This document shows, piece after piece, positions 1-64,000 of a stretch of 64,000 nt of DNA. The notes below the pieces were generated by a model that had not been told where the DNA came from, did not search any database, and was given only the letters and a program-made list of their open reading frames with translations. Origin of the DNA: Streptomyces sp. PH10-H1 (GTDB lineage: Bacteria > Actinomycetota > Actinomycetes > Streptomycetales > Streptomycetaceae); contig NZ_JASISZ010000001.1 of NCBI RefSeq assembly GCF_030063355.1, forward strand, positions 186,001-250,000, in the 5' to 3' direction. The position numbers and the translations under genes were made by a program. Each line of letters begins with the position of its first letter. Position 1 is the first letter of the stretch.

Positions 1-908
1 TCCACCACCCGCTTCGTACGGAGCAGTTGAAGCGAGCGGTTCATGCTGGTGGGGGGGAGATCGCCGGCCGCCCGGCCGATCAGGGTACGCGTCCGTTCAC
101 CCGAACCGATGGCCCCCAGCACCAGCCGCGCTTGTGCATCGGCCGGGAACTCGGCCGCCAGTGATCGCTCCCCACTCACGAGCAGCGCGGATGTCGGATC
201 CTCCACTACCTCGGCGAGGTAGTCGAAGACACCCGCGCCACGGGGCCACTCCTCGAGCACGAGCGGCAGCCCGCCGGAGACGAGGAAGGCGTCGAAGGCA
301 TCGGCGGGCGGTAGCTGCAGCATGCCGGCCACGTCCGTCGGGCTGAGTGCGGGGACCACCATCTCGGTGCCGCGCTGGTGGAACGGGCGGTCGTAGTCGT
401 TGAGCCGCTCCATCATGCCGAGATCGGAGCCGACGCAGAGCAGCAGCACCGGCTTCCTGGACAGTTCGCGGTCGAAGAGTTTCTGGAGGGTGCCCTCGAA
501 GCCGGAGTCGTTCTTGATCAGATACGGCATTTCGTCGAGAACGATGGCGCTCGGCTGGTCGTCGGGCAGGGCTGATACCAGCAGGCGAAGGGCGGCGTCC
601 CAATTTCTGGGCGACAGGCCGTCGAATGCTGCGGCTCCTGGCAGGTCGGAGGCCGCGGCGGCCTCGACGAACATCCGCAGATCCGCCTCTGTGGTGGACT
701 GCTCCGAGGCTGTGAAGAAAACGCTCGGCAGCCCGGAGCGTTCGATGAACTCCTCGACCAGCCGTGACTTCCCGACGCGGCGGCGGCCACGGATCAGCAT
801 CGCTTTGCCTGGCCGCCCGGTCCGCCCCCCGTCCGCGACTCTCTTCAACATGCGGTTCAGCGCAGTGAGCTCCCGCTCCCGCCCGATGAAGTTGTCCACC
901 ACAGCCAC
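1..908 (-). CDS. AAA-type ATP-binding protein (prokaryotic ATPase_2 / DUF234 style), partial
   Basis: The gene runs off the left edge, leaving about 302 residues. Near the N-terminus it reads FIGRERELTALNRML, followed by a P-loop RGRRRVGKSRL, the hallmark of the prokaryotic ATPase_2 family (related to Orc/STAND ATPases). A Walker B-like stretch AIVLDEMPYL comes next, and the last visible part resembles a winged-helix region. The GTG at 908 is chosen because a TATCAA -10-like box ends 6 nt upstream, suggesting a leaderless start. GTG codons at 902 and 899 are alternatives. A possible operator overlaps the -35 region. Members of this family are often solitary genes of unknown role; no partner is visible. 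Confidence 0.75.
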   Translation of the reverse strand, partial: MAVVDNFIGRERELTALNRMLKRVADGGRTGRPGKAMLIRGRRRVGKSRLVEEFIERSGLPSVFFTASEQSTTEADLRMFVEAAAASDLPGAAAFDGLSPRNWDAALRLLVSALPDDQPSAIVLDEMPYLIKNDSGFEGTLQKLFDRELSRKPVLLLCVGSDLGMMERLNDYDRPFHQRGTEMVVPALSPTDVAGMLQLPPADAFDAFLVSGGLPLVLEEWPRGAGVFDYLAEVVEDPTSALLVSGERSLAAEFPADAQARLVLGAIGSGERTRTLIGRAAGDLPPTSMNRSLQLLRTKRVV

Positions 909-930
909 CCATGATTGATAGACCCGTATT

Positions 931-956
931 TGGTATAACCAAAATTGAACATACCA
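931..956 (-). promoter_or_regulatory. Inverted repeat over the ATPase promoter (candidate operator)
   Basis: TGGTAT at 931-936 and ATACCA at 951-956 form a perfect 6-bp inverted repeat around a 14-nt AT-rich spacer, unusual in this GC-rich context. Read leftward it overlaps a TTTGGT -35-like hexamer (943-938), which lies 17 nt from the TATCAA -10 box (920-915) of the ATPase gene. The operator role is inferred. Confidence 0.4.
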
Positions 957-990
957 GAAATGGATGTGTTGTGTGTCACATAGAGTACGC

Positions 991-1024
991 GGGAGGCCCC
1001 GGACCAGCTGGTCCGGGGCCTCCC
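991..1024 (-). terminator. Transcription terminator of the first pepN
   Basis: A 34-nt perfect palindrome (two 17-nt arms with no spacer) lies 26 bp beyond the stop of the aminopeptidase gene. GC-rich hairpins without a long T-run are normal terminators in streptomycetes. Confidence 0.8.
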
Positions 1025-1049
1025 GCCGCGACATACCTACGCGAGGTAC

Positions 1050-3620
1050 CTACGCGGCGCCCGCGGCCGCGTCTGCCGCCTGGGCCTTCAGGGCGCGCTC
1101 CACGCCGGACCGGGACTCGATGACGAGCCGGCGCAGCGCCGGGACCGGGTCGGCCGAGGCGAGCCAGGCGTCGGTGGCGTCCAGGGTGTCCTGGGTCACC
1201 TGGAGCGACGGGTAGAGACCGACGATGATCTGCTGGCCGATCTCGTGGCTGCGGGAGTCCCACACGCCCTTGACCGCGCCGAAGTACTTGGCGGTGTAGG
1301 GCGCGAGGAGCTCGCGCTGGTCGGTCTGGACGAAACCGCCGATGGCGGCTTCCTGGAGGGAGTTCGCGAGCTTGTCGTCCTCGACGACGGCCGCCCACAC
1401 GGCGGCCTTGGCGTCGGCGGTCGGACGGGCGGCGCGGGCGCCGGCCGCGTGCTGCTCGCCGGCCGACGTCGGGTCGAGGGCGAGTTCCGCCTCGATGACC
1501 GCGTCGTCGGCGTGGCCGGTCGCGGCGAGCCGGTGCAGCAGGGACCAGCGCAGCTCGGTGTCGACGGCCAGGCCGTCGATGCTCTCCGAGCCGTCCAGCA
1601 GCGCGGCGAGCAGATCGAGCTGCTTCGGGGTGCGGGCGGTCGCCGCGAAGGCGCGCGCCCACGCGAGCTGGTGGTCGCTGCCGGGAGCGGCGGCGCGCAG
1701 TTGCTCCAGTGCGGCCTCCGTCCAGCGGGCCAGGCCGGTCTCGCGCCAGGCCGGGTCCGCGTACAGGTCGAGCGCGAGCTTGACCTGGCGGTGCAGCGAC
1801 TGGACGACGCCGATGTCCGACTCCTTGGTGATGCCGGAGAGCACCAGTTCCAGGTAGTCGCGGGTGGCGAGCTCGCCGTCGCGCGTCATGTCCCAGGCCG
1901 CGGACCAGATCAGGGCGCGGGGGAGGGACTCGGTGAAGTCACCGAGGTGGTTGCGGACGACGGCAAGGGACTCATCGTCGAGCCGGACCTTGGCGTACGA
2001 CAGGTCGTCGTCGTTCAGCAGGATCACCGCGGGGCGCGGCGTGTTCTGCGGGAACGGCACCTCGGTCAGCTCGCCGTCCACATCCAGCTCGACGCGGCTG
2101 GTGCGGACCAGCTTGCCGTCCTGGAGGTCGTACCAGCCGATGGCGATCCGGTGTGGCCGCAGCACGGCCTCGCCCTTGGCGCCGGCCGGCAGGGCCGGGG
2201 CCTCCTGGCGGACCGCGAAGGAGGTGATGGTGCCGTCCTCGGCGAGCGTGATCTCCGGGCGCAGGATGTTGATGCCCGCGGTCTCCAGCCACGCCTTCGA
2301 CCAGCTCTTCAGGTCGCGGCCCGAGGTCTTCTCCAGCGCGCCGAGCAGGTCGGAAAGCTGGGTGTTGCCCCAGGCGTGCTGCTTGAAGTACGCCTGCACA
2401 CCGGCGAAGAACTCGTCCATGCCGACGTAGGCCACGAGCTGTTTGAGCACCGAGGCGCCCTTGGCGTACGTGATGCCGTCGAAGTTGACCAGGACGTCGT
2501 CGAGGTCGTTGATCTCCGCCATGATCGGGTGGGTGGACGGCAGCTGGTCCTGCCGGTACGCCCAGGTCTTCATGGAGTTGGCGAACGTGGTCCACGAGTG
2601 CGGGAACTTGCTGCCCGGCGCGTACGCCTGGCAGGCGATCGAGGTGTACGTGGCGAACGACTCGTTCAGCCAGAGGTCGTTCCACCACTCCATGGTGACC
2701 AGGTCGCCGAACCACATGTGGGCCAGCTCGTGGAGGATGGTCTCGGCCCGCTTCTCATACGCCGCGTCCGTCACCTTGGAGCGGAAGACGTACTGGTCAC
2801 GAATGGTGACCGCGCCCGCGTTCTCCATCGCGCCCGCGTTGAACTCCGGCACGAAGAGCTGGTCGTACTTCGCGAACGGGTACGGGAAGTCGAACTTCTC
2901 CTCGAACCAGTCGAAGCCCTGCCGGGTGACGTCGAAGATCGCGTCCGCGTCGAGGAACTCGGCCAGCGACGGGCGGCAGTAGATCGCCAGCGGGACGCTG
3001 CGGTCGTCGCCCTCCCAGGTGCTGTGCACGGCGGTGTACGGGCCGGCGATCAGCGCGGTGATGTAGGAGGAGATGCGCGGCGTGGGGTCGAACCGCCAGA
3101 TGCGGCCCTCGGGCTCCGGCGTCGGGGAGTTGGAGATGACCGTCCAGCCCTCCGGCGCGTTCACCGTGAACTGGAAGGTGCCCTTGAGGTCCGGCTGCTC
3201 GAAGCTGGCGAAGACGCGGCGTGCGTCCGGCACCTCGAACTGGGTGTAGAGGTACGCCTGCTTGTCGACCGGGTCGACGAAGCGGTGCAGGCCCTCACCG
3301 GTGTTGGTGTACGCGCAGTCCGCGACGACGCGCAGCTCATTGCGGCCGGCCACTAGCGACGGCAGGGCGATGCGCGAGTCCGAGAACACCTCGGCGGGAT
3401 CGAGCGCGGTGCCGTTGAGCACCACTTCGTGCACGGTCGGGGCGACCAGATCGATGAATGACGACCCCGCCTTCGCGGCGTCGAAACGCACCGTGGTCAC
3501 CGAACGGAAGGTGCCCCCGTCCTGTGCACCGCTCAGGTCGAGGTCGATCTCGTACGCGTCCACGGTGAGAAGGCGAGCACGCTGCTGCGCCTCCTCGCGG
3601 GTGAGGTTCGTGCCAGGCAC
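1050..3620 (-). CDS. pepN: Aminopeptidase N, M1 family zinc metallopeptidase
   Basis: Cytoplasmic zinc aminopeptidase of about 856 residues that removes N-terminal amino acids from peptides. Exopeptidase motif GAMENAG binds the substrate N-terminus. Zinc motif HELAH starts at H297, with the third ligand in NESFATY 19 residues after the second His. The ERAP1-like C-terminal domain is complete. The GTG at 3620 is preferred because AAGGAG sits 9 nt upstream; an in-frame ATG at 3653 would add 11 residues and overlap that ribosome site. A close paralogue lies at 14520-17096. A perfect palindromic terminator follows the stop. Confidence 0.95.
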   Translation of the reverse strand: MPGTNLTREEAQQRARLLTVDAYEIDLDLSGAQDGGTFRSVTTVRFDAAKAGSSFIDLVAPTVHEVVLNGTALDPAEVFSDSRIALPSLVAGRNELRVVADCAYTNTGEGLHRFVDPVDKQAYLYTQFEVPDARRVFASFEQPDLKGTFQFTVNAPEGWTVISNSPTPEPEGRIWRFDPTPRISSYITALIAGPYTAVHSTWEGDDRSVPLAIYCRPSLAEFLDADAIFDVTRQGFDWFEEKFDFPYPFAKYDQLFVPEFNAGAMENAGAVTIRDQYVFRSKVTDAAYEKRAETILHELAHMWFGDLVTMEWWNDLWLNESFATYTSIACQAYAPGSKFPHSWTTFANSMKTWAYRQDQLPSTHPIMAEINDLDDVLVNFDGITYAKGASVLKQLVAYVGMDEFFAGVQAYFKQHAWGNTQLSDLLGALEKTSGRDLKSWSKAWLETAGINILRPEITLAEDGTITSFAVRQEAPALPAGAKGEAVLRPHRIAIGWYDLQDGKLVRTSRVELDVDGELTEVPFPQNTPRPAVILLNDDDLSYAKVRLDDESLAVVRNHLGDFTESLPRALIWSAAWDMTRDGELATRDYLELVLSGITKESDIGVVQSLHRQVKLALDLYADPAWRETGLARWTEAALEQLRAAAPGSDHQLAWARAFAATARTPKQLDLLAALLDGSESIDGLAVDTELRWSLLHRLAATGHADDAVIEAELALDPTSAGEQHAAGARAARPTADAKAAVWAAVVEDDKLANSLQEAAIGGFVQTDQRELLAPYTAKYFGAVKGVWDSRSHEIGQQIIVGLYPSLQVTQDTLDATDAWLASADPVPALRRLVIESRSGVERALKAQAADAAAGAA

Positions 3621-3804
3621 GGTAGGCCACTCCTTAATGAGACTGACCGCCATCCTTGCACGCGGTGAAGGCGGGGATCAGGGTCTCCACCACCTCCTGC
3701 CTCGGGTTTCCCCTACCCCCAAGAGACCGGGAACCGGCATGGTCCGCGGCGCCTCATGATCCGTAGCGTCGGAGGGGTCGTCAGCAACGGAAACAGAGGA
3801 CATC

Positions 3805-4658
<854 letters not shown>

Positions 4659-4662
<4 letters not shown>

Positions 4663-7343
4663 ACGGCCTCGCCCGCGCCTCCGTGCGCTTCCGGCCCGCG
4701 TCCTTCGCCGGGACGTTCATCGCGCTGATGTTCGCCGCCGCCGTCATCACCGCCTGCGGCACCCTGCTGCAGACCGGGATCACCGCGCACTTCAAGCCCG
4801 AGCGCTACGCCGGTACCCCGGTGGTCGTCGCGGCCGACCAGCACGCCCGGCTGACCACAGGGCACGGCGAGAACGCCGAAACCCAGTCCGTTGCGCTGCC
4901 CGACCGGGCCCGCGTCGACGCCGGGCTCGCGGACCGGATCACCCGCGAACCGGGCGTCGCTTCCGCCGTGCCCGATCTGGGCTTCCCCGTGCAGGGCCGG
5001 ACGGTGCCACCGCTGACCGGCCGCGACTGGTCGGCCACCGCCATCACCGCGCCCGCCGCGGCTCCCGGATCCGCTCCCGGATCCGCTCCCGGATCCGCTC
5101 CCGGATCCGCTCCCGGATCCGCGTCCGGATCCGCGTCCGGATCCGCGTCCGGATCCGCGTCCGGATCCGCGTCCGGATCCGCGTCCGGATCCGCCTCCGG
5201 ATCCGCCTCCGCCACGAGTGCGCTCGCCGAGGGCCGCGCCCCGGCGGCGGGCGAGGTCGTCCTCGGCGCCGCGACGGCCCGCGCCGCGAAGCTCGTCACC
5301 GGCGACACCGTCACCCTCACCGCACCCGCGCGCACCGGCACGTACCGGATCTCCGGCCTGGCGGGGGAGCGGGCGGGGAACGCCACCGCCTGGTTCAGCG
5401 ACGCGACGGCCGCCCGGATCGCCGGGCACCCCGGCCAGGCGGACGCCGTCGCCGTCCAGCCGCGCGAGGGCGTCAGCACGCAGCAGCTCGCCGAGCAGGT
5501 CAGGCACGCTGTCGGCGGCCAGGCGCAGGTGCGCACCGGCGACAGCAGAGGAGAGGTCGAACACCCGGAACTCGCGGGCGGGAAGGAGATGCTGACGGCG
5601 CTCGGCGGGTCCTTCGGCGGCATCGCCGCGATGACCGCGGTCCTCGTCGTCATGGGCACCGTGGCTCTCGCCATCGGCCAGCGCAGCCGGGAGATCGCGC
5701 TGCTGCGGGCGATCGGTGCCACCCCGCGGCAGATCCGCCGCACCGTGGCCACCGAGGCGGTGATCGTCGCCCCGCTCGCCGGAGCGGCCGGCATCCTGCC
5801 GGGGCTGGCACTCGCCCGCTGGTGGTTCGGCCAGCTCGTCGACCGCGGCGCGCTGCCGGCGGGGCTGCGGTTGTCCACCGGTTGGATCCCGATGACCGCC
5901 GCAGTCGGCGCGGGCCTGATCGCCTCGCTCGTCGCCGGCTACCTCGCCGCCCGCCGCCCCTCCAAGGCCCGGCCCAGCCAGGCGTTCGGCGAGGCGGCGG
6001 TGGAACGGCGGCGGCCCGGGATCATCCGTACGGTGCTCGGTACGGTCGCGCTCGCCGGCGGTTTCGTCGTGGCGGCACTCGCCGACCAGGCCACCGGGGA
6101 CGACGCGGCCAACATCGCGCTGGGCGTGGTGATGCTCTTCATGCTCTCCGTCGCCCTGCTCGGACCGGTCGTCGCCTGGGGCGCCGCCGCCGTGCTCGGA
6201 TTCCCGCTGAGCGCGGGCGGGGCGCCGGCCGTGCTCGCCGCCGCCAACGCCCGGGCCAATGCCCGCAGGCTGGCCTCCGCGATCACGCCGATCGTGCTGG
6301 TCATCGCCTTCTGCGGCACGTTGGTCTTCATGCAGAGCACGATGAAGCACGCCTCGGCCGAGCAGATCCGGGACGGCGTCGTCGCCGACCAGATCGTCAG
6401 CGGCACCGGAGCCGGACTGCCCGCCACCACCGCCGCCGCGGCCGCGCGGGTCAAGGGCGTGGACGCGGCCGTCGGTGTCCTGCGCACCGGCGTCCTCTAC
6501 CGGTCGGCCGGTTCGTTCAACACCGCCGCCGCGCTGGGGTTCTCCGGGGATCCGGCCGGTCTGGCCACGGTGCTCGACCTCGGGGTCAAGGAGGGCGCGC
6601 TGGCCGGGCTGACGGCGTCGGATGACACGGTCGCCCTGGACGCGATGCTCGCCGGCAGCGCCCATGTGTCGGTCGGCGACCGCATCGAGCTGCGGCTCGG
6701 CGACGGCGCCACGGTGCACCCCCGGGTCGTCGCCACTTACGAGCGCGGTCTGGGCCTGGGCCAAGTGCTGCTGCCCCGCGCGGCGGTCGCCGGCCATGTG
6801 TCGGCCGCGTACGACAGCCAGGTGCTCGTCCATGACGCGCCGGGCGCCGACCGGGCCGCTGTCGCGAGCGCGCTCCAGCGGCTCGACGCCCCGGGCGTCG
6901 CGGTCACCGACCGGGCCGGGTACACCGCGCAGGCCGACAAGAACGTGGAACTCAACGCCTGGGCGAACCAGGTGATGGCCGCGGTACTCGGCGGATTCGC
7001 CGCCGTCGCTGCGGCCAACACGCTCGTCATGACGGTTCTCGACCGGCGCCGCGAGGTCGCTCTGCTGCGGCTGGCGGGCACCACCCGCCGCCAGGTGCTT
7101 CGGATGATGCGCTGGGAAGCGCTGCTCGTCGGCACCGCGGGCATCGTGATCGGATCGGCCATCGCCTGGGCGACCCTCGCCCCGATCGCCCGCGGCCTGA
7201 CCGGCGGCGCCCCGTACGTACCGCCCACCGTCGCGGCGGCCATCGCCGCCGGTGTGCTGCTGCTGGGCCTGGCCGCCACCGGCCTCCCGGCCCGCGCGCT
7301 GCTCCGTACCCGCCCCATGGAGGCGGGCGCCGCCCGCGAATAG
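4659..7343 (+). CDS. FtsX-like ABC transporter permease with Ser/Gly/Pro/Ala repeat linker
   Basis: 894-residue membrane protein, partner of the upstream ATPase. Two FtsX-type modules are visible: a first membrane helix near residues 15-35, a three-helix block at about 315-440, further helices at 460-560, and a C-terminal block at about 765-890. Motifs REIALLRAIGAT and REVALLRLAGTT are typical coupling-helix regions. The first extracellular domain carries twelve tandem tetrapeptides (APGS, then ASGS; residues 135-182) encoded by perfect 12-bp DNA repeats. GTG start overlaps the ATPase stop. The export substrate is unknown; the family includes lipoprotein and antimicrobial-peptide exporters. 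Confidence 0.9.
5061..5204 (+). repeat. Twelve tandem 12-bp repeats inside the permease gene
   Basis: Five copies of GCTCCCGGATCC, six of GCGTCCGGATCC and one of GCCTCCGGATCC in register. Each copy encodes A-P-G-S or A-S-G-S and contains GGATCC. The length is a multiple of three per unit, so copy-number change would keep the reading frame. Confidence 0.97.
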
Positions 7344-7345
7344 CA

Positions 7346-7398
7346 CGAACCGCTGGACGGGGGCGAACCGCCGGACGGGGGCGAACCGCCGGACGGGC
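7346..7398. repeat. Three 18-bp direct repeats after the permease stop
   Basis: CGAACCGCYGGACGGG recurs at 7346, 7364 and 7382 with an exact 18-bp period, in the short gap between the convergent permease and P450 genes. Confidence 0.85.
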
Positions 7399-7413
7399 CG
7401 GAGGAACCGGCCC
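7395..7413. terminator. Hairpin between convergent permease and P450 genes
   Basis: GGGCCGG (7395-7401) and CCGGCCC (7407-7413) form a 7-bp stem with a 5-nt loop. It could serve both convergent transcripts. Confidence 0.5.
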
Positions 7414-7434
7414 GCCCGGCGGTCGGGGCCGTCG

Positions 7435-8631
7435 TCACCAGACGACGGGCAACCGCTCCGGCAGCCGCTTGATGAATCCGGTGCGCCAGACCAGCTGGTC
7501 GGCCGGTACGGCGAGCCGCAGGTTCGGCAGCCGGCCGACGAGCGCGGTCAGCGCCGCCTCCGCATGGGCGCGGGCCAGCGAGGTGGCCGGGCAGAAGCGG
7601 TTGCCCGCGCCGAAGGACAGATGCGGATTGGACTCGCGGGAGAAGTCGACGCGTTCGGGGTCGGGGAAAACGGCCGGGTCGAAGTTGGCGCCCTCGACCA
7701 GGACGAGCACCAGCTCACCGGCGCGCACCAGGACGTCGCCGACCTGTACGTCCTCCAGCGCGAGGCGCGGCAGGCCGTCGCCGATCGACAGGTTGACGCG
7801 CAGCAGTTCGTCCACGGCGCCGCCCATGCGCCCGGGGTGGGCGCGGAGCTCCTCGATGAGCTCCGGCCGTTGCACGAGCGCCAGGACCGCGTGCACCAGG
7901 AAGGCCGAAGTGCTCACCGCCCCGGCCCCGAACAGCGACAGCGCCACGCTCGCCAGCGCGTCCTCGGTCAGCCCCTCCGCGGGGTCGGCGGTGGCGCGGA
8001 GTTCGGCGAACCGGCCCAGGAGCCCCGGCCCTCCGACGGCCTCCCGGAGCTTCCGCACCAAGTAGGCGTGGTCCTTGTTCCAGTTGGTGACCGACCCGGC
8101 GAACGGCTGCGGGCCGGTGATGAAGGCGATGTCGATGCCGGCCATCAGACGGCGCCAGTCGTCGAAGGGCAGCCCGAGGACCTTGCAGTGCAGCGCCGCC
8201 GAGTAGGGATCGGCGAAACCCGCCCGCAGGTCGGCCGGCGGACCCTCGGCGACGAGATCGTCGATGAGGGCGTTGGCCTGCCTGCTCAGCCACTCGGACA
8301 GACCGCCGCCGGCGCGCGGCGACAGCGCGCGCATCACCTCGGTGCGCAGCCCGGCGCTGTTGATGGTCCCCATGGTGTTGACGACCTCGGGCGGGATCGT
8401 CAGCGCGTACTGGCGCGGAACCCCGGGGTTCGCCGTGTCCTTGAGGCTGAAACGGTCGTCCCCCAGAACCCGCGTGGCCAGTTCATGACTGCTGACGAGC
8501 CAGGCGTCGTCGCCGGTGAGCGTCCTGACCCGGGCCACCGGTTTCTTCTCGCGCAGCCACGCGCATTCCGCGGGCAGTTCGTCGCCGCGCCGGGACAGCG
8601 GGAAATCCAGTTCTGCCTGCTCGGTGGTCAT
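7435..8631 (-). CDS. CYP121-type cytochrome P450, CDPS-associated tailoring enzyme
   Basis: 398-residue soluble P450. The heme ligand is C347 in FGAGNRFCPATSLAR, the K-helix ExxR is in DELLR, and the I-helix reads FGAGAVSTSAF with no acid-alcohol pair, as in M. tuberculosis CYP121 (FGAGVISTGSF, from memory). Similarity to CYP121 runs the whole length: AWLVSS, PPEVVN, ALHCKVLG, DGLPRL, VGDVLVR, GANFDP, QLVWRT, PERLPV. CYP121 couples the two tyrosines of cyclo(Tyr-Tyr). Its substrate-contact residues N85, F280, Q385 and R386 are here T86, I283, I387 and K388, so a different diketopiperazine is likely. The ATG overlaps the CDPS stop (ATGA), so both are co-translated. A ferredoxin partner is not encoded nearby. 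Confidence 0.93.
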   Translation of the reverse strand: MTTEQAELDFPLSRRGDELPAECAWLREKKPVARVRTLTGDDAWLVSSHELATRVLGDDRFSLKDTANPGVPRQYALTIPPEVVNTMGTINSAGLRTEVMRALSPRAGGGLSEWLSRQANALIDDLVAEGPPADLRAGFADPYSAALHCKVLGLPFDDWRRLMAGIDIAFITGPQPFAGSVTNWNKDHAYLVRKLREAVGGPGLLGRFAELRATADPAEGLTEDALASVALSLFGAGAVSTSAFLVHAVLALVQRPELIEELRAHPGRMGGAVDELLRVNLSIGDGLPRLALEDVQVGDVLVRAGELVLVLVEGANFDPAVFPDPERVDFSRESNPHLSFGAGNRFCPATSLARAHAEAALTALVGRLPNLRLAVPADQLVWRTGFIKRLPERLPVVW

Positions 8632-9350
8632 CGGTGGTTCTCCTCTTCCTGATGGGGGCGGATGACGGCGTACGCCTGGTTCGCGGTCGCTCGGAATCCG
8701 CTGCCGCGGGCGAACAGCACTTTGGTCAGCGGCATTTCGGCGTGATAGGAGGACACCGAGGATTCGGCGTTCACGATGGCCGGGGTGTCCACGAAGAACG
8801 GGAGTTCCGCGGCTATGTACCGCAGGCAGGCTCCCCGCTGGCCATCGGTGATCTCGGCGGATTCGCCGATCTTGGGTGCCAGGAACTGGCGGACCATTTC
8901 CTCGCAGGCGGCGCCGAATTCATCGTCGTGCTCCAGGGCGGCCTCGGCTTCCGCGTGCAGCCGGCGGTACTGCGGGTCGCCGGTGAACTCCGACAGCCCG
9001 CGCACCCGGAGCCGGGCGGTCAGCGGGCCGGCCTCGTCCACACCCCGCAGGATCCTGCGGCGTACGGCCTTGAGCTCCTTCGACGCACGCTTCCCCGCGT
9101 GCTCGGCCGTGTACCCGAACGCGGCGAACATCGCGTCGATGTGCAGATCGGCGTAGACGATGTCGATCGCCGAGAAACGGCGGTCCGCCCAGGACGCGAG
9201 TTCCCGGATGCGCTGATGGGTGAAATAGCTGTTCCCCGGACTCACTCCGATGAGGAGATGTTCTCCGTGGTCCCAAATGGTGCGGCATTCATCGGTGAAA
9301 GGGATGACTTCGAATCCAGCGGTGGTGCTCATCGCTGTGGACTGACTCAC
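8628..9350 (-). CDS. Cyclodipeptide synthase (CDPS), NYH subfamily
   Basis: 240 residues (AlbC has 239). CDPSs take two aminoacyl-tRNAs and form a cyclic dipeptide by ping-pong catalysis. The motif GVSPGNSYF contains G35, the covalent nucleophile S37 and N40. CLRYIAAELPFF holds Y178 and E182, and SSYHAEMPL holds Y202 and H203. These numbers equal those of Streptomyces AlbC and place it in the NYH group. GTG at 9350 is chosen because GGGAGG lies 7 nt upstream and it gives the AlbC numbering; ATG at 9332 is internal. The 5' part has many A/T third positions (GGA, GAA, GAT, ATT), unlike its neighbours, suggesting transfer. First of a two-gene operon with the P450. Confidence 0.95.
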   Translation of the reverse strand: MSQSTAMSTTAGFEVIPFTDECRTIWDHGEHLLIGVSPGNSYFTHQRIRELASWADRRFSAIDIVYADLHIDAMFAAFGYTAEHAGKRASKELKAVRRRILRGVDEAGPLTARLRVRGLSEFTGDPQYRRLHAEAEAALEHDDEFGAACEEMVRQFLAPKIGESAEITDGQRGACLRYIAAELPFFVDTPAIVNAESSVSSYHAEMPLTKVLFARGSGFRATANQAYAVIRPHQEEENHR

Positions 9351-9718
9351 GCTGCGGCCTCCCGGACGCGTGGAAAGAATCACCGGGTGAAAGGGAGGGG
9401 TATGACGTGCAGTGGGGTCGGCGGGCCGTGTGACGGCACTCGTGGGAACATCACGGCCAGGGCCGAACGGCCGCCGCGACGGAGAGTGTGATGGAAGTTC
9501 TCAGGCCCGATGGGCCGAGTGAATCCCCCTTGTGCCGCATGTCCCGACGGAGCCCTGTGCTCCTGGTGTGGCGGCAACGGGTTAAAACTACCGGGTGTCG
9601 TCATGAAGTGACTGATCGTGGTGCGAGGTTGGCGTGATCCACCCGGTGTCGAGCCGGAATACGCCCTGTTCGATGGCGCACGGCCAACGCGGGATGACGG
9701 GGATGTGAAGCGGAGGGA

Positions 9719-9761
9719 GCACAACGCGAAAGGGGCACAACGCGAAGGCGGCACAACGCGA
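9719..9761. repeat. Three direct repeats of GCACAACGCGA with 16-bp period
   Basis: GCACAACGCGA begins at 9719, 9735 and 9751, exactly 16 bp apart. The array lies between the CDPS promoter region and the protease terminator. It could be a regulator-binding array or a simple tandem duplication. Confidence 0.85.
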
Positions 9762-9762
9762 C

Positions 9763-9792
9763 GGGGCGGGTGCCCGTGAGAGCACCCGCCCC
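9763..9792 (-). terminator. Terminator of the subtilisin-like protease gene
   Basis: GGGGCGGGTGC (9763-9773) pairs perfectly with GCACCCGCCCC (9782-9792) across an 8-nt loop, 32 bp beyond the protease stop. Confidence 0.8.
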
Positions 9793-9824
9793 GCCGTACC
9801 GCGGTCGTACCGCTGGTCAGCTGG

Positions 9825-12800
9825 TCAGCCGACGACCTTCTTGATGATGACGCTGCCGACTCCGGCGATGGTGCCGCGGGAGTTCAGCAGTTGCACCTCA
9901 CCGAAGAACTGACGTCCTTCGGGGGCCGGGGACGCGGCCACGACATCGGCGGTGACCGTAGCCGAGGCACCGTTGGCCAGCGACACGGTCTTGTTCTCGT
10001 CGACCTTGACCTGGCCGAGCGAGGCCGCGAAGTACACGTCCTTGTAGTTGTACTCCGTGGTGCCGGCCGGGACCGAGTAGCCGATCACCTTGACGGTGTA
10101 CGTACCGGCCGCCGGGTTGGCGAGGCTTACCGCCTCCTCCGAGCTGCCGCCCGCGGACGAGCCGACCTTGGTGCTGCCGAGATAGACCTCCAGGTCGAGG
10201 TCGGCCCGGGTGTCCGAGGTCGAGCCGATCGCCACGTCGAGCCGCGAGGCGCCGGGGCCGACGACCAGGGTGGTCGTCTTCGTCTCGCCCTGCGCGATGG
10301 TCGGGCGGGCGGTCAGCGCGGAGCCGAGGGCGCCGCCCTTCAGCTTGCCGTCAAGGGCGGCGAAGCCGTTGGTGACCTTCCAGTTGACCGCGGCCGGGGT
10401 ACCGACCTTGGCCTCGTCGAGGGTCTGCACGGCCGGGTCGAAGGACACGCCGAGCACGGACGCCGTGACGGCGTACGGGTTGTTCAGCAGTGGCGAGGTG
10501 CGGCGCGCCTCGACCTCGATCTCCCAGACGCCCGGCAGCGGGTCGGCGTACGACCGCAGATCCGGGCGGCAGGTGTTGGCCGGGTTGACGTAGTTCAGGT
10601 AGCAGAACGGGGTGCCGGTGTTCTCGACCGGGACACCGTACGGGTTGATCGCGATGAACCGGGTCTGGCTGGTGGCCTGGATGCCGCCGAGGGCGATCTC
10701 CAGGGACTTGGCGCCGGCCGGCACGTTCACGAAGTGCGAGGTGGTGCTGTTGCGCTGCACCACGCCCGACTCCTTGACGGAGAAGGCGGGCTTGGCCAGC
10801 GGCTTGGAGACCACGACGGTCGCCAGGATCTGCTGGTCGATGCCCTTGGTGCGCTTGTCGTTCACGTTCAGGATCGCGCTGTGCAGGCCGGCGGTCTTCG
10901 CCTTGGCGGAGACCTTGACGGTGACCGGCACGTTCAGCGGGAGCGAGATCTCGCTGCCGCCGACCAGCTTGAAGGTGCCGTCATTGTTCGCCAGCTGCAC
11001 CGTGTGCCTGACCGGGGCGTCGGAGCCGGTGGTGCGGGTGATGGTGACGTCGTACGTCCGGGTCTCGCCGGTCTTGAGACCGCCTTCGCGGTCGTAGATG
11101 CCGGTGCCGAAGCCCGGGGTCTTCAGGAACGCCGACAGCGTGGTGTTGACCGGGGCCTTGACGGTGTACTCGTTGGCCGAGACACCGTCCTTGATCAGGC
11201 TCCAGGCACCGTTGATGTCGATCAGGCCCGAGCCCTCTTCGTACGCCTGGGCGCCCGCGATGTGCTTCGCGGAGCTGGTCAGCGCCGTCCGCAGCGCGGC
11301 CGGGTTGAGCGCGATGTTCTTCGCCTTCGCGGCGGAGATCAGCAGCGCGCTGGCGCCCGCGGCCTGCGGGGAGGCCATCGAGGTGCCCTGCAGCATGGCG
11401 TAGCCGGGCGGCAGGCTGTAGCCGGCCTCGGCGACCGGACTGCCGGGCTCCCAGGTCGGGATGGTGTTGATCGAGGCGCCGGGGGCGGAGATCGACGGGG
11501 TGAACCCGCCGTCCTCACGCGGGCCACGGGAGGAGAACGGCATCATCGCGTAGGCCTTGTCCACCCCGGAGCCGTAGTCGGCCGCCCAGGTGTCCTTGGA
11601 GATCGCGGCACCGACACTCAGGACCTTGTCGGCCAGGCCGGGGTCACCGATGGTGTTGGCACCCGGGCCGCTGTTGCCGGCCGAGATGACCAGCTGGACG
11701 CCGTAGGTGTCGATGAGGCGCGTGTACAGCTCGGCGCGCGCGTTGTTGCCGTCGTTCAGCGCGGGCAGGCCGCCGATGGACATGTTGACGATGTCCACGC
11801 CGTGGTTCACGACGAGGTCGATCATGCCCTCGGTGAGCGCGACGTTGGTGCAGCCGCCGCTCCAGCTGCAGGCGCGCGAGGAGACGATCTTGGCGCCGGG
11901 CGCCGCACCGTTCATCTTGCCGCCGAACAGGCCGTTCGCGGAGGTGATGCCCGCGACGTGGGTGCCGTGCTCGGACTGGACGAGGCCGATGTTGACGAAG
12001 TCGGCCTTCTTGCCTACCCAGTCGCCGCCGTACGGGTCCGTGGGGACGTCCTTGCGGATCTGGACCACGAACGGGATCGACTCGGAGATCGGGGTGTTCG
12101 GATCGTCCGTGCCGAAGTGCGCGACCTGGAAGCCGTTCTTGTACGGCTTGAGGACCTCGTCGTCGCTGAAGTCACCGTTGTTGTTGAGATCGACGCGCAC
12201 CGTACCGGCGGCGGCGTCGTACAGCACGCCCCACACATCGGTGGTGTCGCCGTCACGGTTGAGGTCGCCCGCCATGTCGCCGCCGATCGTGGCGGCTTCG
12301 GAGAACAGGTTGAACTTGTACTTGCCGGCCGGCGCGGTCCAGGTCCGGCCCGCGATGGTGAAGCTGGGGCCCGCCACATCGGCCGTCATCCGGCGCCAGG
12401 TGGCGTCGCCGTCGGTTATCGGGTCGGTCGCGGTGACCCAGTCGACGATCTTGCGCTCGCCGGTGGTGGTCTTCTGCAGCGCGGGGTGACCGAGGTCGAC
12501 ACCCGAGTCCAGGATGCCGATGGTCACGCCGCGGCCGTCGGCCTTCGGGTGGTTCTTGACGAAGTCCACCGCGCCGGTCTCGAAGGCGGGCTGGTACGGG
12601 TTCTTCGCCGGGGTGCTCGCGCTCGGGCCGGAGAAGGTCTTGGCGGCCTTGCCGTTCGACTTCGAGCCCTTGGCGGTGTCCGCCACCGGGGTCGGGTCGT
12701 CGAGCGCGATCTGCTGCTTGAGATCGATGCCGTGGACAGCGGTCAGCTTCTGCGCCTTGGCGATCGCCGCGTCCGCCTTGGCGGTCGGGACGGTCGCGCG

Positions 12801-13139
12801 CACATAGCCGAGCTTGTCGTAGGTGCTGCCCACCGAGGCACCCGAGGCTCCGAGCTGGTCGACGACCTGCTTGGTGGCGCCGGGCGCGGTGGCGATCATC
12901 ATCGTCACGGTCTTGTCGCCGTCGGCCTTGGCCTTGGCGAGGAGCTCCGCATCGGCGGAACCGAGTTTGTCGGTGGAGGCCTTGACCGGGGCCGAGGCGG
13001 GTTTGCCGGTCGGGGCGCCGGTGGGAGCGTTGTCTGCGAACGCGGTGGCGGACCCGGTCGCGGCCAGCGCGGCCACCAGGCCCGCGGCGAGTGCGACGCG
13101 GGCCACGCGTCTCTTCGCGCGTATGTGATCGAGAGGCAT
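9825..13139 (-). CDS. Secreted S8 family (subtilisin-like) serine peptidase
   Basis: About 1104 residues with a signal peptide: basic KRR, a hydrophobic stretch, and a likely cut after ATAFA. The catalytic triad is D211 in GILDSGVD, H391 in EHGTHVAG and S587 in GTSMASPQAAG. The long gap between Asp and His carries two EF-hand-like calcium loops, DLNRDGDTTD and DLNNNGDFSDDE. The N-terminal 170 residues look like a propeptide, and about 480 residues after the Ser form beta-rich domains, the last resembling a pre-peptidase C-terminal fold. ATG at 13139 is preferred: AAGGA lies 5 nt before it but abuts the ATG at 13145. Probably an extracellular nutrient or processing protease. Confidence 0.92.
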   Translation of the reverse strand: MPLDHIRAKRRVARVALAAGLVAALAATGSATAFADNAPTGAPTGKPASAPVKASTDKLGSADAELLAKAKADGDKTVTMMIATAPGATKQVVDQLGASGASVGSTYDKLGYVRATVPTAKADAAIAKAQKLTAVHGIDLKQQIALDDPTPVADTAKGSKSNGKAAKTFSGPSASTPAKNPYQPAFETGAVDFVKNHPKADGRGVTIGILDSGVDLGHPALQKTTTGERKIVDWVTATDPITDGDATWRRMTADVAGPSFTIAGRTWTAPAGKYKFNLFSEAATIGGDMAGDLNRDGDTTDVWGVLYDAAAGTVRVDLNNNGDFSDDEVLKPYKNGFQVAHFGTDDPNTPISESIPFVVQIRKDVPTDPYGGDWVGKKADFVNIGLVQSEHGTHVAGITSANGLFGGKMNGAAPGAKIVSSRACSWSGGCTNVALTEGMIDLVVNHGVDIVNMSIGGLPALNDGNNARAELYTRLIDTYGVQLVISAGNSGPGANTIGDPGLADKVLSVGAAISKDTWAADYGSGVDKAYAMMPFSSRGPREDGGFTPSISAPGASINTIPTWEPGSPVAEAGYSLPPGYAMLQGTSMASPQAAGASALLISAAKAKNIALNPAALRTALTSSAKHIAGAQAYEEGSGLIDINGAWSLIKDGVSANEYTVKAPVNTTLSAFLKTPGFGTGIYDREGGLKTGETRTYDVTITRTTGSDAPVRHTVQLANNDGTFKLVGGSEISLPLNVPVTVKVSAKAKTAGLHSAILNVNDKRTKGIDQQILATVVVSKPLAKPAFSVKESGVVQRNSTTSHFVNVPAGAKSLEIALGGIQATSQTRFIAINPYGVPVENTGTPFCYLNYVNPANTCRPDLRSYADPLPGVWEIEVEARRTSPLLNNPYAVTASVLGVSFDPAVQTLDEAKVGTPAAVNWKVTNGFAALDGKLKGGALGSALTARPTIAQGETKTTTLVVGPGASRLDVAIGSTSDTRADLDLEVYLGSTKVGSSAGGSSEEAVSLANPAAGTYTVKVIGYSVPAGTTEYNYKDVYFAASLGQVKVDENKTVSLANGASATVTADVVAASPAPEGRQFFGEVQLLNSRGTIAGVGSVIIKKVVG

Positions 13140-13294
13140 GGGCATCCTTGTTCGGAAAGCGGTGCCGGTTGACCGCTAAGAGTCACGTAAGCGACCGGTG
13201 TTTGTGGAGAGTTGTCCGAGGCAGGATGTGGACATGACGTGTTTCCGCCATACGCCATGCCAGGCAAAGCGCGCGTAAAGGAGTAAAGCGCCGG

Positions 13295-14293
13295 TCAACT
13301 CGGGGTCACGACGACGTAAGCGGCCGGGGTGCGGTCCGAGGAGGCCATCAACGCCGTGCGGACGACGGTCGCCTGCTGGTCCAGCGCGTCCCGCAGCTTC
13401 TTCGGGGTCAGATGGACGACGGAGATGCCGAGCCCCTCGAGGTGCTGACGCTTCTGCGCGTACTGCGACCACAGGGCGTCGTCGTCCTGCCGCGGTGCCC
13501 GCGCGTCGATCTCCACGGCCACCGCGTGCTCCGGCCAGTACGCGTCCACGCCGCCCAGGGACGGTCCGCCGGGCAGCCGCAGGTCGACATGCCACACCGG
13601 GTCCGGCAGGCCGTAGCAGTTCACCATCTCGTACAGCCGGCCCTCGGCGATCGCCCGTCCCTCCGCCAGCAGCGCGTCCACCGCGTCCACAACGTGCGGC
13701 CGCGACAGCAGCCGGGCCCGGCTCAGTTCGCGTACCACGGCGGCGGCTTCGCAGTGCCCGCCGCGCACCGCCTCGGTGAGCAGCCGCCGTACGGTCTCGG
13801 CGTCGTCGAGTTCCGCCACCGCGTCGGCGAGCGCGCGCGGTACCGGCGCGCAGGACAGTCCGGTCACCTGCTGGGGCCGGGGCAGGGAGTGGGCCCGGCG
13901 GATCGACACGTCCCCGGCGTTGCGCAGCCGCCGCTGGCGCGGCACCAGGACGTCGATCCGGCCGATCCCCAGCAGCGGCGGCACCGACGAGAACCGGTGC
14001 AGCGCCAGCGCCGCCAGCCCGGTGACCATCGCCTCCCCGTCGCCGGTTCCGCCGGGCTCGCGTGCCGCGTACAGCAGCGCCGCCCGCAGCCGCTCCTCGC
14101 CGGTGGGCGGACCGGCGTGCAGCAGGAACACCTGCGGCAGCAGCTGCTGCCACGGCCCGCCGGGCCGGCAGCGTTCCGCCAGGGTGCTCGCGGTCACGCC
14201 GTGCTCCTTCAGCTGACGCAACGTCAAGATCCGTTGCTGGGTGCGGGCGAGGTGGTCCAGGGGGCGCGGGGTGAGAGGTGCGTTGTGATTCAT
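13295..14293 (-). CDS. AbiEi-like N-terminal domain / DUF559-like nuclease-fold protein
   Basis: 332 residues. The N-terminus (TLRQLKEHGVTASTLAERCR ... PWQQLLPQVFLLHAG) looks like the winged-helix antitoxin domain of type IV (AbiEi) systems. The C-terminus (GGVDAYWPEHAVAVEIDARA ... GISVVHLTPKKLRD) resembles the short PD-(D/E)xK nuclease fold of DUF559/Vsr relatives, with D, E and I-D at the expected spacing. No AbiEii-like toxin is adjacent, so it is not a complete toxin-antitoxin pair. Such solitary proteins are common in actinobacteria and their function is unknown. No strong ribosome site precedes the ATG. Confidence 0.75.
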   Translation of the reverse strand: MNHNAPLTPRPLDHLARTQQRILTLRQLKEHGVTASTLAERCRPGGPWQQLLPQVFLLHAGPPTGEERLRAALLYAAREPGGTGDGEAMVTGLAALALHRFSSVPPLLGIGRIDVLVPRQRRLRNAGDVSIRRAHSLPRPQQVTGLSCAPVPRALADAVAELDDAETVRRLLTEAVRGGHCEAAAVVRELSRARLLSRPHVVDAVDALLAEGRAIAEGRLYEMVNCYGLPDPVWHVDLRLPGGPSLGGVDAYWPEHAVAVEIDARAPRQDDDALWSQYAQKRQHLEGLGISVVHLTPKKLRDALDQQATVVRTALMASSDRTPAAYVVVTPS

Positions 14294-14434
14294 GACGAGT
14301 CAGTTCCGCCGCCGGACGGTCCACTAACCGCTGTTACGAACCTGTCGACAAAACGGGACAACTCTGCACTAAAGTTCAGGCGTTCGGATGCCGATGGGCG
14401 ATTTTCACCTATTAGGGTGACGGGTCGCCGTGCG

Positions 14435-14464
14435 CCGGGCGGCCTTGCTCCTCAAGCCGCCCGG
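14435..14464. terminator. Hairpin downstream of the second pepN
   Basis: CCGGGCGGC (14435-14443) pairs with GCCGCCCGG (14456-14464), 55 bp past the end of the aminopeptidase gene. A short T-rich tail follows on the plus strand, but the only transcript ending here reads the other way. Confidence 0.6.
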
Positions 14465-14519
14465 TTTATGGGGGGCAACCCCGCCGGGCCACCGTTCGAT
14501 CGGGTGACCCGGCCGGAGG

Positions 14520-17096
14520 TCACCTGTCGCGGGCCTGGGCGCGGAGGGCTCGGGACAGGTCGTCGCGGGCCTCCAGGACCAGCCGGCGCAGGGCGGGCGC
14601 CGCGTCGGCGTGCGCGTCGAGCCAGGCACCGGCCGCGTCGACGGTCTCCTGGCCGGCCCGATACCTCGGGAAGAGGCCCCGCACGATCGCCATGCCGATC
14701 TCGATGGAGCGCTCCGACCAGATCCGGTCGATCACGGCGAAGTACCGGTCGGCGTAGGGCGCGAGCAGCGCCTCCTGCCCCGGCTGGTCGAAGCCGGCGA
14801 TGCTCGCCTCGACCAGCGCGTTGGAGAGAATGTCGGACTCGACGACCGACGCCCACACCTGCGCCTTGACCTCGGCCGACGGCCGCGCCGCCAGGCAGCG
14901 CACCTGGTGCCGCCGGCCGGAAGCCGTGTCGTCGCGGGCCAGTTCGTCCGCGATCGCGGCCTCATCGGCCTCGCCCGCGGCGGCGAGCGGCTCCAGGAAG
15001 GACCAGCGCAGCTCCTGGTCGATCTCCAGGCCGTCGATCTTGGCGTTGCCCCCGAGCAGCCCGCCCAGGAGTTGGAGATCGGCCGCGGACGAGGCCACCG
15101 AGGCGAAGAAGCGCGCCCAGGCGAGCTGGTGGCCGCTGCCCGGCTCAGCCTTCCGCAGCTCGCTCAGCGCGCCGTCGGCCAGCGCCCTGGCGCCCTCGGC
15201 GCGCCACTGCGGCGCGGCGTAGTGGTGCAGCGCGGTCCGCGCCTGCTGGTGCAGGGACTGCAGCACGCCGATGTCGGACTCCTGCCCGGCGAAGCGCAGT
15301 ACGAGGCCGATGTACTCGCGGGCCGGCATTGCCGCGTCCCGGGTCAGATTCCACACCGCCGACCAGGACAGCGCCCGCGCCAGCGGGTCGGACAGGTCGC
15401 CCAGGTGCTTGCGCAGGGTGTCGAGCGAGCGCGGGTCGAAGCGGATCTTGCAGTAGGTGAGGTCCTCGTCGTTGACGAGGATCAGCTCGGGCCGCTCGGC
15501 CCCGGCCAGCTCCGCCACGACCGTGCGCGGACCCGTCACGTCGGTCTCGGCGCGGGCGTAGCGCTCCAGGGCGCCGCCCGCCGCCCGCCGGTACAGGCCG
15601 ACGGCGACGCGGTGCGGCCGCAGCTCCGGGTGCGACTCGGCGGCGGTCTGCAGGACGGCCAGCTCGGTGATCCGGTCCGCGGTGTCGTACACGGCGTCCG
15701 GGGTCAGCGCGTTGACGCCCGCGGTCTGCAGCCAGGCGCGGGACCACTGCGCCATGTCCCGGCCCGAGGTCTCCTCCAGCACCGCCAGCAGGTCCGCCAG
15801 CGTGGTGTTCCCGTACGCGTGGCGCTTGAAGTAGCGCCTGGCCGCCTCCAGGAAGGCGTCCGGGCCGACGTAGGCGACGAGCTGCTTCAGCACGGACGCG
15901 CCCTTGGCGTACGTGATGCCGTCGAAGTTGAGCTTGGCGTCCTGCAGGTCGTGGATGTCCGCGGTGACCGGGTGGGTGGAGGGCAGCTGGTCGGCCCGGT
16001 AAGCCCACGCCTTGCGGCGGTTGGCGAAGGTGATCCAGCCGTCCGTGAAGCGGGTGGCCTCCACCTGCGCGTACGCGCCCATGAAGTCGGCGAACGACTC
16101 CTTGAGCCACAGGTCGTCCCACCACTGCATGGTGACCAGGTCGCCGAACCACATGTGCGCCATCTCGTGCAGGATGACGTTGGCCCGGCCCTCGTAGGCC
16201 GCCTGCGTCACCTTGCCGCGGAACACGAACTCCTCGCGGAACGTGACACAGCCCGGGTTCTCCATCGCGCCGATGTTGTACTCGGGCACGAACGCCTGGT
16301 CGTACTTCCCGAAGGGGTACGGGTAGTCGAAGGTGTCGTGGAAGAAGTCCAGGCCCTGCTTGGTGACGGTGAAGATGTCGTCCGCGTCGAAGTGCGGCGC
16401 GAGCGAGGCCCGGCACAGCGCGCCGAGCGGGATCTCCAGCACGGTGCCGTCGTCGAAGGAGCGCGAGTAGTGGTCGTGCGCCAGGTGGTACGGCCCGGCG
16501 ACGACAGCCGTGATGTACGTCGAGATCGGCTTGGTGGGCGCGAAGTGCCAGGTGGCGGAGGCGGGGTCGGCCTTCTGCGGCTCGCCGGCCCGGTCTTCGT
16601 TGCTCAGTACGGTCCAGTGCGCGGGCGCTGTCACCGTGAAGGTGAAGGGCGCCTTGAGGTCGGGCTGCTCGAAGTTCGCGAAGACCCGCCGGGCGTCGGC
16701 CGGCTCGTACTGCGTATAGAGGTACGTCTCGCCGTCCTCCGGGTCGGCGAACCGGTGCATCCCCTCGCCCGTCCGGCTGTACACGCAGCGCGCGTCCACG
16801 GTGAGAACGTTCTCGGCGGCGAGGCCGTCGATCGCGATCCGCGTCCCGTCGAAGACGGACGCCGGGTCCAGCTCGACTCCGTTGAGCACCACGGACTCGA
16901 CGGAGCGCGCGAGCAGGTCCACGAAGGTGGCCGTGCCCGGCTGCGCGGACCGGAAGCGGATGGTGGTCACCGAGCGGAAGGTGTCCTCGTCGGGCCGGGT
17001 GGCCGACCTCAGGTCGAGCGCGATCTCGTACCCGTCGACCGACAGGATCCGAGCGCGTTCGCGGGCCTCTTCACGGGACAGGTTCTCGCCGGGCAC
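14520..17096 (-). CDS. Aminopeptidase N, M1 family (second copy)
   Basis: About 858 residues, paralogous to the pepN at 1050-3620. It shares GAMENPG, the zinc motif HEMAHMWFGDLV (H310, E311, H314) with KESFADF for the third ligand, and the stretch GITYAKGASVLKQLVAYVG found unchanged in both proteins. GTG at 17096 is chosen because AAAGGAG lies 6 nt upstream; an in-frame ATG at 17117 would precede this site. Likely cytoplasmic peptide turnover. The two copies flank the accessory stretch with the CDPS pair. Confidence 0.94.
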   Translation of the reverse strand: MPGENLSREEARERARILSVDGYEIALDLRSATRPDEDTFRSVTTIRFRSAQPGTATFVDLLARSVESVVLNGVELDPASVFDGTRIAIDGLAAENVLTVDARCVYSRTGEGMHRFADPEDGETYLYTQYEPADARRVFANFEQPDLKAPFTFTVTAPAHWTVLSNEDRAGEPQKADPASATWHFAPTKPISTYITAVVAGPYHLAHDHYSRSFDDGTVLEIPLGALCRASLAPHFDADDIFTVTKQGLDFFHDTFDYPYPFGKYDQAFVPEYNIGAMENPGCVTFREEFVFRGKVTQAAYEGRANVILHEMAHMWFGDLVTMQWWDDLWLKESFADFMGAYAQVEATRFTDGWITFANRRKAWAYRADQLPSTHPVTADIHDLQDAKLNFDGITYAKGASVLKQLVAYVGPDAFLEAARRYFKRHAYGNTTLADLLAVLEETSGRDMAQWSRAWLQTAGVNALTPDAVYDTADRITELAVLQTAAESHPELRPHRVAVGLYRRAAGGALERYARAETDVTGPRTVVAELAGAERPELILVNDEDLTYCKIRFDPRSLDTLRKHLGDLSDPLARALSWSAVWNLTRDAAMPAREYIGLVLRFAGQESDIGVLQSLHQQARTALHHYAAPQWRAEGARALADGALSELRKAEPGSGHQLAWARFFASVASSAADLQLLGGLLGGNAKIDGLEIDQELRWSFLEPLAAAGEADEAAIADELARDDTASGRRHQVRCLAARPSAEVKAQVWASVVESDILSNALVEASIAGFDQPGQEALLAPYADRYFAVIDRIWSERSIEIGMAIVRGLFPRYRAGQETVDAAGAWLDAHADAAPALRRLVLEARDDLSRALRAQARDR

Positions 17097-17269
17097 TGGT
17101 GACTCCTTTGTCAGCATCTTCGATCATTCGCATACTGCCACGCCGCACAGAGGGGCGACAGGCGGGAATGCGGCCCGCGATCCGGAGGTTTCCGAGGTAC
17201 GAGCAGCGCCGTGCCGTGTCGCGCCGCACGACGTTCCGTGCCCCGTTCCGTGCCCGAGGAGAAGAAGCA

Positions 17270-17905
17270 GTGACCGTATCCGACAAGACTCCCGTCGACT
17301 TCTGGTTCGACCCGTTGTGCCCCTGGGCGTGGATGACCTCCCGCTGGATGCTGGAGGTCGAGAAAGTCCGCCCGGTGAACGTCCGCTGGCATGTGATGAG
17401 CCTGGCCGTGCTCAACGAGGACCGCCTCGATGAGATGCCGGAGAACTACCGTGCGCTGATGACGGAGGCATGGGGCCCGGTCCGGGTCGCCATCGCCGCC
17501 GAGCAGAAGTACGGCAGCGAGGTGCTGGGCGCGCTCTACACCGCACTGGGCACCCGCTTCCACAACCGGAGCCTGCCCAAGGACCGCGCGACGATCGTCG
17601 CCGCCCTGGAGGAGGCCGGCCTGCCGGCCGAGCTGGCGGACGCCGCCGACAGCAAGGACTACGACACCGCGCTGCGCGCCTCCCACCAGGAAGGCATCGA
17701 CAAGGTCGGCCAGGACGTCGGCACCCCGGTCATCGCCGTTCCCGGCGCCGACGGCGAGCAGGTCGCGTTCTTCGGCCCGGTCGTCACCCCCGCACCCAAG
17801 GGCGAGGCCGCGGCCCGGCTCTGGGACGGCACGCTGCTGGTGGCCTCCACCCCCGGCTTCTACGAGATCAAGCGCACCCGGACCGCCGGGCCGATCTTCG
17901 ACTGA
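17270..17905 (+). CDS. DsbA-fold mycothiol-dependent reductase (Rv2466c family)
   Basis: 211 residues with a thioredoxin/DsbA fold. It resembles M. tuberculosis Rv2466c, a mycothiol-dependent nitroreductase, over its whole length: DFWFDPLCPW, TSRW, HVMSLA, AWGPVRVAIAAEQ, VGQDVGTPVI, FFGPV, KRTRT. Its active site is CPWA (C17, A20) where Rv2466c, from memory, has CPWC, so only one catalytic thiol remains. GTG at 17270 follows GAGGAG by 8 nt. Its last base is the first base of the next gene's start (TGATG), so the two are coupled. Confidence 0.88.
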   Translation: MTVSDKTPVDFWFDPLCPWAWMTSRWMLEVEKVRPVNVRWHVMSLAVLNEDRLDEMPENYRALMTEAWGPVRVAIAAEQKYGSEVLGALYTALGTRFHNRSLPKDRATIVAALEEAGLPAELADAADSKDYDTALRASHQEGIDKVGQDVGTPVIAVPGADGEQVAFFGPVVTPAPKGEAAARLWDGTLLVASTPGFYEIKRTRTAGPIFD

Positions 17906-18291
17906 TGCCGCACCTCGGACTGGTGGCCCTCGTCGTACGCGACTACGACGAGGCCATCGCCTTCTACACCGGCGCCCTCGGTTTCGAGCTGCGCGAGGAC
18001 ACCGCGCGCGATGACGGCAGCCGGTGGGTCGTCGTCGCGCCGCAGGGGTCCCGGGAAACGGGACTGCTGCTGGCGCGTGCCTCGACCCCCGAGCAGGAGT
18101 CGCGGATCGGCGGCCAGACGGGCGGCCGCGTCGGGCTGTTCCTCAACACCGACGACTTCGACCGCGATTACAAGCGCATGGTCGCGGCCGGCGTCACCTT
18201 CGAGGAGGAGCCCCGGCACGAGCCCTACGGCTCGGTCGTGGTCTTCCAGGACCTGTACGGGAACCGCTGGGACCTCATCGAGCCCGGCTGA
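17905..18291 (+). CDS. VOC (glyoxalase/dioxygenase superfamily) protein
   Basis: 128 residues. A single vicinal-oxygen-chelate domain made of two beta-alpha-beta-beta-beta modules: LVALVVRDYDEAIAFYTGALGF at the start and VVFQDLYGNRWDLIEPG at the end. The final E of the WDLIEP motif is a usual metal ligand. The substrate cannot be told from sequence; relatives include lyases, isomerases and resistance proteins. Translationally coupled to the mycothiol-linked reductase, hinting at thiol or electrophile handling. Confidence 0.82.
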   Translation: MPHLGLVALVVRDYDEAIAFYTGALGFELREDTARDDGSRWVVVAPQGSRETGLLLARASTPEQESRIGGQTGGRVGLFLNTDDFDRDYKRMVAAGVTFEEEPRHEPYGSVVVFQDLYGNRWDLIEPG

Positions 18292-18345
18292 GGTTCCGCC
18301 GACGTCCCCTTGGTCTGTGGCGGAGGAACGGCCGCACAACGGGAA

Positions 18346-18382
18346 GAAGGCCCCCGCACGACACCACCGCGCGGGGGCCTTC
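18346..18382. terminator. Bidirectional terminator between VOC gene and sodF
   Basis: GAAGGCCCCCGC (18346-18357) and GCGGGGGCCTTC (18371-18382) form a perfect 12-bp stem between convergent genes. Confidence 0.85.
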
Positions 18383-18397
18383 GGCCTGTGGGGGCGC

Positions 18398-19039
18398 CTA
18401 CGGCACCAGCAGCAGCCCGCTCGTCCGCTCCTTCGCGGCAGCGAACCTGGCCTGGACGTCCTGCCAGTTGACGACGCGCCACATCGCCTCGACGAAGTCG
18501 ACCTTCTGGTTGCGGTACTGCAGATAGAAGGCGTGCTCCCAGGCGTCGAAGACAAGCAGCGGAACGCTGCCCTGGCCGACATTCCCCTGGTGGTCGTAGA
18601 TCTGCTCGACGATCAGCCGCTCGCTCAGCGGCTCGTACGCCAATACGCCCCAGCCGGAGCCCTGTGTGGTGGCCGCGGCCTTGGAGAGCTGGGCCTTGAA
18701 GCGGTCGAAGCCGCCGAAGTTCTCGGCGAGGGCGTCCGCGAGCTGCCCGGTGCCGTCCTTGTCCAGGGGCTCGCCGCCACCGTCGCCGGACATGTTCGAC
18801 CAGTAGATGCTGTGCAGGATGTGCCCGGAGAGGTGGAAGGCGAGGCTCTTCTCCAGCCCGTTGATGCCGCCCCACTGCTCCTTGTCACGAGCCTCGGCGA
18901 GCTGGTCGAGGGTGTCGTTCGCGCCCTTCACATACGCCGCGTGGTGCTTGTCGTGGTGCAGCTCGATGATCTCGCCGCTGATCACGGGCTCCAGCGAGGC
19001 GTAGTCGTAGGGCAGTTCAGGAAGCGTGTAGGTGGGCAT
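18398..19039 (-). CDS. sodF: Iron (Fe/Mn family) superoxide dismutase
   Basis: 213 residues that convert superoxide to peroxide and oxygen in the cytoplasm. Metal ligands are H28 in ELHHDKHH, a His in [10 protein letters not shown], and Asp and His in [10 protein letters not shown]; all are present and length is normal. A Nur-type box lies in the promoter, in keeping with nickel repression of sodF in S. coelicolor, where the nickel enzyme takes over when nickel is plentiful. GGAGG is 9 nt before the ATG. Confidence 0.96.
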
Positions 19040-19509
19040 GCGCGAGTTCCTCCGGCCGCTAGCTTATTGCAAGTCTTATGCAAGTGCACGCTAGCAGCAG
19101 AAGGGTTTCCGCCCGGTCTACGGTCCCGCGCTGCTTCAGCCCGGCCGATAACGGCTCGTCGGGGGCGGTACATCGTGCATGGCGCTCGTACTCTCACCGG
19201 GTCGGGGAGGGGTCGGGGCAAGGGAGGGCTTTGGGGGGATCCCACAGTGTCCCCGCGGCCGGCCGCACTCCGCACAACGCGTCACCGAATCGTGCGGCGC
19301 CGCGCGGCGGCCGTGACGAGCATCACGTGACCTGCTGAAACAAGCGAAACGCAAGCGCCGCGGCGGAGGCTGGGCCGTGCAGTGAACTCTCCAAGACGCC
19401 GGGCATGCCGTTGTCGTCAATCGACGGTGATCATGGGTTGCCCACTGCGCTAGCGTCACGGCGTCACCTGTACGAACCAGCCCAGCCGATCTCTCACCCC
19501 GGAGTACCG
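19040..19509. other. Intergenic region between sodF and bioY
   Basis: Contains the sodF ribosome site and Nur box at its left end. The remaining 420 bp show no believable gene. An 8-bp palindrome TCACGTGA is at 19323-19330. No biotin-regulator site could be recognised before bioY. Confidence 0.6.
19067..19083 (-). promoter_or_regulatory. Nur (nickel uptake regulator) box upstream of sodF
   Basis: On the minus strand the sequence reads TTGCAT-AAGAC-TTGCAA, matching the S. coelicolor Nur consensus tGCaa-N5-ttGCA as I recall it. It lies 28 bp before the sodF start, where a repressor would block transcription. GCTAGC sites flank it at 19058 and 19090. Confidence 0.75.
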
Positions 19510-20112
19510 ATGAGCACCGCTGCTGTCTCTGCCACCCGGACCGGCACGGTCCTCGCCGATCTGCTCCCCGCCTCCTCCGCCGCCCGCGCCCGGGTGCGCG
19601 ACGTGGCCCTGGTGCTCGGCGGCGCCGCGCTCACCGGCCTGGCCGCGCAGCTCTCGGTCCCCGTCCCCGGCTCCCCGGTGCCGGTCACCGGTCAGACCTT
19701 CGCCGCACTGCTCGTCGGCACGGCGCTCGGCGCCCGCCGCGGCTTCGCGGCGCTGGCCTTGTACGCGGTGGCGGGCGTCGCCGGCATGCCGTGGTTCGCC
19801 GACGGTTCCTCCGGCTCGTCCATGCCCAGCTTCGGCTACATCCTCGGGATGCTGCTCGCCTCGACGGTCGTGGGTGCGCTGGCCCGCCGCGGGGCGGACC
19901 GCACCGTGCTGCGGACGGCCGGTGCCATGGTGCTCGGCAGCGTGATCATCTACGCGATCGGCGTGCCGTACCTGGCGCTGGCCGCCCACCTCTCCTTCGG
20001 CAAGGCCGTCTCGCTCGGCCTGACTCCGTACCTCCTCGGTGACGCCCTCAAGGCCGCCCTCGCGATGGGCGCCCTGCCCGCCGCCTGGCAGTTCATCGGG
20101 CGCCGCGGCTGA
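19510..20112 (+). CDS. bioY: Biotin transporter substrate-binding membrane protein BioY
   Basis: 200-residue integral membrane S-component of an energy-coupling-factor biotin transporter, with about six helices. The BioY signature VPVPGSPVPVTGQTFAALLVG is followed by GARRGFAALALY and, later, YLLGDALKAALA. ATG at 19510 has GGAG 5 nt upstream. No bioM or bioN is next to it; solitary BioY with a shared energizing module or acting alone is known in actinobacteria. Confidence 0.93.
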   Translation: MSTAAVSATRTGTVLADLLPASSAARARVRDVALVLGGAALTGLAAQLSVPVPGSPVPVTGQTFAALLVGTALGARRGFAALALYAVAGVAGMPWFADGSSGSSMPSFGYILGMLLASTVVGALARRGADRTVLRTAGAMVLGSVIIYAIGVPYLALAAHLSFGKAVSLGLTPYLLGDALKAALAMGALPAAWQFIGRRG

Positions 20113-20159
20113 CCGGAGCCGCCCCCGGTCAGCCGCGCGGGCTGAATGTCAGCCCCCGG

Positions 20160-21602
20160 CTACCGGGTCACAGCGTCCTTCTTGCCGCTCTGAAACCGCT
20201 CGCGGACCAGCGAGACCGTGACCACCAGCGCGGCCACCAGCAGTGACAGCAGCACCTGGGGCCGGCCGTCCTTGTCGGTGAGCATGTAGACGAGCACGAA
20301 CGAGATCATCGCGATGGTCGCCCACGTCAGGTACGGGAAGAGCCACATCTTGACGATCAGCTTCTCCGGCGACTCGCGCTCGATGATCCTGCGCATACGC
20401 AGCTGCGAGAAGCAGATGACCAGCCAGACGAACAGCGCGACGGCACCGGACGAGTTCAGCAGGAACTTGAAGACGGTGTCCGGCCACTCGTAGTTGAAGA
20501 AGACGGCGATGAAGCCGAAGGCGACCGAGCCCAGGATCGCGTTCCGCGGCACCCCGTTCCGGCTGGTGAGCGCGAACCCCTTCGGCGCGTCGCCGCGCTG
20601 CCCGAGCGAGAACGCCATCCGGGAGGCGGTGTACAGGCCGGAGTTGAGACAGGACAGAACGGCGGTCAGGACGATCACATTCATGATCTCCCCGGCGTGC
20701 GCGATGCCTATCGAGTCCAGCGCCGCGACGTACGAGCCCTTCTTGGCGATCGCCGGGTCGTCCCACTTCAGCAGGGACACCACGATGAGGATCGAGCCGA
20801 GGTAGAAGACGCCGACCCGCCAGATCACGCTGTTGGTGGCCTTGGTGATGGCCTTGCGCGGGTTCTGGGACTCGCCCGCCGCGAGGGTGACGATCTCGCT
20901 GCCCATGAAGGAGAAGACGACCATCAGCACACCGGTGAGGATCGCGCCGGGCCCGTTCGGCAGGAACCCGCCGTGCCCGGTGAGATTGGCCATGCCGACC
21001 GCCTTGTGGTCGGAGCCGGGCAGGATGCCGAAGGCGGCGAGGCCGCCGAGGACGATGAAGGCGGCGATCGCGACGACCTTGATCCCGGCGAACCAGAACT
21101 CGAATTCGCCGTACGAGCCGACGGAGACCAGGTTGGTCGCGGTCAGCACGGCCATCACGATGAGCGCCCAGGCCCACTGCGGGACGGCCGACACCCATCC
21201 GTGCAGGATCGTGGCCCCGGCCGTCGCCTCGACCGCCAGCACCACGACCCAGAAGAACCAGTACAGCCAGCCGATGGAGAATCCGGCCCAGCGGCCGAGG
21301 GCGCGGTCCGCGTAGGCGGAGAAGGAACCCGATGTCGGGTTGGCGACCGCCATCTCGCCGAGCATCCGCATGACGAAGACGACCATCGTGCCGACGAGGG
21401 CGTACGAGAGCAGGATGCCGGGGCCCGCTGCCGCGATGCCGGAGCCGGAGCCGACGAACAGGCCGGCGCCGATGACGCCGCCGATGGCGATCATCGACAG
21501 GTGGCGGTTTTTCAGCCCGGCCTGAAGACCGGACGACTCCTGTGGAGCCTGGTTGTCCTGGGGGCGGGACTCGGTCACAACTGAGGGGGGATGTGAGCTC
21601 AT
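20160..21602 (-). CDS. Amino acid permease (APC superfamily, GABA/aromatic/basic type)
   Basis: 480 residues with about 12 membrane helices. The N-terminal RHLSMIAIGGVIGAGLFVGSG is the AAT-family signature for the sodium-independent amino-acid permeases (GabP, LysP, AroP). SEIVTLAAGESQNPRKAI in the middle is the second family signature. Substrate is an amino acid, closest in look to GABA permease, but the specificity is not certain. ATG at 21602 is used; an upstream extension is possible but looks non-coding. Confidence 0.88.
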   Translation of the reverse strand: MSSHPPSVVTESRPQDNQAPQESSGLQAGLKNRHLSMIAIGGVIGAGLFVGSGSGIAAAGPGILLSYALVGTMVVFVMRMLGEMAVANPTSGSFSAYADRALGRWAGFSIGWLYWFFWVVVLAVEATAGATILHGWVSAVPQWAWALIVMAVLTATNLVSVGSYGEFEFWFAGIKVVAIAAFIVLGGLAAFGILPGSDHKAVGMANLTGHGGFLPNGPGAILTGVLMVVFSFMGSEIVTLAAGESQNPRKAITKATNSVIWRVGVFYLGSILIVVSLLKWDDPAIAKKGSYVAALDSIGIAHAGEIMNVIVLTAVLSCLNSGLYTASRMAFSLGQRGDAPKGFALTSRNGVPRNAILGSVAFGFIAVFFNYEWPDTVFKFLLNSSGAVALFVWLVICFSQLRMRRIIERESPEKLIVKMWLFPYLTWATIAMISFVLVYMLTDKDGRPQVLLSLLVAALVVTVSLVRERFQSGKKDAVTR

Positions 21603-21725
21603 GGGGTCGCATCCAATCCCAGACCGGCGAGTTACGGAACAGCTGAGGCCAATTCGTTGCTTTAACCTCAAATAACCCTCAAGCGCGTCCGGTGCCCCCC
21701 GGGGTATTCCCGGGTCCGGCCGTGC

Positions 21726-21731
21726 CACACT
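21726..21731 (+). promoter_or_regulatory. -10 box of a probably leaderless rpiB transcript
   Basis: CACACT ends 7 nt before the ATG of rpiB, so transcription would start at or next to the start codon. No ribosome site precedes the ATG. Confidence 0.4.
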
Positions 21732-21738
21732 CGTTCCC

Positions 21739-22227
21739 ATGCGCGTGTATCTCGGCTCCGACCATGCCGGCTTCGAACTCAAGAACCACCTCGTCGAATG
21801 GCTCAAGGCCAATAGCCATGAGGTCGTCGACTGCGGCCCGCACATCTATGACGCCCAGGACGACTACCCGCCGTTCTGCCTGCGGGCGGCGGAGCGGACC
21901 GCCGCCGATCCCGGCAGCCTCGGCATCGTCATCGGCGGCTCCGGCAACGGCGAGCAGATCGCCGCCAACAAGGTCAAGGGCGTCCGCGCCGCACTGGCCT
22001 GGAGCGAGCAGACCGCCGCGCTCGGCCGTGAGCACAACGACGCCAACGTCATCAGCATCGGCGGCCGGATGCACACCGAGGACGAGGCGACCAAGTTCGT
22101 CGAGATCTTCCTCGCCACCCCGTACTCCGGTGAGGAGCGGCACACCCGCCGCATCGACATGCTCACCGCCTACGAGACCACCGGCGAGCTCCCCCCGATC
22201 CCGGCCCATCACCCGCAGCAGGGCTGA
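21739..22227 (+). CDS. rpiB: Ribose-5-phosphate isomerase B
   Basis: 162 residues. Interconverts ribose-5-phosphate and ribulose-5-phosphate in the pentose phosphate pathway. Begins MRVYLGSDHAGFELK; the phosphate-binding loop is GGSGNGEQIAANK, the actinobacterial form, and NVISIGGRM is a late family motif. The downstream nei gene starts 7 nt after its stop, so they likely form an operon. Confidence 0.94.
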   Translation: MRVYLGSDHAGFELKNHLVEWLKANSHEVVDCGPHIYDAQDDYPPFCLRAAERTAADPGSLGIVIGGSGNGEQIAANKVKGVRAALAWSEQTAALGREHNDANVISIGGRMHTEDEATKFVEIFLATPYSGEERHTRRIDMLTAYETTGELPPIPAHHPQQG

Positions 22228-22234
22228 CCGCACG

Positions 22235-23044
22235 ATGCCCGAAGGGCACACGATCCACCGGCTGGCCGCCGACCACTTCGAGAGGTTCGGCGGCCGTCCT
22301 GTGCGGGCGAGCAGCCCGCAGGGCAAGTTCTCCGACAGCGCGGCGCTGCTGGACGGCGTGGTCCTCGACCGCGTCGACGCCCACGGCAAGCATCTGTTCC
22401 TCGGCTTCGGCGCGACGGGCTGGGTCCACATCCACCTGGGCCTGTTCGGCAGACTCGGCTTCGGCGACGGCAAGGCCCCACCCCCCACCGACACCGTCCG
22501 GCTGCGGCTCGCCAACCCCGGCTCGTACGCCGACCTGCGCGGCCCCACCACCTGCGCGCTGATCGCCGACGGCGAGAAACAGGCGATACACCACCGCCTC
22601 GGCCCCGACCCGCTGCGCTCCGCTGACGACCCGGGCAGGGCGTGGCACCGGATCTCCCGCAGCCGCACGACCATCGCGGCGCTTCTGATGGACCAGAAGG
22701 TGATCGCGGGCGTCGGCAACGTCTACCGGGCCGAGGTCCTCTTCCGGCACGGCATCGACCCCTACCGCGCCGGCCGCGACCTGACCCGCGCTGAATGGGA
22801 CGCCGTCTGGACCGACCTGGGCGCCCTGATGCGCGAGGGCGTGCGCAACAACCGCATCGACACCGTGCGCCCGGAGCACACCCCCGAGGCGATGGGCCGC
22901 CCGCCCCGCCAGGACGACCACGGCGGCGAGGTCTACGTCTACCGCCGCACCGGGCAGTCCTGCCTGGTCTGCGGAGGCGAGGTCCGCACCGCCGGCCTCG
23001 CCACCCGCAACCTCTTCTGGTGCCCGGTCTGCCAGCGGCCCTAG
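22235..23044 (+). CDS. nei: Fpg/Nei family DNA glycosylase/AP lyase
   Basis: 269 residues. Begins MPEGHTIHRLA, with catalytic P2 and E3 after Met removal; this start is typical of endonuclease VIII-like enzymes (Nei2 type) rather than Fpg. A helix-two-turn-helix lies at KVIAGVGNVYRAEVLF, and a C-terminal zinc finger CLVCGG ... FWCPVC is complete. Removes oxidised bases during base-excision repair. Its stop overlaps the stop of the convergent acetyltransferase gene by CTAG. Confidence 0.92.
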   Translation: MPEGHTIHRLAADHFERFGGRPVRASSPQGKFSDSAALLDGVVLDRVDAHGKHLFLGFGATGWVHIHLGLFGRLGFGDGKAPPPTDTVRLRLANPGSYADLRGPTTCALIADGEKQAIHHRLGPDPLRSADDPGRAWHRISRSRTTIAALLMDQKVIAGVGNVYRAEVLFRHGIDPYRAGRDLTRAEWDAVWTDLGALMREGVRNNRIDTVRPEHTPEAMGRPPRQDDHGGEVYVYRRTGQSCLVCGGEVRTAGLATRNLFWCPVCQRP

Positions 23045-24270
23045 AAGCCGTGCGGCAGCCACGGTTTGACGTCGGATCCGAAGGCCGGTGATGCCTCCGC
23101 CAGTGCGCCCGGGCGCAGTTCTGTGACCCGGCCGGCCCCGGCCAGCGCGCTCAGCGAGAAGCCGCCCAGGTACACCGAGCCCAGCTCCCGCACCGAGAGC
23201 GCCAGATCCGCCGCGTCCCCGGTCCGCACACAGGACGCGCCCTTGTGGTCCCCGGTCAGTCGCCAGCGGCCCTCGTTCCAGGGGCAGAAGGCGTCCTCGA
23301 CGTCGAACACCACATCCACCGGTGTCGCATAGGTGCGCGCCTCAAGGGCGGCGCCGAGTTCCACCAGCCGCACGTGCAGCGAGTCCCGCATCCCGATGCC
23401 GCAGCGCCGTACGTCCGACACCAGATGCAGCAACGGGTCGTCGGCCGGCCGGTTGTAGGTCGTCAGCCTGGACGTCAGGTCGAGGTCGAACAGGTAGCTC
23501 CACAGCGCCGCGTACGTCACCGGGTCGAGCGCCTCGACGTCGCGCAGCGCCACCGAGCCATCGGGCCCGGCCGGGCTCCACCGCGCCGTGACCGCGTACC
23601 GCGCGTAGCCGCGCACCTCCCCGTCCACCTCGGCCAGCACGCACAGCAGCGGGCCGGCGCCGTGTCGCTGCGACTCCGGGTCGAGGAGCGGCTGCCGGTC
23701 CCAGCCGGGCTGCCGGGCGATCATCCCCGGCCGTCCCGCGACCCGTTGGGCGTACACCGCCTCGCAGGCCTCCCGTCCCGCCTCGGGCGGCACGATCCGC
23801 AGCCGCACGCGTTCGGTGCCGGCGGGCAGCCGCAGCCGTACCCGCGTGGTGTCGATCTCCAGACGCATCTGCTCCGTCGCGTTCCCGTACCCGAACCGGC
23901 CGTAGATCGCCGGTTCGGAGGCGGTCAGCACCGCCAACGGCTCGCCCAGGGCCCGCACATCGTCCAGCTGTCTGCGCATCATCGCGGTCAGCACCCCACG
24001 CCGCCGGTGGGTCGGCTGCACGCTGACCATCGTCACCCCGGCCGCCGGTACCAGCGCGCCACCCGGCAGGGACAGCCGGAACGAGAACGCGCCCGCGGTC
24101 CCGACGATGTCGTCCGCGTCCATCGCGGCGAGCGACCGTTCGCACTCGGTGAGCTCCCGCCACAGCGCCCGTTCCTCGGAGGCATCTTCCACACCTCCGA
24201 AGGCGCGCTCGAACTTTCCGTACCAGCCGTCCCACTGACCGGCGTCGAGCACCCGCAATTCCATCGTCAT
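23041..24270 (-). CDS. Eis-like GNAT N-acetyltransferase
   Basis: 409 residues, the length of Eis (enhanced intracellular survival) proteins. N-terminal GNAT fold has the acetyl-CoA loop VSVQPTHRRRGVLTAMM. A second GNAT-like domain follows, then a sterol-carrier-like C-terminal domain ending HGF, whose terminal carboxylate is part of the Eis active site. Eis relatives acetylate aminoglycosides or peptides at several amines; the target here is unknown. The ATG lies in ATGACGATG. Confidence 0.86.
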   Translation of the reverse strand: MTMELRVLDAGQWDGWYGKFERAFGGVEDASEERALWRELTECERSLAAMDADDIVGTAGAFSFRLSLPGGALVPAAGVTMVSVQPTHRRRGVLTAMMRRQLDDVRALGEPLAVLTASEPAIYGRFGYGNATEQMRLEIDTTRVRLRLPAGTERVRLRIVPPEAGREACEAVYAQRVAGRPGMIARQPGWDRQPLLDPESQRHGAGPLLCVLAEVDGEVRGYARYAVTARWSPAGPDGSVALRDVEALDPVTYAALWSYLFDLDLTSRLTTYNRPADDPLLHLVSDVRRCGIGMRDSLHVRLVELGAALEARTYATPVDVVFDVEDAFCPWNEGRWRLTGDHKGASCVRTGDAADLALSVRELGSVYLGGFSLSALAGAGRVTELRPGALAEASPAFGSDVKPWLPHGF

Positions 24271-24367
24271 ACACCCTGCCTACCAGCCCTCTTGCCGGGA
24301 TGCGACCGTATTTCCGGGGGACGACGACCCACCGCCCGGGGAATCGACGTGCCGCCGAAAGGGTGGG

Positions 24368-24373
24368 TAGGGT
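24368..24373 (+). promoter_or_regulatory. -10 box of a near-leaderless SpoIIE-phosphatase transcript
   Basis: TAGGGT ends 9 nt upstream of the ATG at 24383 and no ribosome site lies between them. Confidence 0.4.
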
Positions 24374-24382
24374 CGCCGGAAC

Positions 24383-25525
24383 ATGGGTAAGGACGCGGCA
24401 CGAGACAGTCTCGGAACCCGGTGGCGCAGGTCGCTGCACAGGGTCCGCCTCGGCCTGCGCAAGTCCGCCGTCGACTACTTCCGCGGGGACGCCTCCGACT
24501 GGCTGGCGCTGGCCGTGCTCGTGCTCACGGTCCCGGCCCTCGCCTACACCACCGTCTCCATGCCCGTCTGGTGCCCGCCCAGCGCCCTCGTCCTGCCGAT
24601 CCTCACCGGCGGCCTGCTGCTGCGGCCCTCCAGCCTCCTGCTGCTCTACACGGCCTCCGCGGTCGCCCTGGTCGTCGAGTCCGCCGTCCTCGGCCCGTAC
24701 CGCGACGGCCCGGCCGGGGTGACTCCTGGCACCGTCCTGGTGGTCTCCGCGGTCGCCTTCGCCGGGCTGCTGATCGCCCAGTTCCGCAGCCGGGTCGGCG
24801 TGCCGTGGCGCCGCGGCCACACCATGCTCTTCGACCTGCGGGAACGGATCCGGGTCCAGAGCCGGCTGCCGAGACTCCCGGCCGGCTGGCACGCCGAGAT
24901 GGCGCTGCGGCCGGCCGGCGGCCAGTCCTTCTCCGGCGACTTCGTCGTCGCCACCCGCACGCTGGGCGGCCGGGTGCTGGAGGCCGTGCTGACCGACGTG
25001 TCCGGCAAGGGCATGGACGCCGCGTCCCGTTCGCTGCTGCTGTCCGGCGCCTTCGGCGGACTGCTCGGCTCGCTGCCGCCGCACGCCTTCCTCACGGCCG
25101 CCAACGGCTATCTGCTGCGCCAGAACTGGGACGAGGGTTTCGCGACCTCCATCCATCTGGTCCTCGACCTGGAGACCGGCGACTACGAGCTGCTCTCGGC
25201 GGGCCACCTGCCCGGCGTCCAGCTCAGCGCGGGCTCGGGGCGCTGGGAGGAGAAGGCGGCCGAGGGCCCGCTGCTCGGCGTGTACGACGGCGCCGAATTC
25301 CACGGCGTCAAGGGCACGTTGCGCTCAGGCGACGTGCTGCTGCTGTTCACCGACGGCCTGGTCGAGGCCGCGGACCGGGACATCACCGAGGGCATCGACC
25401 GGCTCATCGGCGAGGCCGACCGGTTCGTGGCCACCGGCTTTCGCGGCGCCGCCTGGCGGTTGATCGAGGCGGTCGCCAAGGACGTCAACGACGACCGCGC
25501 GCTGCTCATCGTCTGCCGCGACTGA
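24383..25525 (+). CDS. Membrane-anchored PP2C (SpoIIE-type) serine phosphatase
   Basis: 380 residues. The first 135 residues hold about three to four membrane helices; a SpoIIE/PP2C domain follows from about residue 165 to the end. Metal-binding acids are in SGDFVV, LTDVSGKGMDAA and LLFTDGLVEA, and DDRALLIVCR closes the domain. Streptomycetes use many such phosphatases to dephosphorylate anti-anti-sigma factors. No sigma or antisigma gene is adjacent, so the partner is unknown. Confidence 0.88.
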   Translation: MGKDAARDSLGTRWRRSLHRVRLGLRKSAVDYFRGDASDWLALAVLVLTVPALAYTTVSMPVWCPPSALVLPILTGGLLLRPSSLLLLYTASAVALVVESAVLGPYRDGPAGVTPGTVLVVSAVAFAGLLIAQFRSRVGVPWRRGHTMLFDLRERIRVQSRLPRLPAGWHAEMALRPAGGQSFSGDFVVATRTLGGRVLEAVLTDVSGKGMDAASRSLLLSGAFGGLLGSLPPHAFLTAANGYLLRQNWDEGFATSIHLVLDLETGDYELLSAGHLPGVQLSAGSGRWEEKAAEGPLLGVYDGAEFHGVKGTLRSGDVLLLFTDGLVEAADRDITEGIDRLIGEADRFVATGFRGAAWRLIEAVAKDVNDDRALLIVCRD

Positions 25526-25730
25526 CGTCACAGCACCGCGCTCCAACACCCGCGCATCGCACGCCGGTTCGCCCCATCGCTCCGAAGACGGCCTGTCGTG
25601 GGTGCGGGATGTCGTGGAACGATGTGTTTCCCGGGTCCAAGGTGTCGGTGCTTGGTGGCACGATGGACGTGGCGGGGGCGCGGCGACTCCCCGGACTGTT
25701 GCGGCGTACCGAATGAGGAAGTGATCCGCT

Positions 25731-25925
25731 GTGGCCATCTCCCTATCCGTAGTGCTCTTGTTGGGCGTCATCCTGGTGGTCATGATCAGGGGGAAGTCGA
25801 TCAAGCTCGGTCCCGCGATAGTGGCCGCTCTGTTCGGCTTCTTCATCGCGTCGACCAACATGGCGCCCTCGGTCAACCGATTCCTGACCTCACTTGCCGA
25901 CACCATCAACCAGATAAAGCTCTGA
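25731..25925 (+). CDS. Small two-helix membrane protein, conserved look, unknown function
   Basis: 64 residues: helix 1 at about residues 4-19 (LSVVLLLGVILVVMI), a short basic loop RGKSIK, helix 2 at about 27-43, then an amphipathic tail ending NQIKL. GTG at 25731 has GAGGAA about 10 nt upstream. Its 3' end overlaps the convergent asparaginase gene by 36 bp. I do not recognise the family, but the strong helix pattern and ribosome site argue that it is real. Confidence 0.65.
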   Translation: MAISLSVVLLLGVILVVMIRGKSIKLGPAIVAALFGFFIASTNMAPSVNRFLTSLADTINQIKL

Positions 25926-26903
25926 GGTCGTCTCCACGATCCGGCGCAGCGCGGCGGGGCGTTCCGGGCGTTCCGGCGTGGACAGCAGCGCGGCCAGCAC
26001 CGCGATACGGGCCTGCCCCGCGCGCAGCGAGCCGGCCAGCACCGCGCCGGCCTCCGCGAGGTCCACCGCTCCGCCGCCGGTGTAGATCGGCGCCACCGAG
26101 CCGGCCGCGACCCGGGTGCTGACCGCGACGAGGACTCCTTGCGCCACCGCCCGGCCGACCGCCGCCGCGAAGTCCGGAGTGGCGTTGCCCGCGCCGGTGC
26201 CGACCAGCACGATGCCCTCGGCGCCGGCGGCCAGCGCGGCGTCGAACAGCACCGGATCGGCGTCGCTGTGGTGCATCACGATGTCCACCCGCGGTGGCCG
26301 CACGCCCGCGGCGGGGAGCGGCAGCGGTTCGGGCCGCGGCCGGTGCCGCCCCCAGATCACCCGTCCGAACTGCACCCGGCCCAGCGGCAGCCCCGTCGGG
26401 TCGGCGAACGCCTGGACGTCCACGGTGTGCCTCTTCACCGTTCCCCGGGCCGCGTGCACCAGCCCGCCGAAGGTGATGACCGCGCCGATGTCCCGGCCCG
26501 TGGCGGCCGTCAGCAGCGCGTCGTAGAGATTGCCCGCGGCGTCCCCGTCGGTCGCGTCGAGCGGCTTCTGTGCACCGGTGAGCACGACCGGCCTGCGGTC
26601 GCCGTGGTGCAGGTCCAGCAGGAAGGCGGACTCCTCCAGGGTGTCCGTGCCATGGGTGACGACCACGCCGTCGACGGCCGGGTCGGCGAGCACCTCGTGC
26701 ACCGTTCGGAGCAGTTCCAGCTGGTGGGCGGTGGTCAGCCGGGAGCTGTTGACCGTGAAGAGGTCCACGACCCGCACCTCGACGTCCTCGGGGATCGCCC
26801 CCGCGGCCAGCACCTCCAGGCCCGCGGCCTCCGCCGCGTAGCCGGACCCCTGCCACCTGCTGGCTATCGTGCCCCCGGTGCTGATGACGACGATGTGCCG
26901 CAC
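25890..26903 (-). CDS. L-asparaginase
   Basis: 337 residues. Hydrolyses asparagine to aspartate and ammonia. The two Thr-containing motifs are VISTGGTIA near the start and VVTHGTDTLEES around residue 87-98. No signal peptide, so probably cytoplasmic. GTG at 26903 follows GAGGAAG and CAGGGG. It is divergent from an Lrp/AsnC-type regulator sharing a 118-bp promoter region, a layout consistent with control by that regulator. Confidence 0.92.
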   Translation of the reverse strand: MRHIVVISTGGTIASRWQGSGYAAEAAGLEVLAAGAIPEDVEVRVVDLFTVNSSRLTTAHQLELLRTVHEVLADPAVDGVVVTHGTDTLEESAFLLDLHHGDRRPVVLTGAQKPLDATDGDAAGNLYDALLTAATGRDIGAVITFGGLVHAARGTVKRHTVDVQAFADPTGLPLGRVQFGRVIWGRHRPRPEPLPLPAAGVRPPRVDIVMHHSDADPVLFDAALAAGAEGIVLVGTGAGNATPDFAAAVGRAVAQGVLVAVSTRVAAGSVAPIYTGGGAVDLAEAGAVLAGSLRAGQARIAVLAALLSTPERPERPAALRRIVETTSELYLVDGVGK

Positions 26904-27021
26904 AGTGCCCCTGCTTCCTCGTGTTGTCGGATAAGTCCACCGCAAGGATATGCGGAGATAGGCGGCATTTGATTGCTGATTGAGGCGCGAAACTGCGGAG
27001 ACAGTGCTAGAAAATGTCACC

Positions 27022-27474
27022 ATGGACGCTATCGACAGACGAATCTTGCGCGAGCTGCAGGCCGATGGCCGGCTGACCAATCAGGAACTGGCCCAGCGCG
27101 TCGGCCTCACCCCCTCCCCGTGCCTGCGCCGGGTGCGCCAGCTCGAGGACGACGGAGTGATCCGCAGCTACCGCGCCGTCGTCGAGCCGGCCGCCGTCGG
27201 GCGCGGCTTCGAGGTCTTCGCCTCCGTCGAGGTCCGCCGCGACCGCGACGCCGTCGCCGCCTTCGAGGCCCAGCTCCAGTCCACCCCCGACGTGGTGGAG
27301 GCCTACCGCCTCTACGGCGCCCCCGGCTGCCTCCTGCGCATCGCCGTCGCCGACAGCGAGGCCTACGAGCGCTTCTGGACCGAGAAACTGATCGCCCTCC
27401 CGGGCGTGAGCGACGTCAACTCCCAGATGATCATGAAGCGCATCAAGGCCCCCCAGGGTGTCCCCGTCGACTGA
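27022..27474 (+). CDS. Lrp/AsnC family transcriptional regulator
   Basis: 150 residues. N-terminal helix-turn-helix (DRRILRELQADGRLTNQELA, then GLTPSPCLRRVRQLE) and a C-terminal RAM domain for amino-acid sensing and oligomerization. The ATG at 27022 lacks a good ribosome site; TAGAAA about 8 nt before it suggests a near-leaderless transcript. It is divergent from asparaginase, a plausible target. Its end overlaps the convergent ArsC-like gene by 32 bp. Confidence 0.92.
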   Translation: MDAIDRRILRELQADGRLTNQELAQRVGLTPSPCLRRVRQLEDDGVIRSYRAVVEPAAVGRGFEVFASVEVRRDRDAVAAFEAQLQSTPDVVEAYRLYGAPGCLLRIAVADSEAYERFWTEKLIALPGVSDVNSQMIMKRIKAPQGVPVD

Positions 27475-27832
27475 CCCGCGACAGCGCGTCCTTGACCGCG
27501 TCCTCGCTGCGGGCGACCTGGGCGGTGCCGTCGTCCGAGGTGATGATCGGGCGCTGGATGAGCTCGGGACGGGCGGCGAGCGCCTCGATCCAGCGGCCCC
27601 GGTCCGCGGCCTCGCGGCCCCAGCCCGTCAGGCCCAGCTCGGCGGCGGCGGGTTCCTGGGTGCGGGTGATGTCCCAGGGCTCCAGCCCCAGCCGGTCCAG
27701 AACCGCGCGCAACTCGTCCTGATCCGGCGGGTCGTCCAGATAGCGGCGGACGGTGTACTCGGCGCCCTCGGCGTCCAGCGCGCTGATGGCCGAGCGGCAC
27801 TTCGAGCAGGCCGGATTGATCCAGATCTCCAT
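27443..27832 (-). CDS. ArsC/Spx family thioredoxin-fold protein (arsenate reductase-like)
   Basis: 129 residues. Begins MEIWINPACSKCRSAISAL, with the catalytic Cys at position 9 and a second Cys in a CSKC pair, then YLDDPPDQDEL and LIQRPII, typical of ArsC-like proteins. No arsR or arsB gene is nearby, so an arsenic role is not supported by context. ATG at 27832 has no clear ribosome site. Confidence 0.8.
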   Translation of the reverse strand: MEIWINPACSKCRSAISALDAEGAEYTVRRYLDDPPDQDELRAVLDRLGLEPWDITRTQEPAAAELGLTGWGREAADRGRWIEALAARPELIQRPIITSDDGTAQVARSEDAVKDALSRVSRRGHPGGP

Positions 27833-27903
27833 GGTAGGAAGCCTAGAACGAGTCCGGCCGGTGACCGGGGACGAGTCCTCGGTCACCGGCCGGAGCCGTA
27901 CAG

Positions 27904-27974
27904 AGCGGGCGACGGGAATCGAACCCGCGTAGCTAGTTTGGAAGACTAGGGCTCTACCATTGAGCTACGCCCGC
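27904..27974 (-). tRNA. tRNA-Gly (anticodon TCC)
   Basis: 71 nt including discriminator U73. Acceptor GCGGGCG pairs with CGCCCGC, anticodon stem CTAGT/ACTAG, loop CTTCCAA giving UCC, T-loop TTCGATT. CCA is not encoded. Confidence 0.97.
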
Positions 27975-28108
27975 AGCGCCACAGATTCTGGCACACCGCA
28001 TCGTAGCGGCTCACGCGCCCTCGTCGCACACCGGTAAACCCGTGCGGGTCGGCGTGGAATATTGGCTGCCCGCGCGTACCAGGGCATGTACTCTACGTGT
28101 CGCACCAG

Positions 28109-28185
28109 CGGGGTGTGGCGCAGCTTGGTAGCGCGTCCGCTTTGGGAGCGGAAGGCCGTCGGTTCGAATCCGGCCACCCCGACCA
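28109..28185 (+). tRNA. tRNA-Pro (anticodon TGG)
   Basis: 77 nt with encoded CCA. Acceptor CGGGGTG/CACCCCG, anticodon stem TCCGC/GCGGA, loop TTTGGGA giving UGG, T-loop TTCGAAT. It lies between the divergent tRNA-Gly and the trigger factor gene. Confidence 0.97.
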
Positions 28186-28374
28186 CAGGAAAAGTCCGAG
28201 CGGGAGAGTCGTGCCCGTCGTACCGGTACTATGCAATGGCGCCCGTATACGGGGCGACGTAGGGGCGCAGTCCCCGAGTAGTACGTCTCGTCGGCCGCCG
28301 GTGCCGCTCACTTTGTGGGAACCGGCTGTTGGCGCGTTTCAAAGCCCCTGATGTCAGCCCAAGGAGACCCAACC

Positions 28375-29802
28375 GTGAAGAGCGCCGTCGAGACTCTGAA
28401 CCCGACTCGGGTTCGACTCACTGTCGAGGTGCCCTTCGAGGAGCTCAAGCCCAGCCTCGACGCGGCGTACAAGAAGATCAACCAGCAGGTCACGGTGCCG
28501 GGCTTCCGCAAGGGCAAGATCCCTGCGCGCGTCATCGACCAGCGGTTCGGCCGTGGCTCGGTCCTCGAAGAGGCGATCAACGACGCCCTGCCGAAGTTCT
28601 ACACGGAAGCGGTCAGCGAGGGTGAGCTGAACGTTCTCGGCCAGCCCGACGTCGACATCACCGAGTTCAACGACGGGCAGGACCTCAAGTTCACCGCCGA
28701 GGTCGACATCCGTCCGGAGATCGTGATCCCGGACTACTCCGGCATCGAGGTCACCGTCGACGCCCTCGAGGTGTCGGACGAGGACATCGACAAGTCGCTG
28801 GAGCAGCTCCGTGAGCGCTTCGCCTCGACCTCCACGGTCGAGCGCGCCGCCGCCGAAGGCGATGTCGTGGTCCTGGACCTCGAGGCGTCCGTCGGGGGCG
28901 AGGTCCTCGAGGACGGCGTGGCCAAGGGCATCAGCTACACCATCGGCTCCGGCCAGCTCCTCGAAGGCATCGACGAGGCCGTCACCGGCCTCGAGGCCGG
29001 TGGCACCGCCACCTTCGACTCCGAGCTCAAGGGCGGCTCCGCCGCCGGCAAGACCTCGTCGGTCAAGGTGGACGTGACGTCCGTCCAGGCCCGTGAGCTG
29101 CCCGAGCTGGACGACGACTTCGCCCAGCTGGCGAGCGAGTTCGACACCCTCGAGGAGCTGCGCGCGGACAGCGTCAAGCGCCTCGAGAACATGAAGCGCT
29201 ACGACCAGGCCACCCAGGCGCAGGAGAAGGTGCTCGACGCCCTCCTGGAGCTGGTCGAGGTCCCGATGCCGGAGAAGCTGCTGGCGGACGAGATCCAGAC
29301 CCGCAAGCACAACCTGGAGCACCACCAGTTCCCGGCCATGGGCCTGGACTGGGACACCTTCCTGGAGCGTGAGGGCAAGACCGCCGAGGAGCACGACGCG
29401 GAGCTCGGCGCGCAGGCCACCAAGGGCATCAAGACCCAGTTCATCCTCGATGAACTGGTCTCCAAGGAGCAGCTGTCGGTCAACCAGGAGGAGCTCACCG
29501 AGCACCTCATGCGCCGCGCCGCCTCCTCGGGCATGAGTCCGGACCAGTTCGCCCAGGCCGTCGTCGAGGGCGGCCAGGTGCCGATGCTCGTCGGAGAGGT
29601 CGCCCGCGGCAAGGCGCTCGCGGTGGTCGTCGAGGCCGCCAAGGTCACCGACACCAACGGTGAGACGGTCGACCTGGACGACGAGGTCGAGGACGAGAGC
29701 GCCGTGACGGTCGAGGCCGGTTCCGACGAGGAGCCCGCGGCGACCGACGAGGCCGCCACGTCCGTCGAGGACGCTGCCGAGGCGACGTCCGACAAGGTCT
29801 GA
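28375..29802 (+). CDS. tig: Trigger factor, ribosome-associated chaperone
   Basis: 475 residues. N-terminal ribosome-binding domain with signature [12 protein letters not shown], central FKBP-type prolyl isomerase domain, helical C-terminal chaperone domain, and an acidic tail typical of actinobacteria. GTG at 28375 has AAGGAG 8 nt upstream. An 18-bp direct duplication spans its stop codon. A strong T-tailed terminator separates it from clpP1. Confidence 0.97.
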
Positions 29803-29832
29803 CCAGTTCGCACGAAGGTCTGACCAGTTCGC
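29794..29832 (+). repeat. 18-bp direct duplication across the tig stop codon
   Basis: AAGGTCTGACCAGTTCGC occurs at 29794-29811 and 29815-29832, so the last codons and TGA of tig are copied once just downstream. Confidence 0.9.
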
Positions 29833-29835
29833 CCG

Positions 29836-29872
29836 ACGGGCCCGGACGCGAAGTCGCGTCCGGGCCCGTTTT
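29836..29872 (+). terminator. Rho-independent terminator of tig
   Basis: A 16-bp perfect stem (arms at 29836-29851 and 29854-29869) with a run of T after it (29869-29872). Confidence 0.92.
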
Positions 29873-29895
29873 GGCTTACCCGGGTGCCGAGCCTG

Positions 29896-29909
29896 CGCTC
29901 ACAGCGAAC
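29896..29909 (-). promoter_or_regulatory. ClgR box upstream of clpP1
   Basis: On the minus strand it reads GTTCGC-TGTGA-GCG, matching the Streptomyces ClgR consensus GTTCGC-N5-GCG as I recall it. ClgR activates clpP1P2 in S. lividans. It lies about 160 bp before the clpP1 start. Confidence 0.7.
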
Positions 29910-30069
29910 AGTTTCGCGTAGGGGATTGCTGGGCCCCACCTGCGCGTTAGGGTCCAAGTAAGAAGGCTGGGGACCGACACCCGAGCCCCCATCCGAGAAG
30001 ACGCGAACACGCGAAGACGCGAAGACGCTGAGACGGCCACGGGCCGTCCGACAACGAGCAGGTGGATAC

Positions 30070-30687
30070 GTGACGACTCCGATGCCTTCCGCCGCCGGCG
30101 AGCCGACCATCGGCGGACTCGGCGACCAGGTCTACAACCGACTGCTCAACGAGCGGATCATCTTCCTCGGCCAGGCGGTCGACGACGATATCGCCAACAA
30201 GATCACCGCGCAGCTGCTCCTCCTCGCCGCTGACCCGGAAAAGGACATCTTCCTCTACATCAACTCGCCCGGCGGCTCCGTGACGGCCGGCATGGCGATC
30301 TACGACACGATGCAGTACATCAACAACGACGTCGTGACGATCGCCATGGGCCTCGCCGCCTCCATGGGCCAGTTCCTGCTCACCGCGGGCACGCCCGGCA
30401 AGCGCTTCGCGCTGCCGAACACCCGCATCCTGATGCACCAGCCCTCCGCGGGCCTCGGCGGTTCCGCCACGGACATCAAGATCCAGGCCGAGCAGCTGCT
30501 GCACACCAAGCGGCGGATGGCCGAGCTCATCGCGCAGCACAGCGGTCAGAGCGTCGAGCAGATCACCAAGGACTCCGACCGCGACCGCTGGTTCTCGGCC
30601 GAGGAGGCCACCGCGTACGGCCTGCTGGACGAGGTCATGCTCACCGCCTCCGGCGTTCCGGGCGGCGGCGGCACCGGGGCTGCCTGA
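30070..30687 (+). CDS. clpP1: ATP-dependent Clp protease proteolytic subunit 1
   Basis: 205 residues of the S14 peptidase that forms the barrel of the Clp protease with ClpP2. Nucleophile Ser in [11 protein letters not shown], catalytic His in LMHQPSAG, Asp downstream in the DSDRDRW stretch. GTG at 30070 follows AGGTGG; ATG at 30082 is an alternative. The gene heads a clpP1-clpP2 operon with a ClgR box upstream. Confidence 0.96.
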
Positions 30688-30748
30688 GCACCTCAGGCCC
30701 CTTCAGCCGAACCCGCCCAGCCCACTGCTCATCACCAGGACGGTGAAA

Positions 30749-31453
30749 GTGAACTCCCTGAATTTCCCCGGTAGCGGCCTCTACGAGCGCACCATGGCCG
30801 AGCGCCCCAGCCCGGTGGCCGGTGTGCTCGGCGCCGAGGCCCGTTACATCATTCCGCGCTTCGTCGAGCGCACATCGCAGGGCGTCCGCGAGTACGACCC
30901 GTACGCGAAGCTCTTCGAGGAGCGCGTGATCTTCCTCGGGGTGCAGATCGACGACGCTTCGGCCAACGACGTCATGGCGCAGCTTCTGTGCCTGGAGTCG
31001 ATGGACCCGGACCGCGACATCTCCGTCTACATCAACTCGCCCGGTGGCTCGTTCACGGCCCTCACGGCCATCTACGACACCATGCAGTTCGTGAAGCCGG
31101 ACATCCAGACGGTCTGCATGGGCCAGGCGGCCTCCGCCGCGGCCGTGCTGCTCGCGGCCGGTAGCCCCGGCAAGCGGATGGCGCTGCCGAACGCCCGGAT
31201 CCTGATCCACCAGCCGTACAGCGAGACCGGCCGGGGTCAGGTCTCAGACCTGGAGATCGCGGCCAACGAGATCATCCGGATGCGGGCGCAGCTGGAGGAG
31301 ATGCTGTCCAAGCACTCCACCACCCCGATCGAGCAGATCCGCGAGGACATCGAGCGGGACAAGATCCTGACCGCCGAGGAAGCCCTCGCGTACGGTCTGG
31401 TCGACCAGATCGTCTCGACCCGTAAGACGTCCACGGCCGCCGAGAAGGTCTGA
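30749..31453 (+). CDS. clpP2: ATP-dependent Clp protease proteolytic subunit 2
   Basis: 234 residues, S14 peptidase. Nucleophile Ser in [12 protein letters not shown], His in [10 protein letters not shown]. It has a longer N-terminus than ClpP1, as usual for ClpP2. GTG at 30749 is chosen as AGGA lies 8 nt upstream; the GTG at 30743 sits too close to that site. It follows clpP1 by 61 bp. Confidence 0.95.
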
Positions 31454-31510
31454 CGGAGGTACCCGCGGGGGCCCTGCGGGGGTCCCGCGGCGCGGCAGCG
31501 TTACCGCCCT

Positions 31511-31533
31511 CCTTGGACTGAGTAGGTCCAAGG
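31511..31533 (+). terminator. Hairpin between clpP2 and clpX
   Basis: CCTTGGAC (31511-31518) pairs with GTCCAAGG (31526-31533). No T-run follows; it may be an attenuating stem or a partial terminator that lowers read-through into clpX. Confidence 0.45.
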
Positions 31534-31628
31534 GGGGCCCGCACGGGGGGCGCGGCAAGGTACCGTCGATGAGAGAAGCACCAGGTTCCGTTGGACTAGG
31601 CGGATCCCAGGCGAAGGGGAAACACCTC

Positions 31629-32912
31629 GTGGCACGCATCGGTGACGGCGGCGACCTGCTCAAGTGCTCGTTCTGCGGCAAGAGCCAGAAGCAGGTGAAG
31701 AAGCTCATCGCAGGTCCTGGTGTGTACATCTGCGATGAGTGCATCGATCTCTGCAACGAGATCATCGAGGAGGAGCTGGCGGAGTCCTCCGAAGTGCGGT
31801 GGGAGGACCTGCCCAAGCCGCGAGAGATCTATGAGTTCCTGGAGAGCTACGTCGTCGGCCAGGAACCGGCGAAAAAGGCTCTCTCGGTCGCGGTCTACAA
31901 CCATTACAAGCGGGTGCAGGCCGGCGAGAACAACGGCCGGGGCCACGACGACGCCATCGAGCTCGCCAAGTCCAACATCCTGCTCCTCGGTCCCACCGGC
32001 TCCGGCAAGACCCTGCTCGCGCAGACGCTCGCCCGGATGCTGAATGTGCCCTTCGCCATCGCCGACGCCACCGCGCTGACCGAGGCCGGTTATGTCGGCG
32101 AGGACGTCGAGAACATCCTGCTCAAGCTGATCCAGGCGGCCGACTACGACGTCAAGAAGGCCGAGACCGGGATCATCTACATCGACGAGATCGACAAGGT
32201 CGCTCGCAAGAGTGAGAATCCTTCGATCACCCGGGATGTGTCCGGCGAGGGCGTCCAGCAGGCGCTGCTGAAGATCCTGGAAGGCACGACGGCCTCGGTG
32301 CCGCCGCAGGGCGGGCGCAAGCACCCGCACCAGGAGTTCATCCAGATCGACACGACGAATGTGCTCTTCATCGTCGGTGGGGCCTTCGCGGGCCTGGAGA
32401 AGATCATCGAGTCGCGGGCCGGCGCCAAGGGCATCGGCTTCGGGGCCACGATCCGCTCCAAGCGGGAGATCCAGGCCGCGAACCAGTTCCAGGAGATCAT
32501 GCCGGAGGACCTGGTGAAGTTCGGGATGATCCCGGAGTTCATCGGCCGACTGCCCGTCATCACCTCCGTCCACAATCTGGACCGCGAGGCACTGCTGCAG
32601 ATTCTCGTCGAGCCGCGCAACGCGCTGGTGAAGCAGTACCAGAAGCTCTTCGAACTCGACGGTGTGGAGCTGGAGTTCGAGCACAGCGCACTGGAAGCCA
32701 TCGCCGACCAGGCGATCCTCCGCCAGACCGGTGCGCGCGGGCTGCGCGCCATCATGGAGGAGGTGCTGATGTCCGTGATGTACGAGGTGCCGTCCCGCAA
32801 GGACGTCGCGCGCGTGGTCATCACCGCCGAGGTCGTGCACTCCAACGTCAACCCGACCCTGGTGCCGCGCGAGCCGCGCATCATCGCCAAGGGCGAGCAG
32901 AAGAGCGCATAG
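31629..32912 (+). CDS. clpX: ATP-dependent Clp protease ATP-binding subunit ClpX
   Basis: 427 residues. N-terminal C4 zinc finger CSFCGK ... CDECIDLC, Walker A GPTGSGKT, Walker [10 protein letters not shown], pore and GAKGIGFGA region including the IGF loop that docks ClpP, and a C-terminal AAA lid. Unfolds tagged substrates and feeds them to ClpP. GTG at 31629 is preceded by AAGGGG at 9 nt and gives the normal N-terminus [13 protein letters not shown]. Confidence 0.97.
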
Positions 32913-32950
32913 CGAGCGGAAGCGCGCCTGGCGCGCGAGTGGACAACGCG

Positions 32951-32984
32951 AGGGGCCCGCACCGGATGACCGGTGCGGGCCCCT
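32951..32984. terminator. Bidirectional terminator after clpX
   Basis: A 15-bp perfect stem (32951-32965 with 32970-32984) and a 4-nt loop, between convergent genes. Confidence 0.9.
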
Positions 32985-33002
32985 TCGCGTCGGTGCGCCG
33001 CG

Positions 33003-33788
33003 TCAGTTCTTGACGCGGACCTCGTTGCGGACCTTGGCGGTCGTCTCCGCGAACTCGGTCACCGAGGGGGACTTGGTGTCGCCGCTCTCGAGGGACGGCG
33101 AGAACATCAGCACGGCGACGGTGCTGTCGTCGCCCCATGAGCAGTACGGGATGGTGACGGTGCCCGCGCCCAGGGTCGCGCACTTCATGACCGTGCCGTC
33201 GAACCCGGCGGGGTGCTGCTCGGTCGCCGTTCCCCCCTGGCCCTTGGCGCCCTTGTTGAACTCGTTGAGCAGATTGTCGACCGCCGCGTTCGGGTCGGTG
33301 ATCGTGCCGTACACACCGAAGAGCGTCAGCGACTGCTTCTGCGCGTTCTTGTAGGCGGCGGAGACGGACTTGGCATTCTTGATGCCCTTGTCGTTACCGG
33401 TCTTGTCACCGCCCTCGGGCTTCTGGCTGTCGTCCCGGGTGTAGCTGCCGCTCAGAATGGTCTGCGGCGTCGTCAGCTTGTACGCGGCACCGCTGCCCGG
33501 CTTGTTCACCGCGGCGAGCACAACGCCGCCGACGACGAGCACCGCCAGGACACCGACCACGATGCCGATGATCTTTCCGGTGTTCTTCTTCGGGGGCGGC
33601 GGCGGGTAGCCGGTGAAGCCGGGCTGCTGCGGCTGGCCGTACGGAACGCCCTGCTGCGGCGCCTGTTGCTGCGGGAAGCCGTAGCCGGGCTGCTGCTGGC
33701 CGTAGCCCGGCTGCTGCGGGGGCTGCTGGCCGTAGCCCGGCTGGCCGCCGTAACCCGGCTGCTGCGGCGGCTGCTGGTTGTAACTCAT
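33003..33788 (-). CDS. Proline/glutamine-rich single-pass membrane protein, tandem paralogue A
   Basis: 261 residues. Residues 1-65 are a low-complexity cytoplasmic tail of QQPGYG-type repeats. One membrane helix lies at about 72-93 (IIGIVVGVLAVLVVGGVVLAA). The rest is an extracellular domain beginning YKLTTPQTI and containing MKCATLG and PYCSWGDDSTVAVL, whose two Cys may form a disulfide. It lies 15 bp after the paralogue at 33804. I know of no function; similar YGQ-rich anchored proteins are common in streptomycetes. Confidence 0.85.
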   Translation of the reverse strand: MSYNQQPPQQPGYGGQPGYGQQPPQQPGYGQQQPGYGFPQQQAPQQGVPYGQPQQPGFTGYPPPPPKKNTGKIIGIVVGVLAVLVVGGVVLAAVNKPGSGAAYKLTTPQTILSGSYTRDDSQKPEGGDKTGNDKGIKNAKSVSAAYKNAQKQSLTLFGVYGTITDPNAAVDNLLNEFNKGAKGQGGTATEQHPAGFDGTVMKCATLGAGTVTIPYCSWGDDSTVAVLMFSPSLESGDTKSPSVTEFAETTAKVRNEVRVKN

Positions 33789-33803
33789 ACGTGATCGGTT
33801 CCT

Positions 33804-34712
33804 CTACTTGATCTCTACGCGGGCGTCTTTGCGCACCTTGGCGGTGGTGGCCGCGGTGTCGTCGATGCTGGGGCCCCCGCCGGTGAGCGCGGCGACCGGG
33901 TCCACGACCATGACCATGGCCACGGTGCTGTGGTCGGCCCAGATGCACAGCGGCACGTTCGCCGACTTGATCGGGGAGGTGCTCGTGGCGGGCGCCTTGA
34001 ACTTGACCATCTGGCACTTCATGACGGCTCCGCCGTCCAGCCCGTCGGGCGTGGCCTTCTGCGGACTTCCGACGAGTTCGGCGTCGCCGCCCTTGGTGAT
34101 GTCCTTCGTACCGGCGACGAAGAGCGCGTCCACTTCCTTCTCGGGGTCGGCCACCGTGCCCCATACGCCCCTGAACAACATCTTCTTCTTGGTGCTGGTC
34201 TCGTAACTTCCGCCCGCTGCCTCCGGGTTGGCGACTCCGGGGAGGTCCTTGACGTCCTTCTTGTCGCTGTCCGAGAGCTGGTCCTTGAGCTGGAAGTCAG
34301 CGGCGACCGTCTGCGGGGTGGTCAGCTTGTACTTCTTGCCGTCGTCGCTGCCACTGCTACTGCCCTTCCCGCCGCCCCCGAGGAGCGCGAAGGCGCCACC
34401 GCCGAGCGCGAGGACCACGACCACCACGGCGATGACGATCCACGTGGTGTTCTTCTTGCCGGCCGGCGGCTGCGGCGGATAGCCGTAGCCCGGCTGCGGC
34501 TGCTGTCCGTAGGAGCCGGGCTGCATGGGCTGCGCCGGGTAGCCGTACCCCGGCTGCTGCGGGGGCTGCTGGCCGTATCCGGCCTGCTGGGGAGGGTGCT
34601 GGCCGTACCCGCCGGGCTGCGGCTGGGGCTGCCCGTACCCACCGGGCTGCTGCCCGTAAGGGTTCGGCTGCCCGCCGTAACCGGGATCCGGCGGCGGTTG
34701 GTTGTAGCTCAT
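33804..34712 (-). CDS. Proline/glutamine-rich single-pass membrane protein, tandem paralogue B
   Basis: 302 residues with the same plan as the following gene: MSYNQPPPDPGYGGQP start, PQQPGYGYP repeats to about residue 90, one membrane helix, then YKLTTPQTVAA and an extracellular domain with MKCQMVK and PLCIWADHSTVAMV. The shared landmarks show a tandem duplication, with divergence between the landmarks. Divergent from valS across 120 bp. Confidence 0.85.
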   Translation of the reverse strand: MSYNQPPPDPGYGGQPNPYGQQPGGYGQPQPQPGGYGQHPPQQAGYGQQPPQQPGYGYPAQPMQPGSYGQQPQPGYGYPPQPPAGKKNTTWIVIAVVVVVLALGGGAFALLGGGGKGSSSGSDDGKKYKLTTPQTVAADFQLKDQLSDSDKKDVKDLPGVANPEAAGGSYETSTKKKMLFRGVWGTVADPEKEVDALFVAGTKDITKGGDAELVGSPQKATPDGLDGGAVMKCQMVKFKAPATSTSPIKSANVPLCIWADHSTVAMVMVVDPVAALTGGGPSIDDTAATTAKVRKDARVEIK

Positions 34713-34820
34713 GTGACTCGTCCCCTCCGTAAACGACCGTCCGCCTATCCTTCCGGATGTCTTATCCGCCGCTTACGCCGGGCCCGCAACGGCTTCGTAA
34801 CGAGGGGTGCGGGGCGCCCG

Positions 34821-34826
34821 TAGAAT
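34821..34826 (+). promoter_or_regulatory. -10 box of leaderless valS
   Basis: TAGAAT ends 6 nt before the GTG at 34833, so the start codon coincides with the expected transcription start. No ribosome site is present. Confidence 0.6.
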
Positions 34827-34832
34827 GACTCC

Positions 34833-37463
34833 GTGACCGACAACTCTCAGCGCAGCCCCCATGGCGGGCCGAACAGCACCCCCGAACTGCCGACTCAGTA
34901 CGTGCCGGCCGAGGTGGAGGGGAAACTGTACGAGCGCTGGGTAGAACGCGGTTACTTCGAGGCCGACGCCAAGAGCGCCAAGCCGCCGTACACGATCGTC
35001 ATCCCGCCGCCGAACGTCACGGGCAGCCTCCACCTGGGCCACGCCTTCGAGCACACGATCATCGACTCCCTCACCCGCCGCAAGCGGATGCAGGGGTACG
35101 AGACGCTGTGGCAGCCCGGCATGGACCACGCGGGCATCGCCACGCAGAACGTCGTCGAGCGCGAGCTGGCCAAGGAGGGCAAGTCCCGCCACGACCTGGG
35201 CCGTGAGGCGTTCGTCGAGAAGGTCTGGCAGTGGAAGGAAGAGTCCGGCGGCCAGATCTCCGGCCAGATGCGCCGTCTCGGCGACGGCGTCGACTGGTCG
35301 CGTGAGCGCTTCACCATGGACGAGGGCCTGTCGCAGGCCGTCCAGACCATCTTCAAGAAGCTCTACGACGACGAGCTGATCTACCGCGCCGAGCGCATCA
35401 TCAACTGGTGCCCGCGCTGCCTGACCGCCATCTCGGACATCGAGGTGGAGTACCAGGAGGACGAGGGCGAGCTCGTCTCGATCCGTTACGGCGAGGGCGA
35501 CACCGCGATCGTCGTCGCCACGACCCGCGCCGAGACGATGCTCGGCGACACCGCCGTCGCCGTTCACCCGGACGACGAGCGCTATGCGCACCTGGTCGGC
35601 ACCGAGATCGAGCTGCCGCTCACCGGCCGCCGTATCCCGGTCGTCGCGGACGAGCACGTGGACCCGGAGTTCGGCACCGGCGCGGTCAAGGTGACCCCGG
35701 CGCACGACCCGAACGACTTCGAGATCGGCCGCCGCCACGACCTGCCGAACCTCAGCGTCATGGATGAGCGGGCGATCATCACCGTCCCCGGTCCCTTCGA
35801 GGGCCTGGACCGCCTCGAAGCACGGAGCGCCATCGTCGCCGCACTGCGCGCCGACAGCCGGATCGTCGCCGAGAAGCGCCCGTACACCCACTCCGTCGGG
35901 CACTGCTCGCGCTGCAAGACGACCATCGAGCCGCGGCTGTCGCTCCAGTGGTGGGTCAAGGTCGGCCCGCTGGCCAAGGCGGCCGGTGACGCGGTCCGCG
36001 ACGGCCGGGTGAAGATCCACCCCAAGGAGATGGAGTCCCGCTACTTCAGCTGGGTCGACAACCTCCACGACTGGTGCATCTCGCGCCAGCTCTGGTGGGG
36101 CCACCGCATCCCGGTCTGGTACGGACCGGCGGGCGAGGTCGTCTGCGTCGGGCCCGACGAGGAGCCGCCGGCCGGCGAGGGCTGGACGCAGGACACCGAT
36201 GTGCTCGACACGTGGTTCTCCTCGGGCCTGTGGCCGTTCTCCACGCTGGGCTGGCCGGAGCAGACCGAGTCGCTGGAGCGGTTCTATCCGAACTCGGTGC
36301 TGGTCACCGGCTACGACATCCTCTTCTTCTGGGTCGCCCGGATGATGATGTTCGGCCTCTACGCGATGGACGGCACTCCGCCGTTCCACACCATCGCCCT
36401 GCACGGCATGGTCCGCGACGAGCGCGGCAAGAAGATGTCGAAGTCCTTCGGCAACGCCGTCAACCCGCTGGACTGGATGGACAAGTACGGCTCCGACGCC
36501 GTCCGCTTCACCCTGGCCCGCGGCGCCAACCCCGGTGTGGACGTGCCGATCGGTGAGGACTGGGTCCAGGCGTCCCGCAACTTCACCAACAAGATCTGGA
36601 ACGCCACGCGCTTCGCGCTCATGAACGGCGCGACCGTCGAGGGCGAACTCCCGCCCGTCGAGGAGATGTCGGCCACCGACCGGTGGGTGCTGTCCCGGCT
36701 CAACACGATCGTCGCGGATGTGGACGCCCTCTACGAGGACTACCAGTTCTCCAAGCTCTCCGAGGCGCTCTACCACTTCGCGTGGGACGAGGTCTTCGAC
36801 TGGTACGTCGAGCTCTCCAAGACCACGTTCTTCGCGGGCGGCCGCGGCGCCGAGGTCTCGGGCCGGGTGCTCGGCGAGGTGCTGGACGTCCTGCTGCGGC
36901 TGCTGCACCCGGTGGTCCCGTTCGTCACCGAGACGCTGTGGACCACGCTCACCGGTGCCGAGTCGGTCGTCATCGCCGCATGGCCGAAGGACAGCGGCTT
37001 CCGCGACGCGGCGGCCGAGAAGGAGATCGCCGGCGTCCAGCAGGTGATCACCGAGGTCCGCAGGTTCCGCGCCGACCAGGGTCTGCAGCCCGGCCAGAAG
37101 GTTCCCGCGCAGCTCGCCCTGAACGGCGCGCTGGCGGCGCACGAGGCGGCCATCCGCCAGCTGCTGCGCCTGCTGCCCGCCGAGGACGGCTTCGCGGCCA
37201 CGGCGACCCTCCCGGTCGCGGGCGGCACCGTCGCGCTGGACCTGTCCGGCACGATCGACGTCGCGGCCGAACGCAAGCGGCTGGCCAAGGACATCGGGCT
37301 GGCCGAGAAGGAGCAGGCGCAGGCGCTGGGCAAGCTCGGCAACGAGGCGTTCCTCGCCAAGGCGCCCGAGCCCGTCGTGGACAAGATCCGCGTCCGGCTG
37401 GCGGCGGCCGAGGCGGACATCGCCCGGATCACCGCCCAGCTGGACGCACTGCCCCAGGCCTGA
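34833..37463 (+). CDS. valS: Valyl-tRNA synthetase
   Basis: 876 residues. Class I synthetase: HIGH motif as HLGHAFEH (about residue 67), the CP1 editing domain that hydrolyses Thr-tRNA(Val), KMSKS as KKMSKSFGN (about 535), an anticodon-binding domain, and a C-terminal coiled-coil arm. GTG start follows a TAGAAT -10 box by 6 nt, suggesting a leaderless mRNA. Confidence 0.97.
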
Positions 37464-37544
37464 CCGGCACCCCGGCGGGCAGCCCGGTGGCCGGCTTTCG
37501 CCCGGCCGCCGGGCGCCCGAGCGTTTGAACCCCCGTCGGCTCCG

Positions 37545-37550
37545 TAGACT
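37545..37550 (+). promoter_or_regulatory. -10 box of leaderless folC
   Basis: TAGACT ends 7 nt before the GTG at 37558. Confidence 0.55.
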
Positions 37551-37557
37551 GGGCGGC

Positions 37558-39081
37558 GTGAGCGAGCACCCCCAGAACGACGACGCGGCAGCAGACCTGT
37601 TCGACGAGACCCCGGACGACGCCCCCGACGGCGGGCCCGTCCGGGAAGCCGACATGGCGGTGATCGAGGCAGGCAGCCGTACCCTGCGGACGCCGGTCCC
37701 GCTCACGCCGGACGACGGCGTGCCGGCCCGGCCCAAGAACCCCGAGACCGACCGCGAGCTGCGGGAGATCGAGGAGGCGCTGACCGGCCGCTGGCCGGAG
37801 ACGAAGCTGGACCCGTCACTCGACCGGATGACGGCGCTCATGGACATCCTGGGCGAGCCGCAGCGCACCTACCCGGCGATCCACATCACCGGGACCAACG
37901 GCAAGACCAGCACCGCCCGCATGGTCGAGCAGCTGCTGCTCGGCTTCCACCTGCGCACCGGCCGCTACACCAGCCCGCATGTGCAGGCGATGACCGAGCG
38001 GATCAGCCTGGACGGGCAGCCGATCAGCGCCGAGAAGTTCATCGAGACCTACCGTGACATCCAGCCGTACGTCGATCTGACGGACAGCTCGCAGCCGCAC
38101 CGGCTGTCGTTCTTCGAGGTGCTCACCGCGATGGCCTACGCGGCCTTCGCCGATGCCCCGGTCGATGTCGCGGTCGTCGAGGTCGGCATGGGCGGCAGCT
38201 GGGACGCCACGAATGTGATCGACGGCGCGGTCGCCATCGTCACCCCGGTCGCCCTCGACCACACCGACCGGCTCGGCGCGACGCCCGGCGAGATCGCCGT
38301 GGAGAAGTCCGGGATCATCAAGAAGGACGCGACCGTCGTTCTGTCCCAGCAGCCGGCCGACGCGGCGACGGTGCTGCTCAAGCACGCGGTCGAGGTCGAC
38401 GCGACGGTGGCCCGCGAGGGCATGGAGTTCGGTGTCACCCAGCGCGAGATTGCGGTCGGCGGGCAGATGCTGAACCTGCGCGGACTCGGCGGCGACTACG
38501 AGCAGATCTTCCTGCCGCTGCACGGCGAGCACCAGGCGCGCAACGCGGTGGTCGCGCTGGCAGCCGTCGAGGCGTTCTTCGGCATCGGCACCACTCAGGT
38601 CGGCTCCCTGGACATCGACACCATCCGTGGCGCCTTCGCGTCCGTCACCTCGCCGGGTCGGCTGGAGGTCATCCGCCGCAGCCCCACCGTCGTCCTGGAC
38701 GCCGCGCACAACCCGGCGGGCGCCCAGGCAGCGGCTGCCGCGGTCAGTGAGGTCTTCGACTTCACCCATCTGGTGGGCGTGGTCGGCCCGAGCGCAGAGA
38801 AGGACGTACGCGGGCTGCTGGAGGCCTTCGAGCCGGTGTTCTCCGAGATCGTGGTGACGCGGAACTCGACCAGCCGGGCGATGGACGTCGACGCGCTGGC
38901 CGCGCTGGCGGTCGAGGTGTTCGGCGACGACCGCGTCCAGGTCGAGCCGCGGCTCGACGACGCCATCGAGGCCGCGATCACCCTCGCCGAGGAAGAGGGC
39001 GCGTACTCCGGGGCGGGCGTGCTGGTCACCGGATCGGTGTTCACCGTGGGAGAGGCCCGGCTGCTGCTGGGCCGGAAGTGA
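37558..39081 (+). CDS. folC: Bifunctional folylpolyglutamate synthase / dihydrofolate synthase
   Basis: 507 residues. Mur-ligase fold: P-loop ITGTNGKTST (about residue 110), the VVEVGMGGSWDATNVI motif, and VVLDAAHNPAG before the C-terminal domain. Adds glutamate to dihydropteroate and to folates. The first 75 residues are an acidic extension before the conserved LDRMTALMDILG. The DUF4233 gene starts 9 bp later. Confidence 0.95.
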   Translation: MSEHPQNDDAAADLFDETPDDAPDGGPVREADMAVIEAGSRTLRTPVPLTPDDGVPARPKNPETDRELREIEEALTGRWPETKLDPSLDRMTALMDILGEPQRTYPAIHITGTNGKTSTARMVEQLLLGFHLRTGRYTSPHVQAMTERISLDGQPISAEKFIETYRDIQPYVDLTDSSQPHRLSFFEVLTAMAYAAFADAPVDVAVVEVGMGGSWDATNVIDGAVAIVTPVALDHTDRLGATPGEIAVEKSGIIKKDATVVLSQQPADAATVLLKHAVEVDATVAREGMEFGVTQREIAVGGQMLNLRGLGGDYEQIFLPLHGEHQARNAVVALAAVEAFFGIGTTQVGSLDIDTIRGAFASVTSPGRLEVIRRSPTVVLDAAHNPAGAQAAAAAVSEVFDFTHLVGVVGPSAEKDVRGLLEAFEPVFSEIVVTRNSTSRAMDVDALAALAVEVFGDDRVQVEPRLDDAIEAAITLAEEEGAYSGAGVLVTGSVFTVGEARLLLGRK

Positions 39082-39090
39082 GGCGGCACG

Positions 39091-39426
39091 ATGCGGACCT
39101 TGTGCGCGAGCACTCTGATCGGTGAGTTCTTCGTGATCGGCTTCGCCGGTCTCGTCGCGATGAAGCAGGACGGCCTGACGGCCGGCACGGTATGGGTGGT
39201 GTGCGGCGTCGGCATGGCGCTGTGCGTGCTGCTGTGCGGCATGCTCGGCCGCCCCGGCGCGCTCGCGGTCGGCTGGGCGCTGCAGATCGTGCTGGTCGTC
39301 AGCGGCTACTGGGTCGGGACGATGTACTTCCTGGGTGTGGTCTTCGCGGCCCTGTGGTGGGCCTCCATCCACTTCGGCCGGAAGATCGACGCGGCGAGGG
39401 CGGGACACTCGGCGCAGGTGGCCTGA
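39091..39426 (+). CDS. DUF4233 integral membrane protein
   Basis: 111 residues with about three to four membrane helices: residues 8-25, 33-50, 57-75 and 78-95. It fits the DUF4233 family, regularly found directly after folC in actinobacteria. Function unknown; the fixed place between folC and ndk suggests the same operon. Confidence 0.85.
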   Translation: MRTLCASTLIGEFFVIGFAGLVAMKQDGLTAGTVWVVCGVGMALCVLLCGMLGRPGALAVGWALQIVLVVSGYWVGTMYFLGVVFAALWWASIHFGRKIDAARAGHSAQVA

Positions 39427-39476
39427 CCACGCCTTGTAATGTCGTCATACCCGTCACCGTCAGTAGGAGCAGTACC

Positions 39477-39890
39477 GTGAGCCAGCGCACCCTTGTCCTT
39501 CTCAAGCCGGACGCCGTCCGCCGCGGCCTGATCGGCGAGATCATCGGCCGGATCGAGCGCAAGGCGGGCTGGACGATCGGCGCCCTCGAACTGCGCACGC
39601 TCGATCCCGGCACTCTTGAGCAGCACTACGCCGAGCACATCGGCCGCCCGTTCTACGAGCCGCTGATGGAGTTCATGGCCTCGGGTCCCGCGGTCGTGCT
39701 GGTCGTCGAGGGTGAGCGCGTCGTCGAGGGCGTACGGGCGCTGGCCGGCCCGACCGACCCGATCGCCGCCGCCCCCGGTTCCATTCGCGGTGACTTCGGC
39801 ACCATCGTGCGCGAGAACCTCATTCACGCCTCGGACTCCCCGGAGTCGGCCGAGCGGGAGATCAAGCTCTTCTTCCCCGGGACGGTCTGA
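39477..39890 (+). CDS. ndk: Nucleoside diphosphate kinase
   Basis: 137 residues. Transfers gamma-phosphate between NTPs and NDPs through a phospho-His, H117 in ENLIHASDS. LVLLKPDAVRRG is the N-terminal signature. GTG at 39477 has GGAG 8 nt upstream. Confidence 0.96.
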   Translation: MSQRTLVLLKPDAVRRGLIGEIIGRIERKAGWTIGALELRTLDPGTLEQHYAEHIGRPFYEPLMEFMASGPAVVLVVEGERVVEGVRALAGPTDPIAAAPGSIRGDFGTIVRENLIHASDSPESAEREIKLFFPGTV

Positions 39891-39908
39891 ACCAGCAGCC
39901 GGGGAAGG

Positions 39909-39926
39909 GGCCGTTCGTGAACGGCC
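39909..39926 (+). terminator. Terminator of ndk
   Basis: GGCCGTTC (39909-39916) and GAACGGCC (39919-39926) form a tight 8-bp hairpin 18 bp past the ndk stop. Confidence 0.7.
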
Positions 39927-40019
39927 GGACAGGCCCTAGCGCGTCCGGGTGTATCTTCCGGACCGCGGAACCCCGCCTGGCCTGCGGTGATGGTCAGCTG
40001 ACCGACACTCGATCAGCTC

Positions 40020-40049
40020 AGAGGCGGCCGGACAATTCCGGTCGCCTCT
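40020..40049 (+). terminator. Second hairpin between ndk and mreB
   Basis: 12-bp stem with one G-T pair (40020-40031 with 40038-40049) and a 6-nt loop ACAATT. Confidence 0.6.
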
Positions 40050-40218
40050 GGCATATGCAATCGATTTTCGGGAACCAATCTCCCCGACACGGCGTCACAA
40101 TTACCAGCGGACGCTGTGTGTTCTGATGACAATGACGTCGGAACCCCGACCCCGTGCCCCGTGGGGCGCGACTACGATGGAATCTCCGCTCAAGCTCGGG
40201 AAGGCCAGACGTATCCAC

Positions 40219-41256
40219 ATGGCGAACAACATGTCGTTCATCGGCCGTGACATGGCTGTCGACCTCGGGACTGCCAACACGCTGGTGTACGTCAGGGGTC
40301 GCGGGATCGTCCTCAACGAGCCCTCGGTCGTCGCCATCAACACGAACACCGGCGGCATCCTGGCGGTCGGCGCCGAGGCCAAGAAGATGATCGGCCGCAC
40401 CCCGGGAAACATCGTCGCGGTCCGCCCGCTGAAGGACGGCGTGATCGCCGACTTCGAGATCACCGAGCGGATGCTGCGCTACTTCATCCTCAAGATCCAC
40501 AAGCGCCGCTACCTGGCCCGTCCCCGGGTCGTCGTCTGTGTGCCCTCCGGCATCACCGGGGTCGAGCGACGCGCCGTCATCGAGGCCACCACCCAGGCCG
40601 GCGCCCGCCAGGTGCACATCATCGAGGAGCCCATGGCCGCCGCGATCGGCGCCGGACTCCCGGTCCACGAGGCCACCGGCAACATGGTGGTCGACATCGG
40701 CGGCGGCACCACCGAGGTCGCCGTGATCTCACTCGGCGGCATCGTCACCGCGCAGTCCATCAGGGTCGCGGGCGACGAGCTGGACAGCTCGATCATCCAG
40801 CACATCAAGAAGGAGTACAGCCTCCTGCTCGGCGAACGCAGCGCGGAGCAGATCAAACTCACCATCGGGTCGGCCTTCGACCCGAAGCTGGAGAAGGACG
40901 AGCACACCGAGATCCGGGGCCGCGACCTGGTCAGTGGCCTGCCGAAGACGGTGGTGATCTCGGCCGCCGAGGTCCGCAAGGCCATCGAGGAGCCGGTCAA
41001 CGCGATCGTCGACGCGGTCAAGACGACTCTCGACAAGTGCCCGCCCGAGCTCTCCGGCGACATCATGGACCGCGGCATCGTGCTGGCCGGCGGCGGAGCG
41101 ATGCTCCGCGGACTGGACGAGCGGCTGCGGTACGAGACCGGAATGCCGATCCACATCGCTGAATCCCCGCTGGACTGCGTGGCGCTCGGCGCCGGCAAGT
41201 GCGTCGAGGAGTTCGAGGCGTTGCAGCAGGTTCTGGACGCCCAGCCGCGCAGATGA
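40219..41256 (+). CDS. mreB: Rod-shape-determining actin homologue MreB
   Basis: 345 residues. Actin-fold ATPase with phosphate 1 motif [12 protein letters not shown], phosphate 2 [14 protein letters not shown] and adenosine motif [12 protein letters not shown]. In Streptomyces MreB acts mainly in spore-wall synthesis rather than vegetative rod shape. ATG at 40219 gives [15 protein letters not shown] at 40231 is an alternative. First gene of the mreBCD-pbp2-rodA cluster. Confidence 0.96.
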
Positions 41257-41386
41257 GTTCACAAAGTCCTGCGCGTGGGTGACTGCCCGCCGGCGCGCAG
41301 GATCGTTCTCACTGCGTCACACACACGTCGACCGGCCGGGGCCCGCAGCCGACCGGTCCGTTCGAGGAAGGCACGGACTGGCGCCC

Positions 41387-42337
41387 GTGAGGGACACACG
41401 AGAGAGCCGGCTTCTGCTGGTGCTGTTGATCGCCATCGCGTTCGCACTGATCACCGTGGACATCCGCGGCGGGGAACAGTCGCCGATGGACGGTCCCCGA
41501 CAGGCGGCGGCCTCCGCCTTCGGCCCTGTCGAGAAGGGCGTGGCGTCCGCTGTCGACCCGGTCGGCAACGCCATCGCCGCGGTGCGCGACTCCGGGGGCC
41601 GGCACAGCACGATCAGCCGCCTGGAACGCGAGAACGCCGAGCTCAAACAGCAGCTCGGCAGCAAGGACATCACCCGCAACAAGGCCCATGAACTGGACCA
41701 GCTCCTGAAGACCGCGGGAGCCGGCCAGTACGCGGTCAAGGGCGCCCAGATCATCGCCATAGGAGCCGCCCAGGGATTCTCCTGGACGGTCACCATCGAC
41801 GCCGGAAGCGCTGACGGCATCCAGCGCGACCAGACCGTCATCAACGGCGACGGCCTGGTCGGACGGGTCACCACCGTCGCCCCCTCCACCTCCACGGTGC
41901 TGCTCGCCAACGATCCGGACTTCACCGTCGGGACCCGTATGGAGGGCTCCATGGAGCTGGGCTTCGCGACCGGCCAGGGCGACCGGCCGATGCGCGTCCA
42001 ACTGCTCAACGGCAAGGCCAAGGTGAACAAGGGCGACCGGCTGGTCACCTTCGGATCCCAGGCCGGCAAGCCGTTCGTACCCGGAGTTCCGGTCGGCAGG
42101 GTCGTCGCGATCGACCCGTCCGCCGGAAGCCTCACCCGTACGATCGAGGTCGAGCCGTTCGTCGGCTTCACCCGGCTCGACATCGTCGGCATCGTCGTCG
42201 AGGGCCCGCGCACGGACCCGCGCGACAGGGTGCTGCCGCCCAAGCCCACCCCCTCGCCCGCCGCGGCGAAGGCGACCACGCCGGCCGTGAAGCCGGGCAA
42301 CACCCCCTCCGGTGCCCCCGGTACCACCAGGAGCTGA
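41387..42337 (+). CDS. mreC: Rod-shape-determining protein MreC
   Basis: 316 residues. One N-terminal membrane helix (about residues 9-23), a coiled coil around 70-100 (ISRLERENAELKQQL), then the two beta-barrel lobes of MreC, and a Pro/Thr/Ala-rich tail. Links MreB with the wall synthases outside the membrane. mreD begins 2 nt after its stop. Confidence 0.94.
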   Translation: MRDTRESRLLLVLLIAIAFALITVDIRGGEQSPMDGPRQAAASAFGPVEKGVASAVDPVGNAIAAVRDSGGRHSTISRLERENAELKQQLGSKDITRNKAHELDQLLKTAGAGQYAVKGAQIIAIGAAQGFSWTVTIDAGSADGIQRDQTVINGDGLVGRVTTVAPSTSTVLLANDPDFTVGTRMEGSMELGFATGQGDRPMRVQLLNGKAKVNKGDRLVTFGSQAGKPFVPGVPVGRVVAIDPSAGSLTRTIEVEPFVGFTRLDIVGIVVEGPRTDPRDRVLPPKPTPSPAAAKATTPAVKPGNTPSGAPGTTRS

Positions 42338-42339
42338 CC

Positions 42340-42969
42340 ATGCGACTCAACCGGATCCTGCTCTCCACCGTGCTGGTCGTCGTCGCCATGGTCGTCCAGG
42401 TCAGCGTGCTGGCCCGGCTGCACCTGCCCGGCGCGGTGCCGGACCTGCTGCTGCTCACCGTCCTCGGCCTCGCACTGACCTACGGCCACGTCGGCGGCTC
42501 CCTGGTCGGCTTCGGCGCCGGGATGCTCGCCGACCTGGCCCCGCCCGCCGACCACGCCGTGGGCCGGTACGCGCTCGTGCTGTGCGTCATCGGCTACCTC
42601 GCCGGCCTCGCCAAGCCCGAGACCGGGCAACTGCGCACCGCCGCCATGCCGATGCTCGTCGTCGTCGCCGCGGCGATCGGCGGCACCCTGCTCTACGCGG
42701 GCGTCGGCTCCCTGGTCGGCGACACCGCAGGGGCCCATGTGGGACTGGCCAAACTGCTGTTCACCGCGGCCGTCTACGACCTGCTGCTCGCGCCGTTCAT
42801 CGTCCCGCTGGTGATGGCGCTGGCCAGACGCTTCGACCACGATCCGCTCGCCGAGGACGCGACGGGCGGCTACGGCGGCCGGATCGGCAGCCAGCGCGGT
42901 GGCCTGCTGAGCCGGGTCGGCCGGGCCGGCCGGGCCGGTTCCATCGCCAGGGGAGGACGGCGGCTGTGA
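42340..42969 (+). CDS. mreD: Rod-shape-determining membrane protein MreD
   Basis: 209 residues, about five membrane helices between residues 4 and 165, with a basic Gly/Arg-rich tail. Placement directly between mreC and pbp2 and the hydrophobic pattern identify it. It follows mreC with a 2-nt gap, implying coupled translation. Confidence 0.92.
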   Translation: MRLNRILLSTVLVVVAMVVQVSVLARLHLPGAVPDLLLLTVLGLALTYGHVGGSLVGFGAGMLADLAPPADHAVGRYALVLCVIGYLAGLAKPETGQLRTAAMPMLVVVAAAIGGTLLYAGVGSLVGDTAGAHVGLAKLLFTAAVYDLLLAPFIVPLVMALARRFDHDPLAEDATGGYGGRIGSQRGGLLSRVGRAGRAGSIARGGRRL

Positions 42970-43020
42970 GCCCCCGCCCGTCTCCCATCACCACCCTTCC
43001 GAGGAAGTCACGGCGCGCCC

Positions 43021-45234
43021 ATGTCTAACATTCCCGAGACGGGCCGTACGTCCCGCGTCACCATCCGCCTCGTCATCCTCCAGATCCTGGTCGTCTCGCT
43101 GCTGCTCACCCTCGGCGGACGGCTGTGGTACCTGCAGATCCGCAACGGTGACGAGTACACCCAGAAGGCCGCCAGCAACCACATCCAGCAGGTCGTCACC
43201 CCCGCGGTGCGCGGCTCGATCCTGGACGCGCGCGGTGTCCCCATCGCCGACAACGAGACCCGGCTGGTCGTCTCCGCCAGCCGCACCGAGCTGCTCAAGC
43301 AGAAGAACGGCGGCAAGGCCGTCCTCTCCCGGCTCGCCGCGGTGCTCGGCATGAAGCCCAAGGACGTCACCGACAAGGTCCGGCTCTGCGATGCCAAGAC
43401 CCCCCAGCCCTGCTGGAACGGATCGCCCTACCAGCCGATCCCGATCACCGCCGGGGCCACCACCCAGCAGGCGCTGCAGATCATGGAGCGCCGCGAGGAC
43501 TTCCCCGGCGTGACCGCCGAGCCGACCGCCGTCCGGCGTTACGCGGCGCCGAGCAAGGCCAACGCCGCCCAGGTGCTCGGCTACCTCTCGCCCGTCACCG
43601 ATGACGAGATCACCGCCTCGCAGAAGAACGGCACGCCGCTGCTGCGCTCCGACCAGGTCGGCCGCTCCGGCCTGGAGCGCCAGTACGACGCGGCGCTGCG
43701 CGGCAAGGCGGGCGTGACCCGTTACGAGGTGGACAACCTCGGCCGGGTGATCGGCAAGGCCGGCGACACTCCCGCCCAGTCCGGCTCCAACCTGGTGACC
43801 AGCATCGACTCACGCGTCCAGGCCGTCGCCGAGCAGGAGCTGGACGCGGCGATGCAGGAGGCCCGCAAGACCTACGACAAGGTCACCGAGACCAACTACA
43901 AGGCCGACTCGGGCGCGGTCACGGTGATGGACGTACACACCGGCCAGGTCATCGCGATGGCCAGCGCCCCGACGTACAACCCCAACTCCTGGGTCGGCGG
44001 CATCTCCGCGGCCGACTACCAGCAGCTCACCGGTAAGGACTCCAACTACCCGCTGCTGAACCGGGCCATCCAGGGCCTGTCGGCACCCGGCTCGACCTTC
44101 AAGGTGGTCTCCACCTCGGCGGCGGTCAACGCCGGGTACCCGCTCGACGGCGCCTACCCCTGCACCTCGTCGATGACCATCGGCGGCCGCGTGTTCAAGA
44201 ACTTCGAGGGCGAGAGCTTCGGCTCGATCAATCTCGGCAAGGCGCTGGAGATCTCCTGCGACACCGTTTTCTACGGCCTCTCGTACAACCAGTGGCTCGC
44301 GGACGGTGGCGTGAAGCCCAAGAACCCCAAGGACTTCTTCTACAAGACCGCCCACCAGTTCGGCCTCGGAGCCAAGACCGGCATCGACCTGCCGGGCGAG
44401 GTCAAGGGCCGGGTCCCCGACCGCCAGTGGAAGCAGTCCTACTACGAGGCCAACGTGGACTACTGGTGCCGCGAGGGGAAGACCAGCAAGCAGGACTACG
44501 CGACCAAGATCGCCCGCGAGAACTGCCAGGACGGCAATGTGATGCGCGCCGGTGACTCGGTCAACTTCGCGATCGGCCAGGGCGACACCCTCGTCACCCC
44601 GGTCCAGATGGCGCGGATCTACTCGGCCCTGTCCAACGGCGGCACGCTCTACCAGCCGACCATAGGGAAGGCGATCGTCAGCGCCGACGGCAAAACGGTC
44701 ACACCCATCGCGCCCAAGGTGTCCGGCAAGCTGCCGGACAGCGCGGAGACGCTGAAGTACATCAACGAGGCCACCGCGGGCGTCGTGACCAGCGGTACCG
44801 CCGCCTGGCGCTTCGGCGGCTGGCCGCAGGAGAAGATCCAGCTGCACGCCAAGACCGGCACCGCCGAGGTCGACGGCAAGCAGACCACGTCCTGGCTGAC
44901 GACGTACACCAAGGACTACGCGATCGTCATGACGATCTCGCAGGGCGGCACCGGCTCCGGCGGCTCGGGCCCCGCGATCCGCAAAATCTACGAGGCGATG
45001 TACGGCATCCAGCCGAACGGCTCGATCGACAGCAAGAAGGCGCTGCTGCCGGCGCCCGAGAAGAACCTGCCGAAGCTCGCCGACGACGGCACGGTCGTCC
45101 AGCCCGCCTCCGCCGTCAGCACGTTCGCCCCGCCGGCCGGCGCGCCCGACGCGCTCGCCGGTGGTCCCCTGCTCGCCGCGCTCACCCCCGGCCGCGGCGA
45201 CAAGGCTCTGTTCGGCAGGCGGTATCTCTCATGA
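43021..45234 (+). CDS. mrdA: Class B penicillin-binding protein 2 (elongation transpeptidase)
   Basis: 737 residues. N-terminal membrane helix at about 15-36, a PBP dimerization domain (VRGSILDARGVPIADNE), and a transpeptidase domain with active-site Ser in GSTFK (about residue 359), the SxN-type triad SCD and KTG in HAKTGTAE (about 611). Crosslinks peptidoglycan with RodA. Its stop overlaps the RodA start (ATGA). Confidence 0.95.
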   Translation: MSNIPETGRTSRVTIRLVILQILVVSLLLTLGGRLWYLQIRNGDEYTQKAASNHIQQVVTPAVRGSILDARGVPIADNETRLVVSASRTELLKQKNGGKAVLSRLAAVLGMKPKDVTDKVRLCDAKTPQPCWNGSPYQPIPITAGATTQQALQIMERREDFPGVTAEPTAVRRYAAPSKANAAQVLGYLSPVTDDEITASQKNGTPLLRSDQVGRSGLERQYDAALRGKAGVTRYEVDNLGRVIGKAGDTPAQSGSNLVTSIDSRVQAVAEQELDAAMQEARKTYDKVTETNYKADSGAVTVMDVHTGQVIAMASAPTYNPNSWVGGISAADYQQLTGKDSNYPLLNRAIQGLSAPGSTFKVVSTSAAVNAGYPLDGAYPCTSSMTIGGRVFKNFEGESFGSINLGKALEISCDTVFYGLSYNQWLADGGVKPKNPKDFFYKTAHQFGLGAKTGIDLPGEVKGRVPDRQWKQSYYEANVDYWCREGKTSKQDYATKIARENCQDGNVMRAGDSVNFAIGQGDTLVTPVQMARIYSALSNGGTLYQPTIGKAIVSADGKTVTPIAPKVSGKLPDSAETLKYINEATAGVVTSGTAAWRFGGWPQEKIQLHAKTGTAEVDGKQTTSWLTTYTKDYAIVMTISQGGTGSGGSGPAIRKIYEAMYGIQPNGSIDSKKALLPAPEKNLPKLADDGTVVQPASAVSTFAPPAGAPDALAGGPLLAALTPGRGDKALFGRRYLS

Positions 45235-46427
45235 CCACCCACGGCTACACGATCCGGCGCTTCACCCCCGAACGCAGCGCTCTGGGCAAACTGCTCGCCC
45301 GGGACTCGATACTGCGCCGGATGGACTGGGTCCTGCTCGGCGCGGCGCTCGCGCTGTCCGGGATCGGCACGCTGCTGGTCTACTCGGCGACCCGCGGCCG
45401 CACCAATCTCACCCACGGCGACCAGTACTACTTCCTGCTGCGCCACCTGATGAACACCGGGATCGGCTTCGGTCTCGCCGCAAGCGTGGTGGCGCTCGGC
45501 CACCGCCGGCTGCGCGGTGTCGTGCCCGTCCTGTACGGGATCTCGGTGCTGCTGATCCTGGCCGTGCTCAGCCCGCTGGGCAGCACGATCAACGGCGCGC
45601 ACTCCTGGATCGTGATCGGCGGCGGCTTCTCGCTCCAGCCGTCCGAGTTCGTGAAGCTCACCATCATCCTGAGCATGGCGATGCTGCTGTCCGCACGGGT
45701 GGACGCGGGCGACCGTGTCCACCCCGACCACCGCACGGTCCTGCAGGCCCTCGGCTGGGCCGCGCTGCCGATAGCGATCATCCTGATGATGCCGGACCTC
45801 GGCTCGGTGATGGTCATGGCGGTGATCGTCCTCGGTGTGCTGCTCGCCTCCGGCGCCTCCAACCGCTGGGTGGCGGGCCTGCTCTCGCTGGGCGCGGTGG
45901 GCGCCGGCCTGATCTGGCAGCTCGGCGTGCTGGACAAGTACCAGGTGGACCGGTTCGCCGCGTTCGCCAACCCCGCCCTCGACCCGGCGGGCGTCGGCTA
46001 CAACACCCACCAGGCGCTCATCGCCATCGGCTCGGGCGGACTGTTCGGCAAGGGGCTCTTCCACGGCAGCCAGACCACCGGCCAGTTCGTGCCCGAGCAG
46101 CAGACCGACTTCGTCTTCACCGTCGCGGGCGAGGAACTGGGCTTCGTCGGGGCCGCCGCGATCATCGTCCTGCTCGGGATGATCGTCTGGCGGGCCTGCT
46201 CGATCGCCCGCAGCGCCACGGACCTGTACGGCACGATCGTGGCGGCCGGCATCGTCGCCTGGTTTGCCTTCCAGGCGTTCGAGAACATCGGGATGACGCT
46301 CGGCATCATGCCGGTCGCGGGTCTGCCGCTGCCCTTCGTGTCCTACGGGGGCTCGTCGATGTTCGCGATCTGGATCGCCATCGGGCTGTTGCAGGCGGTC
46401 CGCATGCAGCGCCCCATGTCGGCCTGA
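45231..46427 (+). CDS. rodA: RodA, SEDS-family peptidoglycan glycosyltransferase
   Basis: 398 residues, about ten membrane helices. SEDS landmarks: GAHSWI, QPSEFVKL, PDLGSVMV, and the C-terminal GLPLPFVSYGGSS. Polymerises lipid II and works with the PBP2 encoded immediately upstream. Last gene of the mre cluster; overlaps mrdA by 4 nt. Confidence 0.95.
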   Translation: MTTHGYTIRRFTPERSALGKLLARDSILRRMDWVLLGAALALSGIGTLLVYSATRGRTNLTHGDQYYFLLRHLMNTGIGFGLAASVVALGHRRLRGVVPVLYGISVLLILAVLSPLGSTINGAHSWIVIGGGFSLQPSEFVKLTIILSMAMLLSARVDAGDRVHPDHRTVLQALGWAALPIAIILMMPDLGSVMVMAVIVLGVLLASGASNRWVAGLLSLGAVGAGLIWQLGVLDKYQVDRFAAFANPALDPAGVGYNTHQALIAIGSGGLFGKGLFHGSQTTGQFVPEQQTDFVFTVAGEELGFVGAAAIIVLLGMIVWRACSIARSATDLYGTIVAAGIVAWFAFQAFENIGMTLGIMPVAGLPLPFVSYGGSSMFAIWIAIGLLQAVRMQRPMSA

Positions 46428-46465
46428 CCGGGATCTGCCCCATTGCCCGGAGCGGAACCCACGAC

Positions 46466-46471
46466 TACGGT
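46466..46471 (+). promoter_or_regulatory. -10 box of leaderless CYTH-CHAD gene
   Basis: TACGGT ends 6 nt before the ATG at 46478; no ribosome site is present. Confidence 0.55.
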
Positions 46472-46477
46472 CCCTTC

Positions 46478-47998
46478 ATGGGTAAGCGTGTGCGGGAGAC
46501 CGAGCGCAAGTACGAAGCGGACGGCCGGTTCGAGCAGCCCGATCTCAGCGGGCTGTCCAAGGTCTTCGGCAGCTGTGACCTGGATCCGGCGGAACTGGAC
46601 GCGGTCTACTTCGACACCGCGGACCTGCGCCTCGCGGCGCGCCGGATCACCCTGCGGCGGCGTACTGGCGGGGACGACGCGGGCTGGCACCTGAAACTGC
46701 CGACCACCGAGGCCGACACCCGCACCGAAGTGCACGCCCCGCTCGGGCGCGCGACCCGCACCGTACCGAAGGACCTGGCGGCCGAGGTGGCCGTGCACAC
46801 CCGCGGGCAGAAACTGGTGCCCGTCGTCCGGCTCAAGAACCACCGGGAGCGGCGGCATCTGCTCGACGCGGCGGGGGAGCCGCTCGCGGAGATCGCGCAC
46901 GACCATGTCACGGCGCAGCTGCTGGGCGCGGGGCCGGGGGACAAGGCCGTAGCGATCACCTGGACCGAGTTCGAGGTCGAGCTCATCGGCGGTAAACCCG
47001 CGCTGCTGGACGCGGTCGAGGAGCGGCTGGCCGCCGCGGGAATCCAGCGGTCGGCGTCGTCCTCCAAGCTCGCCCGTGCGCTCGGCGACCGGCTGACGGC
47101 CGCTCCCGTTCCGCCCGAGCCGCCCGCCGCCCTCCACACGGCAGGGGACGCCGCCCTGGCCTATCTGCACGAACAGCTGCGCGCCCTGATCGCCCTCGAC
47201 CCCGAGGTCCGGCGGGCCGAGCCCGACGCCGTGCACCAGATGCGGGTCGCGGCCCGGCGGATGCGCAGCGCCCTGAAGAGCTTCCGCGGGGAGCTGGACC
47301 GTGCCGTGACCGATCCGCTCGGCGAGGAGCTGAAGTGGCTCGGGACGGTGCTGGGCATGGAGCGGGACCGCGAAGTACTGGCCGAGCGGCTGGCGGCGCG
47401 GCTCGCGGAGCTGGACCCGTCGCTGGCCGGCGTGGCGCTGCGGAACCGGTTGCTCGCGGAGGGCACCGGCGCGCACGGTGAGACCCACGCCGCAGTGGTG
47501 CGGGTGCTCGGCGGCTCGCACTACTTCAGCGTGCTCGACGCCGTCGAGACCCTGCTCGCGGACCCGCCGTACCTGGAGGACGCCAAGGCGCCCGCGCCCG
47601 CCGCCATGGAGAAGGCCGTGCACCACGACCACCGCCGGCTGCGGAAGCTGGTGGAGGCCGCGCTGGCCCTCGGCCCCGGCCAGGAGCGCGACGTGGCGCT
47701 GCACGAGGCCCGTAAGGCCGCCAAGCGCGCCCGGTACTGCGCCGAGGCCGCCCAGCCGGTGCTCGGAGCCCCGGAGAAACGGCACACCTCCCGGATGAAG
47801 TCCGTGCAGTCCCTGCTCGGCGAACACCAGGACAGCGTGATGTGCCGGGTCACGATCGCCCGGCTCGCGGAGGAGGCCGTCGCGGCGGGCGAGAGCGCCT
47901 TCCCGTACGGCGCCCTCAGCCAGCTGGAGCGGGCCCGCGCGACCGAGGTGGAGGAGCACCTGCCGCAGCTCTGGGAGAAGGCCGACCGCTGGCCGTGA
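46478..47998 (+). CDS. CYTH and CHAD domain protein (polyphosphate-related)
   Basis: 506 residues. N-terminal CYTH (triphosphate tunnel) domain opens with the ExExK-like motif ETERKY and spans to about residue 200. C-terminal CHAD helical domain (about 225-500) has conserved His-rich motifs VHQMRVAARRMRSALKSF and LHEARKAAKRARYCAE. CHAD binds polyphosphate, and CYTH proteins act on triphosphates, so a role in polyphosphate or triphosphate metabolism is likely. Confidence 0.9.
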   Translation: MGKRVRETERKYEADGRFEQPDLSGLSKVFGSCDLDPAELDAVYFDTADLRLAARRITLRRRTGGDDAGWHLKLPTTEADTRTEVHAPLGRATRTVPKDLAAEVAVHTRGQKLVPVVRLKNHRERRHLLDAAGEPLAEIAHDHVTAQLLGAGPGDKAVAITWTEFEVELIGGKPALLDAVEERLAAAGIQRSASSSKLARALGDRLTAAPVPPEPPAALHTAGDAALAYLHEQLRALIALDPEVRRAEPDAVHQMRVAARRMRSALKSFRGELDRAVTDPLGEELKWLGTVLGMERDREVLAERLAARLAELDPSLAGVALRNRLLAEGTGAHGETHAAVVRVLGGSHYFSVLDAVETLLADPPYLEDAKAPAPAAMEKAVHHDHRRLRKLVEAALALGPGQERDVALHEARKAAKRARYCAEAAQPVLGAPEKRHTSRMKSVQSLLGEHQDSVMCRVTIARLAEEAVAAGESAFPYGALSQLERARATEVEEHLPQLWEKADRWP

Positions 47999-48099
47999 CG
48001 TGGCCCGCGCGCAGTGCGCGGTTCCGCTCCGGCGAGTGCGGCCCGGAAGGCACGCTAGTCTTGAGGGTCAACCCTGCCCGCTGATGAAAGACATCTCTG

Positions 48100-50022
48100 A
48101 TGCCTGTCGAGTCGGTCTTCCCCCGCTTGGAAGCGCTTCTCCCGCATGTCCAGAAGCCCATCCAGTACGTCGGTGGGGAGCTGAACTCCACCGTCAAGCC
48201 GTGGGATTCCTGCGATGTGCGCTGGGCGCTGATGTACCCGGACGCCTACGAGGTCGGGCTGCCCAACCAGGGCGTCATGATCCTTTACGAGGTGCTCAAC
48301 GAGCGCGAGGGCGTTCTCGCCGAGCGCACGTACAGCGTGTGGCCGGACCTGGAGGCGCTGATGCGCGAGCACCAGGTCCCGCAGTTCACGGTCGACGCAC
48401 ACCGTCCGGTCAAGGCGTTCGACGTGTTCGGCCTGAGCTTCTCCACCGAGCTGGGCTACACCAACATGCTGGCCGCCCTCGACCTCGCGGGCATCCCGCT
48501 GGAGGCCAAGGACCGCACGCTCGACGACCCGATCGTGCTCGCGGGCGGCCACGCCGCCTTCAACCCCGAACCGATCGCCGAGTTCATCGACGCGGCGGTG
48601 ATCGGCGACGGCGAGCAGGCCGTCCTGGCGATCACCGACATCATCCGCGCCTGGAAGGCCGAGGGCCGCCCCGGCGGCCGTGACGAGTTGCTGTTCCGGC
48701 TCGCGAAGACCGGCGGGGTGTACGTCCCGAAGTTCTACGACGTCGAGTACTTGGAAGACGGCCGGATCTCCCGCGTCGTCCCGAACCGCTCCGGCGTGCC
48801 GTGGCGGGTGTCCAAGCACACCGTCATGGACCTCGACGAGTGGCCCTACCCGAAGCAGCCGCTGGTCCCGCTCGCCGAGACCGTCCATGAGCGGATGTCG
48901 GTGGAGATCTTCCGCGGCTGCACCCGCGGCTGCCGTTTCTGCCAGGCCGGCATGATCACGCGCCCCGTGCGGGAGCGAAGCATCACCGGCATCGGCGAGA
49001 TGGTCGAGAAGGGTCTGAAGGCCACCGGTTTCGAGGAGGTCGGCCTGCTCTCGCTGTCCTCCGCGGACCACAGCGAGATCGGCGAGATCGCCAAGGGCCT
49101 CGCGGATCGCTACACGGACGACAAGATCGGCCTGTCGCTGCCCTCCACCCGCGTCGACGCCTTCAACATCGACCTCGCCAACGAGCTGACCCGCAACGGC
49201 CGCCGGTCCGGCCTGACGTTCGCCCCGGAAGGCGGCAGCGAGCGGATCCGCAAGGTCATCAACAAGATGGTCTCGGAAGAGGACCTGATCCGTACCGTCG
49301 CCACCGCGTACGGCAACGGCTGGCGCCAGGTGAAGCTGTACTTCATGGTCGGCCTCCCCACCGAGACCGACGAGGACGTCCTGCAGATCGCCGACATGGC
49401 GCGCAACGTCATCCAGAAGGGCCGCGAGGTCACCGGGCAGAACGACATCCGCTGCACGGTCTCCATCGGCGGCTTCGTACCCAAGCCGCACACGCCGTTC
49501 CAGTGGGCGGGGCAGCTCGGCGTCGAGGAGACCGACGCCCGGCTCGCCAAGCTGCGGGACGCGATCCGCAACGACAAGAAGTACGGCCGGAACATCGGCT
49601 TCCGTTACCACGACGGCAAGCCCGGCATCGTGGAGGGCATGCTCTCGCGCGGCGACCGCCGGATCGGTGCCGTCATCCGTGCCGTGTACGAGGACGGCGG
49701 CCGGTTCGACGGCTGGCGCGAGCACTTCAGCTACGACCGCTGGATGCGGGCCGTCGGCAAGGCGCTCCCCGCGACCGGCGTCGACCTCGACTGGTACACC
49801 ACCCGCGAGCGGACCGAGGAAGAGGTCCTGCCCTGGGACCACCTCGACTCCGGCCTCGACAAGGACTGGCTGTGGCAGGACTGGCAGGAGTCCCTCGACG
49901 AGACCGAGGTCGAGGACTGCCGCTGGACCCCGTGTTTTGATTGCGGCGTCTGCCCTCAGCTCGACCTGGACATCCAGATCGGCCCGACGGGGAAGAAGCT
50001 TCTGCCGCTCACGGTGAAGTAG
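48100..50022 (+). CDS. B12-binding-like radical SAM protein (TIGR03960 family)
   Basis: 640 residues. An N-terminal cobalamin-binding-like region (MYPDAYEVGLPNQG, GLSFSTELGYTNMLAALDLAGI) precedes a radical SAM core with the 4Fe-4S motif CTRGCRFCQ (about residue 274). The C-terminus has CFDCGVC, possibly a second metal site. Reaction unknown. Usually the DUF2344 (TIGR03936) gene follows directly and the pair precedes RNase E/G; here that partner is 5.5 kb downstream. Confidence 0.92.
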   Translation: MPVESVFPRLEALLPHVQKPIQYVGGELNSTVKPWDSCDVRWALMYPDAYEVGLPNQGVMILYEVLNEREGVLAERTYSVWPDLEALMREHQVPQFTVDAHRPVKAFDVFGLSFSTELGYTNMLAALDLAGIPLEAKDRTLDDPIVLAGGHAAFNPEPIAEFIDAAVIGDGEQAVLAITDIIRAWKAEGRPGGRDELLFRLAKTGGVYVPKFYDVEYLEDGRISRVVPNRSGVPWRVSKHTVMDLDEWPYPKQPLVPLAETVHERMSVEIFRGCTRGCRFCQAGMITRPVRERSITGIGEMVEKGLKATGFEEVGLLSLSSADHSEIGEIAKGLADRYTDDKIGLSLPSTRVDAFNIDLANELTRNGRRSGLTFAPEGGSERIRKVINKMVSEEDLIRTVATAYGNGWRQVKLYFMVGLPTETDEDVLQIADMARNVIQKGREVTGQNDIRCTVSIGGFVPKPHTPFQWAGQLGVEETDARLAKLRDAIRNDKKYGRNIGFRYHDGKPGIVEGMLSRGDRRIGAVIRAVYEDGGRFDGWREHFSYDRWMRAVGKALPATGVDLDWYTTRERTEEEVLPWDHLDSGLDKDWLWQDWQESLDETEVEDCRWTPCFDCGVCPQLDLDIQIGPTGKKLLPLTVK

Positions 50023-50026
50023 GGGA

Positions 50027-50058
50027 TGGCCTCAAGCGCCGGCCGGCGCTTGAGGCCA
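50027..50058. terminator. Bidirectional terminator, 32-nt perfect palindrome
   Basis: Two 16-nt arms (50027-50042, 50043-50058) without a spacer sit exactly between the convergent radical-SAM and ROK genes. Confidence 0.85.
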
Positions 50059-51255
50059 CTACTGCGGGGCCGAGCGCTGCTCGAAGACCACGTCCCGCGC
50101 CGTGTCGAGCGCCGTGGCAACGGCGCCCAGCACCACCGCGTCCTCCCCGAGCGCGCTCGGCACGATCTTCGGCCGTAGCGGCGTGAGCGCCCGCAGGGTG
50201 TCCCGCACCGTACTGAGCAGCAGGTCGGCGCTGTGGCCGACGCCGCCGCCGAGCACCACGAGGTCCGGGTCCAGGACCGCGGCGACCGCGGCGACGGTGT
50301 GCGCGAGCCGTTCGCCCTCCTGGCGGACGGCCGCGACCGCGGCGGGGTCACCGGCTCGGGCGGCCTCGAAGACGTCCTTGGCGGTCAGCGGGCCGCTCAT
50401 GCCCAGGTCGCGGGCGGCCTGGACGACGGCGTCGGCCGCGACCGCATCCTCCAGGGTGTCCGGCTTGTGCCGGCCGGGCCAGGGCAGATAGCCGATCTCA
50501 CCTGCGGCGCCGTGCGCCCCGGTGAACAGCCGGCCCTCGGCCACCACGCCCATGCCGAGGCCGGTGCCGATCATGATGTAGACGAAGAGCCTGCTGCCCG
50601 CGCCGACACCGAAGGTGTACTCGCCGAGCGCCGCCAGATTCGCGTCGTTGTGGACGGCCAGCGGGACGCCGAGTTCGTCCCGCATCCGGTCGAAGAGACC
50701 GGCCCGGCCCCAGCCGGGCAGATGCTGGGCGTACCGCACGCGCCGCTGCGCCTCGTCGTACACGCCGGGAGTGCCGACGACCGCGTGGGCGACCTTGGCG
50801 GGGGCGACGCCGGAATCGGCGACGACCCGGTGGGCGGTGGCGACCACGAGGTCGGCCATCGCGGCGGAGGTGCGGGCCCGGTTGCGCACATCGGCGCGGG
50901 CGACGACGGCTCCGTCGAGGTCGGCGAGTGCAACCCGCAGCCAGGCGCGGCCGATGTCAATGCCGAGCGCGTAGCCCGCCGAGGCGTCGGGGGCGTAGAG
51001 CACGGCGACCCGGCCGCGTTCCGGGGCGTGCAGACCGGCCTCGCGGACCAGCCCGGCCAGTTCGAGGAAGGCGAGGGCGCTGGAGACCGTCGGCTTGGAC
51101 AGCCCGGTCTCGCGGGCGAGTTGGGCGCGGGAGGCGGCGCCGCCGGTCCGCAGCCGCTCCAGCAGGAGCCGCTCGTTGGTGCTGCGCAGGCGCTGCCGGT
51201 TCCAGGGCTGTTCGGCACCGCCGTCGCTGCTGCTCATCGAACCATTCTCATGCAT
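50059..51255 (-). CDS. ROK family transcriptional regulator (NagC/XylR type)
   Basis: 398 residues. N-terminal winged helix (LARETGLSKPTVSSALAFLE) and a ROK domain with LGIDIG, HNDANLAALGEY and IGTGLGMGVV. The Cys-rich zinc motif (CxCGxxGCxE) expected after HGAAGEIGY is absent, being replaced by LPWPGRHKPDTLE. It is divergent from an amino-acid permease and may control it. ATG at 51255 is used; ATG at 51237 is an alternative. Confidence 0.88.
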   Translation of the reverse strand: MHENGSMSSSDGGAEQPWNRQRLRSTNERLLLERLRTGGAASRAQLARETGLSKPTVSSALAFLELAGLVREAGLHAPERGRVAVLYAPDASAGYALGIDIGRAWLRVALADLDGAVVARADVRNRARTSAAMADLVVATAHRVVADSGVAPAKVAHAVVGTPGVYDEAQRRVRYAQHLPGWGRAGLFDRMRDELGVPLAVHNDANLAALGEYTFGVGAGSRLFVYIMIGTGLGMGVVAEGRLFTGAHGAAGEIGYLPWPGRHKPDTLEDAVAADAVVQAARDLGMSGPLTAKDVFEAARAGDPAAVAAVRQEGERLAHTVAAVAAVLDPDLVVLGGGVGHSADLLLSTVRDTLRALTPLRPKIVPSALGEDAVVLGAVATALDTARDVVFEQRSAPQ

Positions 51256-51279
51256 ATCGCCGTGACCCCTTGACGCATC

Positions 51280-51301
51280 AAGTAAAGATACTTAACTTAA
51301 G
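51280..51301. promoter_or_regulatory. AT-rich inverted repeats between ROK regulator and permease
   Basis: AAGTA-N4-TACTT (51280-51293) overlaps CTTAA-N1-TTAAG (51291-51301) just upstream of the ROK gene, in the divergent gap. A plausible operator for the ROK protein; this is inference. Confidence 0.45.
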
Positions 51302-51383
51302 CACGCCCGGCGCCGAGGCGAACCCCTGCACTGGCGAAACGGCAGCTCGTTCCCCGTCCCCGTCACCTGCCCAGGGAGGCACC

Positions 51384-52850
51384 GTGTCCGGCTCCCCGCC
51401 ACCCCCCGGCGGCTTCGTCCGCCGTATCGGCCTGTTCCAGGCCACCGCCATCAACATGAGCCAGATGTGCGGCATCGGACCCTTCGTCACCATCCCCCTG
51501 ATGGTCGCCGCGTTCGGCGGACCGCAGGCTGTGATCGGCTTCCTCGCCGGCGCCCTCCTGGCTCTGGCCGACGGCCTCATCTGGGCCGAGATGGGCGCGT
51601 CCATGCCCGGCTCCGGAGGCTCCTACGTCTACCTCCGGCAGGCGTTCCAGTACCGCTCGGGCAAGCTCATGCCGTTCCTGTTCGTCTGGACGGCCATGCT
51701 CTTCATCCCGCTGATCATGTCCACCGGCGTCGTCGGCTTCGTCCAGTACCTCGGCTATCTGGCGCCCGACATGGGCCAGAACACGGGGGACGCCATCGGG
51801 CTCGGTATGATCGCGCTCACCATCCTGCTGCTGTGGCGCGGCATCGAGCACATCGCCCGCATCACCGCCGTCATGTGGGGCGTGATGATCCTTTCGGTCG
51901 CGCTCGTCATCTTCGCGGCGTTCACCCACTTCGACACGGACCTGGCGTTCACCTACCCCGCGCACGCCTTCGAACTGACCAGCCACACCTTCTGGATCGG
52001 CTTCGCCGCGGGCCTGACCATCGGCATCTACGACTACCTCGGCTACAACACCACCGCGTACATGGGCGCCGAGATCAAGGACCCCGGCCGCATCCTGCCG
52101 CGCTCCATCATCTTCTCGATCCTCGGCATCATGGGGATCTACCTGCTGCTCCAGATAGGCACCCTCGGCGTCATCGACTGGCACCGGATGCTCAACGCCG
52201 ACGACATCGCCTCCTCGTCGGTCGCCTCCGCGGTCATGGAGAAGACCTGGGGCAAGGGCGCCGCCGACACCGTCACCGTCCTCATCCTGATCACCGCCTT
52301 CGCCTCGGTCTTCACCGGACTCCTCGGCGGCTCCCGGGTCCCCTACGACGCGGCCCGCGACCGCGTCTTCTTCCGCCAGTACGGGAAGCTGCACGCCAAG
52401 CACCGCTTCCCGGTGCTGGGCCTGGCCACCATGGGCGCCGTCACCGCCGTCGGCTTCCTCATTGGCCGCCACACCGACCTGAACACCCTCATCCAGCTGC
52501 TCACCACGGTCATGGTGATCGTCCAGGCCCTCGCGCAGATCCTCGCCGTCTCGGTGCTGCGCCGCCGCCAGCCCGGTCTGCACCGGCCGTACAAGATGTG
52601 GCTCTACCCGCTGCCGAGCATCATCGCGCTAGTCGGGTGGCTCGTCATCTACGGCTACGCGGACAAGAGCTCGCCCGGCCGGCACCCCATCGAATGGTCC
52701 CTGGCCTGGGTCGCCCTCGGCTGTGTTGCCTTCGTCCTGTGGGCCCGCTTCGAGAAGGTCTGGCCCTTCGGGCCGAAGGAGATCACCGAGGAGTACCTCC
52801 AGGGGATCGATCCCGACACCGAGCAGGACACGGCGGCGGCGGTCGTCTGA
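51384..52850 (+). CDS. APC-superfamily amino acid permease
   Basis: 488 residues with about 12 membrane helices. The first helix region RIGLFQATAINMSQMCGIGPFV and GASMPGSGGSYVYLRQAF are APC-type; YDYLGYNTTAYMGAEIKDPGR marks helix 6 and beyond. GTG at 51384 has GGGAGG 4 nt upstream. Substrate unknown. Divergent from the ROK regulator. Confidence 0.88.
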   Translation: MSGSPPPPGGFVRRIGLFQATAINMSQMCGIGPFVTIPLMVAAFGGPQAVIGFLAGALLALADGLIWAEMGASMPGSGGSYVYLRQAFQYRSGKLMPFLFVWTAMLFIPLIMSTGVVGFVQYLGYLAPDMGQNTGDAIGLGMIALTILLLWRGIEHIARITAVMWGVMILSVALVIFAAFTHFDTDLAFTYPAHAFELTSHTFWIGFAAGLTIGIYDYLGYNTTAYMGAEIKDPGRILPRSIIFSILGIMGIYLLLQIGTLGVIDWHRMLNADDIASSSVASAVMEKTWGKGAADTVTVLILITAFASVFTGLLGGSRVPYDAARDRVFFRQYGKLHAKHRFPVLGLATMGAVTAVGFLIGRHTDLNTLIQLLTTVMVIVQALAQILAVSVLRRRQPGLHRPYKMWLYPLPSIIALVGWLVIYGYADKSSPGRHPIEWSLAWVALGCVAFVLWARFEKVWPFGPKEITEEYLQGIDPDTEQDTAAAVV

Positions 52851-52857
52851 CGGAGGT

Positions 52858-52913
52858 CCGACGTCCGACGCCTGACGCCTGACGCCTGACATCCGACATC
52901 CGACGTCTGACGG
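52858..52913. repeat. Eight tandem heptamers after the permease stop
   Basis: Eight units of the form CYGACRY (CCGACGT, CCGACGC, CTGACGC twice, CTGACAT, CCGACAT, CCGACGT, CTGACGG) with an exact 7-bp period. Confidence 0.9.
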
Positions 52914-52918
52914 ACGTG

Positions 52919-52950
52919 CGGCGGGGCCCCGAAAAGGGGTGACCCCGCCG
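52919..52950. terminator. Nested hairpin terminator
   Basis: Outer arms CGGCGGGG (52919-52926) and CCCCGCCG (52943-52950), with inner CCCC-GAAAA-GGGG. Lies between convergent permease and phospholipase pseudogene. Confidence 0.75.
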
Positions 52951-53041
52951 TACGGACGCGAGACCGCTTCTGGCTTCCGGCCGATTTCCCGTACCGTGCG
53001 CGCATGAGTGCCCGGCAGCGCGCCCGGCGCCCACGCCGCCG

Positions 53042-55317
53042 TCAGCCGGTGATCGCCTTCGTGGCCAGCCGGATGTGGTCGATGGCCCAGTACCAGTTGT
53101 TGCCCGCTTTGAACATGCGGAACTTCAGGGTCACGGACTTCGCTCCGGCCGGTACGGCCAACTCCCGTGCCACGAGCTGGTTCTCCATGTCGAGGCCCGC
53201 GTTGTCGTTGCCCGTGGCGGCGCCGCTGTAGGTGAGGAGCACCTTCTCCTCGCCGGTGTCGAAGACGGCCGTGACCGTCGCGGTCTGCGGGGCCTCCTGG
53301 CGGTAGTGGGAGTCGAAGCCCGTCACCGTACGGCTGCCGCCGCTGCCTACCCGCACCTCGCGGATGCCGTTGCCGTACGCCAGATCGCCGATCAGGAACG
53401 TCCGGGCGGTGCGCTCGTCGTTGGTCAGTCCGACTCGACCCGGCGATGGTCGGTGTCCTCGGTGGCCTGGGCCTCGAGTCGCTGCTCTGCGCCGCGGAAG
53501 TGCCACAGCGAGCCGCTCGGGCCGTGGACCCGCAGGTCGTAGCCGCCGGCGTCGATCGTCCAGGTGTCGGAGAGCCGGCCCTGCACGCCGACGGTGTAGA
53601 AGCGCGGCTTCTCGCCGGGGGCGGGGTACGCGGCGAGCACCGCGCCCTGCCCGCCGCGGTTGCGGAGGTCCAGCTCCAGCCGTCCCTTGCGCACCTGGGG
53701 CCGCACCCGCAGTGCGTACGGCAGGGCACGCGCGGGCCGGGTCCCGCGCTGCTGCTGGGGGAGGGCCTGTGGGCTGGGCACGGTGGGCGCGGGGCGCGAG
53801 CCGGCGTCCTCGGCCTTCTTCTTGTTGCCGCTGGTGTCGGGCAGCGCGGGCCACACCGGGTTGTCGCCGGAGAAGTCGAAGACCGACAGGAGGTCGCCGG
53901 TGACCTCCCGCCGCCAGGGGCTGATGTTCGGCTCGCGCACGCCGAAGCGCCGCTCCAGGAACCGGATCACGGAGGTGTGGTCGAAGACCGTCGAGTCGAC
54001 GACCCCGCCCCGGGTCCAGGGCGAGGCGACGATCATCGGCACGCGGGTGCCCAGGCCCAGCGGATACGGGCCGGATACCACGCTCTCGCCCTCCGGCAGT
54101 ACGTCGGACCAGGTCCGCGACCCGTCGGCGGCCCGCACCCGGTACTTTCCCTGCTGGCTGACCACCCGGTGGTACGTTCTGCCGGCCTTGGTCACCCGCA
54201 TCACGACCTCGCCGTCCGGCGAGACCGTGCTCTTTCCGCGGCCGGCCGCGACCGGGGGGACGGGCGGCAGCAGGTGGTCGAAGAAGCCGCCGTGCTCGTC
54301 GTAGTTGAGGATGAAGACGGTCTTCGCCCACACCGCCGGGTTGTCCGCGAGCGCGCCGAGCAGCCGGGCGGTCAGGTCCTCACCGTTCGGCGGCGCGTAG
54401 TCGGCGTGCTCCGACAGCGCGGCGGGCGCCACCAGCCATGACACCTGGGGCAGTGTGTCGGCCTTCACATCGGCGGCGAAGGCCGCGACGAGGGCGTCGC
54501 CCATCGCGAACGGGTCGCCGCTCTGCGCGGCGTCCCCGACCATCCGCAGGCCCCGCTCGTAGAGCGGCTCGCCGGGCTTGGCCTGGTGGAAGGCCGCGAA
54601 CCAGGCGAGCGCGTTGTCGTCGAAGTTGTCGTGCGCCTGGTACGTCCTCCAGCTGACGCCGGCCCGCCTCCAGCCGCTCCGCGTAGGTCGTCCACTCATA
54701 GCCGTCGGCGGTCTCGGTGTTGTCGTGCACGACGACATCCCGGACGGTGCCGCCGCTGGTGCCCGTCATGAAGTGCTCGCGGTTGGGGTTGGTGCTGGTC
54801 TCCATCGACGCGTGGTAGTGGTCACAGATGGTGAACACCGAGGCCAGCGCGTTGTAGAAGGGCATGTCGGCCGGCTCGTAGTAGCCCTGGCCGAGCCAGC
54901 CGCCGCCGCGCCGGGACACATAGCCGTCGGCCAGGCCGTCGTTGCGCGCGCTCATGGAATCGACGTAGCCGAAGGCGGGGGCACCCTGCCGGTAGGCGTT
55001 GGTGTGTGCCGCGTTCATGGCGAACGGCGAGAGCCAGCCGTCCTTGCGGGAGGCGTCCGGCTGGTGGAAGACCGGCCGGCCGTTGACGCCGCGTACGGCG
55101 GTTCGGTCGCCGAAGCCGCGGATGCCGGCCATCGTGCCGAAGTAGTGGTCGAACGCGCGGTTCTCCTCCATCAGGATCACCACGTGCTGGATGTCCTCCA
55201 GCCTGCTGGGCTTGGCGGGGCGGCCAGCGCGGTCTGCACGCTCAGCGGCAGCGCGGACAGCATCGCCGCTCCGGCGGCACTGCCGAGCAGGGTGCGCCGG
55301 GAGAGCTCAGGACTCAT
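53042..55317 (-). pseudogene. Non-hemolytic-type phospholipase C, broken by three frameshifts
   Basis: Read as one gene it is a secreted phospholipase C. It starts at ATG 55317 (AAGGAG 8 nt upstream) with a Tat signal SRRTLLGSAAG, followed by VVILMEENRAFDHYFGT, NREHFMTG, YDEHGGFFDH (metal site), a DUF756-like domain, and a C-terminal beta domain ending IDHIRLATKAITG. The frame changes near 55214 (one base missing), near 54663 (one C too many) and near 53425-53445 (one base missing). As read, translation would stop after 46 residues. The remaining segments align well with family motifs, so decay is recent or a sequencing error is present. Confidence 0.88.
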
Positions 55318-55557
55318 TCGGGGGGCTCCTTCATCACATCCGCGGGCCGGTCCCACGGAATGGTTCTGGTCCAGACCCGTTATGAATACGAGACCGTTAT
55401 GGCGGTGGCCGGAGGGGCGGATGAACATTGCCTGAAACCCCGCGGGCCCGCTCGCGCCGCACGGCCCGTAACCACCTGTGTGCGACGCGGCGTAACCTTG
55501 GGTATGACAAACGGGCCCCGACAGGGCCCCCACAGACGCATGAGGGACTGAACGACA

Positions 55558-56379
55558 CTGGGCAAGCGACAGCCCGAAGGCCCGCCGCCCGCACTCGCGG
55601 TGCAGCGCATCCGCCTGCGCTACACCAAGCGCGGCCGCCTCCGGTTCACCAGTCACCGCGATTTTCAGCGCGCCTTCGAGCGGGCCCTGCGCCGCGCCGA
55701 GGTGCCCATGGCGTACTCGGCGGGCTTCACCCCGCACCCCAAGGTCTCGTACGCCAACGCCGCACCCACCGGCGTCGGCAGTGAGGCCGAATACCTCGAG
55801 ATCGGCCTCACCGAGACCCGCGACCCCGAGAAGCTCCGGCTCCTGCTCGACGAGTCGCTGCCCACCGGGCTCGACATCACCGAGGCGGTGGAGGCCCGTA
55901 CCTCAGGCCTCGCCGAGCGGCTGCAGGCATCCGTCTGGCAGCTCCGGCTCGACGGCGTCGAGCCGGCCGAGGCGGAGCGCGCGGTCGCGCTCTTCCTCGC
56001 CGCCGAGACCGTCGAGGTCGAGCGGAAGACCAAGAACGGCATGCGTACCTTCGACGCGCGCGGCGCCGTCACCCGACTCGAAGTCGTACCGGTTGACGCG
56101 CTCGAACAGGGTGCCGATAGGCCCGGGCCTGCCGCCTGTGCGATACTGCGCCTAGTTGTTCGGCACTTGACACCTGCCGTGCGACCCGACGACGTCCTGT
56201 CCGGCCTCCGTGTGACGGCCGACCTCGCGCCGCCGGTCCCCACTGCGGTGACCAGGCTGGCGCAGGGGCCGCTCCACGAAGAGTCCGGGACGGTCACCGA
56301 CCCGCTCGCGCCAGATCGCGACGCCGCGACGGTGCCGAGTGGGGACTCCCCGCCGAAGGCTGGGGAAGCTTCCGCGTAG
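55558..56379 (+). CDS. DUF2344 / TIGR03936 family protein, partner of the radical SAM protein
   Basis: Begins QRIRLRYTKRGRLRFTSHRDF and contains MAYSAGFTPHPKVSYANAAPTG, both family landmarks. About 260 residues from GTG 55600, or 273 from the CTG at 55558. The in-frame leader GKRQPEGPPPALAV before the GTG resembles the N-terminus of homologues as I recall them, and GAGGGA precedes the CTG, so initiation at CTG is plausible. The family pairs with the TIGR03960 radical SAM gene (48100-50022); function unknown. Confidence 0.85.
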   Translation: MGKRQPEGPPPALAVQRIRLRYTKRGRLRFTSHRDFQRAFERALRRAEVPMAYSAGFTPHPKVSYANAAPTGVGSEAEYLEIGLTETRDPEKLRLLLDESLPTGLDITEAVEARTSGLAERLQASVWQLRLDGVEPAEAERAVALFLAAETVEVERKTKNGMRTFDARGAVTRLEVVPVDALEQGADRPGPAACAILRLVVRHLTPAVRPDDVLSGLRVTADLAPPVPTAVTRLAQGPLHEESGTVTDPLAPDRDAATVPSGDSPPKAGEASA

Positions 56380-56601
56380 GAACGCCGTCGACGTGTTGCC
56401 GACGCGCCAGGGAGCCACCCGGGCCCGGCGACGCTGACCTGATGAGACTTTCGTCGGCCCGTCACAGGCGTGCCGACGAGCGAGACAACAGCTCCCGTGC
56501 GGCGCCCGCGCCCCCGGACAGCGGCACCACGACCGACGTCGCGGCCCGCCGCCACCGGAACAGAGCGCGGCGCCCGGGAGCATGACGGGAGCACTGCCCG
56601 A

Positions 56602-59600
56602 ATGCTCGATCACAACGAGCCCAACGAGGCGCCGGACAACGGCGCCACCCCCAGCGAAGAAGCCACGGCCCCCCGCCGTCGCCGCCGCGCGGTATCCCGC
56701 CCGGCGGGCCCGCCCACCGCGCCGGCCATACCGGCCACGGACACCTCCGCGGCCGCCCCGGCCGCAGAACCGGCGTCCGGCGCGTCCGCCGACGCCGATG
56801 ACTCCTCCGCCGCGCCGCCCCGCGCGCGTCGTCGTGCGACCCGCAAGGTGACGGCCCCGGCCGGCGCACCCGCGGTTCCGGACGCCGCGGCCGAGAGCCC
56901 GGCCGCAGAACCCGCCGTACCGGCCGAAGCCGCCGCCGAGGCCGCTGACGCCCCCGACACCTCAGCCGCGCCGCCCCGCGCCCGCCGCCGTGCGACCCGC
57001 AAGGTCGCCGCTCCGGCGGAGGCCCCGCAGGCAGCGGAGGAGACGGCAGCCGCCGAGACCCCGGCCGCCGCCGAGACCCCGGCCGCCGCCGAGGATCCGG
57101 TCGCGGAACCGGCTGTGGACCTGGCCGCCCCGACCCGGGCCCGCCGTCGCGCGACCCGTAAGGTCGCCGCGCCCGCCGCCGCCCCGCAGTTCGCCGAAGA
57201 GGCGCCCGCCGCCGCAGCGCCGTCCGCCGCGTCCTCCCCGATCGCCGCGCCCGCCGCACCCGAGGCCGAGGCCCCGGGCCGTGGCCGCCGCTCCTCCCGC
57301 AAGCGCACCGCGCCCTCCGCGCCGTCGTCGCCCCCCGCCGGGGACGGCGCCCGCCGGTTGAAGCCGGGCGCGCTGGCACCGAAGGACGACACCGCCGCGC
57401 AGAGCGCACCGGCCGCGCAGGCCGTCGTGCCGGCCGAGGAGGACGCCGAGGCGCCCCGTGCCGCCCGCCGCGCCACCCGGAAGGGGACCGCCGAGGCGGC
57501 CGCCCCCCAGTTCACCCCCGTTGACGAGCCCGTGGCCGAGCCGGCCGAGGCGGAAGCCCCGGCCCGCAACCGCCGCACCCGTAAGCGCGCGGTCGCCGCA
57601 GAGCAGACCGTAGAGGCCACCCGGCCCGTCGCGCCCGTCGCCGAGCCCGTAGAGCCCGCCGTGGTCGAGGCACCCGTGGCCGTCGAGCCCGAGGACGTCC
57701 CGGCCGAGCCGGCGCCGGCCCGTGGCCGCCGCCGTGCGGTGCGCCCGCCCACGATGGTCTTCCAGCCGCCGGTCTTCCAGGCGCCCGAGACCGTCACCGC
57801 CCCCGTTTCCGTCTCCGCCGCCCCGGTCCAGGAGGAGCCGCAGGCTCCGGCCGCCCGGGTCCGTGACGAGGACGAGGAGCCGGAGGCCGGCTCGCGCCGC
57901 CGCCGTCGCCGTCGTGGCGCCCCGGCCGAGGACACCGTGATCGAGGCCGCACCGGTGGAGGCCGAGGAGGAGACCGCCGACGCGGTGTCCGAGGAGGAGG
58001 CCGTCTCCGACGAGGACGACGACGAGTCGGACGACCGCCCGTCGCGCCGTCGCCGCAGGGGCGGCCGCCGCCGTCGCCGTGGCGACGCCGCCGACGGTGA
58101 CGAGCCGTCCGCCGAGGACGAAGAGGGCGAGTACGACGCCGACGCCGAGGCGTCGGACAACGCCTCCGACGATGACGAGCACGGCTCCACCAGCAGCCGT
58201 CGCCGCCGCCGTCGCCGTCGCCGCAGTGGCGACTCCGGTGGCGAGGACGGCACGGGCGCCGACGACCCGGAGCGTACGGTCGTCAAGGTCCGTGAGCCGC
58301 GCGCCAAGACCGCCGAGCCCAGCCTGGGCACTGGCTTCGACGAGGTGACGTCCATCAAGGGCTCCACCCGCATGGAGGCGAAGAAGCAGCGCCGCCGTGA
58401 GGGCCGCGAGCAGGGCCGCCGCCGCGTCCCGATCATCACCGAGGCGGAGTTCCTGGCCCGCCGCGAGGCCGTCGAGCGCGTCATGGTCGTCCGGCAGAGC
58501 GGTGAGCGCACCCAGATCGGCGTGCTGGAGGACGACGTCCTCGTCGAGCACTACGTGAACAAGGAGCAGGCCACCTCGTACGTCGGCAACGTCTACCTGG
58601 GCAAGGTCCAGAACGTGCTGCCGTCCATGGAGGCCGCCTTCGTCGACATCGGCAAGGGCCGCAACGCGGTGCTGTACGCCGGTGAGGTCAACTTTGAGGC
58701 GCTCGGCATGGCCAACGGCCCGCGCCGGATCGAAAGCGCGCTGAAGTCCGGCCAGTCCGTGCTGGTACAGGTCACCAAGGACCCGATCGGTCACAAGGGC
58801 GCCCGCCTCACCAGCCAGGTCTCGCTGCCCGGCCGCTACCTGGTCTACGTGCCCGAGGGCTCGATGACCGGCATCAGCCGCAAGCTGCCCGACACCGAGC
58901 GCGCCCGGCTCAAGGCCATCCTCAAGAAGATCGTCCCCGAGGACGCGGGCGTCATCGTGCGCACCGCCGCCGAGGGTGCGAGCGAGGACGAGCTGCGCCG
59001 CGACGTCGAACGGCTGCAGGGCCAGTGGGACGACATCCAGAAGAAGGCGAAGAGCGGCAACGCTCCGACGCTGCTCTACGGCGAGCCGGACATGACCGTC
59101 CGCGTCGTCCGCGACATCTTCAACGAGGACTTCACCAAGGTCCTCGTCAGCGGTGACGAGGCGTGGGGCACCATCCACGAGTACGTCAGCCAGGTCGCCC
59201 CCGACCTGACCGACCGGCTGTCGCGCTGGACCTCCGAGGTCGACGTCTTCGCGACGTACCGGATCGACGAGCAACTGCTGAAGGCGCTGGACCGCAAGGT
59301 CTGGCTGCCGTCCGGCGGTTCGCTGGTGATCGACAAGACCGAGGCGATGATCGTCGTCGACGTCAACACCGGCAAGTTCACCGGGCAGGGCGGCAATCTC
59401 GAGGAGACCGTCACCAGGAACAACCTGGAGGCGGCCGAGGAGATCGTGCGCCAGCTGCGGCTGCGCGACCTGGGCGGCATCGTCGTCATCGACTTCATCG
59501 ACATGGTCCTGGAGTCCAACCGCGACCTCGTCATGCGGCGGCTGCTGGAGTGCCTGGGCCGGGACCGGACCAAGCACCAGGTCGCCGAGGTGACCTCGCT

Positions 59601-60657
59601 GGGTCTGGTGCAGATGACCCGCAAGCGAGTCGGCCAGGGCCTGCTGGAGTCGTTCTCCGAGGTCTGCGTGCACTGCAACGGGCGTGGCGTCATCGTCCAC
59701 ATGGACCAGGCCACGACCACCGGTGGCGGCGGCAAGCGCAAGCGCCGCGGCAAGGCCGGGATCGGTTCGGGCGACGAGCACACCCACGAGCACGACACCG
59801 AGAACGACGAGAACGACGAGTACGAGGCGCACGAGGACGCGGACGAGTACCCCGAGCTGGAGCCCGTCGCGGTGACCGAGGCCGAGCTGGTGCCGACGGT
59901 CGCGACCGACGACGAGTGGTTCAGCAGCGCGGCAGAGGCGGAAGCCGCGGCGACGACGCGTGGCCGTGGCCGCCGCCGGGCGACCCGCAAGGTCACCGCC
60001 CCGGCGGGCGCGCCGTTCGCGGCCCAGCTGGCGCCGGTCGCCGAGCCGGTGAACGAGCGCGTCAGCGCGCTGGCGGTCGAGGCCGTCATCGTGCCGGTCG
60101 TCGAGCCGGAGCCGGTGCGGGTGGCCGAGCCCGAGCCTGCGCCTGCGCCTGCGCCCGTCACCGTGCCCGTCGCCGATGCGCAGACCGCGGCTCCGGCCCG
60201 TACGCGCCGCCGTGCCACCCGCAAGGTGAGCGCCCCGGCGGGTTCCCCGGCCTCCTCCGAGGCCGAGCCCGTCACTGTGGTGGCGGCCGCGCCGGTCGTC
60301 GAGCCGGCGCCGGAGCCGGTCGTGGCGGCGGAGCCCGTCGCCGAGCCCGTCCCGGTCCGCGCCCGTCGCCGTGCGACCCGCGAGGTGACCGCTCCCGCAG
60401 GCGAGGACGCCGCTGTGGTGGTCGTCAGCCCCGAGCCCGCCGGCGAGCCCGCAGAGGCCGTCCTGGAGGCCGCTGAGGCCACCGGGGCCGTCGCGGAGCC
60501 CAAGAAGCGGGCGCCGCGCAAGGCGGCCGCGAAGAAGGCGCCGGCGGCGAAGAAGGCCGTAGCGAAGAAGACGGCGGCCAAGAAGACCGTCGCCAAGAAG
60601 GCACCGGCCAAGAAGGCGGCCGCCAAGAAGACCGCCGACGCGGCCGACGCCGAGTAG
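56602..60657 (+). CDS. rne: Ribonuclease E/G with N- and C-terminal scaffold regions
   Basis: About 1351 residues. Residues 1-590 are a disordered Ala/Pro/Glu/Arg scaffold with repeated RARRRATRKV modules and acidic blocks. The catalytic core runs from about 600 to 1050: an S1 domain (YVGNVYLGKVQNVLPSMEAA), metal-binding Asp in VVDVNTGKF (about 920) and VVIDFIDM (about 963), and a zinc-link CVHCNGRG (about 1022). The C-terminal scaffold has three more RRRATRKV/REV modules and a lysine-rich AAKK tail. This split layout matches S. coelicolor RNase ES, where scaffold regions bind PNPase. ATG at 56602 gives MLDHNEPN. Confidence 0.95.
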   Translation: MLDHNEPNEAPDNGATPSEEATAPRRRRRAVSRPAGPPTAPAIPATDTSAAAPAAEPASGASADADDSSAAPPRARRRATRKVTAPAGAPAVPDAAAESPAAEPAVPAEAAAEAADAPDTSAAPPRARRRATRKVAAPAEAPQAAEETAAAETPAAAETPAAAEDPVAEPAVDLAAPTRARRRATRKVAAPAAAPQFAEEAPAAAAPSAASSPIAAPAAPEAEAPGRGRRSSRKRTAPSAPSSPPAGDGARRLKPGALAPKDDTAAQSAPAAQAVVPAEEDAEAPRAARRATRKGTAEAAAPQFTPVDEPVAEPAEAEAPARNRRTRKRAVAAEQTVEATRPVAPVAEPVEPAVVEAPVAVEPEDVPAEPAPARGRRRAVRPPTMVFQPPVFQAPETVTAPVSVSAAPVQEEPQAPAARVRDEDEEPEAGSRRRRRRRGAPAEDTVIEAAPVEAEEETADAVSEEEAVSDEDDDESDDRPSRRRRRGGRRRRRGDAADGDEPSAEDEEGEYDADAEASDNASDDDEHGSTSSRRRRRRRRRSGDSGGEDGTGADDPERTVVKVREPRAKTAEPSLGTGFDEVTSIKGSTRMEAKKQRRREGREQGRRRVPIITEAEFLARREAVERVMVVRQSGERTQIGVLEDDVLVEHYVNKEQATSYVGNVYLGKVQNVLPSMEAAFVDIGKGRNAVLYAGEVNFEALGMANGPRRIESALKSGQSVLVQVTKDPIGHKGARLTSQVSLPGRYLVYVPEGSMTGISRKLPDTERARLKAILKKIVPEDAGVIVRTAAEGASEDELRRDVERLQGQWDDIQKKAKSGNAPTLLYGEPDMTVRVVRDIFNEDFTKVLVSGDEAWGTIHEYVSQVAPDLTDRLSRWTSEVDVFATYRIDEQLLKALDRKVWLPSGGSLVIDKTEAMIVVDVNTGKFTGQGGNLEETVTRNNLEAAEEIVRQLRLRDLGGIVVIDFIDMVLESNRDLVMRRLLECLGRDRTKHQVAEVTSLGLVQMTRKRVGQGLLESFSEVCVHCNGRGVIVHMDQATTTGGGGKRKRRGKAGIGSGDEHTHEHDTENDENDEYEAHEDADEYPELEPVAVTEAELVPTVATDDEWFSSAAEAEAAATTRGRGRRRATRKVTAPAGAPFAAQLAPVAEPVNERVSALAVEAVIVPVVEPEPVRVAEPEPAPAPAPVTVPVADAQTAAPARTRRRATRKVSAPAGSPASSEAEPVTVVAAAPVVEPAPEPVVAAEPVAEPVPVRARRRATREVTAPAGEDAAVVVVSPEPAGEPAEAVLEAAEATGAVAEPKKRAPRKAAAKKAPAAKKAVAKKTAAKKTVAKKAPAKKAAAKKTADAADAE

Positions 60658-60693
60658 CCCGACTGCTGGGGTGACAAGCCGTCCTGAGACGGG

Positions 60694-60728
60694 GAAGGGC
60701 GGGCCCGGAGACCTCGGGCCCGCCCTTC
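60694..60728 (+). terminator. Terminator of the RNase E/G gene
   Basis: 14-bp perfect stem (60694-60707 with 60715-60728) and a 7-nt loop. Confidence 0.88.
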
Positions 60729-60762
60729 GGCACTACGACCGCCGGCTGGTTCACCACCCGGT

Positions 60763-60791
60763 TTGACCCTGCGCCAAGGGCCCCGTAGCCT
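60763..60791 (+). promoter_or_regulatory. Housekeeping-type promoter of rplU-rpmA-obg
   Basis: TTGACC (60763-60768), a 17-nt spacer, then TAGCCT (60786-60791), a good HrdB-like promoter. It implies a 5' leader of roughly 120 nt before rplU, which includes a 7-bp hairpin at 60831-60848 that might serve in control. Confidence 0.7.
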
Positions 60792-60919
60792 TGGCCTTCG
60801 GCGTTTTTGCGCCCGCTCCTGAGCAAATCCCTCCCGGTCCGCCGGGAGAGGCCCCCCAATGCTGGACAGGGATGGCTGGCTTCAGGAGTACCCGATTCGA
60901 GCTTGAGAGTGAGTTCCGC

Positions 60920-61240
60920 GTGTACGCAATCGTGCGCAGCGGCGGCCGCCAGCACAAGGTGGCCGTTGGCGATGTCGTCGAGGTTGACAAGATTTCCACC
61001 GGCAAGGTGGGCGACGCGGTCGAGCTCTCGACGCTGCTCGTCGTCGATGGCGACTCCGTCACCAGTGACCCGTGGGTCCTGGCCGGTATCAAGGTCGCGG
61101 CCGAGATCGTGGACCACCACAAGGGTGTCAAGATCGACATCCTGCGGTACAAGAACAAGACCGGCTACCGCCGTCGTCAGGGTCACCGTCAGCAGTACAC
61201 GGCGATCAAGATCACCGGTATCCCCGCGGCTGCGAAGTAA
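60920..61240 (+). CDS. rplU: 50S ribosomal protein L21
   Basis: 106 residues. [18 protein letters not shown] is the L21 start; [26 protein letters not shown] is the RNA-binding part. GTG at 60920 is preceded by a purine-rich GAGAGTGAG. Followed 14 bp later by rpmA. Confidence 0.96.
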
Positions 61241-61254
61241 GGGACTGAGAAGAC

Positions 61255-61512
61255 ATGGCACACAAGAAGGGTGCATCGTCCACCCGTAACGGACGTGACT
61301 CCAACGCTCAGTTTCTCGGCGTGAAGCGTTTCGGCGGCCAGGCCGTCAACGCCGGCGAGATCATCGTCCGCCAGCGTGGCACGCACTTCCACCCCGGTTC
61401 CAACATGGGCCGTGGCAAGGACGACACGCTGTTCGCCCTCGCCGCTGGTGTGGTCGAGTTCGGCACCGCGCGTGGCCGCAGGGTCGTGAACATCGTTCCG
61501 GTCGCCGTCTAA
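61255..61512 (+). CDS. rpmA: 50S ribosomal protein L27
   Basis: 85 residues. [19 protein letters not shown] at the start and [20 protein letters not shown] are L27 hallmarks. The N-terminal tail reaches the peptidyl-transferase centre. Second gene of the rplU operon. Confidence 0.97.
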
Positions 61513-61546
61513 GTACGGCTCTCCGCGACGAACCCAGACACCACTG

Positions 61547-61600
61547 AGGGCGGATCCCCCTTCCCCGACGCGCACCGCGCGCGGGAAGAGGGTCCGCCCT
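61547..61600 (+). terminator. Hairpin between rpmA and obg
   Basis: An 11-bp outer stem (61547-61557 with 61590-61600) with an internal C/G-rich region. It could terminate or attenuate before obg. Confidence 0.65.
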
Positions 61601-61649
61601 TGGTGCGTTAGTACTGAGACAATCCCGTATTTATCTGGAGGCAATCCGT

Positions 61650-63089
61650 ATGACCACCTTCGTGGACCGCGTCGAGCTGCATGCCGCCGCGGGTAACGGA
61701 GGCCACGGCTGCGCCTCCGTTCACCGGGAGAAGTTCAAGCCGCTCGGCGGTCCGGACGGCGGCACCGGCGGCCGTGGCGGCGATGTGATCCTGGTCGTGG
61801 ACCAGGACGTCACGACGCTCCTCGACTACCACCACACCCCGCACCGCAAGGCCACCAACGGCAAGGGCGGCGCGGGCGGCAACCGCACCGGCGCCGATGG
61901 CCAGGACCTGGTGCTGCCGGTCCCCGACGGCACCGTCGTCCTCGACAGGGACGGCAATGTGCTCGCCGACCTCGTCGGCCAGGGCACCACGTTCATCGCG
62001 GGCCAGGGCGGCCGCGGCGGTCTGGGCAACGCGGCGCTGGCCTCGGCCCGCCGCAAGGCGCCCGGCTTCGCGCTGCTCGGCGAGCCCGGCAGGAGCCGGG
62101 ACATCGTCCTGGAGCTCAAGACCGTCGCCGACGTGGCGCTGGTCGGCTACCCGAGCGCGGGCAAGTCCTCGCTCATCTCCGTGCTCTCGGCCGCCAAGCC
62201 GAAGATCGCCGACTACCCCTTCACCACCCTGGTCCCGAACCTGGGCGTGGTCACCGCCGGCGAGATCGTCTACACGATCGCCGACGTCCCCGGCCTGATC
62301 CCGGGCGCCAGCCAGGGCCGCGGTCTGGGCCTGGAGTTCCTGCGGCACGTCGAGCGCTGCTCGGTGCTCGTGCACATCCTGGACACCGCGACGCTGGAGG
62401 CCGACCGCGACCCGGCGACCGACCTCGACATCATCGAGGCCGAGCTGGCCGAGTACGGGGGCCTGGAGGACCGGCCGCGCATCGTCGTTCTGAACAAGAT
62501 CGACGTTCCGGACGGCAAGGACCTCGCCGACATCATCCGCCCGGACCTCGAGGCCCGCGGCTACCAGGTCTTCGAGGTCTCGGCCGTCTCCCGGCTGGGC
62601 CTGCGCGAGCTGTCCTTCGCCCTGGCGAAGATCGTCGCCGAAACCCGTGCCGCCAAGCCCGCGCAGGAGTCGACCCGGGTCGTCATCCGCCCGGTCGCGG
62701 TGGACGACGCCGGCTTCACCGTCACCGAGGAGGAGGGCTCCTACCGCGTGCGCGGCGAGAAGCCCGAGCGCTGGGTGCGGCAGACCGACTTCTCCAACGA
62801 CGAGGCCGTCGGCTATCTCGCGGACCGCCTCTCGCGCCTCGGCGTCGAGGAGCGGCTGGTGAAGGCCGGAGCCCAGGCGGGCGACGAGATCATCATCGGC
62901 GAGGAGGAGAACGCGGTCGTCTTCGACTGGGAGCCGACGATGGCCGCCGGCGCCGAGATGCTCGGCCGCCGCGGCGAGGACCACCGCTTCGACCCGCCGC
63001 GCCCGGCCGTGAACCGCCGCCGCGACAAGGGCGACAAGGACGGCAAGGACGACGCGCAGCAGGAGTTCGACGACTTCGAGGCCTTCTGA
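61650..63089 (+). CDS. obg: GTPase Obg
   Basis: 479 residues. Glycine-rich Obg fold (1 to about 158: [24 protein letters not shown]), G domain with P-loop [10 protein letters not shown], switch [11 protein letters not shown] and NKID, OCT domain at about 345-425, and a charged tail. Acts in ribosome assembly, and controls differentiation in Streptomyces. GGAGG precedes the ATG by 8 nt. Confidence 0.96.
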
Positions 63090-63105
63090 GGCGTCCTTCG
63101 AACCA

Positions 63106-63128
63106 CCCCCGGGCAGTGCTGCCGGGGG
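63106..63128 (+). terminator. Terminator of obg
   Basis: CCCCC-G-GGCAG and CTGCC-GGGGG form a 10-bp stem with one bulged base and a TG loop, 17 bp past the obg stop. Confidence 0.7.
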
Positions 63129-63178
63129 CGTTCGGAGGGGTGTCCTGTCCGGTCCGCTCCGGATGAGAGGATCTCCGG

Positions 63179-64000
63179 GTGGTCAGGGACATGGGGTCGG
63201 GTATGGGAAACGTCAGCATCGTTGTGATCGTCTACAACGACGCCGCCCGGGTGGTGGGCGCCGTGGAATCCGCGCTCGCCCAGGGGCCGGAGGTCGGCGA
63301 GGTGATCGTCGTCGACGACTGTTCGACGGACGGGACGCTCGACGCGCTCCAGCCGCTCACCGCCGACCCCCGGCTCCGGCTGCTGCTGCGGGAGACCAAC
63401 AGCGGGGGCTGCGGGACACCGCGCAACGACGGCCTCGCCGCCGCTGCCTTCCCGTATGTGCTCTTCCTGGACAGCGATGACGTGCTGCCCCCGGGCGCCG
63501 TCCGCACTCTGCTGACGATCGCCGAGCGGGAGGGCGCCGACGTCGTCGCGGGCCAGTGCCTGCGCCGTGAGCTGCCCGACGGCCCGACCACGGTCTGGGC
63601 CCCGAAGCTGTACGACCGGTCGGCGGGCGCCGATCTGCCCGGAACCGTACTCGCGGGGATCGAGGAGCGGCCGGAATTCCTGTGGGACACCCTGTCGGTC
63701 AACAAGCTCTACCGCAGGAAGTTCCTGATCGGGCACGCCATCACCTTCCCCGACGGCGCCTTTCACTACGAGGACTTCGTCTTCACCGCACGGGTCTACG
63801 CCGCCGACCCGCGGCTGGCCGTGACCGACGAGCTCGTCTACATCTGGCATGTGCGCCGGCAGGCGGCGAAGCTGTCGATCTCGCTGAGCCGCGGCCTCAT
63901 CAAGAACTGGCAGCACCGCGTCACCGCCCACCGCGGTGTCGTGGAGGTGCTCCGCGCCGCCGGGCGCGATGAGCTGGCACTGCACGCGCAGGCCAAGTTC
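63179..64000 (+). CDS. Family 2 glycosyltransferase, partial
   Basis: Runs off the right edge; 274 residues are visible. GT-A fold with VSIVVIVYNDAARV, VIVVDDCSTDGT, NSGGCGTPRNDGL and the metal site FLDSDD. GTG at 63179 is chosen since GAGAGGA lies 7 nt upstream; ATG at 63191 and 63203 are alternatives. Related to wall or teichoic-acid-type transferases, but the acceptor is unknown. Confidence 0.85.
   Translation, partial: MVRDMGSGMGNVSIVVIVYNDAARVVGAVESALAQGPEVGEVIVVDDCSTDGTLDALQPLTADPRLRLLLRETNSGGCGTPRNDGLAAAAFPYVLFLDSDDVLPPGAVRTLLTIAEREGADVVAGQCLRRELPDGPTTVWAPKLYDRSAGADLPGTVLAGIEERPEFLWDTLSVNKLYRRKFLIGHAITFPDGAFHYEDFVFTARVYAADPRLAVTDELVYIWHVRRQAAKLSISLSRGLIKNWQHRVTAHRGVVEVLRAAGRDELALHAQAKF

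Follow-up and report, generated by a model that had tools for sequence, protein, structure and literature searches.

A two-gene cyclodipeptide synthase and cytochrome P450 locus of Streptomyces sp. PH10-H1 predicted to form a purine-coupled tryptophan cyclodipeptide

Two overlapping genes, for a cyclodipeptide synthase (CDPS) and a cytochrome P450, are located in a window of 64,000 nucleotides of the genome of Streptomyces sp. PH10-H1. It is fairly probable, judged from the sequence, that the pair makes cyclo(Trp-Trp) (cWW) or another tryptophan cyclodipeptide coupled to a purine base, in the manner of the guanitrypmycins, and it stands on a 2.41-kb segment that is missing from this site in three close relatives. 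The locus is thereby moved from a supposed relative of mycocyclosin biosynthesis to the purine-coupled tryptophan cyclodipeptides, whose biological function is called unknown in the available part of a 2021 review (PMC7954767). Such pairs are common, with 40 distinct Gut-type CDPS-P450 loci including the present one. The type of system is already known, and this member has probably not been characterised before. What is added here is the tryptophan/purine reassignment, a lineage with Thr at CYP121 position 85, and a probably moved cassette.

The gene pair and its genomic site

The CDPS gene (8628..9350, minus strand) encodes 240 amino acids of the NYH subfamily. It starts with GTG, has GGGAGG upstream as ribosome binding site and stops with TGA. 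The protein matches the Pfam CDPS profile at 220 of 220 positions (1.2e-82) and the entire NCBIfam CDPS profile (2.2e-80), and the NYH-type residues are complete (S37/N40/Y178/E182/Y202/H203). The P450 gene (7435..8631, minus strand) starts with ATG, 5' of which lies GAGGAG, and encodes 398 amino acids. Pfam identifies the protein as a P450 (p450, 2.5e-18), and within the CYP121-like family scores, alignment and tree put it with PtmB and GutD. The CDPS stop lies over the P450 start in the sequence ATGA (8628..8631, minus strand), where both frames overlap, and translational coupling of the two genes is likely from this arrangement. The pair is real, complete and overlapping, and chance is ruled out. 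The original prediction of a minimal two-gene locus, a complete NYH-type CDPS followed by the P450, is confirmed in these points.

The region upstream of the pair (9351..9713, minus strand) is presumed to be the promoter region. No match to a sigma-70-type consensus promoter or to a terminator was found around the gene pair, and no Rfam RNA in 7000-10200. The Streptomyces host agrees with aminopeptidase N (1050-3653), which is 94% identical to the counterpart in S. fildesensis, a Streptomyces in NCBI; the GTDB genus may differ. The comparison group for the genus comprised 35 genomes, 34 besides that of PH10-H1. A further paralogue of aminopeptidase N, with 56% identity to the first, was observed at about 14520-17114 (G000:C111:200520-203114). 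One TGA is counted inside this match. A second match is likewise present in 33 of the 34 other genomes.

Both genes lie on a segment of 2,410 bp (7345..9754). The left end is marked by an 18-bp tandem repeat of 2.9 copies (7346..7397) and the right end by a 16-bp tandem repeat of 2.9 copies (9714..9761), and no open frame beyond the CDPS and the P450 was assigned in the segment. On the left it is flanked by an ABC permease gene, named FtsX-like from its sequence (4659..7343, plus strand), beside an ATPase identified by Pfam (3805-4662). A 12-bp unit is repeated 12.2 times with 97% match inside the permease gene (5065-5211), and the alignment to the relatives breaks nearby. On the right lies the gene of a large serine peptidase (9825..13145, minus strand), assigned to the S8 type from its sequence and traced by its distribution in relatives. 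The permease adjoins the peptidase in three relatives (G019, G007 and G021; loci L114, L115 and L116). There the matches to 5203-7344 (5223-7344 in G021) and to the DNA from 9755 onward are only 10-13 bases apart, so that 7345-9754 is missing. The site is cleanly empty in these three aligned relatives, on which the call is based; the contigs of a fourth near relative, G020, break at this place. Among the 26 relatives with both flanking genes on one contig, the gap between permease and peptidase ranges from 0.9 to 13.7 kb.

Gain of the segment here is likelier than its loss by all three relatives, since any such P450 (E 1e-100) occurs in no more than two of the other 34 genomes in the genus group, and both are Gym-type copies of 59% identity with their own CDPS, elsewhere in the genome (L066 in G019, L067 in G007). 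These two near relatives thus carry CDPS-P450 pairs with a cYY-type pocket instead of the present locus. When loci with such a P450 and more than 12 kb of DNA were compared (five shorter loci were excluded), the upstream flank was common to 36 and the downstream flank to 38 of the 39 other loci, and PH10-H1 shares neither; the groups were formed by single linkage of tblastx matches, which can over-join. The GC content at codon third positions is 0.83 in the CDPS gene, 0.92 in the P450 gene and 0.92-0.95 in three neighbours. No target-site duplication or inverted ends of the segment were detected: the longest shared word has 7 bases, and there are no inverted words of at least 8. The P450 had no plasmid copy among 72,556 records at E 1e-60, and no viral copy was found.

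The CDPS pocket and the predicted cyclodipeptide

At the positions which we take to be those of AlbC numbering, the CDPS pockets read LGVALFFS (P1) and MQFPAMP (P2). These positions agree with those named in the literature, and Rv2275, read out as a control, gave VGVTMLFN, a cYY motif in PMC5816076. According to passages of that paper, NozA-like synthases that accommodate Trp have V-A or I-A at P1 positions 3 and 4, and one Phe enzyme also has the V-A pair. With SNYEYH and LGVALFFS, the CDPS of PH10-H1 conforms to this rule for Trp. Its P1 is identical to that of GutA24283, which makes cWW (PMC13122648).

Pocket and P450 were surveyed together across 54 locus entries that contain the two genes and whose P450 is more than 50% identical. 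All 46 entries with Ser at P450 position 229 have the V-A pocket, and all eight with Thr229 have V-T or I-T. Six of these 46 entries duplicate a place already counted, which leaves the 40 distinct Gut-type loci; the Gym type was assigned by residue 229, and five of its eight members (L066, L068, L072, L074, L077) are also in the GymB/CYP121 clade of the tree. Pocket and P450 type therefore show no crossing in 48 distinct loci (40 Trp/Gut, 8 Tyr/Gym), and this pairing offers an easy way to distinguish Trp/purine loci from Tyr/mycocyclosin loci. In some public records, Gut-type P450s bear the name 'mycocyclosin synthase'.

Several other loci were noted on the way. The genome of PH10-H1 contains a second CDPS locus (L124:2269-5466, contig C173), with P1 VGVPMFFN and P2 MEVARLP, a pair absent from the rows examined in the table of Gondry 2018. 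This CDPS gene is preceded by a gene for an AMP-binding enzyme and followed by one for a DUF3050/haem-oxygenase-like protein, and the three may form a cyclodipeptide cluster. In Streptomyces sp. ISL-98 (L034:1155-3596), CDPS and Gut-type P450 share one frame of 814 amino acids that is not interrupted by a stop (Pfam CDPS 180-398, p450 632-783), a candidate natural fusion. At L012:5808-5882 the C-terminal end of a CDPS, some 25 residues long, survives directly upstream of a full-length P450, and tblastn found no CDPS in the fetched flanks of L008, L025, L037 and L042. The CDPS seems to have been lost repeatedly, with the P450 retained.

The P2 motif predicts no second residue. In PMC5816076, as far as available, the S. 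purpureus motifs LGVALFFS/MTFPQIP stand in a row of Table 2 labelled Trp/Tyr, Table 1 lists an S. purpureus CDPS with cWW (100%), and the correspondence of the rows is ambiguous. The prediction of cWW hence rests on kinship, not on the pocket, and by analogy with the relatives the second amino acid is most likely Trp. That another tryptophan cyclodipeptide (cWY, cWF, cWA etc.) is coupled to the base, a reading that overlaps with the preferred one and is allowed by it, has a low probability. Synthases of the cW2X kind give varied second residues (PMC5816076, passages), and parts of PMC7954767 and PMC10092475 describe P450s that couple bases to cWY, cWF and cWM. Against it, PtmB, GutD24283 and the enzymes of S. 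purpureus and S. xanthophaeus B-5414 use cWW (PMC7954767, in part; PMC13122648), and the cWY, cWF and cWM systems in the available parts of PMC7954767 and PMC10092475 carry extra oxidase, methyltransferase or oxygenase genes, none of which was seen in the 2.41-kb segment.

Kinship and active site of the P450

The P450 is 68-71% identical to the guanitrypmycin-type P450s (PtmB, GutD24283, Streptomyces purpureus P450/9o4d) and 55% to GymB1. PtmB is the best-scoring solved enzyme, and the titles of its crystal structures name cyclo(Trp-Trp) together with hypoxanthine, guanine or adenine. The likeness to CYP121 in the original prediction is correct as an alignment, which is near end-to-end (query 8-398, 51.3%); as a frame it is only the outer one and not the best, because PtmB is closer and the pocket of the partner CDPS is of Trp type, not Tyr type. 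The score against the profile of CypX-type CDPS-associated P450s (TIGR04538) is 74.7 bits, below the cut-off of 500.

In the best tree the P450 stands on the PtmB/GutD side, split from GymB/CYP121 at 100/100. The AU test did not reject a grouping of the P450 and its Embleya homologue P0123 with GymB/CYP121 (p 0.099); the P450 tree does not settle the matter by itself. A place as sister of the entire seven-row PtmB group was likewise not rejected (p 0.317); a constraint with PtmB and GutD24283 alone gave p 2e-6, which is uninformative as it left out their close kin. Groupings with the S. purpureus P450 (p 0.002) and the gut5414 P450 (p 0.011) were rejected. A separation from the PtmB group is not claimed, and this group may be the nearest characterised branch. 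The P450 and P0123 form a branch that holds none of the characterised enzymes used as references (the P450s of the characterised relatives are 66-88% identical among themselves). The references lacked GutD1521, GutD2774, GutD24309, GutD3589, PcmD and GtmD, one of which could join the branch. P0041, the CDPS of the same Embleya strain, probably adjoins P0123, since the two entries give one and the same value for the longest contig (228,900). A single clade of P450s with Thr85 and Glu97 (query, P0123, L121, L122), a group named after a first tree, was weakened by a p-AU of 0.014.

The residues marked in the P450 are Thr86, Thr89, Glu98, Arg345 and Ala353. Thr86 corresponds to Asn85 of CYP121, a residue hydrogen-bonded directly to the carbonyl of the diketopiperazine (PMC11084333, in the part available). 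Position 85 is Asn in 114, Thr in two, Ser in two and His in one of the 119 closest homologues listed. It is Asn in all nine reference sequences, which include one enzyme twice (9o4d and L031) and, as L029, a close homologue that does not come from a tested strain. Among 59 locus P450 entries of more than 50% identity, duplicates included, it is Asn in 56, Thr in two (the query gene twice) and a gap in one. Asn85 is conserved in the family, but is not known to serve in its definition. Altogether the P450 departs at eleven positions where at least 107 of the 119 closest homologues listed agree, and Thr85, Asn183 and Arg343 stand where the family is near-invariant. Six changes are common to the P450 and P0123 (Asn85Thr, Ala97Glu, Lys100Arg, Thr225Ser, His343Arg, Gly351Ala). 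As Thr does not have the side chain by which CYP121 is hydrogen-bonded to the ring, a changed binding pose is expected. A literature search found no Asn85 mutants of CYP121. The AlphaFold model of the P450 (mean pLDDT 82.8) is weak at 76-78 and 341-345 near the contacts and was used for the fold only.

It is possible, though doubtful, that the Thr85/Arg343 lineage (the present pair and Embleya P0123/P0041) is a separate nucleobase-coupling branch that works without the Asn anchor, forms an undescribed bond or uses an undescribed base, and spreads as a two-gene cassette landing at new sites. Unlikely, and slightly more so than a differing second amino acid, is that the Thr85 P450 carries out a base-free ring closure, hydroxylation or dimerisation of the tryptophan cyclodipeptide. 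Thr85, Asn183 and Arg343 displace near-invariant residues, and the same-fold dimerases NascB, NzeB and TtpB1 do such chemistry according to parts of PMC7954767. Yet the Gut residue is retained at six positions by which Gut and Gym enzymes are told apart (Asn90, Thr170, Ser229, Gly281, Ile385 and Lys386, the last also found in Gym), though not at position 183, and the dimerases NascB, NzeB and TtpB score 160-190 bits against 588-597 bits for 9o4d and PtmB.

The DNA pattern for PEVVNTMG was found at three places besides the query's own, or in 3 of 394 family genomes (that of PH10-H1, G049 twice, G377), and the other P450s with this motif are 58-63% identical to the query. In L121 the CDPS is reduced to a remnant of 26 amino acids (L121:3724-3801) immediately before a full-length P450; in L122 tblastn found no CDPS, and the P450 frame is without the first 61 residues; L123, the second copy in G049, has a P450 broken over frames and no CDPS. 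The CDPS was sought within the fetched flanks of 6.5-8 kb per locus. The decayed look of these inspectable copies makes relaxed selection possible, besides a changed function. That the locus is decaying or silent and yields nothing in PH10-H1 is nevertheless improbable: loss of the CDPS is repeated among relatives and the K. azatica cluster is silent under standard conditions (PMC13122648), while here both frames are open, with ribosome binding sites, the overlap and all tested catalytic residues intact.

Very improbable is a mycocyclosin-type system, in which the P450 would cross-link cyclo(Tyr-Tyr), perhaps with side base coupling as in gym loci: CYP121 and GymB (51-55% identical) fall in one wider P450 family with the present enzyme, the solved CDPS nearest to the present one is Rv2275 and the grouping with GymB/CYP121 was not rejected (p 0.099), but P1 is LGVALFFS instead of the cYY motif VG[VI]TMLFN or its V-T/I-T core, as in Rv2275 and the eight Gym loci, the NCBIfam cyclodityrosine synthase profile (NF052540) gives the CDPS 256 bits, below the cut-off of 300, the best tree shows the 100/100 split, and Asn85, Gln385 and Arg386 of CYP121 are replaced by Thr, Ile and Lys (Asn, Met and Lys in GymB1). 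The reading of a cYY or mycocyclosin product was rejected on the pocket and the NCBIfam cut-off; the best tree concurs, and the AU test alone would not reject it.

Predicted reaction and known systems

In the preferred reading, purine coupling of a tryptophan cyclodipeptide, pocket P1 of the CDPS would take Trp-tRNA and the tryptophanyl group would be held on Ser37; a second aminoacyl group, most likely Trp, would then be joined and the product cyclised. Over its haem the P450 would accommodate the diketopiperazine together with guanine or hypoxanthine and make an indole radical, leading to a C-C or C-N bond to the base. By analogy with PtmB, the reaction is probably peroxide-driven and nucleobase-dependent. 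The 2024 PtmB paper of Wei reportedly names a nucleobase-driven P450 peroxidase in its title.

The earlier view that no product can be assigned was too cautious. The class, a tryptophan cyclodipeptide with a purine base, is predictable; the position of the bond is unreadable from sequence, since the characterised relatives attach guanine or hypoxanthine through different atoms (PMC7954767, in part; PMC13122648). As had been foreseen, there is no near-identity to a characterised pair among the references compared (best CDPS 59.6%, P450 70.9%), so the exact product may be undescribed. The locus is a natural test of one active-site residue, with the ring-anchoring Asn replaced and an intact partner synthase. 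Should the product prove new, position 85 would be a handle on the place of base attachment.

The closest known systems are those of guanitrypmycins. ptmA-ptmB (Kitasatospora mediocidica) and gut24283 (K. azatica), which yield guanitrypmycins D3, C3-3 and C3-5, also consist of two genes, CDPS then P450, with P450s 68-69% identical to that of PH10-H1. The present P450 differs by Thr at 85 and Arg at 343, and the genomic place is another; GutA24283 shares P1 but is only 52% identical to the CDPS. For gut24283, PMC13122648 gives [M+H]+ values of 373.17 (cWW), 522.20 (guanine adduct) and 507.19 (hypoxanthine adduct). The two-gene locus gut5737 (Streptomyces purpureus, guanitrypmycin C3-1) was equated with the one CDPS locus present in strain JCM 3172 (L031), whose P450 is 99.7% identical to 9o4d. 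Its P1 is identical and its P450 70.5-70.9% identical to that of PH10-H1, whereas its CDPS is 55.9% identical and its P450 has Asn85 and His343. The two-gene locus gut5414 (Streptomyces xanthophaeus NRRL B-5414, L016) forms hypoxanthine and guanine adducts of cWW. Its CDPS is 59.6% and its P450 69.2% identical to the present ones, but its P1 ends in Ala, its P450 has Asn85, and it sits in the flank context common to most Streptomyces loci, unlike the locus of PH10-H1. In the available part of the 2021 review (PMC7954767), GutD5414 is 57% identical to GutD5737; a single CDPS was found in the genome of NRRL B-5414, and the P450 next to it is 75.5% identical to GutD5737, which does not match this value. 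The gym loci (GymB1 of S. flavidovirens, GymB5 of S. katrae) and Rv2275-CYP121 share gene order, fold and an NYH-type CDPS with the present pair, but have the Tyr-type pocket, cYY as substrate and P450s of 51-55% identity.
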